DNA of 42,382 nt, taken from positions 1 through 42,382 of the forward strand of contig JAFAHZ010000314.1 of NCBI GenBank assembly GCA_019236975.1, given 5' to 3'. This stretch comes from Vulcanimicrobiota bacterium. GTDB lineage: Bacteria > Vulcanimicrobiota > Vulcanimicrobiia > Vulcanimicrobiales > Vulcanimicrobiaceae. Below are positions 1-42,382 of the stretch, piece after piece (position 1 is the first letter of the stretch; each line of letters begins with the position of its first letter). The translations under genes were made by a program, and so were the position numbers. Below the pieces are notes generated by a model. That model saw nothing but the letters and a program-made list of their open reading frames with translations. It was not told the DNA's origin and searched no databases.

Positions 1-71
1 TCAACTGGGTCATCGGCACCATCGTCGGGACGTGGATCACGACGATTCTAGCAATTCTCTTTCATCGCTGA
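1..71 (+). CDS. C-terminal end of a small coiled-coil/TM protein (5' truncated by window)
   Basis: Reading from base 3, the frame gives NWVIGTIVGTWITTILAILF followed by His-Arg and a TGA stop at 69-71. This is almost the same as the C-terminus of the complete 61-aa protein at 731-916, so the window begins inside a paralogue. The visible part is one hydrophobic membrane segment with almost no tail, fitting a C-terminal membrane anchor. The N-terminal coiled coil lies outside the window. No function is known; the pair looks like a recent tandem duplication. Confidence 0.7.
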   Translation, partial: NWVIGTIVGTWITTILAILFHR

Positions 72-213
72 GCGGACGCCAGTCGCGCCTGTAACTCCCC
101 AATAGGCTTCGCGCCGGGCTGTTCGTGGTCGACGGGCGGACTGTGTATTCCGATGGCCGTCGCGAATCTCGAGGTTCTTCGAGACTCGTAGATATTCGTG
201 CTATGGTACCCAG

Positions 214-678
214 ATGAAGTTCTTTCTTCTTGCCATCCTGTTGGGCGCCGTTGCGCCAAACGCCGACGTATGGCCCCACTACGATGTATTGAACGAGCAA
301 TTGACTAAGGATTATTATGAAGCGCGGGCTACGATGCTTTCCGCCTTAACCCCGCCCCATAGGCAGCTTCTCGGGTCTGTGGCCGCGCGTTTGGCAATGT
401 CTGCGAACCCGGACTTCCCTGGTGCCGTCAAACAGCTCGACAACGCATTATCTCCCGCGGAGAAGCACGCCATTTTGTCCGCTTACGATGCAGAGCACGA
501 AAAGATGCGTGCGATCATGGGAAGGGTCGGCGCGTGGGCTTTCTCCAAACATGATACGGCCGTTGGACATCTCGGGCTTGAACCCCCGACCCACGCGAAG
601 GATACTGCCGGTACACTCTTACTTTGGGCCGCAATGGGCGATTGCTCGCCGACGTTTAACGCGATGGTCGTGACGTGA
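214..678 (+). CDS. Secreted hypothetical protein, 154 aa
   Basis: The N-terminus (MKFFLLAILLGAVAPNADVW) is a short Sec-type signal peptide with probable cleavage after the first 15-18 residues. The rest is mostly helical, with the stretch SALTPPHRQLLGSVAARLAM near residue 43 and a second similar helix-turn segment (LDNALSPAEKHAILSAYDAE) near residue 84. These recall the LTPxQ-type helical repeats of small periplasmic proteins, but I do not recognise a named family. A TATGGT hexamer lies 6 bases before the ATG, so the transcript may be nearly leaderless. Codon use is somewhat less GC-rich than in the neighbours. Function unknown. Confidence 0.7.
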   Translation: MKFFLLAILLGAVAPNADVWPHYDVLNEQLTKDYYEARATMLSALTPPHRQLLGSVAARLAMSANPDFPGAVKQLDNALSPAEKHAILSAYDAEHEKMRAIMGRVGAWAFSKHDTAVGHLGLEPPTHAKDTAGTLLLWAAMGDCSPTFNAMVVT

Positions 679-730
679 TAACGGCCAGGTTTGGGTCCAC
701 ACCAACTTTGGTTAATTCCACATAATCCGC

Positions 731-916
731 ATGTCTCGAGTCGAGGGAGTGCTCGAACAGATCGACAAGCGCCTCGACAGCATCGACCGTCGGCCGGACG
801 GTTTCGATCACCGATTCTCGCAGGTCGACGAGCGTTTCAACTGGGTCATCGGCACGATCCTCGCGACGTGGATCAGCACGATGCTCGCAATTTTATTCCA
901 CCTGACGGTGGGCTAG
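731..916 (+). CDS. Small coiled-coil protein with C-terminal membrane anchor, 61 aa
   Basis: Residues 4-35 form a charged heptad-like helix (LEQIDKRLDSIDRRPDGFDH and onward) and residues 37-57 form one hydrophobic segment (VIGTILATWISTMLAILF). The architecture is a coiled coil on a single C-terminal anchor. The last part is closely repeated at bases 1-62, where a paralogue ends. A CATAAT hexamer at 721-726 lies just before the start, so the mRNA may have little or no leader. The stop codon overlaps the stop of the opposing gene at 913-1173 by CTAG. Family not identified; a scaffold role would be a guess. Confidence 0.65.
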   Translation: MSRVEGVLEQIDKRLDSIDRRPDGFDHRFSQVDERFNWVIGTILATWISTMLAILFHLTVG

Positions 917-1173
917 TGCGGAAGATGCTGCGGAATCGAGACGATGAAGTTCTTGGTTGCCGCCGCGCCTTGGGTGACGGCGTTAAAGAACTGTCCCTTT
1001 TCGTACTGGAAGATGTCGGCGGCGCTGGAGCGCGGCCGGTACGTTGCATAATCCGTCTGTGAGGTGGCTGAAAGCAGTCCGAACTCGTCGTCGTTGGAGA
1101 TGCCGTATGTGGATGCCAGGCGAGGCAGCGCGGTGACCACGATGACGATGGCTGCGAGGAAGGCGTACCGCAT
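913..1173 (-). CDS. Putative small exported protein, 86 aa
   Basis: The reading frame starts with MRYAFLAAIVIVVTALPRLA, a convincing signal peptide or N-terminal anchor, followed by a short polar domain rich in Ser, Thr and Tyr. There is no recognisable domain. It is convergent with the 731-916 gene and shares CTAG with it. The upstream region contains the palindrome TTAACGCGTTAA. Coding status rests on the signal peptide and placement only; if it is not a gene, bases 917-1285 hold no gene that I can see. Confidence 0.5.
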   Translation of the reverse strand: MRYAFLAAIVIVVTALPRLASTYGISNDDEFGLLSATSQTDYATYRPRSSAADIFQYEKGQFFNAVTQGAAATKNFIVSIPQHLPH

Positions 1174-1211
1174 GCCTCACTTCTACCACCGGGGCCGTTA
1201 AAGCGGAACCA

Positions 1212-1223
1212 TTAACGCGTTAA
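1212..1223. promoter_or_regulatory. 12-bp perfect palindrome TTAACGCGTTAA, possible operator
   Basis: Found in the 112-base gap between the start of the minus-strand gene at 1173 and the end of the lipase gene. The half-site GTTAA/TTAAC recurs nearby (CGTTAAAG just before it, TTAACGCG directly after). A dimeric repressor site is possible; nothing in the sequence names the regulator. Confidence 0.3.
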
Positions 1224-1285
1224 CGCGCAATGACGCCCGCGTAAAGCCATTGGCACGTTTTTTCGCTCGGCTGGTTACCGGTTGC

Positions 1286-2578
1286 TTACTTGAGCTTATC
1301 GAAGAACTCGGTGCGCGCGAGCGGCAGGCAGAAGAGCGCGACCACGACGTGATAATCCTTGAGCGGTACGTACGCAGGGATGAGGAAGTTCACGTCGGTC
1401 AGGGTTACCTTTACGCCGTTGCGGTGAAAGTACGTGAAGGCCGCGCGCGCGTTCTTGAACTCGACTTCGGGATCGCGATCGCCGCCGCACAGCCAGACCG
1501 GAGCCTTTGGAAGCCAGCCGCCGAGCAGATCGTTGGCGTGCGTGTCGCGGCGAACCGGACTCGACGGGTCGGTCAAAAACGTATGCACGAACGATGGCTG
1601 CAGCAGCCGATTCAGCTCGAGCGGCAGCGTCTTACCGTAGAGCAGCGCTTCGTCGGCGTACGTTTGCACCGGCAGCAGCGTATCGATCGTGGCCGCGTAC
1701 GGCATCTGAAAAACGGACGTCGGATCGGCGTAGACGTTGCCGTAAATTTTCTGGTAGCCGGGGATGATATAGGCGGCCAGGATCGGTGCGTCTTGGGATT
1801 GCTTGCGCAACGAATCCTCGAACGTGTGCGTCAGTGCGTACGGCCCGCTCGACGGCGCGTCGCCGCGCAAATCGAACTCGTTATCGGCCTGTGCCTCGAT
1901 GGCTCGCTGCGAAGCCACCGCAGATTGGCCTCCTTGTGAGTGTCCGGTGAGAAACACTTTGCCCGATAACGGCACGTGCAGCTTGCCGGCGGCGAGGCGC
2001 GCCGCGCGCAGCGAATCGACGACGGCGGTCGCTTCGGAGTCGGCGTGCAAGTACGGATGGTAGGGATACGTCGACAATCCAAGTCCGAGATAGTCGGTAG
2101 CGGCTACTGCGTATCCGTGCGCCGCGAAGACGGCCGCGACGACGATCGGATCCTGATCCGGCGCGGTCCACGTCGCGCTGGCCGTGCTGGGTTGGGTGAT
2201 GAGCTGCTCTCTGACCGGATTGGTACCGTGCGCATAGCCGACCAGCGGGAACGGGCCCTTGCACGGCGTCTGCGGTACGAAAAACGCGGCGCTTGCGTTG
2301 GCCGGTTCGCCTTTGACGCCGACGGTCGAATAGACGATCGCATACACCTTCACCGCGCATTGGGGAGCGCCGCCGAGGCCGGTAATCACCTTGCCGAAAA
2401 GGCCTTTGGCCATCGCGGCTTTGCCGATCGTCGTCACGGCCGAAAGCGAGTCGACGCTTCCGCGTTGTGCCGCTGCCGTCGGCGCCGGCGTAACCGAACC
2501 GGACGAGGCGGTGCAGGCGCTCAGTGCGACTGCGGCTAGCGCGACCGCTGCCATGGCGCGCCGCGCACGTGTATTCAC
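1286..2578 (-). CDS. Secretory lipase-type alpha/beta-hydrolase, lipoprotein, 430 aa
   Basis: The GTG at 2578 overlaps the stop of the cytochrome c gene (GTGA) and places a lipobox (VALSAC, Cys22) at the right distance, so I prefer it over the longer frame. The mature part is an alpha/beta hydrolase: nucleophile elbow GHSQGG (Ser about 214), VAATDYLGLG about residue 160, an acid region GGDRDPEVEF and a late His in DYHVV. The long insertion and layout match the secretory lipase (LIP, PF03583-like) group, which cleaves ester bonds in lipids or other esters. It should be anchored to a membrane facing the periplasm. It is the last gene of the long minus-strand run and coupled to the cytochrome gene. 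Substrate unknown. Confidence 0.8.
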   Translation of the reverse strand: MNTRARRAMAAVALAAVALSACTASSGSVTPAPTAAAQRGSVDSLSAVTTIGKAAMAKGLFGKVITGLGGAPQCAVKVYAIVYSTVGVKGEPANASAAFFVPQTPCKGPFPLVGYAHGTNPVREQLITQPSTASATWTAPDQDPIVVAAVFAAHGYAVAATDYLGLGLSTYPYHPYLHADSEATAVVDSLRAARLAAGKLHVPLSGKVFLTGHSQGGQSAVASQRAIEAQADNEFDLRGDAPSSGPYALTHTFEDSLRKQSQDAPILAAYIIPGYQKIYGNVYADPTSVFQMPYAATIDTLLPVQTYADEALLYGKTLPLELNRLLQPSFVHTFLTDPSSPVRRDTHANDLLGGWLPKAPVWLCGGDRDPEVEFKNARAAFTYFHRNGVKVTLTDVNFLIPAYVPLKDYHVVVALFCLPLARTEFFDKLK

Positions 2579-3030
2579 TGACTCACCGCCTCGACGTCCG
2601 CTAACGTGACCGGCGTCGCCCGATTGCGCCACGCCGTCCGTATGTAGGTAACCACGGCCGCAATATCGGTGTCGCTGATCATCTGTCCCCACGCGGGCAT
2701 CGTTCCGTTATAGTTGATGCCGGCGACGACGAGCTTGCCGCGCGTGCCGAGTTTGACGATCGAGATGACGTCGTGCGGATTCCCGACGACTTGCGGATTA
2801 TCGGCGAGCGGCGGAAAAGCGCCCGCTACGCCGGCGCCGTCGAGCTGGTGACAGCTCGAACAGTTTTTGATGTAGACGCGGGCACCGTCGTTAGCCGAAG
2901 CCGGGTTGACGCGCAGCACCGCGGCGCGCGACGCAACTTGCTCCGCCGTTTTGTGCCCTTGCGTCGCACAAGCGGGCAAGACGGCCAGCAGCATCGACGA
3001 GGCACACAACGCTCCCAGAATCCGCGCCAC
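2575..3030 (-). CDS. Class I c-type cytochrome, lipoprotein, 151 aa
   Basis: A lipoprotein signal (LAVLPAC, Cys21) precedes a single mono-haem cytochrome c domain. The haem site is CSSCH (Cys57, Cys60, His61) and the likely sixth ligand is Met111 in GTMPAW. The spacing and PPLADNPQVV segment are those of small cytochrome c modules that pass electrons to oxidases or dehydrogenases. The protein should be tethered to a membrane on the periplasmic side. It lies 16 bases after the YibQ-like gene and overlaps the lipase start by 4 bases. No partner oxidase is visible in the window. Confidence 0.88.
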   Translation of the reverse strand: MARILGALCASSMLLAVLPACATQGHKTAEQVASRAAVLRVNPASANDGARVYIKNCSSCHQLDGAGVAGAFPPLADNPQVVGNPHDVISIVKLGTRGKLVVAGINYNGTMPAWGQMISDTDIAAVVTYIRTAWRNRATPVTLADVEAVSQ

Positions 3031-3046
3031 GCGGGGAGATTCTGCG

Positions 3047-3838
3047 CTACGGCAGCGCGATCATTCGCACGTCGTGCGTCTGTACGAAGTCGCGTAGCGC
3101 CGAGTACGACGACGGCAGTGGGCGCATCAGGACGACGACCGGACCGAGCCGGCGGGACAGCGCCGCGGCCCGCTCGAGCATGAACCGTACGTATCCGGCA
3201 CCGCTGCGGTTGTCGGCGGTGACGTCGCGCTGGATCAGAGGCACGCCCAACGATGTAAACGTGAGCGCGTTGGCCGCATCCCCACGCTCGTCGAAGAAGG
3301 ACAAACCGGTGCCACGCAGCGCCATCGGCATTCCGGCCGCGTTACGCGACGCGATGCCGTCGAAGGTGCCGATGGCGTGGCGGTATGCCGCCAACGATTG
3401 CGGATACGGAGGATCGTCGGTCTGCACGAAAATTTCGTCGCCGTTGCTGCGCGCGAGCTGCGCCACGGCGCTTGCCTGCGGCGCCGCCGGATCGACGACG
3501 AACGTCAGCGGAACCTTGAGGCGGAAAAACGCCGACTCCGCCGCCACCGAGGTGCCGCAGATCGCAACGACGATCTGCAGGCGCTCGGGCTGCCATTCCG
3601 ATTGCGCGGCTCGCTTGCGGTCGACGACGACGTCGTCTTGCGCGAATGCGTCGGCGGCGCGGCTTTCCTCCTCGCGCGGGCTTCCGGCCCCAACCGGCGG
3701 CAACGGGGCGCCTCGAACGGCCGTGCGTCGCAGCTGCGCTACCGGCGGCGGCTTCGTTTGCAGCGTGCCCCCAACGAATCCGGCGATAATGGCGGCTAGC
3801 GCGCCGGCGATGAGGATCAGCCAGAACGCGTTACGCAT
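3047..3838 (-). CDS. Divergent polysaccharide deacetylase (YibQ/DUF610 family), 263 aa
   Basis: Residues 5-25 form an N-terminal membrane anchor, followed by a charged Pro/Arg linker and a globular domain from about residue 85. Family signatures are the opening strand VVAICGTS, PLTFVVDP, the block RGTGLSFFDERGD, GVPLIQRDVTADN and a final ALRDF helix, which match the divergent polysaccharide deacetylase fold (PF04748). The usual catalytic acidic and His residues of NodB enzymes are not evident, as is common in this family, so activity is uncertain. The ATG directly abuts the TAA of the SEDS gene, so the two are almost certainly co-expressed; a cell-wall role is inferred. Confidence 0.75.
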   Translation of the reverse strand: MRNAFWLILIAGALAAIIAGFVGGTLQTKPPPVAQLRRTAVRGAPLPPVGAGSPREEESRAADAFAQDDVVVDRKRAAQSEWQPERLQIVVAICGTSVAAESAFFRLKVPLTFVVDPAAPQASAVAQLARSNGDEIFVQTDDPPYPQSLAAYRHAIGTFDGIASRNAAGMPMALRGTGLSFFDERGDAANALTFTSLGVPLIQRDVTADNRSGAGYVRFMLERAAALSRRLGPVVVLMRPLPSSYSALRDFVQTHDVRMIALP

Positions 3839-3863
3839 TTATCCTGAGTCGGTCGAGGGACGC
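3839..3863 (-). repeat. Dispersed palindromic repeat copy (CCCTCGAC..CTCAGGAT type)
   Basis: On the minus strand the sequence reads GCGTCCCTCGACCGACTCAG then GATAA. This resembles the widespread intergenic repeat CCCTTCGAC-N-CTCAGGGTGA. It forms the end of the SEDS reading frame, supplying the residues PSTDSG and the stop codon. A clearer copy is at 34194-34217 and a degraded one at 1289-1306. Confidence 0.55.
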
Positions 3864-5056
3864 TTGGGGCGCGCGCTCATCGCCCACACGAGTGCGACGA
3901 GCAAGAAGTTCGCGACCAGCGAGCTGCCGCCGTACGAAACGAACGGTAGCGTAATGCCGGTGAGCGGAAAGAGACCGATAACGCCGCCGACGATGATGAA
4001 GATCTGAAATCCCAGCGTCGCACCGAGACCAGCCGCCAACAGTTTGGTGTAGAGATCCGGCTGTTCCAAGCCGGTCGCAAAAATGCGCCGCACCAATCCC
4101 AGAAAAATGAGGAGCACGAGCAGCGCGCCCAGCAAGCCGAACTCTTCCGAGAACGCCGCGTACACGTAGTCCGTCGCAACGTCGGGAATGAATCCGGGAT
4201 GTCCGAGGCGGTAGCCGGTCCCGAAGATGCCGCCGGCGGCGAGCGCGTAATACGACTGCGACGATTGGAAGCCGGCGCCGAGCGGATCGGCGAACGGATT
4301 GCGCCAGACTGCAATCCGCGTTTGAACGTACGGATAATGCCGCATCGCCCAAAACGCGACCGCAGCAAAGATCGCGGCGCCCAGCACGACGATATCGGCG
4401 CGGCGCGTCGCGACGAACAGGAGCGTCGCAAAGGTGAAAAGCAGCAGCGTTGCCATGCCGAGGTCGCGCTGAACGACGAGAATCGCCATCGACGCACCCC
4501 AGCCGATAAACAGCGGCCCCAAATACTTGAGGTTGGCGCGCAACGACCACGGCCGCGCGGCCGCGATGACGTCGGCCATCTCGGCCAGGTACGCCGACAA
4601 AAACAAGACGATGAACAGCTTGATGAGCTCGATCGGCTCGTACTGTACGGGTCCGAGCTTGATCCACAGCCGCGCGCCGTTGACTTCTTGTCCGAATGCC
4701 AACAGCAATCCGAAGAGCGCGAGCGAAGCGATAACCCAGAGGTACTTGTACGCCGCAAAGCGCCGGAAATTCGTAAACGCCGGTCCGGCCAAAAGGACGA
4801 GCACGAGCGAAACCACGAGCCACGCCTGCTGTTTCTGGGCCAAATCGGGCGAGACGCGGGCGACGACGGCCAATCCCAGCGCGGCGAGCACGATGGCCAG
4901 CGGCGGCAGCATGTCGTCGCGCAACGTGGCCGCTGGCTGCAGCACCACCCACGCCATCGCAAGGAAACCGAGCAGCGCTAGTACCCACCACGGGCCGATC
5001 GTCTGCGGCGGAGCCAACGAAAGAATCAACGCGGAGACGGCAAGTGCGCCGGCCAT
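3839..5056 (-). CDS. SEDS-family peptidoglycan polymerase (RodA/FtsW type), 405 aa
   Basis: This integral membrane protein has about ten hydrophobic segments. SEDS hallmarks are NGARLWIKLGPVQYEPIELI (about residue 125), VQRDLGMATLLLF, GAGFQSSQSYYALAAGGIFG, TDYVYAAFSEEFGLLGALLV and the late PLTGITLPFVSYGGSSLVAN. SEDS proteins polymerise lipid II into glycan strands together with a class B PBP, in elongation (RodA) or division (FtsW). Its place directly after FhaA, FhaB and a PP2C-like gene mirrors the mycobacterial rodA locus, so I favour RodA. No PBP gene follows. The last codons come from a dispersed palindromic repeat (3839-3863). Confidence 0.92.
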   Translation of the reverse strand: MAGALAVSALILSLAPPQTIGPWWVLALLGFLAMAWVVLQPAATLRDDMLPPLAIVLAALGLAVVARVSPDLAQKQQAWLVVSLVLVLLAGPAFTNFRRFAAYKYLWVIASLALFGLLLAFGQEVNGARLWIKLGPVQYEPIELIKLFIVLFLSAYLAEMADVIAAARPWSLRANLKYLGPLFIGWGASMAILVVQRDLGMATLLLFTFATLLFVATRRADIVVLGAAIFAAVAFWAMRHYPYVQTRIAVWRNPFADPLGAGFQSSQSYYALAAGGIFGTGYRLGHPGFIPDVATDYVYAAFSEEFGLLGALLVLLIFLGLVRRIFATGLEQPDLYTKLLAAGLGATLGFQIFIIVGGVIGLFPLTGITLPFVSYGGSSLVANFLLVALVWAMSARPKRPSTDSG

Positions 5057-5073
5057 CGGCGCGAGCGAACGAA

Positions 5074-5817
5074 TCAGCGCGCGAGCACCAGCGCGAGAAT
5101 GAGACCGATTGCGGCAACGATGCGGACGATCGCTCCAGCCGCGTCGATCGGCCGGTATTTCTTCGCCGGCTCTTCACCGGTTTCGTTCGCGTCGTCGCGC
5201 TCGAAGCGCGCCACCAGCAGATGTTCGGCGGGATCGCACGATTCCACGTGAGCGATGAGCGCGCGGCGGTCGACGTCGCCCGGAACGCGGCGCCCGACTA
5301 AGATGATGACGTCGCCTTCGTCGAGCATGACGCTCGAGACGGCAACGTCGAGCGTCGGCGTGGTACCGAGCGCGCGGGCAATCAGCGGCAGCGGCGCGTC
5401 GTCGAACGTGTCGTCGCCCGAGAGTGCGACGATCTCGCCGCGATGCGCCAGGTACGCAGCCGTGCCGCCGGCGTGCAGAACGTACGCGCGCCCGCGAACG
5501 ACCAGCGCGGCGGTCAGCGACGACGCAGCGGTGACGTAGTCGTCGTGACCCGCGGTACGCGCGTGCAAATCCGAGTTCACGCGAGCGAGCGCGGCGAGGA
5601 CGGCGGTCGCAGCCGCCTGCGGACGGTCGACGGCCCGGCGAAAACGTTCGCTGCGCAGCCGCCGCTCGCACTCGGCACGCAGGCGCGTCAGCAGCGCGCG
5701 CTCGATCGCGACGCCGTCGACGCTTCCGAAGCCGCGCGTCACCGCCAAAAACCACGTGCGCGGTCCGAGCTGCATCGTCAAACACGAGGCGCGATCGCCG
5801 CGAATGGCTACGTCCAC
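5074..5817 (-). CDS. PP2C-fold protein lacking metal-site residues, C-terminal TM, 247 aa
   Basis: The frame starts with GTG and overlaps the fhaB-like gene by 10 bases. The core SSLTAALVVRGRAYVLHAGG and following AAYLAHRGEIVALSGDDT align with the PP2C pattern (GTTLTAAL, VGDSRAYL, L.D.), and LDEGDVIILVGRRVPGDVD aligns with the late LLLCSDGLTD motif. The aspartates that hold the metals are replaced: the early DGMGG position reads TRGFGSVDG, VGDSR reads AGGTA, and CSDGL reads VGRRV. Residues 225-245 form a C-terminal membrane segment. In Mycobacterium the same slot holds PstP, a PknA/PknB phosphatase. Here the protein is probably an inactive, membrane-bound regulator; that is inference. Confidence 0.75.
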   Translation of the reverse strand: MDVAIRGDRASCLTMQLGPRTWFLAVTRGFGSVDGVAIERALLTRLRAECERRLRSERFRRAVDRPQAAATAVLAALARVNSDLHARTAGHDDYVTAASSLTAALVVRGRAYVLHAGGTAAYLAHRGEIVALSGDDTFDDAPLPLIARALGTTPTLDVAVSSVMLDEGDVIILVGRRVPGDVDRRALIAHVESCDPAEHLLVARFERDDANETGEEPAKKYRPIDAAGAIVRIVAAIGLILALVLAR

Positions 5818-6269
5818 AGCTTACCCCGACCTTGCCGAAGCGGTTCTACCGTTCGCACGATCATTCGCGTCGTGCCCACGTCGATTGCATCGCCTTCCCG
5901 CACCTCGATTGCTTCGGTAACGCGCCTCCCGTTCAAGAACGTTCCGTTTCGGCTGCTGAGATCGTCGACGTAGACAATTCCGTTGCGGCTTTGGAAACTC
6001 GCATGCCGCCGGCTGACTTCCGGATCGGCCAAGGCAACCTGAGCGTCCGCCGTGCGCCCGATCTCGAAAGGCGGGAGTCCGTCGAACGTCCGCGTTGCGC
6101 CTCGCTCGAAGATTTCGAGCGCTACCCGCATCGGGACGAGCCTGCCGGCTTCGCTGGCAGGACGGACGCGCGGACGCGCTGCAACCGCGGCGACGAGCAC
6201 CAGCGCGCCGACGATCTCGAGCGATCCGAGACGCATCTGCGCCTCAAACGTGGCACCAGGGGCGATCAC
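5808..6269 (-). CDS. Membrane-anchored FHA-domain protein (FhaB/FipA-like), 153 aa
   Basis: GTG start at 6269 overlaps the stop of the upstream FHA gene (GTGA). Residues 12-34 (MRLGSLEIVGALVLVAAVAA) form one membrane helix, and residues 65-140 form an FHA domain: FEIGRTADAQVALADPEVSR, RHASF, DDLSSRNGTFLNGRRV. FHA domains bind phosphothreonine peptides. The N-terminal TM plus one FHA is the layout of mycobacterial FhaB (FipA), which works at the divisome. It lies between an FhaA-like gene and the PP2C/SEDS genes, as in Actinobacteria. No PknB-type kinase is present in the window. Confidence 0.85.
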   Translation of the reverse strand: MIAPGATFEAQMRLGSLEIVGALVLVAAVAARPRVRPASEAGRLVPMRVALEIFERGATRTFDGLPPFEIGRTADAQVALADPEVSRRHASFQSRNGIVYVDDLSSRNGTFLNGRRVTEAIEVREGDAIDVGTTRMIVRTVEPLRQGRGKLWT

Positions 6270-6970
6270 GCTCCACTCATCTCGAAGCGCATCCGCGTAT
6301 TTCCGAACATTAACTCGTCTCCGTCGCGGAGCGGCCGCGCTTCGATCCGTTCTCCGTTGACGAACGTGCCGTTAGTCGAACCCAGATCGCGAACGAGCGG
6401 TTCCACGCCGTCGACTTCCACGACGGCGTGGGTTCGCGAGACGCTCGGGTCGACGAGGAAAACGTCGCTCTCCTCGCTGCGCCCGATGCGCGCCCGCCCC
6501 TCTACGAAGTATACCCCGTACGCAGGCACGCCTTTGATCATCCGAAGATGAAAACGCCGCGCCGACGGAGGCCGAGGGATGGCCACGTCGATCGGGACGG
6601 TGGCCTCGCCGACGGCCGTAACCTCCACGGCCCCAGCCGGAATCGACTCGCGAGGCGTCATTTCGATGTTGGGGTCGCCCTCGAGAAAACGTATTCCGAC
6701 GCGGCCGGCCAGATCGCGCAACAACTCCGCCCATTCCCGCTCCAGATAGGCTTGATGCTCCGCCAATCGGGCGAAATCTTCAGGATTGACGTAAACGATA
6801 TACGCCCCGGGCGCCGACATGTGACCTTCGGCGCCGCGCGTGCGCGCTTCCATGGTGGCGACCAGCTTGCGCGCGATCTGCGCGGGCTCGAGGTCGCTCG
6901 GAAAGGTCTTTGCAAACGTTCGCTCGATGAACGCCGCGCACGCTTGCTCGACTCGCTCGAGAAAACTCAC
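6266..6970 (-). CDS. FhaA-like protein: DUF3662 plus FHA domain, 234 aa
   Basis: The GTG at 6970 overlaps the rsmB stop (GTGA) and gives the expected start (V)SFLERVEQACAAFIERTFAK; longer readings run through rsmB and are not credible. Residues 1-115 are the DUF3662 domain typical of FhaA (SDLEPAQIARKLVATMEA, YIVYVNPEDFARL). Residues 150-234 are an FHA domain with GRSEESDVFLVDPSVSRTHA and LGSTNGTFVNGERI, so the phosphothreonine-binding Arg, Ser, His and Asn are kept. Mycobacterial FhaA tunes peptidoglycan synthesis at poles and septum. The gene opens the cell-envelope part of the run. Confidence 0.88.
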   Translation of the reverse strand: MSFLERVEQACAAFIERTFAKTFPSDLEPAQIARKLVATMEARTRGAEGHMSAPGAYIVYVNPEDFARLAEHQAYLEREWAELLRDLAGRVGIRFLEGDPNIEMTPRESIPAGAVEVTAVGEATVPIDVAIPRPPSARRFHLRMIKGVPAYGVYFVEGRARIGRSEESDVFLVDPSVSRTHAVVEVDGVEPLVRDLGSTNGTFVNGERIEARPLRDGDELMFGNTRMRFEMSGA

Positions 6971-8295
6971 CGGCGGCTTTCCAACCGCGCGATGAAGAAG
7001 CCATCGCGACCGCCGATTCCCGGCGGGACGAGAACGTCTCCGCTGTCGAGTAACAGCGTTTCGTACGCGGACGGAATGAGTCCGCGTTCGAAGGGATGAC
7101 GAGACAAAAACCAGTCGACCACTTCCATCGTCTCTCGCGGATCCGTCGAACAGACTGCATACACGAGCACTCCGCCTGGTGCGACGTGCCGAGCCGATCG
7201 CTCGAGTACGGCGCGCTGCGTGAGAGCAAGGCGTTCGCCGTCCGTCCCGAGCTTCTTCCAACGCGCTTCCGGGTGGCGGCCGACGACGCCGATGCCCGAA
7301 CACGGCGCGTCGACCAGGATCCGGTCGAAGAGCTGCCCCGGCTCCAGGAGTTCCGCCGCGGCGTCGCCCACCACCGTGCCGGCGGCGATCCCTGCCTTCT
7401 GCAGCCGCTCGTTCAGTACGGAGGCCTTCTTTGCGTCGCGTTCGATGCACAACAGCGACCCTTCGCCTCGAAGGCGGGCGCCAATCTGAAGCGCCTTGTT
7501 GCCGCGTCCGCTGCAGACGTCGAGCACCGCTTCGCCGGGTTGCGGGTTGAGTACGTCGACCGGCATCGCCGAGCTCTCCGATTGCTGCCACCAGCGTCCG
7601 TTGTCGTTCGATTCGAGCGATGCGAGCGCCGAAGGCTTGCGAACCAGCAGCGACTCGGCTACGATCGGCGACGGTTCGGTTTCGACGCCCGCCGCGTTGA
7701 GGAAATCGACGAGTGCGTCGCGGCTGCCGGTCAGCGTGTTGACGACGATGGCGCTCCGAGCGGGCTCGTTGACGCCGGCACATACGTCCTCCGCGCGTTC
7801 GCCGAACGATTCGAGCCATTGCCGCACGAGCCAGGCCGGCAGCGAGTAACGCGTACCGAGATACTCTTCTAAGCTTTCGAATGCGCCGCGCTGCGGCGCC
7901 GCAGGCTGCCCGCGCAGGAACGAACGGAAGACCGCGTTTGCGAGATTGGCTAGTCCGCGGTGACCGTAGCGCTTAGCGAGGTTGACGAACTCGAACACCG
8001 TTGCGTGGACGTCGGGTTGGGTGTACGCGAGCTCGTAGACGCCTAGCCGCAAAATTTCGCGGATGGCAGGCGGCAACGGCTGCGGACGGGCCCCCACGAA
8101 TGGTTCGAGATACCAGTCGAGCGTGCGGCGCATCTTGATCGCGCCGTATGCGAGCTCCGTCGCAAACGCGCGATCCGGGGGAGCGAGTGACGCTTTTCGG
8201 GCGCGGTACTCGAGCGATTCTTGCGCGCCGCGCTCTGGGCCGGCGGCGGGGAAGACGTCGCGCACGACCGCGAGCGCGACCTCGCGCGCGTTCAA
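6967..8295 (-). CDS. rsmB: 16S rRNA m5C967 methyltransferase RsmB, 442 aa
   Basis: The TTG at 8295 overlaps the fmt stop (TTGA) and gives (M)NAREVALAVVRDVF, the usual RsmB start; an upstream extension would overlap fmt by more than 200 bases. The N-terminal NusB-like helical domain (DRAFATELAYGAIKMRRTLD, LRLGVYELAY) is followed by a SAM-dependent Rossmann methyltransferase: VLDVCSGRGNKALQIG, LCIERD, LVDAPCSGIGVVGRHPEARW and VYAVCSTDPRE, including both catalytic-site cysteines (PCSG and CST). It methylates C967 of 16S rRNA. It is coupled to fmt before it and fhaA after it. Confidence 0.93.
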   Translation of the reverse strand: MNAREVALAVVRDVFPAAGPERGAQESLEYRARKASLAPPDRAFATELAYGAIKMRRTLDWYLEPFVGARPQPLPPAIREILRLGVYELAYTQPDVHATVFEFVNLAKRYGHRGLANLANAVFRSFLRGQPAAPQRGAFESLEEYLGTRYSLPAWLVRQWLESFGERAEDVCAGVNEPARSAIVVNTLTGSRDALVDFLNAAGVETEPSPIVAESLLVRKPSALASLESNDNGRWWQQSESSAMPVDVLNPQPGEAVLDVCSGRGNKALQIGARLRGEGSLLCIERDAKKASVLNERLQKAGIAAGTVVGDAAAELLEPGQLFDRILVDAPCSGIGVVGRHPEARWKKLGTDGERLALTQRAVLERSARHVAPGGVLVYAVCSTDPRETMEVVDWFLSRHPFERGLIPSAYETLLLDSGDVLVPPGIGGRDGFFIARLESRR

Positions 8296-9131
8296 GCGCT
8301 CGACGCGCGGCGCGATTGCTCGTACTGCGTCCACGACATTCGTCCGCGATTGGGCGCGATCAGCTCGTCGATAGCGAGCGTCCCACCGGCGCCGACGTGT
8401 GCGCGCAGCAGCTTGACCGTCTCGCCGTCGATCGTAGCGCGCGCGGCCGGCTGCGGGGAGTACGCGCGCACGGCATCGACGACGCGTTGCGCCGGCCACG
8501 CGAGATCGACGACGAGATCGTCTTTGGCGATCGGCTTCGTGAGAACGGGCTCGCCGCGCTGCGCTGCGTGCGGCAGAAAATCGCGCTCGCTCGCAATCGC
8601 GACCGCGCCGGCAAGCAGATCGGCGCCGAGCCGTGCGAGGCGATCGTGCAGCTCGCCGTACGTTTCGTCCGGTCCAATCGTCACGCGCTCGCTGGACACG
8701 ACGTCGCCGGTGTCCAGTCCCGCGTCCATCAACATGATCGTGACACCGGTTTCCGCGTCGCCGTTGCGTAACGCGGTCTGTATGGGCGTCGCACCGCGAT
8801 ACTTCGGCAAGAGCGAGGGATGGACGTTGAGGGAGCCAAGGCGCGGAAGGTCAAGCAGCGCCTGCGGCAGCACGCGTCCGTACGAGGCGAGCGCGAAAAG
8901 ATCGAAGTCTTCGCCGGCAAGCGCCGCCGCAAACTCCTTGAGGCGCTCCGGTTCGTGGACCTGCAGCCCAAGCTCGAGTGCGGCGCGCTTCACCGGCGAA
9001 GGCGCCAGCTTGTGGCCGCGTCCCGCCGGACGGTCCGGCTGGGTAACGACGCCGGCCAGTTGCGTCGACGCCGCCATCGCACGCAGGCTCGGCACCGCAA
9101 ACGCGCTCGTGCCGAAGAATAAGGCCTTCAC
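8292..9131 (-). CDS. fmt: Methionyl-tRNA formyltransferase, 279 aa
   Basis: GTG start at 9131 overlaps the def stop (GTGA). Signatures are FFGTSAFAVPSLRAM at the start, VVTQPDRPAGRG (about residue 32), the folate site around GSLNVHPSLLPKYRGATPIQ, and the catalytic Asn/His/Asp set (NVHPS and MDAGLDTGDV). It formylates Met-tRNAfMet for translation initiation. At 279 aa it is shorter than the usual 310 or so, because the C-terminal tRNA-binding OB domain is abbreviated (ends RMSWTQYEQSRRASSA). It pairs with def in the usual way. Confidence 0.95.
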   Translation of the reverse strand: MKALFFGTSAFAVPSLRAMAASTQLAGVVTQPDRPAGRGHKLAPSPVKRAALELGLQVHEPERLKEFAAALAGEDFDLFALASYGRVLPQALLDLPRLGSLNVHPSLLPKYRGATPIQTALRNGDAETGVTIMLMDAGLDTGDVVSSERVTIGPDETYGELHDRLARLGADLLAGAVAIASERDFLPHAAQRGEPVLTKPIAKDDLVVDLAWPAQRVVDAVRAYSPQPAARATIDGETVKLLRAHVGAGGTLAIDELIAPNRGRMSWTQYEQSRRASSA

Positions 9132-9643
9132 TCCGACGCCGTTTCTACGATCTCTTTCTCTTCTTCGGTGACGGCTTCCCGAACGTTCCGCGCTTTATCG
9201 ACGTACAGGACGCCGTCGAGATGATCGATCTCGTGCTGCAGGCACTGAGCGAATAATCCCTCGCCTTCCAACCGGATTTTCTTCCCGTCGCGATCCAAAC
9301 CGCTGACGATCATCCGCTTGTAGCGTACGATCTCGCCGACCATCCCCGGAACCGACAGACACCCTTCGGTCAGTTCGACTTCTTCTTCGGCGCTTTCGAT
9401 TTTCGGATTGATGACGACCGCCGGTTCGTGCTCGTCGTCGTGAACGTCCATCACGAACAGCCGTTTCGAAACGTTGACCTGCGGCGCGGCTAGACCGACG
9501 CCCGGTGCGTCGTACATCGTTTCGAACATATCGTCGATGAGCTGCTGAAACAGCGGCTCGGCAATCTCCTTGGGGTCGACTCTTTTCGCCACCTTGCGCA
9601 GCGTCGGGTGACCGTCTCGAATGATCTCGCGGATATAGGGCAT
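9128..9643 (-). CDS. def: Peptide deformylase, 171 aa
   Basis: The three PDF motifs are all present: GVGLAAPQ (about 48-55), EGCLS (about 95) and QHEIDHLDG (about 137), giving the Cys and two His that bind the metal and the catalytic Glu. I start at ATG 9643 (MPYIREIIRDGHPTLRKVAK), typical for the family; the frame upstream runs through the terminator hairpin at 9667-9692. A short acidic tail (VTEEEKEIVETASE) follows the domain. It removes the formyl group from nascent proteins. It is the first gene of the minus-strand run down to 1286. Confidence 0.96.
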   Translation of the reverse strand: MPYIREIIRDGHPTLRKVAKRVDPKEIAEPLFQQLIDDMFETMYDAPGVGLAAPQVNVSKRLFVMDVHDDEHEPAVVINPKIESAEEEVELTEGCLSVPGMVGEIVRYKRMIVSGLDRDGKKIRLEGEGLFAQCLQHEIDHLDGVLYVDKARNVREAVTEEEKEIVETASE

Positions 9644-9666
9644 GGGCCGCCTATTCTTGGAAAGCC

Positions 9667-9692
9667 GAAGGCCGCGCACCTGCGCGGCCTTC
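9667..9692 (-). terminator. Rho-independent-type hairpin after the small lipoprotein gene
   Basis: GAAGGCCGCGC and GCGCGGCCTTC form a perfect 11-bp stem around a 4-base loop. On the minus strand it lies 22 bases after the stop at 9715 and is followed by CGGCTTTCC, with only a weak T-run. It probably ends the transcript from 10215 and isolates def. Confidence 0.7.
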
Positions 9693-9714
9693 ACTACTGC
9701 TGCCGGAAGCGATC

Positions 9715-10215
9715 TTATTTGGTTGAAAACGAGCTGACTATGACGTTCGGATTACATCCGGTTCCGTAGTCGTTCCATACGAGATTCACCGTCGTTAGCG
9801 GTCCGATCGGATAGGGAACGCCGGTGGCATAGTACTGCGGGTTCGAGAACGTCGGATTGGCGTGCGGGAATGGAATCTGCGACGCGTTGACCGAGAAGAA
9901 CCCCGAGCCCGGTTGATTGATGACCGGCTGGCCGTTTTGATTGACGGAGTACTGCGGACTTCCCGTGCTCGGCACGACCCAGAAGTCGTACTGATTCCCC
10001 GACGGGAGCGCTTGACTCACGGCAACGTAGAAGACTTGAGCCGTTGGCGGAACTTTCGGAGCGTTCGGCTTCGGATAGAGCACTTCCATGTTGTACGGCG
10101 GATTGCCGCAGCCCGGGCCGGGCGTCGGGCTTACGCCGCCGTTGTTGTTGTTATTACAGGCTGCCAGTAGAATTGCAGCCGCAAAGCCGGCGAGAGCGCG
10201 AGTCGATCGTTTCAT
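9715..10215 (-). CDS. Small lipoprotein with Asn-rich linker, 166 aa
   Basis: The ATG at 10215 opens a lipoprotein signal (MKRSTRALAGFAAAILLAAC) followed at once by five Asn, two Gly and a Pro-rich stretch (SPTPGPGC). The rest is probably beta-rich (VFYVAVSQALPSGNQYDFWV, SGFFSVNASQIPF, TTVNLVWNDYGTG). No family is recognised. The protein should sit on a membrane surface with the Asn/Pro linker as a spacer. It lies 58 bases after hslU on the same strand but ends in its own terminator. Confidence 0.75.
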   Translation of the reverse strand: MKRSTRALAGFAAAILLAACNNNNNGGVSPTPGPGCGNPPYNMEVLYPKPNAPKVPPTAQVFYVAVSQALPSGNQYDFWVVPSTGSPQYSVNQNGQPVINQPGSGFFSVNASQIPFPHANPTFSNPQYYATGVPYPIGPLTTVNLVWNDYGTGCNPNVIVSSFSTK

Positions 10216-10273
10216 AGCTCGAACTATCCTACTGGAAGAGCGCGGCGGCCTGCCGGGCTCGATGTGAATTGGC

Positions 10274-11710
10274 TTAGAGTATGTACCCCGAAAGATCGGC
10301 GTTTTCCACCACGCCGGCCAGACGATCTCGAACGTAGGCAGCATCGATCGTGACGGTTCCCGTCTGCTCCGGCGCGGCAAAGCTTACCTCTTCCAGCAGC
10401 CGCTCGAGCACCGTATGCAGCCGGCGTGCTCCGATGTTCTCGCTCTGTTCGTTGACGCGCATCGCGAAGGTCGCCAGCTGCTCGATTCCGTCGGGCGCAA
10501 ACTCCAGCGTGACGCCTTCCGTGCCGAGCAGCGCCTTGTATTGCTCGACCAGTGCGTTTTTAGGCTGCGTGAGAATTGTTTTGAAATCGTCGGCGGTGAG
10601 CGAATCGAGCTCGACGCGGATTGGAAAGCGCCCTTGGAGCTCCGGGATCAGGTCGGACGGTTTGCTAATGTGGAACGCACCGGCTGCGATGAAGAGCACG
10701 TGATCGGTCTTGAGCGGTCCGTGCTTGGTCGTCACCGTCGAGCCTTCGACGATCGGCAAGATGTCGCGCTGGACGCCTTCGCGGGAAACGTCGGGGCCGC
10801 CGCGCGTTCCGGCACCGGCTACCTTATCGATTTCGTCGATGAAGATGATGCCGTCTTCGCCCGCGCGGCGCAGGGCCTCGCGCCTGACCGCGTCCATGTC
10901 GATGAGTTTGGCGGCTTCCTCTTGTTCGAATATCCGTCGCGCGTCGGCAACCGTAACGCGTTTGCGCGTACGCCGCTTGGGAAGGATGCCTCCCAACATC
11001 TCTCCGAGATCGCCGCCGCCTTGATCGGGAACGCCGCCGATCACGCCGATGGGTAGACTCTGCGCCTCTTCGACCTCTATTTCGATCAGCCGTACGTCGT
11101 AGAAGCCACGCTCGATTTCGGCGCGGGTCTGCTCGCGCACGCCGGCGGCATCGGCCGTCTGCGGCGGAGGCGGTGGCGGCTGCGGCGGAGGCGTAAACGT
11201 GTTGCCAAAAATCGAACCGAGCGTGGCCGCAAACGGGTTATTTCCGCCCGCCTGCGGCGCGCGCGTTTCGGGGTGGAGCGCATCGATGATGCGCTCGACG
11301 GCGTGGCGCTCCGCGAGCTCCTTGACTTCCTCGCGCCGCTCGTCGGTCACGGTTCGAATCGCGGCTTCGACGAGATCGCGAACCATCGACTCGACGTCGC
11401 GGCCGACGTACCCAACCTCGGTGTATTTCGTGGCCTCGACTTTGACGAACGGCGCGCCGACGAGCGACGCTAACCGGCGGGCGATTTCAGTCTTACCGAC
11501 GCCGGTCGGTCCGATCATCAGGATGTTCTTCGGTATGATTTCGTCGCGCAAATCCTCCCGCACGCGCGTCCGCCGGTAGCGGTTGCGCAGCGCGATCGCG
11601 ACCGCCCGCTTGGCGTTGGCTTGCCCGACGATGTATTTGTCGAGCTCGCCCACGATTTGCTGTGGCGTCAGCGTCGAGGGATCGATGGCGGCGGGAAGAG
11701 CGGTCGTCAC
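10274..11710 (-). CDS. hslU: HslU (ClpY) ATPase subunit of the HslUV protease, 478 aa
   Basis: GTG start at 11710 overlaps the hslV stop (GTGA). Motifs: [20 protein letters not shown] near the start, Walker A GPTGVGKT (67-74), pore segment [15 protein letters not shown] (about 94-108), Walker [10 protein letters not shown], sensor region RFPIRVEL and C-terminal SGYIL, the tail that inserts into HslV. Residues 174-183 are nine prolines and one Gln inside the intermediate domain, an unusual insert likely to need EF-P for translation. HslU unfolds substrates and feeds them to HslV. Confidence 0.97.
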
Positions 11711-12237
11711 GGAAGGGTCTCCACAGTGATGTCGTCGTTGGTGTAGATGCAAATCTCGCCCGCGATTTCGAGCGCCTTGCGGGCAATCTCATCGGCCGCG
11801 AGCGTGGTGTTGCGCAGCAGCGCGGCAGCCGCTGCCTGCGCGTAAGGACCTCCGCTGCCGATGGCGGCAACGCCTTCGTCGGGCTCGATCACGTCGCCGC
11901 TTCCGGAGATGACGAAGAGATGCTCCGTATTCCCAACGACCAGCAGCGCTTCGAGCCGGCGAAGGGCGCGGTCTTGGCGCCAGTCTTTGGCCAGCTCGAC
12001 CGAGGCGCGAACGATATCCTTGTACTCACCGAACTTCGCTTCGAACTTCTCGAGCAAGGAAATACCATCGGCAGCAGAGCCGGCAAACCCGGCCAGGACT
12101 CTGCCGGCGGCAACCTTGCGAACCTTGCGCGCACCGTGCTTGACGACGGTCTTATCGAGGGTCACCTGCCCGTCTCCGGCGATGGCTAGCTTGCCGTCGC
12201 GCCTGACCGCCAAAATCGTCGTGGATCGGATTTTCAT
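11707..12237 (-). CDS. hslV: HslV (ClpQ) peptidase subunit, 176 aa
   Basis: The sequence [20 protein letters not shown] and following [13 protein letters not shown] is a clear HslV N-terminus. A five-residue propeptide (MKIRS) precedes the Thr-Thr pair, so Thr6 should become the catalytic N-terminal nucleophile after processing, as in ClpQ-type homologues. [41 protein letters not shown] and EICIYTND are also typical. It forms the two-ring peptidase core of HslUV. An AGG at 7-9 bases before the ATG is the likely ribosome site. It lies 36 bases after trmFO. Confidence 0.96.
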
Positions 12238-12273
12238 GTCGAGCCTGAGTACCCGGGACCCGGCGACGGGGTT

Positions 12274-13620
12274 TCAGGAAGCCGGCGCAGAGACGGTTTC
12301 GCGGCTGGATTCTCTCACGAAGGCGTCGATCGACGCTAACGCTCGTTCCGCCATCAAACGCCGGCGCTGCTTCTTGTCGCGCACGTTCGTTTCGAGCGGC
12401 GGGAACGGCGCCCAGGTCACGTTCGCCGGCTGAAAATCGTGGGTGTGCTCGTTCTGCAGATGCGCGACGACGGCCCCGAAAGCGCTTTCTCGCGGGAATC
12501 GCGCGACCGGCAGGCCGAGCATCGCGCGAGCCGCGTGGATTCCCGCCATCGCACCTGTGGCAGCCGCTTCGACGTATCCCTCCGCGCCCGTGATTTGCCC
12601 CGCGAAGTACACCGCTTCGTTTGACCGCAACCTCAACCGGTCGTCGAGCAGACGCGGAGAATCCAGAAAGGTGTTGCGATGCATCACGCCCAGCCGCAGC
12701 CACTCCGCGTCCCGCAGCCCCGGAAGTTTGCCGAATGCCGTCCTCTGCGCCGGCCATGCCAGGCGCGTTTGGAATCCGACCAGATTGTACGCCGTGGCTT
12801 CGACGTTCTCTTTACGCAGCTGCACGACCGCATACGGCGTCTTTCCGGTGCGCGGATCGCGAAGCCCGACCGGTTTGAGCGGTCCGAAACGCAGCACGTC
12901 GTCGCCGCGATCGGCCATCTCTTCGATCGGAAGGCAGCCTTCGAAGTACTTCCCGCCGCCGTCGAGCTCGAAGCCTTTGGGCTGGTGACGTTCGAGCGTG
13001 CGCAAGTCGTTGACCAATTCGAGATACTGGTCGCGATCCAACGGGATATTGAGGTAGTCGTCTCCGTCGCCCTTATCGTAGCGCGACTTGCGGTACATCG
13101 CCGGCTCGTCGATCGAATCGGCGGCGACGATCGGCGAAGCGGCGTCGTAATAGTGAAGGCGGCCGTCGCCGGTAATCCCGTCGATGCTCGCTAAGAGCTC
13201 GTCGCTCGGAAGGGGTCCGCAGGCCACGACCGCCGTTCCCTCGTTCGGAATCGCGCGCACCTCTTCGCGATGCAGCCGAATGCGCGTCTCGCCGGCAATG
13301 CGTGACTCGACGAGTCGTGCAAACCGCTCGCGATCGACCGCCAACGCGCCGCCCGCCGGCACCGCCGCTTCGCGCGCCGACCTAACGACGATCGAATCGA
13401 GCCGCGCTAGCTCTTCTTTGAGCAGTCCGACGGCGTTTTCGAGCGCGGCGCCCCGCAGCGAGTTGCTGCAGACGAGTTCGGCAAGCGCGCCGGTTTTGTG
13501 CGCCGGCCCGCTCTTGCCCGGACGCATCTCGTAAAGGTCGACGTCAACGCCAAGCTTCGCGGCCTGCCAAGCTGCCTCGCAGCCCGCTAAGCCGCCGCCG
13601 ATTACGGTGAGACGGTGCAC
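12274..13620 (-). CDS. trmFO: Folate-dependent tRNA U54 methyltransferase TrmFO, 448 aa
   Basis: I start at GTG 13620, giving (M)HRLTVIGGGLAGCEAAWQAA, which matches the family; this overlaps the DUF4386 gene by 19 bases. A GTG at 13635 is an alternative. Features are the FAD-binding GGGLAG, LYEMRPGKSGPAHKT, the cysteine in LAELVCSNSLRG, and the second cysteine in KYFEGCLPIEEMADRG. The enzyme uses methylene-tetrahydrofolate and FADH2 to make ribothymidine at tRNA position 54. Order topA, trmFO, hslV, hslU is the Firmicutes arrangement without xerC and codY. Confidence 0.95.
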   Translation of the reverse strand: MHRLTVIGGGLAGCEAAWQAAKLGVDVDLYEMRPGKSGPAHKTGALAELVCSNSLRGAALENAVGLLKEELARLDSIVVRSAREAAVPAGGALAVDRERFARLVESRIAGETRIRLHREEVRAIPNEGTAVVACGPLPSDELLASIDGITGDGRLHYYDAASPIVAADSIDEPAMYRKSRYDKGDGDDYLNIPLDRDQYLELVNDLRTLERHQPKGFELDGGGKYFEGCLPIEEMADRGDDVLRFGPLKPVGLRDPRTGKTPYAVVQLRKENVEATAYNLVGFQTRLAWPAQRTAFGKLPGLRDAEWLRLGVMHRNTFLDSPRLLDDRLRLRSNEAVYFAGQITGAEGYVEAAATGAMAGIHAARAMLGLPVARFPRESAFGAVVAHLQNEHTHDFQPANVTWAPFPPLETNVRDKKQRRRLMAERALASIDAFVRESSRETVSAPAS

Positions 13621-14282
13621 GCTTTCTCGTTCCACCTCGGAACGTCGACTCCCATCGCCAACAGCCACAACGTTAGCACGAGCTCGGCAACGCCGGAGAT
13701 CGTCGTCACGTCGAAGGGCACGGCGGCCCACGCTGCCGGCGCGAGCAGGACCATACAGCTGTTGAGCACGTAGCAAGGGCCTCCTACGAGCAGCAACGCT
13801 CCTACGAACTTGGGCAAGTAACCCGAACGGGCGATAAGGTAGCCGAGCAGGGCGCAGTAGAATCCGAAGAATGCCAAGCTGACGCAGTATCCCGGAAGGT
13901 GCAGTCCGAGGATCGTCTTCAGTGCGGCTGGCGCCGCGGTCGAAGACAAAGCGGCAAAATCGAGCAGCACGTTCGTGCCGGTCATCGCGCAACCGGCGAT
14001 GCTGAAAAAAGCGGCCAATAGCGAAATTCGCTTATCGACCGGCTCGAGCAGCACGTAGAGCATCAGGGTGACGACGACGTATGCGGCGCCGCCAAGGAGG
14101 TTGGCAACCATTCCCGCGCGCCAAAGGGTTTCGTGGGCCGCAATCTTGGCAGCGGTTGCCACGGCGTCGCCGTGCACGACTATGCTGCCGCGGACGTAAA
14201 ACTCGGCGAAGATCCCGAGGACGATAACGCAGGCGTAGACGGCACCGCACGTTCGCGCGTAGGCCTTGGGAGAAGCCAGCAT
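13602..14282 (-). CDS. DUF4386 family membrane protein, 226 aa
   Basis: About six hydrophobic helices are seen, with the DUF4386 pattern: YARTCGAVYACVIVLGIFAE, an early loop RGSIVVHGDAVATAAKIAAH, VANLLGGAAYVVVTLMLYVL, LEPVDKRISLLAAFFSIAGC, and LPKFVGALLLVGGPCYVLNS. The family has no established function. It sits between topA and trmFO, two genes usually adjacent, and its 3' end runs into the trmFO start, suggesting coupling. It is probably a lineage-specific insertion. Confidence 0.85.
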   Translation of the reverse strand: MLASPKAYARTCGAVYACVIVLGIFAEFYVRGSIVVHGDAVATAAKIAAHETLWRAGMVANLLGGAAYVVVTLMLYVLLEPVDKRISLLAAFFSIAGCAMTGTNVLLDFAALSSTAAPAALKTILGLHLPGYCVSLAFFGFYCALLGYLIARSGYLPKFVGALLLVGGPCYVLNSCMVLLAPAAWAAVPFDVTTISGVAELVLTLWLLAMGVDVPRWNEKACTVSP

Positions 14283-14318
14283 AGCTTCTCTACCGGCCAG
14301 TGCGTCTTGCGGTTTCGT

Positions 14319-16487
14319 TTAGGAAGAAACGAGTTCGGGCTCCGCAGGGGCGTCTTCGCCGGCATGCTTGCGCGCAATCGGCGAAACGTCGTGCTGCTTA
14401 TCCGCCGCGCACTCGAACTGCACGTTGCCGCCGCGGCGCGTCTTGGCGACGACGTAGGAGCCGCAGACGGGGCACGGATCGGCGATCACGCGATCCCACG
14501 AGACGAAATCGCATTTGGGATAGTTGGCGCACCCGTAAAACGTCCGGCCCTTCTTGGAGCGCCGCTCGACGATCGAACCGCCGCACTTGGGACACTTCGC
14601 GCCGGTGTCTTTCACGATCGGCTTGGTGGTCTTACACTCCGGATAGCCCGAGCACGAGATAAACTTGCCGAAGCGGCCGGTCTTGATAACCATCGGGCGG
14701 CCGCAAGCGGGGCAAAGCTCGTCGGTCGGCTCGTCGCGCAACTCCAAACGCGGTAATTTTTTCTCGGCCGCCTCCAGCTCGCTCTCGAAGGGGCCGTAGA
14801 ACTGGCGCAGCAGACCGACCCAATCTTCTCCTCCGACCGCGACCTTATCGAGGTCGCCTTCCATCGAGGCGGTAAAATCCAGGTTGACGATTTTTGGGAA
14901 GTGCTCGACGAGCAGGTCGTTAACGGCGACGCCGATTTCGGTTGGCATGAAACGGCGATCTTGCTGCGTCACGTATCCGCGCGCTTGAACCGTTTCGACG
15001 ATCGTCGAGTAGGTCGACGGCCGGCCGATGCCGTTCTCCTCGAGCGCTTTGACCAGCGTCGCCTCGGTATACCGCGGCGGCGGCTCGGTAAAGTGCTGCT
15101 TCGATTCGAGGCTGCGGCAATCGAGCGATTCGCCTTCGGCGAGCTCGGGAAGCCGCACTTTCGACTTGCTCTTTGCGTCGGTTACGCCGTTGGCGCCGGC
15201 GGCTCCGGCGCTCTCGTCATCCTTGCCTTCCTCGTATACTTTGGTGAAGCCCGGGAAGCGCACGATCGTCCCGGTCGCGCGGAACGTGTACTCTCGGGCA
15301 TTGACGTCGACGGTCGTTTGATCGAGCACGGCAGCCGACATCTGCGAGGCGACGAAGCGCTCCCAGATCATCGTGTAGAGCCGCAGATCGTCGCGCTTGA
15401 GCACGCCGGCAAGCCGTTGCGGCGTCCGCAGCACGGAGGTCGGGCGGATGGCTTCGTGAGCGTCCTGGGCGCCTTCGCGTACCTTATGAATGCGTCCGCC
15501 GGCAAACGCCTCGCCGTAGGTGCCGGCGATGAATTCGCGTGCCGCCTCGCGCGCCTGATCGGAGATGCGCGTCGAGTCCGTACGCATGTAGGTGATCAGA
15601 CCGACGGTGCCCTCGCTGCCGCCGAGGTCGACGCCTTCATACAGTGCCTGCGCGATCTGCATCGTCCGGCGGACGCGAATCCGAAGCTTGCGCGACGACT
15701 CTTGCTGAAGCGTCGAGGTGGTGAACGGCGCCGGAGCGTTGCGACGGACTTCCCGTTTCTTGATCGACGAGACGCTGTAAGCGGCGCCGTCGAGCGCCCG
15801 AAGGATGTCGTCCGCTTCCTTCTTGTTAGCGATCTCGAGCTTCGCTCCGCGATGCGCCACCAGCTCCGCGGGAAAGGCAGTCGCGGGGTCGCCCTCGCCG
15901 GCCAAAAGCGCTGCGATCGTCCAGTACTCTCGGGGAACGAAGGCGGAGATCTCGCGCTCGCGATCGACGATCAAGCGAACCGCCACGGACTGCACGCGGC
16001 CGGCCGATAATCCGCCGCGGACCTTAGCCCAGAGCAGCGGCGAAATCTTGTAGCCCACCAGGCGATCGAGAATGCGCCGCGCCTGCTGCGCGTTCACCCG
16101 ATTCATATCGATGTGATGGGGATGTTTGAGCGCGGCCAGCGCCGCGTCTTTTGTGATTTCGTGAAGTTCGATCCGCTTGGGGTGCGGCAGTTTGAGCAAC
16201 TCCGCCAAGTGCCAAGCGATCGCTTCGCCTTCCCGGTCGGGGTCGGTCGCGAGGTAGACGTCGCTAGCGGTTTTGACGGCGCTCTTGAGCTCCTTGATGA
16301 TGTCGCCCTTGCCCTTGATCGTCAGATATTTCGGCGCGAAGTCGTGCTCCACGTCGACGCCCAGCGTGCTTTTGGGAAGATCGCGAATGTGGCCGACGGA
16401 GGCCTTCACGGCGTAGCGCGCCGGAAGAAACTTCTTGATCGTCCGCGCCTTGGTCGGAGACTCCACGATGATCAGGGGCTTTTTCAC
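14319..16487 (-). CDS. topA: DNA topoisomerase I, 722 aa
   Basis: The GTG at 16487 gives (M)KKPLIIVESPTKARTIKKF, the classical start; the longer ATG frame adds 16 residues not seen in the family. Toprim motifs are VESPTKA and ATDPDREGEAIAW, and the active tyrosine is about Tyr300 in GLITYMRTDSTR. Three C-terminal zinc-ribbon modules follow (CPACGRP..CSGYPEC, CPKCGGS..CANYPKC, CPVCGSY..C); the third lacks its last Cys pair. It relaxes negative supercoils. A TATACT box ends 7 bases before the GTG and no Shine-Dalgarno is visible, so the mRNA is likely leaderless. Divergent from the H1-like gene. Confidence 0.97.
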   Translation of the reverse strand: MKKPLIIVESPTKARTIKKFLPARYAVKASVGHIRDLPKSTLGVDVEHDFAPKYLTIKGKGDIIKELKSAVKTASDVYLATDPDREGEAIAWHLAELLKLPHPKRIELHEITKDAALAALKHPHHIDMNRVNAQQARRILDRLVGYKISPLLWAKVRGGLSAGRVQSVAVRLIVDREREISAFVPREYWTIAALLAGEGDPATAFPAELVAHRGAKLEIANKKEADDILRALDGAAYSVSSIKKREVRRNAPAPFTTSTLQQESSRKLRIRVRRTMQIAQALYEGVDLGGSEGTVGLITYMRTDSTRISDQAREAAREFIAGTYGEAFAGGRIHKVREGAQDAHEAIRPTSVLRTPQRLAGVLKRDDLRLYTMIWERFVASQMSAAVLDQTTVDVNAREYTFRATGTIVRFPGFTKVYEEGKDDESAGAAGANGVTDAKSKSKVRLPELAEGESLDCRSLESKQHFTEPPPRYTEATLVKALEENGIGRPSTYSTIVETVQARGYVTQQDRRFMPTEIGVAVNDLLVEHFPKIVNLDFTASMEGDLDKVAVGGEDWVGLLRQFYGPFESELEAAEKKLPRLELRDEPTDELCPACGRPMVIKTGRFGKFISCSGYPECKTTKPIVKDTGAKCPKCGGSIVERRSKKGRTFYGCANYPKCDFVSWDRVIADPCPVCGSYVVAKTRRGGNVQFECAADKQHDVSPIARKHAGEDAPAEPELVSS

Positions 16488-16494
16488 GGGCCCT

Positions 16495-16524
16495 AGTATA
16501 CCGCCGCAGTCAAGACCGGGGCAA
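16495..16524 (-). promoter_or_regulatory. Probable topA promoter, leaderless start
   Basis: On the minus strand TTGCCC (16519-16524) and TATACT (16495-16500) are 18 bases apart. The -10 box ends 7 bases from the GTG at 16487, so transcription would begin at or next to the start codon. Prediction from sequence pattern only. Confidence 0.5.
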
Positions 16525-16548
16525 ATTGCGCCCATATACTCTGTATAC

Positions 16549-16578
16549 CGCGCGCGTACGTATACGCGCGTGCGCGCG
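16549..16578. other. 30-bp strict alternating pyrimidine-purine tract (potential Z-DNA)
   Basis: Every step from 16549 to 16578 alternates pyrimidine and purine, mostly CG with a central TA/CA core. It contains an 8-bp inverted repeat (CGCGCGTA at 16551-16558, TACGCGCG at 16563-16570) around a 4-base loop. Such tracts flip to Z-DNA or a cruciform under negative supercoiling. It lies between the divergent promoters of topA and the H1-like gene. Confidence 0.6.
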
Positions 16579-16581
16579 AAT

Positions 16582-16610
16582 TTGCACTAATAGGAAAAAT
16601 CCTTTATGAT
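16582..16610 (+). promoter_or_regulatory. Sigma-70-like promoter of the H1-like gene
   Basis: TTGCAC (16582-16587) and TATGAT (16605-16610) are separated by 17 bases, close to the housekeeping consensus. The start codon lies 66 bases after the -10 box, leaving a leader of about 60 bases that contains the palindrome at 16651-16664 and a strong ribosome site. Confidence 0.65.
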
Positions 16611-16650
16611 GCGCTCAAAGCGCCGTTGAGCGCTGTCCAAGTAGCTTATC

Positions 16651-16664
16651 GTCCCCCGGGGGAC
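16651..16664 (+). promoter_or_regulatory. Palindrome GTCCCCCGGGGGAC next to the ribosome site
   Basis: This perfect 14-bp palindrome touches the Shine-Dalgarno GAGGAGG (16665-16671) of the H1-like gene. In DNA it could be an operator; in RNA it could form a short hairpin or pair between molecules and limit ribosome access. Confidence 0.4.
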
Positions 16665-16676
16665 GAGGAGGATTGA

Positions 16677-17021
16677 ATGGACTCCGATACCATGAACGAA
16701 GGCGGATTAGGCGAAGTGGTTGCCGCCGGCCGCAAGCGCCGCAAGGCGCGCAGAACGGCGCGTAAAACGGCACGTAAGGGCCGCAAGACCGCTCGCAAGA
16801 AAGGGCGCGTCAAGAAGGCCGTGGGGCGTAAAGTTGCGCGTAAAGTTCGCAAGACGACGCGCAAGAAGGCCCGCCGGAAAAAAGCCGTGGGGCGTAAAGT
16901 CGGACGCAAGGTTCGCAAAGCCACTCGCAAGAGCGCGCGCAAGGGTAAGAAGGCAGCGCGCAAGGCCGGACGCAAGACGCGCAAGGCCGCACGTAAGGGC
17001 GGACGCAAGAAGAAAGCCTAG
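16677..17021 (+). CDS. Histone H1-like, Lys/Arg/Ala-rich DNA-binding protein, 114 aa
   Basis: After an acidic/neutral head (MDSDTMNEGGLGEVVAAG) the rest is almost only Lys, Arg and Ala with some Gly, Val and Thr, like the C-terminal tail of histone H1 and bacterial H1-like proteins (Hc1, BpH1, AlgP types). It has a 22-residue tandem repeat starting KKAVGRKV, mirrored in DNA by a 66-bp period (GCCGTGGGGCGTAAAGT at 16818 and 16884). Such proteins compact DNA without sequence preference. A strong GAGGAGG lies 5 bases before the ATG. Being divergent from topA, it may help set chromosome topology; that is inference. Confidence 0.88.
   Translation: MDSDTMNEGGLGEVVAAGRKRRKARRTARKTARKGRKTARKKGRVKKAVGRKVARKVRKTTRKKARRKKAVGRKVGRKVRKATRKSARKGKKAARKAGRKTRKAARKGGRKKKA
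16818..16900 (+). repeat. 66-bp-period direct repeat within the H1-like gene
   Basis: The 17-mer GCCGTGGGGCGTAAAGT occurs at 16818-16834 and 16884-16900, and the sequence between them is similar in code (RKV.RKVRK.TRK.AR). This tandem unit can change copy number by slippage, so the length of the basic tail may vary between strains. Confidence 0.65.
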
Positions 17022-17039
17022 GGAACTCGGGGACCTGAG

Positions 17040-17068
17040 ATGGGCGGTCGCAAATCGCGACCGCCCAT
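17040..17068. terminator. Bidirectional hairpin terminator between H1-like and oppF genes
   Basis: ATGGGCGGTCGC and GCGACCGCCCAT form a perfect 12-bp stem with a 5-base loop. It sits 18 bases after the H1-like stop and immediately beyond the oppF stop at 17069, so it can end both convergent transcripts. On the plus strand TCACTTTTC follows. Confidence 0.8.
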
Positions 17069-18100
17069 TCACTTTTCTAGAACCGGCGCTTGGCCACCGT
17101 GTTCTTCGACCCAGTGACACGCCGCGAAATGCCCCGGAGCGTACTCGTTAAAGGCGGGAATTTCGGTAACGCAGCGTTCGAACGCAATCGGGCAGCGCGT
17201 ATGAAAACGGCAGCCCGAGGGTGGATTCACCGGTGAGGGGATGTCGCCGGTGAGCACGATGCGCTTGCGGCGCTTCTCGAGCGCCGGATCCGGAATCGGG
17301 ATCGCCGACAACAGCGCGATCGTATAGGGATGGAGCGGATTGTGATACAGTGCGTCGCGGTCGGCCAGCTCGACGATCTTCCCGACGTACATCACCGCAA
17401 CCCGCGTTGAGATGTGCCGGACCACCGAGAGATCGTGCGCGATGAAGAGGTACGTCAAGCCGAATTGCGCTTGCAGATCCTCGAGCAAGTTGATCACTTG
17501 CGCCTGGATCGAGACGTCCAAGGCCGAAACGGGCTCGTCGCAGACGATGAACTTCGGGTCGACGGCGAGCGCCCGCGCGATCCCGATACGTTGGCGCTGA
17601 CCGCCGGAAAACTCGTGCGGATAGCGATTGGCATGGTACGGCTGAAGTCCGACGAGCCGCAGCAGCTCGATGACGCGATCCTCGACCGCGCTTCCTTCGA
17701 CGATGCCGTGGACCCGCAACGGCTCGCCAATAATGTCGCCGACGGTCATCCGGGGATTGAGCGACGCGTACGGATCCTGAAAAATGATCTGCATCTCGCG
17801 CCGCAGCCGGCGAACCTCGCGACGGCCCAGCGCGATAACGTCTGCACCGTCAAAATGTATGCTGCCCTTCGTCACCGCCAGCAGGCGCAGCAGTAGACGG
17901 CCGATGGTCGTTTTGCCGGACCCCGACTCGCCGACGAGTCCGAGCGTTTCGCCGGCGGCGATCGAGAACGAGACGCCGTCGACGGCTTTGACGTCCGCGA
18001 CGTGACGCGACATCAGGCCGGCATAGATCGGAAAGTATTTATAGAGGTCGTCAACCCGGACCAGGGCACCGTTCGCCGGCGCCGTTGCGGGAACGCTCAT
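17069..18100 (-). CDS. oppF: Oligopeptide/dipeptide ABC transporter ATPase (OppF-type), 343 aa
   Basis: The ATG overlaps the oppD stop (ATGA). Motifs: Walker [10 protein letters not shown] (about 57-65), [20 protein letters not shown], signature [15 protein letters not shown], Walker [20 protein letters not shown], the H-loop [11 protein letters not shown], and the C-terminal oligopeptide extension with cysteines ([18 protein letters not shown]), which may hold an iron-sulfur cluster as known in Opp/Dpp ATPases. It powers peptide import with OppD. No permease or binding-protein gene is next to it in the window. Confidence 0.93.
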
Positions 18101-19110
18101 AGATCGGCGACCGCCGCCGCAGGGAGATCGAGCGGGCGGTCTTCGACGGCCTCATCGTACAGCCAACAGCGCGCGACGTGCCCGCTACCGAGATCGTAGA
18201 GGCGCACCGGCTCGTCACATACGGCCATGCGATAGCCGCACCGGGGAGCAAACGCGCACCCCGGGGGCAATCGTAACAGATTCGGCGGCTGCCCTTTGAT
18301 CGGTTCGAGCCGCCGGTGTTCGGTGTCGTCGAGGCGCGGCAGCGACGCGAGAAGTCCTTGCGTGTAGGGCATTCCGGGATCCGAAAAGATTTGGTCGGCA
18401 CTGCCGTATTCGACCATGTTGCCGCCGTACATCACGAGGACGTTCTTGCAAACCTCGGCAACCACGCCTAGATCGTGCGTGATGAGAATGATGGCGGCGC
18501 CGGTTTCTTGCTGCAGCTCGTTCATCAACTCGAGTACTTGCGCTTGGATCGTGACGTCGAGCGCGGTCGTCGGCTCGTCGGCGATAAGCAGCTGCGGGTT
18601 GCACGACAACGCCATGGCGATCATCACGCGCTGGCGCATTCCGCCCGAAAACTGATGGGGATAGTCGTTAAGGCGCGACTGAGGCGCCGGGATGCGCACC
18701 CGTAGCAGCATCTCGATCGCGCGATCCCGGGCGTCACGCTTGTTGAGACCGAGGTGAAGACGAACCGCTTCGGCGATCTGCTCGCCGATCGTGAGGACGG
18801 GGTTGAGCGACGTCATCGGATCTTGGAAGATCATCGCGATCTTGTGACCGCGGATCTTGCGCATCTCCGCTTCGCTCTTCTCGGGCAAGCTCTCGCCGTC
18901 GAACGCGATGCGGTCGGCCGTGACGGTCGCGTTCTTGGCAAGCAATCGCATGACCGACAGCGCGGTGACCGATTTACCCGAACCCGATTCACCGACGATG
19001 CCGAGCGTTTCTCCGGCACCCAGCGAAAAAGTGAGTCCGTTAACCGCTGTGACGGGTCCGTCTTCCGTCCTAAAGGTGACTCGGAGGTTCTTGACCTCGA
19101 GTAGTGCCAC
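18097..19110 (-). CDS. oppD: Oligopeptide/dipeptide ABC transporter ATPase (OppD-type), 337 aa
   Basis: Features are Walker [39 protein letters not shown], signature [15 protein letters not shown], Walker [20 protein letters not shown] and [13 protein letters not shown]. The oligopeptide C-terminal motif with cysteines is [18 protein letters not shown]. OppD and OppF form the heterodimeric motor of peptide import. The gene lies 6 bases after secG, so secG-oppD-oppF is probably one transcript. Confidence 0.93.
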
Positions 19111-19116
19111 GCGGCT

Positions 19117-19533
19117 TTAGATACCCGTGAGCGACAAAATGAACGCGCTGACGACGAACACGACCGCGACGAAGCCGGTCATACGCTTGAGCTGTTCGTC
19201 GGCACCCAGGCGCCCGCGATAAGCCGACTCCACGCGCCCGCCGATCGAACCCGTGAGGCCTTCTTGCTTGGTGGTCTGTACGGCCAGCAACGCGACGAGC
19301 GCGATCGCCGAAAGGATGAAGATGCCGGCGATGCCGTGCGTCAGCCAAGGAAAGTGCTGCGCTACGGCCGTCTGCACCGGAGCGGCGGACGGGGCGGCAA
19401 GCGGTTGCGGCGGCAACGCCTGCGCGGGCAGCGGAGATGCGCCGGCGGGACCCGCCGACGGCGGCGCTGCGACCGGATTTGCTGCGGCTGGAGGCGCACC
19501 GGCGGACGATGCGGCGAGAACGAACGAAAACAA
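19117..19533 (-). CDS. secG: SecG preprotein translocase subunit with Ala/Pro-rich N-terminal extension, ~138 aa
   Basis: The C-terminal half is SecG: hydrophobic segment IAGIFILSAIALVALLAVQ, the loop TTKQEGLTGSIGGRVESAYR and GRLGADEQLKRM, then a second TM (TGFVAVVFVVSAFILSLTGI). SecG assists SecYEG in export. Upstream of TM1 lies an unusual Ala/Pro-rich stretch of about 65 residues. I start at TTG 19533, 11 bases after an AAAGGAG ribosome site (19545-19551); a longer ATG frame to 19608 is less likely. Start confidence is moderate. Confidence 0.75.
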   Translation of the reverse strand: MFSFVLAASSAGAPPAAANPVAAPPSAGPAGASPLPAQALPPQPLAAPSAAPVQTAVAQHFPWLTHGIAGIFILSAIALVALLAVQTTKQEGLTGSIGGRVESAYRGRLGADEQLKRMTGFVAVVFVVSAFILSLTGI

Positions 19534-19583
19534 CGCGGGGTTTTCTCCTTTGTAATAGGCGGCATCTCCGTCCACAGAACCGG

Positions 19584-19660
19584 CGGAGGGCCCCCAATCC
19601 GACCTCAACTTTACGACCGATGGGGCAAGGCCGCCTGCACCTACGCAGGAGTCCTCTCCG
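19584..19660 (+). ncRNA. Candidate structured 5' leader (three-way junction)
   Basis: Three helices can be drawn: CGGAGGG (19584-19590) with CCTCTCCG (19653-19660), CCCCAATC (19592-19599) with GATGGGG (19619-19625, one bulge), and CCTGC (19634-19638) with GCAGG (19645-19649). A G-U pair in the closing helix favours the plus strand. It ends 20 bases before the GTG of the PAP2-like gene. It matches no riboswitch consensus I can recall; chance pairing in GC-rich DNA is possible. Confidence 0.3.
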
Positions 19661-19680
19661 ATAAGACTCTAGTAGCAGGC

Positions 19681-20316
19681 GTGTTGGAACCCAACCAATC
19701 GGTCGTTCCGCTCAAGCAACGCCGGGTATGGCGCGATCTCGCGCGCATTCTATCGACGATCTTCAACCCGTTCCTAACCGCACTCGCGCTTTTCGTTATC
19801 CTATCGCACGCCGGCGCGCGCGACACGCTCGATTTCTGGCGTCTGTTGTTCGTGTCGACGTTCTTCACGTCGATCGGGCCGATGCTCTACGTCTTCTGGC
19901 TGTACGCAACCGATCGCATCTCCGATCTCGACATGTCCGTGCGAAGCGAGCGCGAAACGGTGTTCAGCACGTTCGTCGTGTTCTATCTCCTCGGCGCCGG
20001 TGCGCTGTGGCTGGTGCACGCACCGCGCGTCATGATCGCGACGATGCTCGGTTATTTTGCGGCCACCCTGATCGTGGGGTACATCACGCGCTATTGGAAG
20101 ATCAGCACGCACGCGCTTGGCATTACCGCACCGCTGTTCGCTCTTTCGATCTTGTACGGCCGGCAGCCCCTGCCGTTTCTCGTTTTGATACCGATGGTGT
20201 GCTGGGCGCGGGTCTATCTCAAGGCGCACACCGTCGCGCAGGTGGTCGCCGGCGCCGCCTTGGCGGTCGTTTCGACCGGTCTCTTCTTCTACGTCTTCCA
20301 CGTGAGCTCGCTATGA
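19681..20316 (+). CDS. PAP2-like integral membrane protein, ~211 aa
   Basis: About six membrane helices are visible ([101 protein letters not shown]). [12 protein letters not shown] and [16 protein letters not shown] resemble PAP2 motifs (PSGH and SR..H...D), but the Ser and Asp of the last motif read Ala and Gln. It may be a divergent or inactive lipid phosphatase. GTG 19681 is the best start I can find; no clear ribosome site. Its stop overlaps the ATG of the chemoreceptor gene. Confidence 0.7.
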
Positions 20317-22952
20317 TCGCCGAACGCCACGAGGGCGAGTTCGATAAATTCAACGCCAGCATCTCTGCGGCCGTCGAGGCGGTGCGCCAAACCTCCGAGA
20401 CGATTGCCGCGACGGCGCAAGAGCAGACGACGCTTATGGTCGCCCTTTCCGAAAGCGCCGGTATCCTTGCCAAACAATCGCACGAAACCGCCGAGCGCCT
20501 CGCAGCGGCACAATCGCAGGCGCGCGCGGCCGCCGAAGATCTCGGCAACTCGTTCGAGGTGGTCGAGACGCTGCTGACGTCGGTGCAGCAGCTCGCCGAA
20601 CTCTCGGCCGCAACCGCAGCCGCCATGGACGATTTCGGCCGGCTCATGAGCGAGGTCGGCCGCATGACGGACTTTGTCGAAGAGGTCTCGGACGAAACCC
20701 AGCTGCTCGCGCTGAATGCGGCGATTGAAGCGGCGCGAGCCGGGCAGCATGGATTGGGATTTGCGGTCGTAGCCGGTGAGGTCGGACGGCTCGCTAAGAC
20801 CACCAGCGAATCGACCTCGACGATCAAGCACCTCGTCGGCGACGTGCAGCGCGAAGCCGAAGCGACCATTGCCGCAGTGCGGGCCAACGCACAGCGGTCC
20901 GCCGAATCCGCGCCGCTGGCCGATGCGGCGCACTCCTCGCTCGGCGAAATCGCCGAACTCGCCGCCGATCTGTCGGTCGCAATCGATCGCGCCGTCGTGG
21001 CTGGTCGCGAGCACAGCACGCTAGCCGCACAGATGCGCCACGATACCGACGGACTCGCGAGCGCCGCCGCCCATCAGGGCCGGCAAGCGCTGGAATCGGC
21101 CTTTGCGACGCAGCGGTTGTCCTACTACGGCGCTGAGATTGCGTACATCTCGCGCGCGCGCAGCGTCGCTAAATCCGAGCGCACGTCGCTGCGCGTCGCG
21201 ACGCTATTGCCGCCGGGCTATCCACCGTCGCGCGCGTGGGAACACGTCAAAGAGCGCGCCGCCGAGCTCTCGGGGGGACGATTGCAGCTCGAGCTGGAGA
21301 TTCCGTTCGGCGGCGGGTCGGAGTTCGAGGCGCTGCTGCGCGTACGATCGGGCGAGCTGGACATGGTAAGCGTAACCACCTTCGTTGCCGGTGCGCTGCT
21401 GCCGTTAGCGCAGCTCTTCGATCTGCCGTTCGTCTTCAGCGACCTGCGCGAAGCGCACGCCGTGCTCGACGGCCCGCTCGGCAAACACGTGCTCGCGTCG
21501 TTCGGTTCGTTCGGCGTCACCGGTATGGCGTATTTCGAGAACGGAATGCGGCACTTTACGAACTCGCTGCGGCCGATCGCTCGCCCGCACGACATGAAGC
21601 GCATGCGCGTTCGCATTCAGGATTCGGTCGTGTATCTCGCGCTCATGCACGCCTTGGGCGCAAGTCCGAAAGTTATTCCGTTCCCGCAGCTGCGCCGAGC
21701 GTTGGCCGACCACGAAGTCGACGCGCAGGAAAATCCGCTGCCGAATATCCTCGGCGCGCGCCTGCACGAAGTGCAAAGCTACCTCACGCTCACCGCACAC
21801 GCATACAACACGCAAGTAGTGCTCGCCAACGTGGAACGGATGCACGCGCTCACCGACGACGATCGCGACGTGCTGCACGTCGCCTTCTCCGAGGCCACCG
21901 ACGTCCACCGCCGGCTCGCCGCCGAGGAGGAGCTGCACGCGATCGCCGAGTTGCGCAAACGGCTGCAGATCCACGAGCTCGAGCCCACCGAGCGCGAAGC
22001 GTTCGTCAGCGCCGCACGGTTCGTTTGGGAACGCATGGAGCCGCTCTTCCCCACCGACGTGTATCGCCTGCTCGTCGCGCGAAACCTCGGAGCCTGGCAC
22101 CCCAAGACGGCCATCGCCGATCGCGGCCATCAAAGCTTTACCTTGGACGATATCGTTACGTCGATCGACGACTCGGTTCGCTCGGTTCGCAGTACCGGCG
22201 ACGGAATCTCCGTACTGGCGCGTTCGCAGATTGCCGGCCTGGAGGCGCTCGCGCAGCACGCCGCGCGCCTTAGTGCCAGCAACCGTACGCTGGCGGGAGA
22301 GTTTTCACAGCTGCGCGACCGGTTCGCGGCGGTGGCGCCGCAAGTCGAAACGATGCGCGGGACGGTCGATCACCTCATCTCCACGATCGAGACGTTATCG
22401 TCTATGGCGCTTCAAAGCCGCAAAGCCCTCGATCAGTTCGCGAATTCGATGAAGCAGATCGTCGAGATCATCGCGCTCGTCCGATCGGTGTCCGACAAAA
22501 CGAACCTTTTGGCGCTCAATGCCGCGATTGAGGCGGCGCGCGCCGGCGACTTCGGTAAGGGTTTCAACGTCGTTGCCGGCGAGGTGCGCAATCTCGCCGA
22601 GAAAACCAAGGCCTCGACCAAAGAGATTCGGATGGTTCTTACCGATCTCGAACAGCGCGGGAAGGAAGCCGCCGTCGCGATCGGATCGGGCGTTTCCAAA
22701 GCCGAGCATAGTTCCCGCCAAGCGCGCGCCGCTCAGGAGGCGTTCGGGCGCATCGAAACGTTCGCATTTTCCGCTTCGCGCACGCTGGGCGACGCGCACG
22801 AAGCCGCCGAGGCCGAATCGCAGCGCTCGCACGCCATGTCGGGAGACTATTCGCAGATGGCGACGCTCGTCGACAACTACGCTAACGACAGTACGCGCGC
22901 GCTCGGCGTTACGGTGGAGCTGGAACACCAGCGCAAAGCGCTCTTCGCCTAG
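20313..22952 (+). CDS. MCP-DctP-MCP fusion: chemoreceptor with internal TRAP solute-binding domain, 879 aa
   Basis: ATG 20313 overlaps the preceding stop (ATGA). Residues about 15-250 form a long helical methyl-accepting signalling module with the hairpin-tip sequence [20 protein letters not shown] (about 125-144). Residues about 292-585 are a TRAP-transporter DctP domain: [62 protein letters not shown] (likely ligand-binding Arg near 434), [20 protein letters not shown] and DAQENP. Residues about 610-879 form a second signalling module with tip [21 protein letters not shown] see no TM helix or signal peptide, so it is probably cytosolic. DctP domains normally work in the periplasm. Expected role: sensing an organic acid and signalling to CheA; untested. 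Confidence 0.88.
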
Positions 22953-23368
22953 CGCGAGTCGACCGTGATGTTCTTCCAGAGCTCGGCCGCGCGAGCGACG
23001 AACTCCTCACGCTCCACCCCGAGGCGGCGCTCGGTTTCGGGCATGGTTGGCGGAAGGACCGCCAGCAGCACGTCGCGATCGTGCGATTCGCCGAGCGCAT
23101 CCTGAATGGCGGCGAGTTTTTGGGCGAGCAGCTCCAGTTCCCGGTAGCGATGCGAAAATCGTTCGAGCGCGTAACGCAGCCGCTTGCACGCGATGCGAAA
23201 ATCGTGCAATGCCTGCGGCTCTCGCGATTCGAGCGCGACGGCGAGCGCCAGCACTTCCTCGTGCCGTACCCGCAGCACGCGTTCGACGACGTCCGCGACT
23301 TTGCGCGCACCGCGCAGATCGATCCGCCGCGGTTTCACGAAAACTTCGTCCTGCGCAGCCGTTTGCAC
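22949..23368 (-). CDS. CHAD domain, C-terminal half (frameshifted gene), 139 aa
   Basis: This frame holds the second half of a CHAD domain: [60 protein letters not shown], with the His and Arg/Lys set that binds polyphosphate in known CHAD proteins. Its GTG at 23368 overlaps the first half by 34 bases in another frame. Reading across the TTTT at 23340-23343 by one extra base would join the two halves. It ends with CTAG shared with the chemoreceptor stop. Either a broken gene or two coupled pieces. Confidence 0.7.
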
Positions 23369-23700
23369 GCCGTCGTCGTGGCGCGCTGTTTACGTTCGCG
23401 CAGTTGATCGAGCAGCGCGCGCGCCTCGACGTGCTCGCTTTCGTCCAGGGTTCGTTCCAGCAGCGCCAGCAAAACGGCGGCGTCGCGCGCGGCATCCGTA
23501 AAGGCAGCGGCGCGCTTGACTTGGCGGAGAAGCTTTTTTTGCCCGGCGAGATCGCGGACGTCTTCCAAGAACGAGCGCAGCCGGCGGCCCGTCGTGCGGA
23601 CGTCGTGCAGACACTCTTCCTCCGGATTCTTCAAAAAGCGGCGGCGGGCGCGCTCCAATCGGCGCCGCTCGGCGTCAATCGTTTTTGCCAGCCACTTCAT
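23335..23700 (-). CDS. CHAD domain, N-terminal half (frameshifted gene), 121 aa
   Basis: From ATG 23700 the protein MKWLAKTIDAERRRLERARR contains the first CHAD half: CLHDVRTTGRRLRSFLEDVR, LAGQKKLLRQVKRAA, TDAARDAAVLLALLERTL. It stops (KFS, TGA) just after a TTTT run, where the expected sequence continues in the -1 frame as FVKPRRID. A full CHAD is about 250-290 residues; 121 + 139 with little overlap fits one gene split by an indel. It is divergent from the GerMN gene, with only 4 bases between the two ATGs. Confidence 0.7.
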   Translation of the reverse strand: MKWLAKTIDAERRRLERARRRFLKNPEEECLHDVRTTGRRLRSFLEDVRDLAGQKKLLRQVKRAAAFTDAARDAAVLLALLERTLDESEHVEARALLDQLRERKQRATTTACKRLRRTKFS

Positions 23701-23704
23701 ACGA

Positions 23705-24265
23705 ATGAATCGTCCCCGTGCTGGGAGAATCCCTTGGGACAACGTGAGGTCGTTGAGGTTACCCCTGCTCTTACTCGTGTTGGCCCTCGTGGCGGCCGGC
23801 ACGTGGTACCTCCTCTCTCATCGACCGGGGACCGCGGGGGGAGCACTGACGGTCTACTACACCAAACTCGACGGCACGACGCTCGGTACGCTGAGCGTCT
23901 CTTTACGTCCGCAACAGCCGGGCGAGAGCGACGCCGAGCATCTGCATAACGTCGCGCTGTACGCCGCCGTCGAGGCGGTTGCCGGCCCACCGAGCGAGAT
24001 CCAGGCGATTCGATTCCCGGTGGGAACTCGCGTCCTAGACGCCCGCGTTAACGGATCGACGGCAACGGTCGATTTATCTAAGGAAGTAGCGCAGCAGCCC
24101 GGAGGCGCGTTCGCCGAGACCGGCGAGTTCAAGGCATTGGTTTATACGTTGACGGGCGTGCGCGGAATCGATGGCGTGCAGATAAAGATCGACGGCCACG
24201 TCGTGCCGACGCTACCGGGGGGGCATGTTGAACTTGATACGCCGCTTCACCGCTCAGATTTTTAA
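23705..24265 (+). CDS. GerMN-domain membrane-anchored protein, 186 aa
   Basis: One TM segment (LPLLLLVLALVAAGTWYLL, about 18-37) leads to a GerMN domain: LTVYYTKLDGTTLGTLSVSL, HNVALYAAVEAVAG, IQAIRFPVGTRVLDARVNGS, TATVDLSKEVAQQPGG, FKALVYTLTGVRGIDGVQIK and a final DGHVVPTLPGG. GerMN domains occur in GerM and LpqB and bind cell-wall or membrane partners; no spore link is implied. ATG 23705 is used; GTG 23744 would leave more room for a divergent promoter. The 3' end overlaps the amidase gene by 41 bases. Confidence 0.85.
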   Translation: MNRPRAGRIPWDNVRSLRLPLLLLVLALVAAGTWYLLSHRPGTAGGALTVYYTKLDGTTLGTLSVSLRPQQPGESDAEHLHNVALYAAVEAVAGPPSEIQAIRFPVGTRVLDARVNGSTATVDLSKEVAQQPGGAFAETGEFKALVYTLTGVRGIDGVQIKIDGHVVPTLPGGHVELDTPLHRSDF

Positions 24266-26198
24266 AATACTCGTGTACCAACATACGCTTCGTCCCTCGG
24301 CGCCTCGGCCTAATCGATATCTAGCCGTTTTTGGGTTGTGCTTGGCGTTGAGCGCGGCGCCGGCATGGGCCGACGCCACGATTACGGCGACGTACGGCTC
24401 GCAGACCATTCGATTCACCCACGTCGCGTCGCAAAACGGCTCCGAAGCGATCGGCACCCAGGATCCTGGATTCGCGGCGCTTTTGCGCGCGACGGGCGCC
24501 GTGCTGACGTGGAAACCGGGCGAACGTTACGTGATGATCACGACCGCAGTTCCGGTCGTCGTCAGCTTCTCCGTCGGGGACCGCCGCTACGACGTCGGTC
24601 CGATCTCCTTGCAAGCGGCGTTCGCTCCGTACCAGAGCGGCTCCGAAGTCTATCTGCCGTTCGACGAAGTACTGCGGGCGCTCGATCTAGATTTGCGCCA
24701 AGACGGTACGGCTTTGTACCTTCAGCCGCAGCTCGCGTCGCTCGACGTTTCGACGCAAGGCGGTCGCGCAACCATCGTCGCGCACGGCGGCGCTCCGCTG
24801 CGGCCTCGCGTCGTGAGCCAAAACGGTGCGGCCGTCGTCTACGAGTTCGACGGCGTGGGGACCACCTTGACCGGCACGCGCGCAGTGAATGCCGCCGGCA
24901 TTCGGACGCTCCAGATCGCGCAGACCGGCAGCGTTCGGGATCCCAAGACCTTGGTGACGGTGACGCTCTCACCGGGAGCGTCGGTGCAACCGCCGCACAG
25001 CAACGACGACCGCGACGTCGTCCTCGCTTTCGGCGGCACGGAACAGCCGCAGCAAACGCAAAGCGTGCAGCAGCCCGCACCGAACGCGCCTCAAGATTCC
25101 AATGCGGCGCCGGCCGCCGCGGCTCCAGCCGGGCCGGCCATCGTCACCGGCGTGACCGTCCAGCAAACCGCCGACGGGTACACGGTGTCAATTGCGGTCA
25201 GCGGAAACGCTGCCTTCGAGTGGCATCGATTGCGCGATCCCGACAACCGGTTCTGGGTCGACATCTCGGGCGCGCAGCTGCAGGGGCCGCCCATCGAGCA
25301 AGACGAGCCCGACCCGCTCGTGTCGCTGCGCGTCCGTCAGAACGATCCGCAGACCGTGCGCGTCGCGATTTCGCTGCTGGGGCCGAAGGCGCTCGGTCTT
25401 TCGCCGTCGGCAACGGGATTGAACGTCGAAGTTTCGCGTCAAGACGCGTCCGACGTCGCTCGCAGCGGCAGCGGCAGCATCGGCAGCGTGATCTCGTCCA
25501 ACGAACAGCAGGAAGCGCTGGTTACCCCGGCGCCGATCGACGAGAACGACGCCGGCGACGGAAATGACACGACTTGGAAGTTCGGACCGCGCGACGGCAG
25601 TGATTACGTACCGTCGAATCCGCGTCTGATCGTCATCGATCCCGGGCACGGCGGAAGCGATCCCGGTTCTCAGCACGGTGCGTTACGCGAAGCAGACCTC
25701 ACGCTCGACATGGCCAATCGCTTACGCGATCTGCTCACCGCGCGCGGCTGGCAAGTACGCATGACCCGCGACACCGACGTCGACGTCTACGGAGCCGACG
25801 CATCGGCCAAACAGGAGTTGCAAGCGCGCGACGATGTAGCCAATAACGCGGGGGCGCGCATGTTCGTCAGCCTACACGCCAACGCGTTTATCAACTCGGG
25901 CCCCTACGGAACGACCTGCTACATCTCGAAGCAAAGCGACTGGGCGCTCGCGCGGATCGTCAACCGGCATCTCGCCTCGGATGGGACGAAGAACGACGGC
26001 ATCGTCAAGAGTCACCTTTACGTGACGCTGCACGCGCACATGCCGGCCGTGCTGATCGAAACGGCGTTTCTGACGAATCCCGACGATTACGCGTTGCTGT
26101 CGTCCTCGGCGTGGCGTCAGAAGGTAGCGCAAGAGATTGCCGACGGCATCGGCGAATACGCGCAAGCGTATCCGGTTTCGAATCAACCGGCGCTCTAG
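24225..26198 (+). CDS. N-acetylmuramoyl-L-alanine amidase with AMIN domain, 657 aa
   Basis: Start ATG 24225 overlaps the GerMN gene; GTG 24273 is an alternative nearer the signal peptide (YLAVFGLCLALSAAPAWA). Residues about 50-170 resemble a copper-amine-oxidase-N-like domain (WKPGERYVMITT, YLPFDEVLRAL). About 300-405 is an AMIN domain (VTGVTVQQTADGYTVSIAVS), after a Gln/Ala/Pro linker. About 455-645 is amidase_3: VIDPGHGGSDPG, the Glu in READLTLDM, SLHANA, and LIETAFLTNPDD, the zinc and catalytic residues. It cuts stem peptides from peptidoglycan in the periplasm, in wall turnover or cell separation. Confidence 0.93.
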   Translation: MLNLIRRFTAQIFKILVYQHTLRPSAPRPNRYLAVFGLCLALSAAPAWADATITATYGSQTIRFTHVASQNGSEAIGTQDPGFAALLRATGAVLTWKPGERYVMITTAVPVVVSFSVGDRRYDVGPISLQAAFAPYQSGSEVYLPFDEVLRALDLDLRQDGTALYLQPQLASLDVSTQGGRATIVAHGGAPLRPRVVSQNGAAVVYEFDGVGTTLTGTRAVNAAGIRTLQIAQTGSVRDPKTLVTVTLSPGASVQPPHSNDDRDVVLAFGGTEQPQQTQSVQQPAPNAPQDSNAAPAAAAPAGPAIVTGVTVQQTADGYTVSIAVSGNAAFEWHRLRDPDNRFWVDISGAQLQGPPIEQDEPDPLVSLRVRQNDPQTVRVAISLLGPKALGLSPSATGLNVEVSRQDASDVARSGSGSIGSVISSNEQQEALVTPAPIDENDAGDGNDTTWKFGPRDGSDYVPSNPRLIVIDPGHGGSDPGSQHGALREADLTLDMANRLRDLLTARGWQVRMTRDTDVDVYGADASAKQELQARDDVANNAGARMFVSLHANAFINSGPYGTTCYISKQSDWALARIVNRHLASDGTKNDGIVKSHLYVTLHAHMPAVLIETAFLTNPDDYALLSSSAWRQKVAQEIADGIGEYAQAYPVSNQPAL

Positions 26199-26213
26199 CG
26201 AGGTTTTCCCTCT

Positions 26214-27020
26214 TTGATCGGTCTCTTCGACTCCGGGCTCGGCGGTCTCACCGTCGTTCGGCGCCTGCGCGAGCGGCTTCCGGACGCGGATCTGCTGTTC
26301 TTCGCAGATCAAGCCAACGTTCCGTACGGCGATCGTGATCCGGAAGAACTTTATCGGTTGTTGTCGGCTAATCTCGCGTGGCTCGACGCCCAAGGCGTTG
26401 CGGCTATTGCCATTGCATGCAACACGTCCTGCGCGATCGCCGAACGATACGGCTGGCCGTCGACGCGCGCGCACGTCCTCGACTTGATCGACTCCGCAGC
26501 GACGATCGTACAGCGCGCCCGCCACCGGCGGATCGGCGTGATCGCTACGGCCGCTACCGTCGCTGCGGGATCGTACGGGCGCACGTTGCGCTCGGCGGTC
26601 GCGGGTGCCGAGGTGTGGGAAATTGCCGCGCCGGCACTGGTGCCGCTGGTCGAGAGCGGCGACGTCGCATCGGCGCGCGCGCGAGACGCGGTTGCCGCAG
26701 CGTGCGCGGAGCTGCCGCGCGATCTCGATGCGGTCATCTACGGCTGCACGCACTATCCGCTGCTCGAAGCGCACTTTCGCGAAGCGCTGCCGCGCGAGGT
26801 CGCGTTGATCGATCCGGCGGTCATGCACGCCGAGCGCGCCGCGTCGCTGCACGACGACGGAGAGCGCAAAGAATCGGGCGTGACGCGCTACGTCACCAGC
26901 GGCGACCTCGAGCGTTTCCGAAGCAACGTCGAGCGAATCATGGGCGAACTCCGGCCCCGCGCGGAGCGCATCGCGCCGCTAGAGCCGACGGTCGTGTTTC
27001 CGGAAACGATCGAAGGTTAA
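26214..27020 (+). CDS. murI: Glutamate racemase, 268 aa
   Basis: TTG start at 26214 with GAGG about 10 bases upstream; the protein opens (M)IGLFDSGLGGLTVVRRL. The two catalytic cysteines are Cys69 (IAIACNTSC) and Cys178 (IYGCTHYPLLE). ADQANVPYGDR is also typical. It interconverts L- and D-glutamate for peptidoglycan precursors. It follows the amidase by 15 bases and completes a wall-related operon (GerMN, amidase, MurI). It converges with the transglutaminase-fold gene, 3 bases apart. Confidence 0.95.
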   Translation: MIGLFDSGLGGLTVVRRLRERLPDADLLFFADQANVPYGDRDPEELYRLLSANLAWLDAQGVAAIAIACNTSCAIAERYGWPSTRAHVLDLIDSAATIVQRARHRRIGVIATAATVAAGSYGRTLRSAVAGAEVWEIAAPALVPLVESGDVASARARDAVAAACAELPRDLDAVIYGCTHYPLLEAHFREALPREVALIDPAVMHAERAASLHDDGERKESGVTRYVTSGDLERFRSNVERIMGELRPRAERIAPLEPTVVFPETIEG

Positions 27021-27023
27021 CGG

Positions 27024-29390
27024 CTACCCCGGCCCGTGACCGTCATCCGGTGACGGGTCGCCGCCTCCGCCTTCACCGCCTTCACCGCCGCCGGGATTCA
27101 GACCGCCGCAGCCTTGACCGACTGCCTTGACTGCGAGAAAAACTCCTACCACTGCGGCAGTCGCTTTGACTTCGGCACCGGCCACACTCGCCGCAATCGG
27201 TATACCCGATACCGTTAACTTGCAGATCTCTTCGTCGCACGCCGGTCCGGGGTGTTCGCACTCTTTGTCCGCTTCGTGAATCTCGTAGACGTCGTACGCC
27301 TGCTGGAGCCTCGTGAGCATCGTGCCTTCCTCTTCCATTTCGGGCCCCCAACCGCCGGGCAGCCGTCCTACGACGCTCGCAGATGACGGATCGATATCCC
27401 ACCACTGCGGTTGTCCGCCGGACGCTTGCAGCGCGACGTTTGCGCCGTCGAGACTATCGGGCACGTTTTTCGCAACCGCGTACGTCGCACTCTTCTTGTT
27501 CGCAAGCCACGCCGTCATCGCTCCGGCACCGTTAGCGCCCAAGAGGTCGCGCTCGATCCAGGTGTCGCCCCAACCGCGCGCGAGATTTGCCGCTGCGAGA
27601 GCCGGCTGCGGAGAGACGGCGTTCATTCCGTTGTCGGCAATATCGAAAACGGTACGGTACGTCGCCTGCGAGCCGTTCGTTCCGGCAACGGTCGTATGGA
27701 CCATGACGACGTCGGGCCGGTCGCGGAACAGCCGCAGACTATTGCGATCGCCGAGGGCGGCCGCAAGCGCGTCGTCGCGCGAGTAAAAGGCCGCGAGCAA
27801 GCTAGGGTAGAGCCCTTGATTCGGCTTCTTACCGCCGGCCGCTTGTGCCGCGGCGTTTTCGGTGAGAATCCGCGCGTCGCGAGCCGTTTCGTACAAGAAG
27901 AACATCGGGGCCGATCCGGGCGCCAAGACGATCGTATGAATGCCGCTGATCGTTTGCGCCCCGGTCCCGGCTGCGGACCGGTCGAAGATCGTTCGGCGAA
28001 TCGTCGACGTTGCACCGGCGCCGGTCGCTCGATCCACCTGCAGCACGAGAGAGTCGGGCAGTTGCGACGCCGCGATCGTCTTGCCCGTCTTCACGCTCGA
28101 TCCGAGCACGATCGCCGTTTCGAGCACCTGCGGATTTCCATCTTGAGGAGTGACGCCGGCGATGAGCGGCGAGTACGCAAGATCCGGAATCGCCCCGATT
28201 CCTTCGGCCAAAATCGTTTGCGCGCCGCCGCTGGTGGCGATCAGGCGGATGCGCGCGTGCATCGTATCGTCGTTCGGAAAGGTCGGACTCTCTTTGAACG
28301 CAGCGTCCGCCGTACCGAGATGTTGGCCTTCGTGCATCGACGGCAGCGCCGGATCGAGATCCATCTGTTTGCCGTTGGCATAGACGCGAATCCAGTAGTG
28401 CTGCGCCGGTACGCGCGACGCATCGATTCCACCGGCTCCCACCGGCGCGTTAGCGGCTTGCAGCTTCGGCGTCGCCCACGAGGCAAATGCCGCGCCGGCG
28501 ACGGCGCGGGCGTTGGTGTACGCGGCCGCGTCGGCGTCCGTTTGGGGAACGATCAGTCTAGGCGCCGAAGCGGCAGCGGCGGCCACCTGCGCGCGCTCGC
28601 CGTCTGAAAGCGTCCCGCGATCGAAGCGCGCGGCGATGCCTTTCTTGGCAAGCAGCCACGACAGCAGCCGCGCTTTGTCTGCGGAGTTACCGGCGCGTCC
28701 CAACCACGTGCCGATAGCTCCCCGCATCGAACCAGCGTACACGTCGGTGCCGACGTTATCGCGCACGAAGCGATACACGGCAACGGGATCGTTCGGGAGC
28801 GTGTCCGCTAACCGGTCGAGATTGTATTCGCTCGTCGGAATGGCGTCCTCGAGCTTGCGCGCGTTGGCGATCTTGGGGTCCGGCGTTGCGGGCGCCGTCG
28901 TTCCAAATTGAGCGCCCACGAGACTTCCGGCGGCGACCGTCTTAGCGGCATAGCCTTCTTCGACGATGCCGTCATCGACTTGGTCCGACCCGAGCACGCT
29001 TGTCGGAACGACCGTTTCGTTCGCTCCGCGTATCGACGGATCTGAAGGCGCGGGCTGCCACGCATCGCCGGCGATGGGGGCGTTCGCCGAAGGTCCCGGC
29101 GGAGACCCGGCAACGGTCGTCATCGCCTGTTGCGATGCTACGAAGTTGGGCAGCACGTGCGACGCCGTCAACGCCGCGCTCGCGGCGAAGGCGCCGATCA
29201 CCCATACGGCATTGAGGACGAGCGCAGCGGTGGGACGCCTCCACAGAAAAACGATGGTCGCAATCGCGAGCACTGCGGCAGCGAGCGTGCACTCGAGCAC
29301 GGTCGAGCCGGCGTGGACGTTTGCGACGACGAGATAGATTGCACCGCCTGCAAGCACGAGTGCGAGAACCCGGGCGATCCAACGATTCAT
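27024..29390 (-). CDS. Membrane-anchored transglutaminase-fold protein without catalytic Cys (copy 2), 788 aa
   Basis: ATG 29390 opens three N-terminal TM helices (about 5-75). The transglutaminase-like core spans about 200-350: YRFVRDNVGTDVYAGSMRGA, then RAGNSADKARLLSWLLAKKG, where the active-site Cys would stand but Asn/Ser is found, then His331 in QHYWIRVYANG and Asp346 in DLDPA. The long remainder is a large periplasmic domain (VMVHTTVAGTNGSQATYRTV), then a late hydrophobic segment (VVGVFLAVKAVG) and a Gly-rich acidic tail. It is a paralogue of the next upstream gene, 10 bases away. Probably a binding rather than a cross-linking protein. Confidence 0.78.
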   Translation of the reverse strand: MNRWIARVLALVLAGGAIYLVVANVHAGSTVLECTLAAAVLAIATIVFLWRRPTAALVLNAVWVIGAFAASAALTASHVLPNFVASQQAMTTVAGSPPGPSANAPIAGDAWQPAPSDPSIRGANETVVPTSVLGSDQVDDGIVEEGYAAKTVAAGSLVGAQFGTTAPATPDPKIANARKLEDAIPTSEYNLDRLADTLPNDPVAVYRFVRDNVGTDVYAGSMRGAIGTWLGRAGNSADKARLLSWLLAKKGIAARFDRGTLSDGERAQVAAAAASAPRLIVPQTDADAAAYTNARAVAGAAFASWATPKLQAANAPVGAGGIDASRVPAQHYWIRVYANGKQMDLDPALPSMHEGQHLGTADAAFKESPTFPNDDTMHARIRLIATSGGAQTILAEGIGAIPDLAYSPLIAGVTPQDGNPQVLETAIVLGSSVKTGKTIAASQLPDSLVLQVDRATGAGATSTIRRTIFDRSAAGTGAQTISGIHTIVLAPGSAPMFFLYETARDARILTENAAAQAAGGKKPNQGLYPSLLAAFYSRDDALAAALGDRNSLRLFRDRPDVVMVHTTVAGTNGSQATYRTVFDIADNGMNAVSPQPALAAANLARGWGDTWIERDLLGANGAGAMTAWLANKKSATYAVAKNVPDSLDGANVALQASGGQPQWWDIDPSSASVVGRLPGGWGPEMEEEGTMLTRLQQAYDVYEIHEADKECEHPGPACDEEICKLTVSGIPIAASVAGAEVKATAAVVGVFLAVKAVGQGCGGLNPGGGEGGEGGGGDPSPDDGHGPG

Positions 29391-29400
29391 CGCGACGCTC

Positions 29401-31749
29401 CTACTTGAAAATCTCGTAGGCGATGGTGGCGGCAGCCGCTGCGCCAGCGCCGACCCAAGCCATCGTACTGACTGAGATCGTAATAACTCGCCCCGAAGAA
29501 GCACAGTCTTCGCCGATTTCCGTGCTCGCTATGCATTTTGCGTAGAGCTCCTCCACCGGTTCGAACTCCTGCTCCAGGTCGGCGTAGTACGATTGCCGGA
29601 CCCCGTTGAAGCCGGTGATCGGTTTGGGCGGTCCGGGAAATCCGCCCGCCGCCGGACGCATGAACGCGTTCATGCTGCCGTCGACGTCGCCTAAAACCGC
29701 GTGCACGTCCCCGGTCGCGGACGCGATCTGCCACCACCCTGCGACTCCGCCGGCGAGCACTGCCTTTGGAACGATCAGCGTATCGCCGCCCGCGAGCGCG
29801 GCCGCCAGCCGCGACTTCGTTTGCGGATCGGCCGCCGCCGGCGATCCCGGTCCAATCGCGACGACGCTTCCCGATTCGGCGAGCGAGCTCGTCGTCACGA
29901 ATTCCGGGCTTCCCTCGGAACTCGACGGCACGCTGAGCTCGTGCTCGAGCGCGCCCTCGAGCGCACCGAACAAGAGCTTGTGCTGCGCGAGCGCGCTTTG
30001 CGCCGATTCGTCCTTCGCAACCCCGCGCAACGCGTCGCGCCGCAGATCCGATTCTACGACGATTTTATCGGCGCGCCCCGACTGGTCGGGACCGACGCTC
30101 CACATGAAGATGCGCGGCGAGTCTGCATAGAGCCGCAGCCCCGGGGTGTCGTTGATTGCGGGAACGATCACGTGATCGCTGGCGACAAACCAGCTCAAGT
30201 CGCGAATCGCAAGCGGCCAAACCTGCTCTTCGAATGTCGGCGACGCCGGATTGCGCGACGGATACGTGCCGTTGGACAAGTATTTCTCGGCGGCTGCAAA
30301 CGACGGCAAGTTATGTTTGCCGGCGCTAAACCAGATGTTGTAGATGGTCTGGGGATACGCGAGCTCTGCGCCGATACGCGCGAGATCGTGCAGTTTCGAC
30401 GGGTCCGGGTTGGCCGCGCTCCGCCAGGCGGCGTCGGCACGGTCGATCAGCGGGCGCTCCGTCACGTCTTTGCGGCCGTCCGGAAAATCTATCTCGAACT
30501 CGAGGCGCTCGGCAACGAACGCGTTCGCCGCGGTACTGCTGCCCGGAGCTGTCGTCCCGAATGCGTTGACCGCGGCTTGGACGGAGTTGGGCGGCGCCGT
30601 CCCCGCAGCCGAAGCGCCGGAGCCAAAATCGATCGGCTTGCCGACGGCCCTAGCGCCGTTGAAATACAGCAACGGCTCCTGAACGTCTTTGTTGCCGAAG
30701 ATAAACTGCACGTTGCCGCCTTGACCGTTGAACGGCCGGTACACGCGGTGCGCCAGGTACACTTGCTTGTCGATAATCTGATACGCCGGAACCGTCTGCT
30801 CCAGTGCGACGTCCTTGACGAGCACTCCATTGACGAGCCGCTCCGTCGTCACTCGAATGGTGACCTGCTGCATCAGCGGAACCGGAGGTTTGTCGTAGGT
30901 TTGCTGCGCGGCCGCATAGCTCTGTCCGACGGTAGCATCGCGAAAGGATGGGTCGAGATCGATCCATTGTCCGTCGCGCTGCGCTTGCACCCAGGCGTGA
31001 GATTGAATTTCTTTGACGACGTCGTCGTGCGACGGTGCCGTCACCGCGGGAACGCCGTTTCCGAGCGCGGCAAGCATGAGATGGTAATCGCGGCGTCCGC
31101 GATCGAAGATGCGCGCCATGACCGGCCCGCGCATCGACGGATCCGGGTTCGCCCCGCTCGGGTCCGGCTCGAAGATGCGCGCGTATAACCGTTCGGCTTG
31201 CGCGGGTGGCAGCTCTCCGGTCGCGATGCGCACGGGAATCTTATTAATTTGCAGCAATGCGGCTAACAGCATCGCGCGGTCGGCGGCGTTTCCGGCACGC
31301 GCGTAGAGCGTTCCCTTCGATCCTCGCAGGATGCCGTCGTAGGCCTCGTAGCGCACGTTGTCGCGCACCCACGCAAATGCGCTCTCGATCGTCGGGACCT
31401 GCGCGGCCAACGCGGGAAGAGCGTAATCTTCCGGTTTAAGCGCTTTGGCGGCGCTGTCCATTTTCGCCGCTGCGTCCTGTGGCGAGAGCTCGGCCTGCGC
31501 CGGCTCCGCCGATGGATGCGCGCCGCCCAAAGCGATACCGGCCGCAAAGCTCGCAGCAATCCAACAGGCGTTGAGAATCGCGGCGAAGGCGGGCGCGCGC
31601 CATAAGAGGACCGCCGTACCGATACAGAGCACGGCCGCGCCGAGTGCCGCTTCCAGAACGGCGCGCGCAGCGTGGACGTCGAGGACGACGAGATACGCAG
31701 CCGCACCAGCGAAGGCCAGGGCTAAGATGCGAGCGATCGACGCTTTCAT
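29401..31749 (-). CDS. Membrane-anchored transglutaminase-fold protein without catalytic Cys (copy 1), 782 aa
   Basis: The first 75 residues (MKASIARILALAFAGAAAYL onward) match the other copy, with three TM helices. Core: WVRDNVRYEAYDGILRGSKG, then RAGNAADRAMLLAALLQINK where Cys would be expected, then His251 in HAWVQAQRDGQW and Asp266 in IDLDP. So His and Asp are kept while Cys is lost. Residues 270-700 form a large domain not recognised (VYLAHRVYRPFNGQGG, FAAAEKYLSNGTYPSRNPAS, ESGSVVAIGPGSPAAA). A C-terminal TM follows (MAWVGAGAAAAATIAYEI). It precedes copy 2 in a two-gene unit. Confidence 0.78.
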   Translation of the reverse strand: MKASIARILALAFAGAAAYLVVLDVHAARAVLEAALGAAVLCIGTAVLLWRAPAFAAILNACWIAASFAAGIALGGAHPSAEPAQAELSPQDAAAKMDSAAKALKPEDYALPALAAQVPTIESAFAWVRDNVRYEAYDGILRGSKGTLYARAGNAADRAMLLAALLQINKIPVRIATGELPPAQAERLYARIFEPDPSGANPDPSMRGPVMARIFDRGRRDYHLMLAALGNGVPAVTAPSHDDVVKEIQSHAWVQAQRDGQWIDLDPSFRDATVGQSYAAAQQTYDKPPVPLMQQVTIRVTTERLVNGVLVKDVALEQTVPAYQIIDKQVYLAHRVYRPFNGQGGNVQFIFGNKDVQEPLLYFNGARAVGKPIDFGSGASAAGTAPPNSVQAAVNAFGTTAPGSSTAANAFVAERLEFEIDFPDGRKDVTERPLIDRADAAWRSAANPDPSKLHDLARIGAELAYPQTIYNIWFSAGKHNLPSFAAAEKYLSNGTYPSRNPASPTFEEQVWPLAIRDLSWFVASDHVIVPAINDTPGLRLYADSPRIFMWSVGPDQSGRADKIVVESDLRRDALRGVAKDESAQSALAQHKLLFGALEGALEHELSVPSSSEGSPEFVTTSSLAESGSVVAIGPGSPAAADPQTKSRLAAALAGGDTLIVPKAVLAGGVAGWWQIASATGDVHAVLGDVDGSMNAFMRPAAGGFPGPPKPITGFNGVRQSYYADLEQEFEPVEELYAKCIASTEIGEDCASSGRVITISVSTMAWVGAGAAAAATIAYEIFK

Positions 31750-31828
31750 GACGCTCTCCTAGGCATTCGAGCAAGGGCCGGTCCGCGATTCTAGGCGAGC
31801 GCCCGGTTGCTGACGACCGGCCAACGCA

Positions 31829-32995
31829 CTAAACCATATAGGTTTTGGGCGGCGCTTCCATTTCAAGGATGGGACGATCGATGGTAAAATCCGCGATTGG
31901 ACTGCGCGTCGCGCCGTCGACGGCCAGCTCGCCGAGAACTCGACCTATCACCGACGCGAACTTGAAGGCGTGACCGGCGCCGATGGCTACGCTCACGTTG
32001 GGATGGTCCGCCAGGCGGTCGATGACGAAGTCGCGATCCGGGGTCAGCGTGTAGAGACAGGTTTTCACCAATTGCTGCGGCCCTGCGGCGTCGGGAAGCA
32101 CGCGCGACAAGAACGACGAGACGCGCGCCGTAATGTCTGGATCCTCCTCGAACGAACGCGTATCTGGGTCGACCGGTTTACCGCCGGCGTCTTGGGTGAC
32201 TTTGACGGCTCCCTCTTCGCCAAACACCGGGAAGCCGTAAAAAGAGGGATCGTCCATCCAAATCCACACCGGAAACGAACCGAACGCAAACTTCGAGACG
32301 TCGCGCGGGCGGAAGTACATCGCCTGTTCCTTGGTGACTTCGAGCGGCAGCTTCACGCCGAAATGCTGCAGCGCGCGATTGCTCCACGGGCCCGCTGCGA
32401 TAAGGAGATGGCGAGTGCGATATCGTTCGCCCCCGGCGACGACGTCGATCTCCCCTCCGGACGCCTCGATTGCGGTGACCGGGGAGTTCTCAACGAGCGT
32501 CGCGCCGTGTGCGCGCGCCGAACGCTGATGCGCGGCCGTCGCGCGTTCGGCGGCAACGATCCCGCCGTCGGGCTGAAACAGACCGCGAACGTCGTCGCCG
32601 ACGGCAAACGCCGGCCAGCGTCTACGAATCTCGCCGGCATCGAGCCACTCGAACGGCACGCTCTCGGATCGCATCGCGTCGGCGTACCCTTCCAGCGGAA
32701 TAGCACCATCGCGCGGACCGACGTCTAAACCACCCGTCTTAAAGACGACTCGCTCGCCGGAATCCCGTTCCACCGATTGCCAGGCCGCGTACGCCTCTTT
32801 GGCCAGGCGCACGTACGGCGCCGTGACGTACGACAAACGAATGATGCGCGAGTGGTCGTGCGACTCGCCGCGCGCGTGGCCGAGTGCGAACTGCTCGATT
32901 CCCAGCGTGCGAACGCCGCGCTTTGCCAACCAATACGCAGCACCGCTGCCGATGCCGCCGAGGCCGAGCACGATCGCGTCGTAGTCGCGCGTCAT
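31829..32995 (-). CDS. Monomeric sarcosine oxidase / N-methyltryptophan oxidase family, 388 aa
   Basis: The Rossmann GLGGIGSGAAYWLA near the N-terminus binds FAD. HDHSRIIRLSY holds the His and Arg near the flavin known from monomeric sarcosine oxidase, and the cysteine in KTCLYTLTPDRDFVIDR is the expected covalent flavin attachment. Late GAGHAFKFASVIGRVLGELA is also typical. The family oxidises N-methyl or secondary amino acids (sarcosine, pipecolate, N-methyltryptophan) with release of formaldehyde and H2O2. The ATG overlaps the stop of the Rieske gene, so they are coupled. Exact substrate unknown. Confidence 0.88.
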   Translation of the reverse strand: MTRDYDAIVLGLGGIGSGAAYWLAKRGVRTLGIEQFALGHARGESHDHSRIIRLSYVTAPYVRLAKEAYAAWQSVERDSGERVVFKTGGLDVGPRDGAIPLEGYADAMRSESVPFEWLDAGEIRRRWPAFAVGDDVRGLFQPDGGIVAAERATAAHQRSARAHGATLVENSPVTAIEASGGEIDVVAGGERYRTRHLLIAAGPWSNRALQHFGVKLPLEVTKEQAMYFRPRDVSKFAFGSFPVWIWMDDPSFYGFPVFGEEGAVKVTQDAGGKPVDPDTRSFEEDPDITARVSSFLSRVLPDAAGPQQLVKTCLYTLTPDRDFVIDRLADHPNVSVAIGAGHAFKFASVIGRVLGELAVDGATRSPIADFTIDRPILEMEAPPKTYMV

Positions 32996-34077
32996 GTGTC
33001 GCCGAGCCGCTGTTTGACGTAACGCCGGATATCGAGACTCGAGTCTTCCATCGGCGCGTAGTAGCCGTATTCAAACTTGTGCGAACGCATGCCGTCCTGC
33101 ACCATCGCGCAAATCGCCCAATCCTGGCGGTTGACGAGGTCCCAAAACTCGATCGCGTCGGATGGGTCGAAATCGGACGCTGCGATCGCGTCGGGATGGA
33201 ATAAGAAGTCGCACGCAACGGTCGTTCTTGCCGCGCTCTGGGGCCACAGCGAGAACGCCGCGACGTGGTCGGCCGATAGGCTCAGCATGAAGTTGGGATA
33301 GATCAGCTCGCCTTTGTGGCGCACGCGTTCGTCTTCGTCGAGTCCCGCGAACGGCTTGCGATTGGACGTTCCGGTCGACGTGAACGTCCACGCACCCTCA
33401 CGGTGCGGAATGCCGCGCTCCCAATCCAGCCCCGAGCCGCCGCGACGCTTGAATGCCGGCACGACCTGACAGAGTTCCGGATGCACGCCGGCGCAGTGGT
33501 AACACTCGTTGTAGTTTTCGAGAAGCACTTTCCAGTTGGCGTCGACCTCGTAGACGATGCTGCGAACGGTGCGCAGCTCCGCGAGCGGATAGCGCGACAG
33601 CCGATTCGGGATTTCACCGAGCTGCTCGAGCAAGGACTGTTGTCCGCGACTCACCCGCACGAACAGAAAACCGCCCCACATATCGACGGCGACTTCGTGC
33701 AGCCGGCGAGCTTCCGCCGGCACGGCTTCGTCTTCCACGAACGGCGTAGCCAACAGCGTTCCGTCGGTATCGTACGCCCAGCCGTGATACGGGCAGCGGA
33801 TCGCGCCGCGGTGCACGCCCTCGCCGCAGAGTAAACGGCTGCCGCGATGACGACAGAAATTCAAGTGTCCGTGCAGGGTGCCGTCGCGGCCGGCGATGAC
33901 GATGACGCTCTCGCCGGCAACCTCGAAAACTGCGTACGCGCCCGGCTCCGCGAACCGGTCCGCCCTTCCGGCAAAAAACCACTGGTTCCAGAAAATCGCT
34001 CGGCGCTCGCGCTCGAAGAACGCCTCGTCCCAGTAGGCTGCTCGGGGGAGGCTGGATTCGAGCCCCTGTTCGGCCAC
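32992..34077 (-). CDS. Rieske non-haem iron oxygenase alpha subunit (GbcA-like), 361 aa
   Basis: GTG start at 34077 with GGGAG 10 bases upstream (34088-34092). Rieske [2Fe-2S] site: CRHRG (Cys75, His77) and CPYHGW (Cys95, His98). Mononuclear iron site: ENYNECYHCAGVHPEL and the later DPSDAIEFWDLVNRQDW carrying the third ligand. It is close in form to glycine betaine or carnitine monooxygenases, which demethylate or cleave quaternary amines. Coupled to the sarcosine-oxidase-type gene, supporting a role in stepwise N-demethylation. No reductase component is visible. Confidence 0.88.
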   Translation of the reverse strand: MAEQGLESSLPRAAYWDEAFFERERRAIFWNQWFFAGRADRFAEPGAYAVFEVAGESVIVIAGRDGTLHGHLNFCRHRGSRLLCGEGVHRGAIRCPYHGWAYDTDGTLLATPFVEDEAVPAEARRLHEVAVDMWGGFLFVRVSRGQQSLLEQLGEIPNRLSRYPLAELRTVRSIVYEVDANWKVLLENYNECYHCAGVHPELCQVVPAFKRRGGSGLDWERGIPHREGAWTFTSTGTSNRKPFAGLDEDERVRHKGELIYPNFMLSLSADHVAAFSLWPQSAARTTVACDFLFHPDAIAASDFDPSDAIEFWDLVNRQDWAICAMVQDGMRSHKFEYGYYAPMEDSSLDIRRYVKQRLGDT

Positions 34078-34193
34078 TATCGACTAGCTCCCGAAAGATT
34101 ATGGGGTAATATGGCAAAAGCGCCAAATGAATCGCTGGTTGGCAGGAGATTCTGTCAAACGCGCTCAAATCCTCGGCTCTTAGACCTCTTTCG

Positions 34194-34217
34194 CCCTTCG
34201 ACGTTCTCAGGGTGACA
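34194..34217 (+). repeat. Dispersed palindromic repeat CCCTTCGACGTTCTCAGGGTGACA-type
   Basis: The element begins CCCTTCGACGTTCTCAGGG with inverted ends CCCT/AGGG and continues TGACA. It resembles a repeat spread through several bacterial genomes. Here its AGGGTG sits 6 bases before the ATG at 34221 and may serve as a ribosome site for the second Rieske gene. Other copies: 3839-3863 and, degraded, 1289-1306. Confidence 0.55.
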
Positions 34218-34220
34218 CGC

Positions 34221-35354
34221 ATGCATACTTTCGCACGACCGACCGTAGGCGCGGGCGCTATGACGCTCGACGCCGCGTGGTACACTTCTCCGGCCGCCTT
34301 CGCAACCGAACGCGAACGCATCTTCTCGCAGCGCTGGATTCTCGTCGGCCGCGAGGAGCAGATCGATAAGCCCGGCGACTACTTCGTTGCCGACGTCGAC
34401 GGTCAGAGCATCATCGTCACGCGCGATTCGCAGCGCGCGATTCATGCGTTCTATAACGTTTGCCGGCACCGCGGAACGCGCGTGTGCGAGGCGTCATCCG
34501 GGCATTTCCAGGGGTCGATCCAATGTCCGTACCACGCCTGGACCTACGGTCTGGACGGGACGCTCAAAGCCGCCCGCAATATGGCGGAAGTTTCGGGATT
34601 CGACCGCTCGCAGTATCCCCTCCACGAGTCGGCGGCCGCCGCGTGGGAAGGGTTTATCTTCGTCAATCTGAGCGACGCGCTTCGACAGGCTCCGCGCGAG
34701 GCACAGACGGCTTTCGATCGCGAGTTCGCACCCTTGATCGGCCGCTTCGCCAAGTGGGACATCGCCAACTTGAAGACCGCGCGCACGATTCACTACGATC
34801 TCGCCTGCAACTGGAAACTGGTTTTTCTCAACTACTCAGAGTGCTACCACTGTCCGCTGGTGCATCCCCAACTCGATAAGCTTTCGCCTTCCGATAGCGG
34901 CCGAAACGATCTCTCGGACGGCCCGTTTCTGGGCGGCTATTCCGAGTTGCGCGCCGAGGCAACGAGCCTCACGACGAGCGGTCACACCTCGCGTCCTCCG
35001 CTGGGCAGCGTGAGCGGCGACGACGTCAATCGCATCTACTACTACACCATCTTCCCATCGATGCTGTTGAGCCTTCACGCCGATTACGTCATGGTCCATT
35101 ACGCCAAACCCGTCGGGCCGGATCGAACGGAAGTACGGTGCGCGTGGCTATTCGATGCCGCCGAGATGGCCAAACCCGGATTCGATCCGAGCGACGCGGT
35201 CGATTTTTGGGATCTGACCAATCGTCAGGATTGGCACGTCAACGAGCTAACGCAGCTCGGCATGCAATCCCGCGCGTACACGCCAGGCCCGTACTCCAAT
35301 GCCGAGGGTTTGCTGACGGCGTTCGATCGCTACTATCTCAGCGTGATGCGTTGA
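34221..35354 (+). CDS. Rieske non-haem iron oxygenase alpha subunit, second paralogue, 377 aa
   Basis: I use ATG 34221; a GTG at 34212 lies inside the repeat element. Rieske site: NVCRHRGTRVCEASS and QCPYHAWTYGLDGTLK; mononuclear iron site: LNYSECYHCPLVHPQLD and DPSDAVDFWDLTNRQDWHVN. The sequence pattern (YYTIFPSMLLSLHADYVMVH) fits the glycine betaine/choline-type group. It is divergent from the first Rieske gene across 140 bases and heads the plus-strand operon with the propeller protein and the receptor. Two paralogues may act on different methylation states. Confidence 0.88.
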   Translation: MHTFARPTVGAGAMTLDAAWYTSPAAFATERERIFSQRWILVGREEQIDKPGDYFVADVDGQSIIVTRDSQRAIHAFYNVCRHRGTRVCEASSGHFQGSIQCPYHAWTYGLDGTLKAARNMAEVSGFDRSQYPLHESAAAAWEGFIFVNLSDALRQAPREAQTAFDREFAPLIGRFAKWDIANLKTARTIHYDLACNWKLVFLNYSECYHCPLVHPQLDKLSPSDSGRNDLSDGPFLGGYSELRAEATSLTTSGHTSRPPLGSVSGDDVNRIYYYTIFPSMLLSLHADYVMVHYAKPVGPDRTEVRCAWLFDAAEMAKPGFDPSDAVDFWDLTNRQDWHVNELTQLGMQSRAYTPGPYSNAEGLLTAFDRYYLSVMR

Positions 35355-38290
35355 TCGCAGACGCTGCGATCGCGCTGATGCTGAGTTGGCGGAATATCGG
35401 ACCGGCACTCGCCGGGGGACGGACCGCCGCGGTAGCCGGAACTGATGCCGACCCCAACCTCTACTACTTCGGGAGCGCGGGCGGCGGCGCGTTCAAGACG
35501 ACGGACTCGGGACTGACGTGGCTTCCCGTGTGGCCGCAGAATGCTGCGGCGGCAATCGGTGCCATCGCCATCGCGCCGTCCGATCGCGACGTCGTGTGGG
35601 CCGGGACCGGCGAACCGAATCCTCGCAACGACGCGTCCTACGGCGATGGCGTTTGGGTAACGCATGACGGGGCGCGTCATTGGCTGCACCGCGGCCTGGA
35701 CGGCACGTACGCAGTAGCCAAGATTCTCGTCGATCCGCGCGACCCCAACGCCGTTCTTGTGGGCGCGCTCGGCAATCCGTTCCGCGATACGAACGACCGC
35801 GGCGTCTACCGCACGACCGACGGCGGCAAGACGTGGCGGCAGACGCTGTACGCGGGCCCGCAGAGCGGGGTTTCCGACATGGATTGGGATCCGCACGACC
35901 CGCGCATCGTGTACGCCGGCGTATGGCAATTTCGCCGCAAACCGTGGACGTTTACGAGCGGCGGCCCGATCGACGGCATCTACAAATCGATCGACGGCGG
36001 ATCGACGTGGCGCCGATTGAGCGGCGGCGGTTTACCTGGCGGCGTCGTAGGCCGAATCGGTATCGCGGTCGCGCCAAGCGAACCCAATCGCGTGTACGCT
36101 TTGATCCAATCAAAGGTGGGCCTCCTGTGGCGTTCCGACGACGCAGGCGCGCATTGGCGGGCGATGTCGAACGACACCCTCATCGATCAGCGGCCTTTCT
36201 ATATGAGCCGCCTGATCGTCGATCCCGTCAACGCCGATCGCGTTTTTTTCGCTTCGGAGAATCTTATTGAAACGCGCGACGGCGGCAAAACGTTTGAAGA
36301 CGTCACCACCGCCGTGCATCAGGACCATCACGGTTTTTGGATCTCGCGCAACGGGCGGCGTCTCATCGAATCCAACGACGGCGGCTCGCCGATTTCGATC
36401 GACGGCGGCAAGACCTGGGACTGGCGTTTCAACGCCGACCTCGCGCAGATCTACCACATCGGATACGACCGTCAGAATCCGTACCGCGTCTGTGCCGCAA
36501 TGCAAGACGACGACTCGTATTGCGCGCCGAATACGTCGCTAAGCCCGCTGGGCTTGACGGAACGCGATTGGCGAGACGTCGCCAACGATGCAGACGGCGT
36601 TGCCGTTTGGCCCGATCCGGTCGACCCCACCGACGTTTGGAACGTCGGCATCAACGAACTCAACGGTCAGCTCGGCATTTTCAATCTCGACTCGCGCCAA
36701 AACTACGACGTGACGCCGTACGTACGCGATACGAACGGCCGTCCGCTGGCGGGCCTTCCGTACCGGTTTAACTGGGAGGCGCCGCTCGCGGTCGAGCAGA
36801 TCCAAGGAAGCACGGTCGCGTATTTCGGTGCTAACGTCGTCTTCAAAACGACGGATCGAGGGCGCACGTGGACGGCCATTAGCCCCGACTTGACGCGAAA
36901 CGATCCGAGTAAACAGCAGCTCGCCGGCGGGCCGATTAACACCGATATCTCCGGCGCAGAGTTTTACGACACGCTGCTCGACATCGCTCCGTCGCCAATC
37001 GACGCAAGCGTCATATGGACGGGCAGCGACGACGGTTCGATTTGGCGCACCACCGACGGCGGAGCGCATTGGCGTGACGCGACGCCCAAGCACGTGCCGC
37101 CGTGGGGGCGCGTCGAGACCGTCGAGCCGTCGCGTACGTCGATCGAGCGCGCGTACGCCGTGATCAACCGTCACGGCATGGGCGACCGCGCGCCATACGT
37201 CATCGCGACCGGCGACGGCGGCACGACGTGGCAATCCGTTGCCGGCGGTTTACCGCGCGACGAACCGGCGCACGTCGTGCGCGAGGATCCTCGCAACCCC
37301 GACGTGCTCTATGCCGGGCTCGAAGAGGGGGCGTGGATGAGTTTCGATCGAGGCGCGCATTGGCGCAGCCTTCAGCTCGATATGCCTGCCGTTTCGATTC
37401 ACGACCTGCGCGTCCAACCGGATGCGAACGACCTGATCGCCGGTACGCACGGGCGCGGGCTCTACATTCTCGACGATCTCGCCCCACTACAGGGGCTCGC
37501 CGCCGCGCAGCAAGCCGCCGCACCGTTCTTCTTCGCGCCGCGCACCGCCTATACGTGGTTCGTCTGGTGGTCGGGACAGTATGGCACGCACGACGACGAA
37601 TGCTGCGTGCCGTCGGGCGTCTTCAGCGGAACGGATGCGCAGTACGGCGCGATCTTCTCGTACTACCTGCCGCGTGCGCTCGGCAGCGCGCCGTGGTTTG
37701 AGATACTCGATGCCGGCGGGCGGAGAATTCGGCGCGTCGAGGCCGATAACGCAGCCGGCGTACATCGCACGGCGTGGGACCTGCTCGAAACGCCGGTCGT
37801 TCCCTGGAACCGGGCGCGAGATTGGAATAAGGCGTGGAGCGCGCCGATGGTCGTTCCCGGCGCGTACACCGTCGTCTTTCACGCCGGCGCCGCGAGCACT
37901 TCGCAGCGGCTCGAGGTGAACCCCGATCCTCGGGCGCATTGGACGCAGCAACAGTACGTCGCCCGTCACGATTTTCTTACGGAGCTCGATTCGGAGCTGT
38001 CACACATCGACACGATGCTCAACGCCCTCGACCAGCTTCGCCCGCATGCCGCGGTCGCCGGCCGCCGGGCTATCGATGCCGTTTACTCGCGGCTGACGTC
38101 CGGCGTCGTGAACTCCGAAGACAACCAATGGCGCCCCGACCGCCTGCGCGAGCGCGTCACGATTTTGCTGGGCGTCGTCAATTTATCGCAGGGGCCTCCG
38201 CTGCCGCCGCATCTCAAAGAAGCCGCCGAAATTCGCACGGAGTTTGCATCCGTACTCGCCGCTTACCATGCGTTAGGAGCGCACGAATGA
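35351..38290 (+). CDS. BNR/sortilin-like beta-propeller protein, 979 aa
   Basis: TTG 35351 overlaps the Rieske stop (TTGA); ATG 35378 (MLSWRNIGPALAGGR) is an alternative. At least seven BNR/Asp-box-like repeats are visible, such as GVYRTTDGGKTWRQ, GIYKSIDGGSTWRRL, VVFKTTDRGRTWTAI and IWRTTDGGAHWRDA, in the WD40/YVTN/sortilin-like propeller family often labelled glycosyl hydrolase. The C-terminal 250 residues hold an Ig-like segment (VVPGAYTVVFHAGAASTSQR) and helices. Neither start gives a signal peptide, odd for this family. Overlap with the TonB receptor gene (ATGA) suggests a common task. Confidence 0.82.
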   Translation: MIADAAIALMLSWRNIGPALAGGRTAAVAGTDADPNLYYFGSAGGGAFKTTDSGLTWLPVWPQNAAAAIGAIAIAPSDRDVVWAGTGEPNPRNDASYGDGVWVTHDGARHWLHRGLDGTYAVAKILVDPRDPNAVLVGALGNPFRDTNDRGVYRTTDGGKTWRQTLYAGPQSGVSDMDWDPHDPRIVYAGVWQFRRKPWTFTSGGPIDGIYKSIDGGSTWRRLSGGGLPGGVVGRIGIAVAPSEPNRVYALIQSKVGLLWRSDDAGAHWRAMSNDTLIDQRPFYMSRLIVDPVNADRVFFASENLIETRDGGKTFEDVTTAVHQDHHGFWISRNGRRLIESNDGGSPISIDGGKTWDWRFNADLAQIYHIGYDRQNPYRVCAAMQDDDSYCAPNTSLSPLGLTERDWRDVANDADGVAVWPDPVDPTDVWNVGINELNGQLGIFNLDSRQNYDVTPYVRDTNGRPLAGLPYRFNWEAPLAVEQIQGSTVAYFGANVVFKTTDRGRTWTAISPDLTRNDPSKQQLAGGPINTDISGAEFYDTLLDIAPSPIDASVIWTGSDDGSIWRTTDGGAHWRDATPKHVPPWGRVETVEPSRTSIERAYAVINRHGMGDRAPYVIATGDGGTTWQSVAGGLPRDEPAHVVREDPRNPDVLYAGLEEGAWMSFDRGAHWRSLQLDMPAVSIHDLRVQPDANDLIAGTHGRGLYILDDLAPLQGLAAAQQAAAPFFFAPRTAYTWFVWWSGQYGTHDDECCVPSGVFSGTDAQYGAIFSYYLPRALGSAPWFEILDAGGRRIRRVEADNAAGVHRTAWDLLETPVVPWNRARDWNKAWSAPMVVPGAYTVVFHAGAASTSQRLEVNPDPRAHWTQQQYVARHDFLTELDSELSHIDTMLNALDQLRPHAAVAGRRAIDAVYSRLTSGVVNSEDNQWRPDRLRERVTILLGVVNLSQGPPLPPHLKEAAEIRTEFASVLAAYHALGAHE

Positions 38291-41200
38291 TACGTAACGT
38301 CCTTATCGCCTTGCTGGTGCTCGTCTTGACGGTGCCCGCCCGAGCGGGAACGACCGGCGGATTGAGCGGCACGGTTGTCGATTCCGACACGCACGCGCCG
38401 ATTGCGGGGGCGCGCGTCACCGCAACCAGTCCGTCGCAAACGTCGACCGGCGTCACCGACGCCGGCGGTCACTTTGCTTTCGTCTCTCTTGCACCCGACG
38501 AATACACGATTTCGATCGAAAAAACGGGTTACGACCCGGTGAGCTTCGCCGGCGCGGCGGTTTTTGCCGACGCGCAGCAGACGCTGAGCCTGGCGATGCG
38601 CAAGACGCTAAAAACGATCGCGCACGTTACGTCGAGCAGTGCGTCGAGCCTCGTGCGCTCCGGCACTACCGCGGATCTCTATTCGGTCAATTCGGCGCAG
38701 CAAGAACGTTTGAGCGCTCTCGGCGGCGGCGGCAATCTCAATAGCGCTTACTCGGCGATTGCGAGCGTCCCCGGAGCATACGTGCCTTCCAATCAGACCG
38801 GATACAACCAGGCCGTGCACGTGCGCGGCGGCGATTCCTACGAAGTCGGTTACGAGTTCGACGGCATTCCGGTAAACCGCGCGTTCGATAATTATCCGTC
38901 CGGCTCGGCCTCGTCGCTCGGACAACTCGAGCTGCAAGTCTACACCGGAGCCACACCGGCAGGCGCGGAAGCTCAGGGCCTCGCCGGATTCATCAACCAG
39001 GTCATCAAGACCGGCACGTTCCCCGGGTACGCGACGGTCGACGCAACGGTCGGTTCGCCGACGTTCTACCACAACTTCAACGCCGAAGTCGGCGGAGCGA
39101 CGCCGGATCGCACGTTCTCGTACTATTTGGGTTTCGACGGTTACAACCAGGATCACATCTACGTCGATCACTTCGGCGGCGCTGCATACGCGAACGAGTT
39201 CGGTCAGCAGCTTGCGGCGTGTCCGACCGGGAAGAACCTCACGCCGGCGTACCCGTCGTGTTTTACTAATGGCGCACCCAACGTCGGCCCGAACGGCTCT
39301 CCCGGCTGGCTGTTAGGACCGATCGGTTTCGGGACGGGCGTGCCGATCGGCATCGCAGACCGCACCGTCGTTGGCAACTTCCATATCGCGATCCCGCACA
39401 AGCACGACGGGCTGCGGGACGACATCCAGCTGCTCTACGACAACGACGAGATCTTCTCGACCTGGTCGAGCTCGGTAAACGACGAAGGCTTGGCCAACTG
39501 GCTCGTTTCCACCGGCAGCTTCCCGCCGTACTACGTCGACAGTTACCAGTACCGGGGGCAATTGGGATCGTTTCTTCCGGCGAACCCCGGTTCGCTCGTC
39601 GCACCGTATTATTATCCGTCTTCTCCTCCGCACGCGTTTGGGGGTCCGATTCCTAATTCGTACGCCGAACGCGACGTCGGATACAACGGACAAGCCATCT
39701 TCAAGCTTCAGTATCAAAAGAATTTCAGCCCCAGCGCGTTCATGCGCTTGTACGGATACACGTACTACTCCGATTGGATTGAAAACGGTCCGCTGATGTC
39801 GCTGCAATCCTACGCCTTTTACGACAGCGGCGACTACGAGATCAACAACCACACGCGCGGCGTCAGCCTCTCGTTCACGGATCAGATCAACGCTCAGAAC
39901 TTGATGGAAGCTGAAGGCAGCTATACGACGGCGAGCGGTGCGCGCATCTACAACGAGCAGATGTTCGGTTACGCCGACAGCTTTGCCGTGCTGGTAGACC
40001 GGAACGGTCTCAACAGCGGTACGTGCTACGCGCTTCCCGCAAAGGGCAGCACCGTCGCTACGCCGACCACCTGCAGCGACGGCGGTGGCAGCAACGTCTC
40101 CTACGGAACCCTTCCGGCGTTCGCCTCGCTGGCGGGAATCGCCGGCGGCACGCCGCTTCCCAATCTCTCGAGTTTCCGCTGCGGCAACGGGCCGTGCGCG
40201 TTCTACGTCGCCGAAAACGGCGCGTACGGCCTCAACAACACGGTTACTCCCGTTTTCTCGGGATATTCGATTACCGATCAATGGCGCCCGAGCGACCGGT
40301 GGAACGTCAACGCCGGCGTGCGGGTCGACAACTACAGCTTCGTCGGACCCAATACGAACACCGGAGCCGCGCGCGCCTTTTGGTTCAACGCGTTCAATCA
40401 AGATACGTGCTACGACACGCAAACCTTGGCGCTCATCGACCGCAGCTCGCTCTTTGCCACCTATGGCGGCTCGTGGTCGACCAACTCCCAGATCTCTTGC
40501 GCCACGCTCGGGGCAAAGTACCACATCCCCGGGTTGGTCAACGCTAACGTCCAGAATACGCAAACGGCGTTCGACTACAACATCGTGCAGCCGCGCATCG
40601 GCCTCACCTACACGGTCAACCCCGATACCGTCATTCGCGGCAGTTACGGTAAGTACAACGAGCAGCCCAGCTCGGCCTACGAACAGTACAACGGACTCCA
40701 GCAAAACTTACCCGACGTCCTGACGCAGTTCTACTCGCTAGGCTTTACGACGCCCGGCCACGCCGTCGCGCCTTCGATCTCGTTCAACACCGATCTTTCG
40801 CTCGAGCATCACTTCAAGGGCACCGACATGTCGTTCAAGCTCAGTCCGTTCTTGCGTCAAACGCAGAATCAAGTACAGAACTTCTACATCAACTACACGA
40901 CCGGCTTGACGTCGGGCCTCGATGCCGGCAATCAAACGTCGTCGGGATTCGAATTCCAATTCAACAAGGGCGACTTCTCCCGCAACGGCTTCTCCGGGCA
41001 GCTCTCGTTCGCGTACACGTACGCTACAGTCGTCTACCACACGCTGCCCAACGGTACGACCATCCTTTCGCCGGTCAACGCCGGCATCTCGCAGTATAAT
41101 GCCTATACGCGATCGTGCGCCCCGGGCGGATCCGAGTTCGGCAAGACGCAGTTCGGGCAATCGGTGTGCGGCTCGACGACCGGCGGCGCCGGAGCGTCTC

Positions 41201-41979
41201 CCTGCTACACGCAAACCGGCAAGCCGGATGCGACGTGTGCGAAAGGCGACGTCGCCAATCCGTACTGGAACTCACCGGCTTTCTCGCTCTACGATCCGAC
41301 GGCGTCGTACCTGCCGTATTCGGTATTCCCCGGTCCCGTGGGCTCGGGCGTCAACGCGTACAACTATCCCTACGTCTCGACGCTGATCCTCAACTACAAA
41401 CGTAACAAGTTCTCCATCTCGCCGTCCTTCCAGTTTCAAGCCGGCAATCGCTACGGCGCGCCGCTGACGATGCCGGGCATCGACCCCGCGGCCGGCTGCG
41501 GTATCCTCGCGGGTTCGACCGCGGGCGATCCGCGGTATCCCTACGGTGCGGTGGGCGGTTCGCCGTACGATTCGCATAAGTGCGCCTCCAACGCCCTGTC
41601 GATTCCCGATCCGTATACGGGGCAGTTCGACGCAATCGGTTCGTTCCGCGAGCCCGCTCAGCTCACCGCGCATCTGCGCGCGAGCTACGACGTGTCGCCG
41701 CGGATCACGGTCACCGTCACGCTGGCGAACTTGATGCAAACGTGCTTCGGCGGCCAGACGACCGGGTTCACGTACTACAAGGCCGACAACGTTTGCCTGT
41801 ACACCAATCTCGTCGGCGGCCCGAGCACGCCGCCGGTGGGCAACGCTTACAATCCTCACGACAACGTACAGACCTTCTTGCGCTACCCGTACGAGCCGTA
41901 CTTCGGCGCGTATAACGATCTGTCCAGCTCGCTGGCGCAGCCCTTCAACGCATACTTCGATATAAAGGTAAAGATCTAA
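38287..41979 (+). CDS. TonB-dependent outer-membrane receptor with CarboxypepD_reg domain, 1230 aa
   Basis: Signal peptide (MIRNVLIALLVLVLTVPARA), then a carboxypeptidase regulatory-like domain (GGLSGTVVDSDTHAPIAGAR, GHFAFVSLAPDEYTISIEKT), a plug domain (VPGAYVPSNQTGYNQAVHVR, GYEFDGIPVNRAFDNYP, GLAGFINQVIKTG), and a long beta barrel ending NAYFDIKVKI. Extracellular loops carry several Cys and Gly/Pro-rich repeats. The barrel imports large or scarce substrates with TonB energy. It implies an outer membrane. Its place after the oxygenase and propeller genes suggests uptake of the compound degraded here; ligand unknown. Confidence 0.9.
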   Translation: MIRNVLIALLVLVLTVPARAGTTGGLSGTVVDSDTHAPIAGARVTATSPSQTSTGVTDAGGHFAFVSLAPDEYTISIEKTGYDPVSFAGAAVFADAQQTLSLAMRKTLKTIAHVTSSSASSLVRSGTTADLYSVNSAQQERLSALGGGGNLNSAYSAIASVPGAYVPSNQTGYNQAVHVRGGDSYEVGYEFDGIPVNRAFDNYPSGSASSLGQLELQVYTGATPAGAEAQGLAGFINQVIKTGTFPGYATVDATVGSPTFYHNFNAEVGGATPDRTFSYYLGFDGYNQDHIYVDHFGGAAYANEFGQQLAACPTGKNLTPAYPSCFTNGAPNVGPNGSPGWLLGPIGFGTGVPIGIADRTVVGNFHIAIPHKHDGLRDDIQLLYDNDEIFSTWSSSVNDEGLANWLVSTGSFPPYYVDSYQYRGQLGSFLPANPGSLVAPYYYPSSPPHAFGGPIPNSYAERDVGYNGQAIFKLQYQKNFSPSAFMRLYGYTYYSDWIENGPLMSLQSYAFYDSGDYEINNHTRGVSLSFTDQINAQNLMEAEGSYTTASGARIYNEQMFGYADSFAVLVDRNGLNSGTCYALPAKGSTVATPTTCSDGGGSNVSYGTLPAFASLAGIAGGTPLPNLSSFRCGNGPCAFYVAENGAYGLNNTVTPVFSGYSITDQWRPSDRWNVNAGVRVDNYSFVGPNTNTGAARAFWFNAFNQDTCYDTQTLALIDRSSLFATYGGSWSTNSQISCATLGAKYHIPGLVNANVQNTQTAFDYNIVQPRIGLTYTVNPDTVIRGSYGKYNEQPSSAYEQYNGLQQNLPDVLTQFYSLGFTTPGHAVAPSISFNTDLSLEHHFKGTDMSFKLSPFLRQTQNQVQNFYINYTTGLTSGLDAGNQTSSGFEFQFNKGDFSRNGFSGQLSFAYTYATVVYHTLPNGTTILSPVNAGISQYNAYTRSCAPGGSEFGKTQFGQSVCGSTTGGAGASPCYTQTGKPDATCAKGDVANPYWNSPAFSLYDPTASYLPYSVFPGPVGSGVNAYNYPYVSTLILNYKRNKFSISPSFQFQAGNRYGAPLTMPGIDPAAGCGILAGSTAGDPRYPYGAVGGSPYDSHKCASNALSIPDPYTGQFDAIGSFREPAQLTAHLRASYDVSPRITVTVTLANLMQTCFGGQTTGFTYYKADNVCLYTNLVGGPSTPPVGNAYNPHDNVQTFLRYPYEPYFGAYNDLSSSLAQPFNAYFDIKVKI

Positions 41980-41980
41980 C

Positions 41981-42382
41981 GTGTCTTCAGCATCCACATA
42001 CGACGCCATCGTCATCGGCGGCGGTCACAACGGCCTCGTCACCGCGTGTTACCTCGCAAAAGCGAAATGGAAGGTCCTGGTTCTCGAACGGCGCTACCTG
42101 GTCGGAGGCGCCTGCGTGAGCGAGGAGATCTGGCCCGGATACAAAGTGTCGACGGCGGCCTACGTCAACAGCCTGTTTCGCCCCGAAATTATTCGCGATC
42201 TCCGTTTGCGCGACTATGGCTTCGAGCCCATCGAACGCAATCCGGCGTCCTTTTCGCCGTTTCTGGACGGGCGTTCGCTGCTCTTGGGAACAGGAACGCA
42301 CAAGGACGTCGAGGAGATCGCCAAGTTCAGCGCGCGCGATGCCGAAAACTATCCGAAATACGAAGCGATGCTCGAACGCGTC
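41981..42382 (+). CDS. FAD-dependent oxidoreductase (phytoene desaturase/PYROXD2-like), 3' truncated
   Basis: GTG 41981 starts one base after the receptor stop; the open frame runs to the window edge (134 codons). YDAIVIGGGHNGLVTACYLA is the FAD-binding start, followed by VLVLERRYLVGGACVSEEIW and YVNSLFRPEIIRDLRLRDYG, matching the PYROXD2/CrtI-like amine-oxidase superfamily. The enzyme oxidises C-C or C-N bonds with FAD. It probably belongs to the catabolic operon. Only the N-terminal part is available. Confidence 0.85.
   Translation, partial: MSSASTYDAIVIGGGHNGLVTACYLAKAKWKVLVLERRYLVGGACVSEEIWPGYKVSTAAYVNSLFRPEIIRDLRLRDYGFEPIERNPASFSPFLDGRSLLLGTGTHKDVEEIAKFSARDAENYPKYEAMLERV

Follow-up and report, generated by a model that had tools for sequence, protein, structure and literature searches.

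A predicted cytosolic chemoreceptor of the Vulcanimicrobiaceae with a TRAP-type binding domain between two diverged MCP modules

The window (the whole stretch of DNA that was analysed, 42,382 nucleotides long) carries one 879-aa open reading frame in which Pfam finds three domains in the order MCP–DctP–MCP, as the first-pass annotation had claimed (Table 1). PF03480 (DctP) scores 206.6 bits at residues 298-575 (cut-off 23.4) and PF00015 (MCPsignal) 186.9 bits over two stretches (cut-off 34.6). The chemoreceptor tips, previously put at about residues 131 and 731, lie at 131-144 and 732-745, and the two segments said to be kept in the middle domain are both present (MKRMRVR at 428-434 and DAQENP at 470-475). 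Further, the receptor scores 198 against TIGR00787 of NCBIfam (cut-off 175), so that “TRAP solute-binding subunit” as its name would mislead. The PAP2-family neighbour upstream is also found at three related loci (L009, L011, L024), and PAP2, SecG and ABC genes recur in the neighborhoods of some relatives; no che genes and no metabolic theme were seen in the gene neighborhoods of the receptor loci. A CHAD-domain gene at 22949-23802 (-) is split across two overlapping open reading frames in different frames, with the first half of the profile at 23335-23802 and the second at 22949-23368, which indicates a frameshift, either genuine or introduced by assembly; none of the related loci showed a CHAD neighbor.

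Table 1. Coordinates of the receptor gene, its parts and its upstream neighbor (positions in the window) and of four MarR-DctP relatives (positions in the loci named)
Feature	Position	Strand	Basis or remark
PAP2-family gene in an open frame (domain in last part)	19264..20316	+	stop overlaps receptor start (ATGA)
MCP-DctP-MCP receptor gene	20313..22952	+	one 879-aa ORF; Pfam and alignment
N-terminal MCP module, residues 6-282, antiparallel helical hairpin	20328..21158	+	Pfam, AF2
Q130, at Tsr N376	20700..20702	+	every N module Q/E; every C module and all other sampled MCPs N
N-module hairpin tip (14 residues), 131-144	20703..20744	+	
L148, at Tsr R394	20754..20756	+	every N module L; C modules K/R; 49/49 other MCPs R
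G158, at Tsr R404	20784..20786	+	every N module G; C modules and 49/49 other MCPs R
Conserved junction, N module to DctP, residues 256-291	21078..21185	+	QGR.ALE.AF.TQRL.YYGAE
DctP (SBP family 7) domain, residues 292-588 (Pfam match 298-575)	21186..22076	+	Pfam, AF2, fold match
R413, first conserved TRAP SBP binding-site arginine	21549..21551	+	assigned by alignment
R434, SiaP Arg147 equivalent (carboxylate clamp)	21612..21614	+	alignment
DAQENP binding-site segment, residues 470-475	21720..21737	+	sequence
Variable, partly disordered linker, DctP to C module, residues 589-610	22077..22142	+	alignment, AF2
C-terminal MCP module, residues 611-878, hairpin	22143..22946	+	Pfam, AF2
C-module hairpin tip (14 residues), 732-745	22506..22547	+	
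MarR-DctP fusion L056	1459-3081	-	
MarR-DctP fusion L057	2078-3562	-	
MarR-DctP fusion L058	82-1557	+	
MarR-DctP fusion L059	1100-2653	+	

Hydropathy and comparison of start regions revealed no transmembrane segment and no signal peptide in the 879-aa receptor, in agreement with the initial reading. The maximum of its 19-residue Kyte-Doolittle profile is 1.76 and falls within DctP, compared with 2.45-2.67 for the other three MCPs of the home genome; the receptor is predicted to be soluble and cytosolic. The start at 20313 agrees with the start region of the homologues, and in four of these (L030, L034, L036, L038) an in-frame stop lies a few codons 5' of the start, ruling out a hidden N-terminal transmembrane segment.

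The same three-part order was found in 20 genome-contig loci (best-segment identity 55-78%), where the named organisms are Candidatus Eremiobacterota MAGs. In the whole genomes of the family, the full-length receptor is present in 23 genomes from eleven genera (56-87% identity, plus the window itself); in one further genome the gene is divided between two contigs, and another contains a fragment, for a total of about 25. An alignment of 19 receptor sequences is nearly gap-free except in the two linkers. Among the 149 genomes of the phylum that were searched, the full architecture was seen only in the host's family, and a second family of the same order has a two-part MCP-DctP fragment (L092, truncated at the contig start). 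A search of plasmids for the fusion returned 0 records in which a single place spanned 80% of the query. The architecture is not known to have been described, as the first-pass annotation noted, and our search of the open-access literature likewise found no description of DctP coupled to chemoreceptors. An artefact, whether neighboring genes joined in assembly (which that annotation had named as a possible refutation) or a DctP domain that is really periplasmic, has a negligible probability: the identical order in about 25 independent genomes excludes an assembly join, and both transmembrane segment and signal peptide are absent. Assembly join and hidden transmembrane segment were thus rejected, given the conservation of the order across genera and the low hydropathy.

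The AlphaFold2 (AF2) model of the full-length receptor (mean pLDDT 84) has a DctP fold at residues 292-588, whose best match among solved structures is 4p47 (TMt 0.89, rmsd 1.7), so that profile and fold both bear out the DctP-like middle region proposed earlier. By profile, fold and conserved arginine (R434) the domain belongs with the TRAP solute-binding proteins (SBPs), with which it shares both binding-site arginines and the QEN segment (PF03480/TIGR00787; 4p47, SiaP); unlike them it is predicted to be cytosolic, has no signal peptide and no DctQM permease partner in the home genome, and is fused to signalling modules. This family also includes sulfonate and phosphate binders. The context of the arginine in SiaP, DMKGLKL-R147-V (read from primer sequences, PMC4646407), aligns with DMKRMRV-R434-I of the receptor. 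An arginine of the R147 type occurs in 96.8% of the family and is required for high-affinity carboxylate binding (PMC4646407), and it is because of this role in TRAP binding proteins that the ligand is probably a small carboxylate.

The DctP domain of the receptor is the only one in the home genome, as it is in 11 of the 12 near-complete carriers tested (the exception, G093, comes from a DctP-rich genus), and no DctM or TRAP permease was found in the home genome, which is about 90% complete. Judged from sequence and genome content, the domain has left transport. One could take the missing TRAP permease to mean that DctP has become a mere rigid spacer, or a protein-docking module without a ligand, but this is very unlikely: R413, R434, Q472, E473 and N474 do not vary among the 19 three-part proteins, which goes beyond a spacer's needs, and the same clade of domains is also paired with a MarR DNA-binding domain, as expected of a ligand sensor.

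These relatives form a wider group. Two-part MCP-DctP proteins of about 600 aa, without the C-terminal MCP module, were seen at L052-L055, L060 and L061 (genus g37) and at L092, and are probably homodimeric; four MarR-DctP proteins occur in genera g37 and g30 (Table 1). Domains were assigned by Pfam for L052-L058 and by BLAST and by eye for L059, L060 and L061. The MarR-DctP proteins, which combine a DNA-binding domain with a TRAP-type binding domain, must be cytosolic and are probably one-component regulators. In the DctP tree, 29 cytosolic domains fall on one side of a branch with support 100/100, opposite 11 secreted SBPs from the same family, and the split holds after adding three SBPs from the PDB; the residue two positions before R434 is R in 29/29 cytosolic and K in 14/14 secreted domains. 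A single origin of the cytosolic domains appears likely, with the qualification that the global SBP sample is small. The first-pass annotation had gone on to propose a cytosolic sensor of an intracellular organic acid; that proposal keeps its conditional standing and is strengthened by the retained arginine pair, by the lack of any other DctP and of DctM, and by the MarR-DctP relatives.

Where that annotation, correct on the architecture, fell short was in the two MCP modules, since it missed their asymmetry and the reading of the receptor as a single-chain pseudo-dimer. In the AF2 model the N module has helices at residues 6-142 and 148-282, and the hairpin arms measure about 137/135 residues in the N and about 133/134 in the C module, so that a single chain holds two equal-arm MCP modules. 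The pTM of the full-length model is 0.63, and the lone N hairpin is predicted as confidently (pLDDT 89). The conserved MCP tip is perfect in both modules. At the positions of Tsr 376/394/404, all N modules have Q/E-L-G and the C modules N-K/R-R (here N731, K749 and R759, the canonical N/basic/R pattern), vs N-R-R in 49/49 other MCPs, a sample to which the two-part MCP-DctP proteins belong, as do both tips of L123, a tandem MCP without a sensor. This last protein (L123:1182-3494(-), G092:C242) is a 770-aa double MCP with a DosM-like architecture and two canonical tips. Three other sequences (L093, L094, L095) have an MCP tip (37 residues) that resembles the enterobacterial (Tsr-type) tip, possibly through horizontal transfer into the phylum.

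A tree of MCP modules pairs the N with the C modules as sister groups (support 99/90; N clade 100/99), which indicates an internal duplication, and together with the modules of the two-part proteins they are set apart from all other sampled MCPs (support 100/99). A long stem leads to the N clade (2.58 vs 1.17). This long stem and the loss of the CheW-contact arginines from the N tip would fit a homodimer that signals through its C modules and in which the N hairpin has become degenerate or regulatory and no longer docks to CheW, all the more as the two-part relatives are presumably homodimers. We consider this unlikely: conservation at the N tip is on a par with that at the C tip (0.92 vs 0.89), and the N tip retains the 14-residue core with N/E/R at Tsr 381/385/388, where decay is not expected to leave them, and opposite charges at equivalent positions suggest contact between N and C.

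The divergence around the tip is considerable, with 37 diverged positions within about 45 residues of it, 20 of them fixed N/C differences. Nine equivalent positions are strongly opposite in charge across the two modules; these include R117/E718, E123/R724, E128/K729, K162/E763, E181/R782 and E183/K784. The charge product, when summed, comes to 0.4 for N-C pairs; 968 pairings among other MCPs, each with under 45% identity, give 12.9 +/- 3.4 with a minimum of 2. The comparison is descriptive because all the sequences stem from one duplication. A scan of register shifts gave no sharp minimum at shift 0, which limits the charge evidence to this comparison. Taken together, the opposite charges and the tip asymmetry support intramolecular N:C pairing, and a natural single-chain pseudo-dimer would be the simplest reading of the asymmetry, while both kinds of difference trace to one divergence after one duplication and hence to few independent events. 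A regular-expression search of the receptor found no match to the consensus or the relaxed form of the methylation motif; CheR is present in the home genome.

CheW-domain matches in the home genome occur only on contig C197, in an operon with the order flhB-flhA-PilZ-receiver-CheC-CheA-CheW, so the CheA and CheW of this flagellar operon are the only ones detected there. The CheW has a single CheW domain and, where E. coli CheW has D107, carries an acidic residue. CheW matches were found in 22 of the 25 receptor carriers. Among 99 genomes of the family, the receptor is present in 25 and FliG in 46; 24 of these 25 also have FliG (Fisher p=2e-9, uncorrected for common ancestry), and the one carrier without it is a 61% complete MAG. 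Since the receptor tracks FliG and the che genes lie in the flagellar operon, its output is most probably flagellar. Genomes of genus g35 (G077-G084) have CheA/CheW and MCP matches, and no FliG match was detected in them.

The single-domain CheW also bears on a comparison with DosM of the V. cholerae F9 cytoplasmic arrays, which is likewise soluble and has two signalling domains. In a DosM-like rod, two chains would pair N:N and C:C, the central DctP domains would form a dimer from which the hairpins extend outward, and the tips would reach into two opposed CheA/CheW layers of a cytoplasmic array, just as DosM, one soluble receptor with two signalling domains, forms a rod in V. cholerae (PMC7534058); moreover, a sensor-less tandem MCP (L123) is present in the host's family. 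Such a rod is nevertheless quite unlikely here. It needs CheW at both ends, and the N tip is without R394/R404 in every homologue; both tips of L123 are canonical, unlike that N tip; and 98% of DosM homologues are sensor-less and the F9 CheW is triple (PMC9321776), whereas the CheW found here is single-domain and in the flagellar operon. Membership in DosM itself was rejected, because the central DctP sensor, the single-domain CheW and the asymmetric tips differ from the defining features of the F9 system, as does the use of a flagellar-operon CheA.

In a receptor dimer, one subunit occupies the trimer axis, and its partner lies on the outer side and faces CheA/CheW (PMC4692393). In the E. coli core complex, it is the outer subunit of each dimer that forms the strong contacts with CheW, namely E18-R394 and D107-R404 (PMC6954272). 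Tsr R404 is also engaged with E402 in a salt bridge between dimers (PMC6954272, PMC6746300); its loss therefore cannot be assigned to the outer face alone, and the asymmetry is more certain than the allocation of inner and outer roles. Engineered Tsr~Tsr receptors, which are single chains, are able to signal (PMC4692393).

Against this background, we think it rather probable that the protein is a soluble, cytosolic, single-chain chemoreceptor with paired hairpins, the N module inner and the C module outer, bridged by DctP as a carboxylate sensor. The one chain carries two MCP hairpins whose base ends are joined through the DctP domain. These hairpins would pair with each other, so that one polypeptide would form the four-helix bundle that normally needs two subunits. 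The N module, without the CheW-contact arginines, would take the place of the inner subunit at the trimer axis, and the C module, with its canonical tip, would lie outside and touch CheW or CheA-P5. Residues and fold suggest that a small intracellular carboxylate or similar anion is bound between the DctP lobes via R413 and R434. Closure of the lobes, from which the chain ends lead into the hairpins, would then shift one hairpin against the other and switch CheA; the conserved junction between the N module and DctP (mean conservation 0.89 over residues 256-283) is a candidate signal-transfer element. From genome content, the signal would pass via the flagellar-operon CheA/CheW to the motor, giving taxis dependent on metabolism and not on outside sensing. 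The N:C pairing, the roles of the modules, the class of ligand and the direction of signalling are all inferred. More tentatively, we suggest as a possibility a natural single chain with fixed roles, in which duplication of an MCP module around a captured cytosolic DctP domain gave the inner and outer functions, for which other MCPs use a single sequence, a sequence each, and closure of DctP became the switch.

Soluble tandem MCPs and DosM are already known, the former for example from Rhodospirillum centenum with their roles unexplored (PMC4692393); it is the sensor-bridged form with specialised tips that is new. Like the natural tandem MCPs and Tsr~Tsr, the receptor has two MCP modules per polypeptide, with a covalent pseudo-dimer proposed, and it shares predicted solubility with the former; unlike both, it is bridged by a ligand-binding domain and its tips have diverged, Tsr~Tsr being an engineered receptor that is symmetric and lies in the membrane. 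MCPs that have a single cytoplasmic sensory domain, such as the soluble PAS-type ones, also combine cytosolic sensing with MCP output, but the present receptor differs from them in its DctP sensor, the central position of that sensor and its two output modules.

The inner and outer subunits of a receptor differ in their contacts, and ordinary mutagenesis cannot change one alone (PMC4692393). If the two halves of this receptor are indeed fixed in their roles, its diverged tips would reveal which tip residues serve the inner and which the outer role, and it would offer an asymmetric scaffold on which the question of the receptor halves would be directly testable. Beyond the receptor itself, these proteins suggest that a TRAP binding domain has been relocated to the cytosol as a general sensor, with both MCP and MarR outputs.
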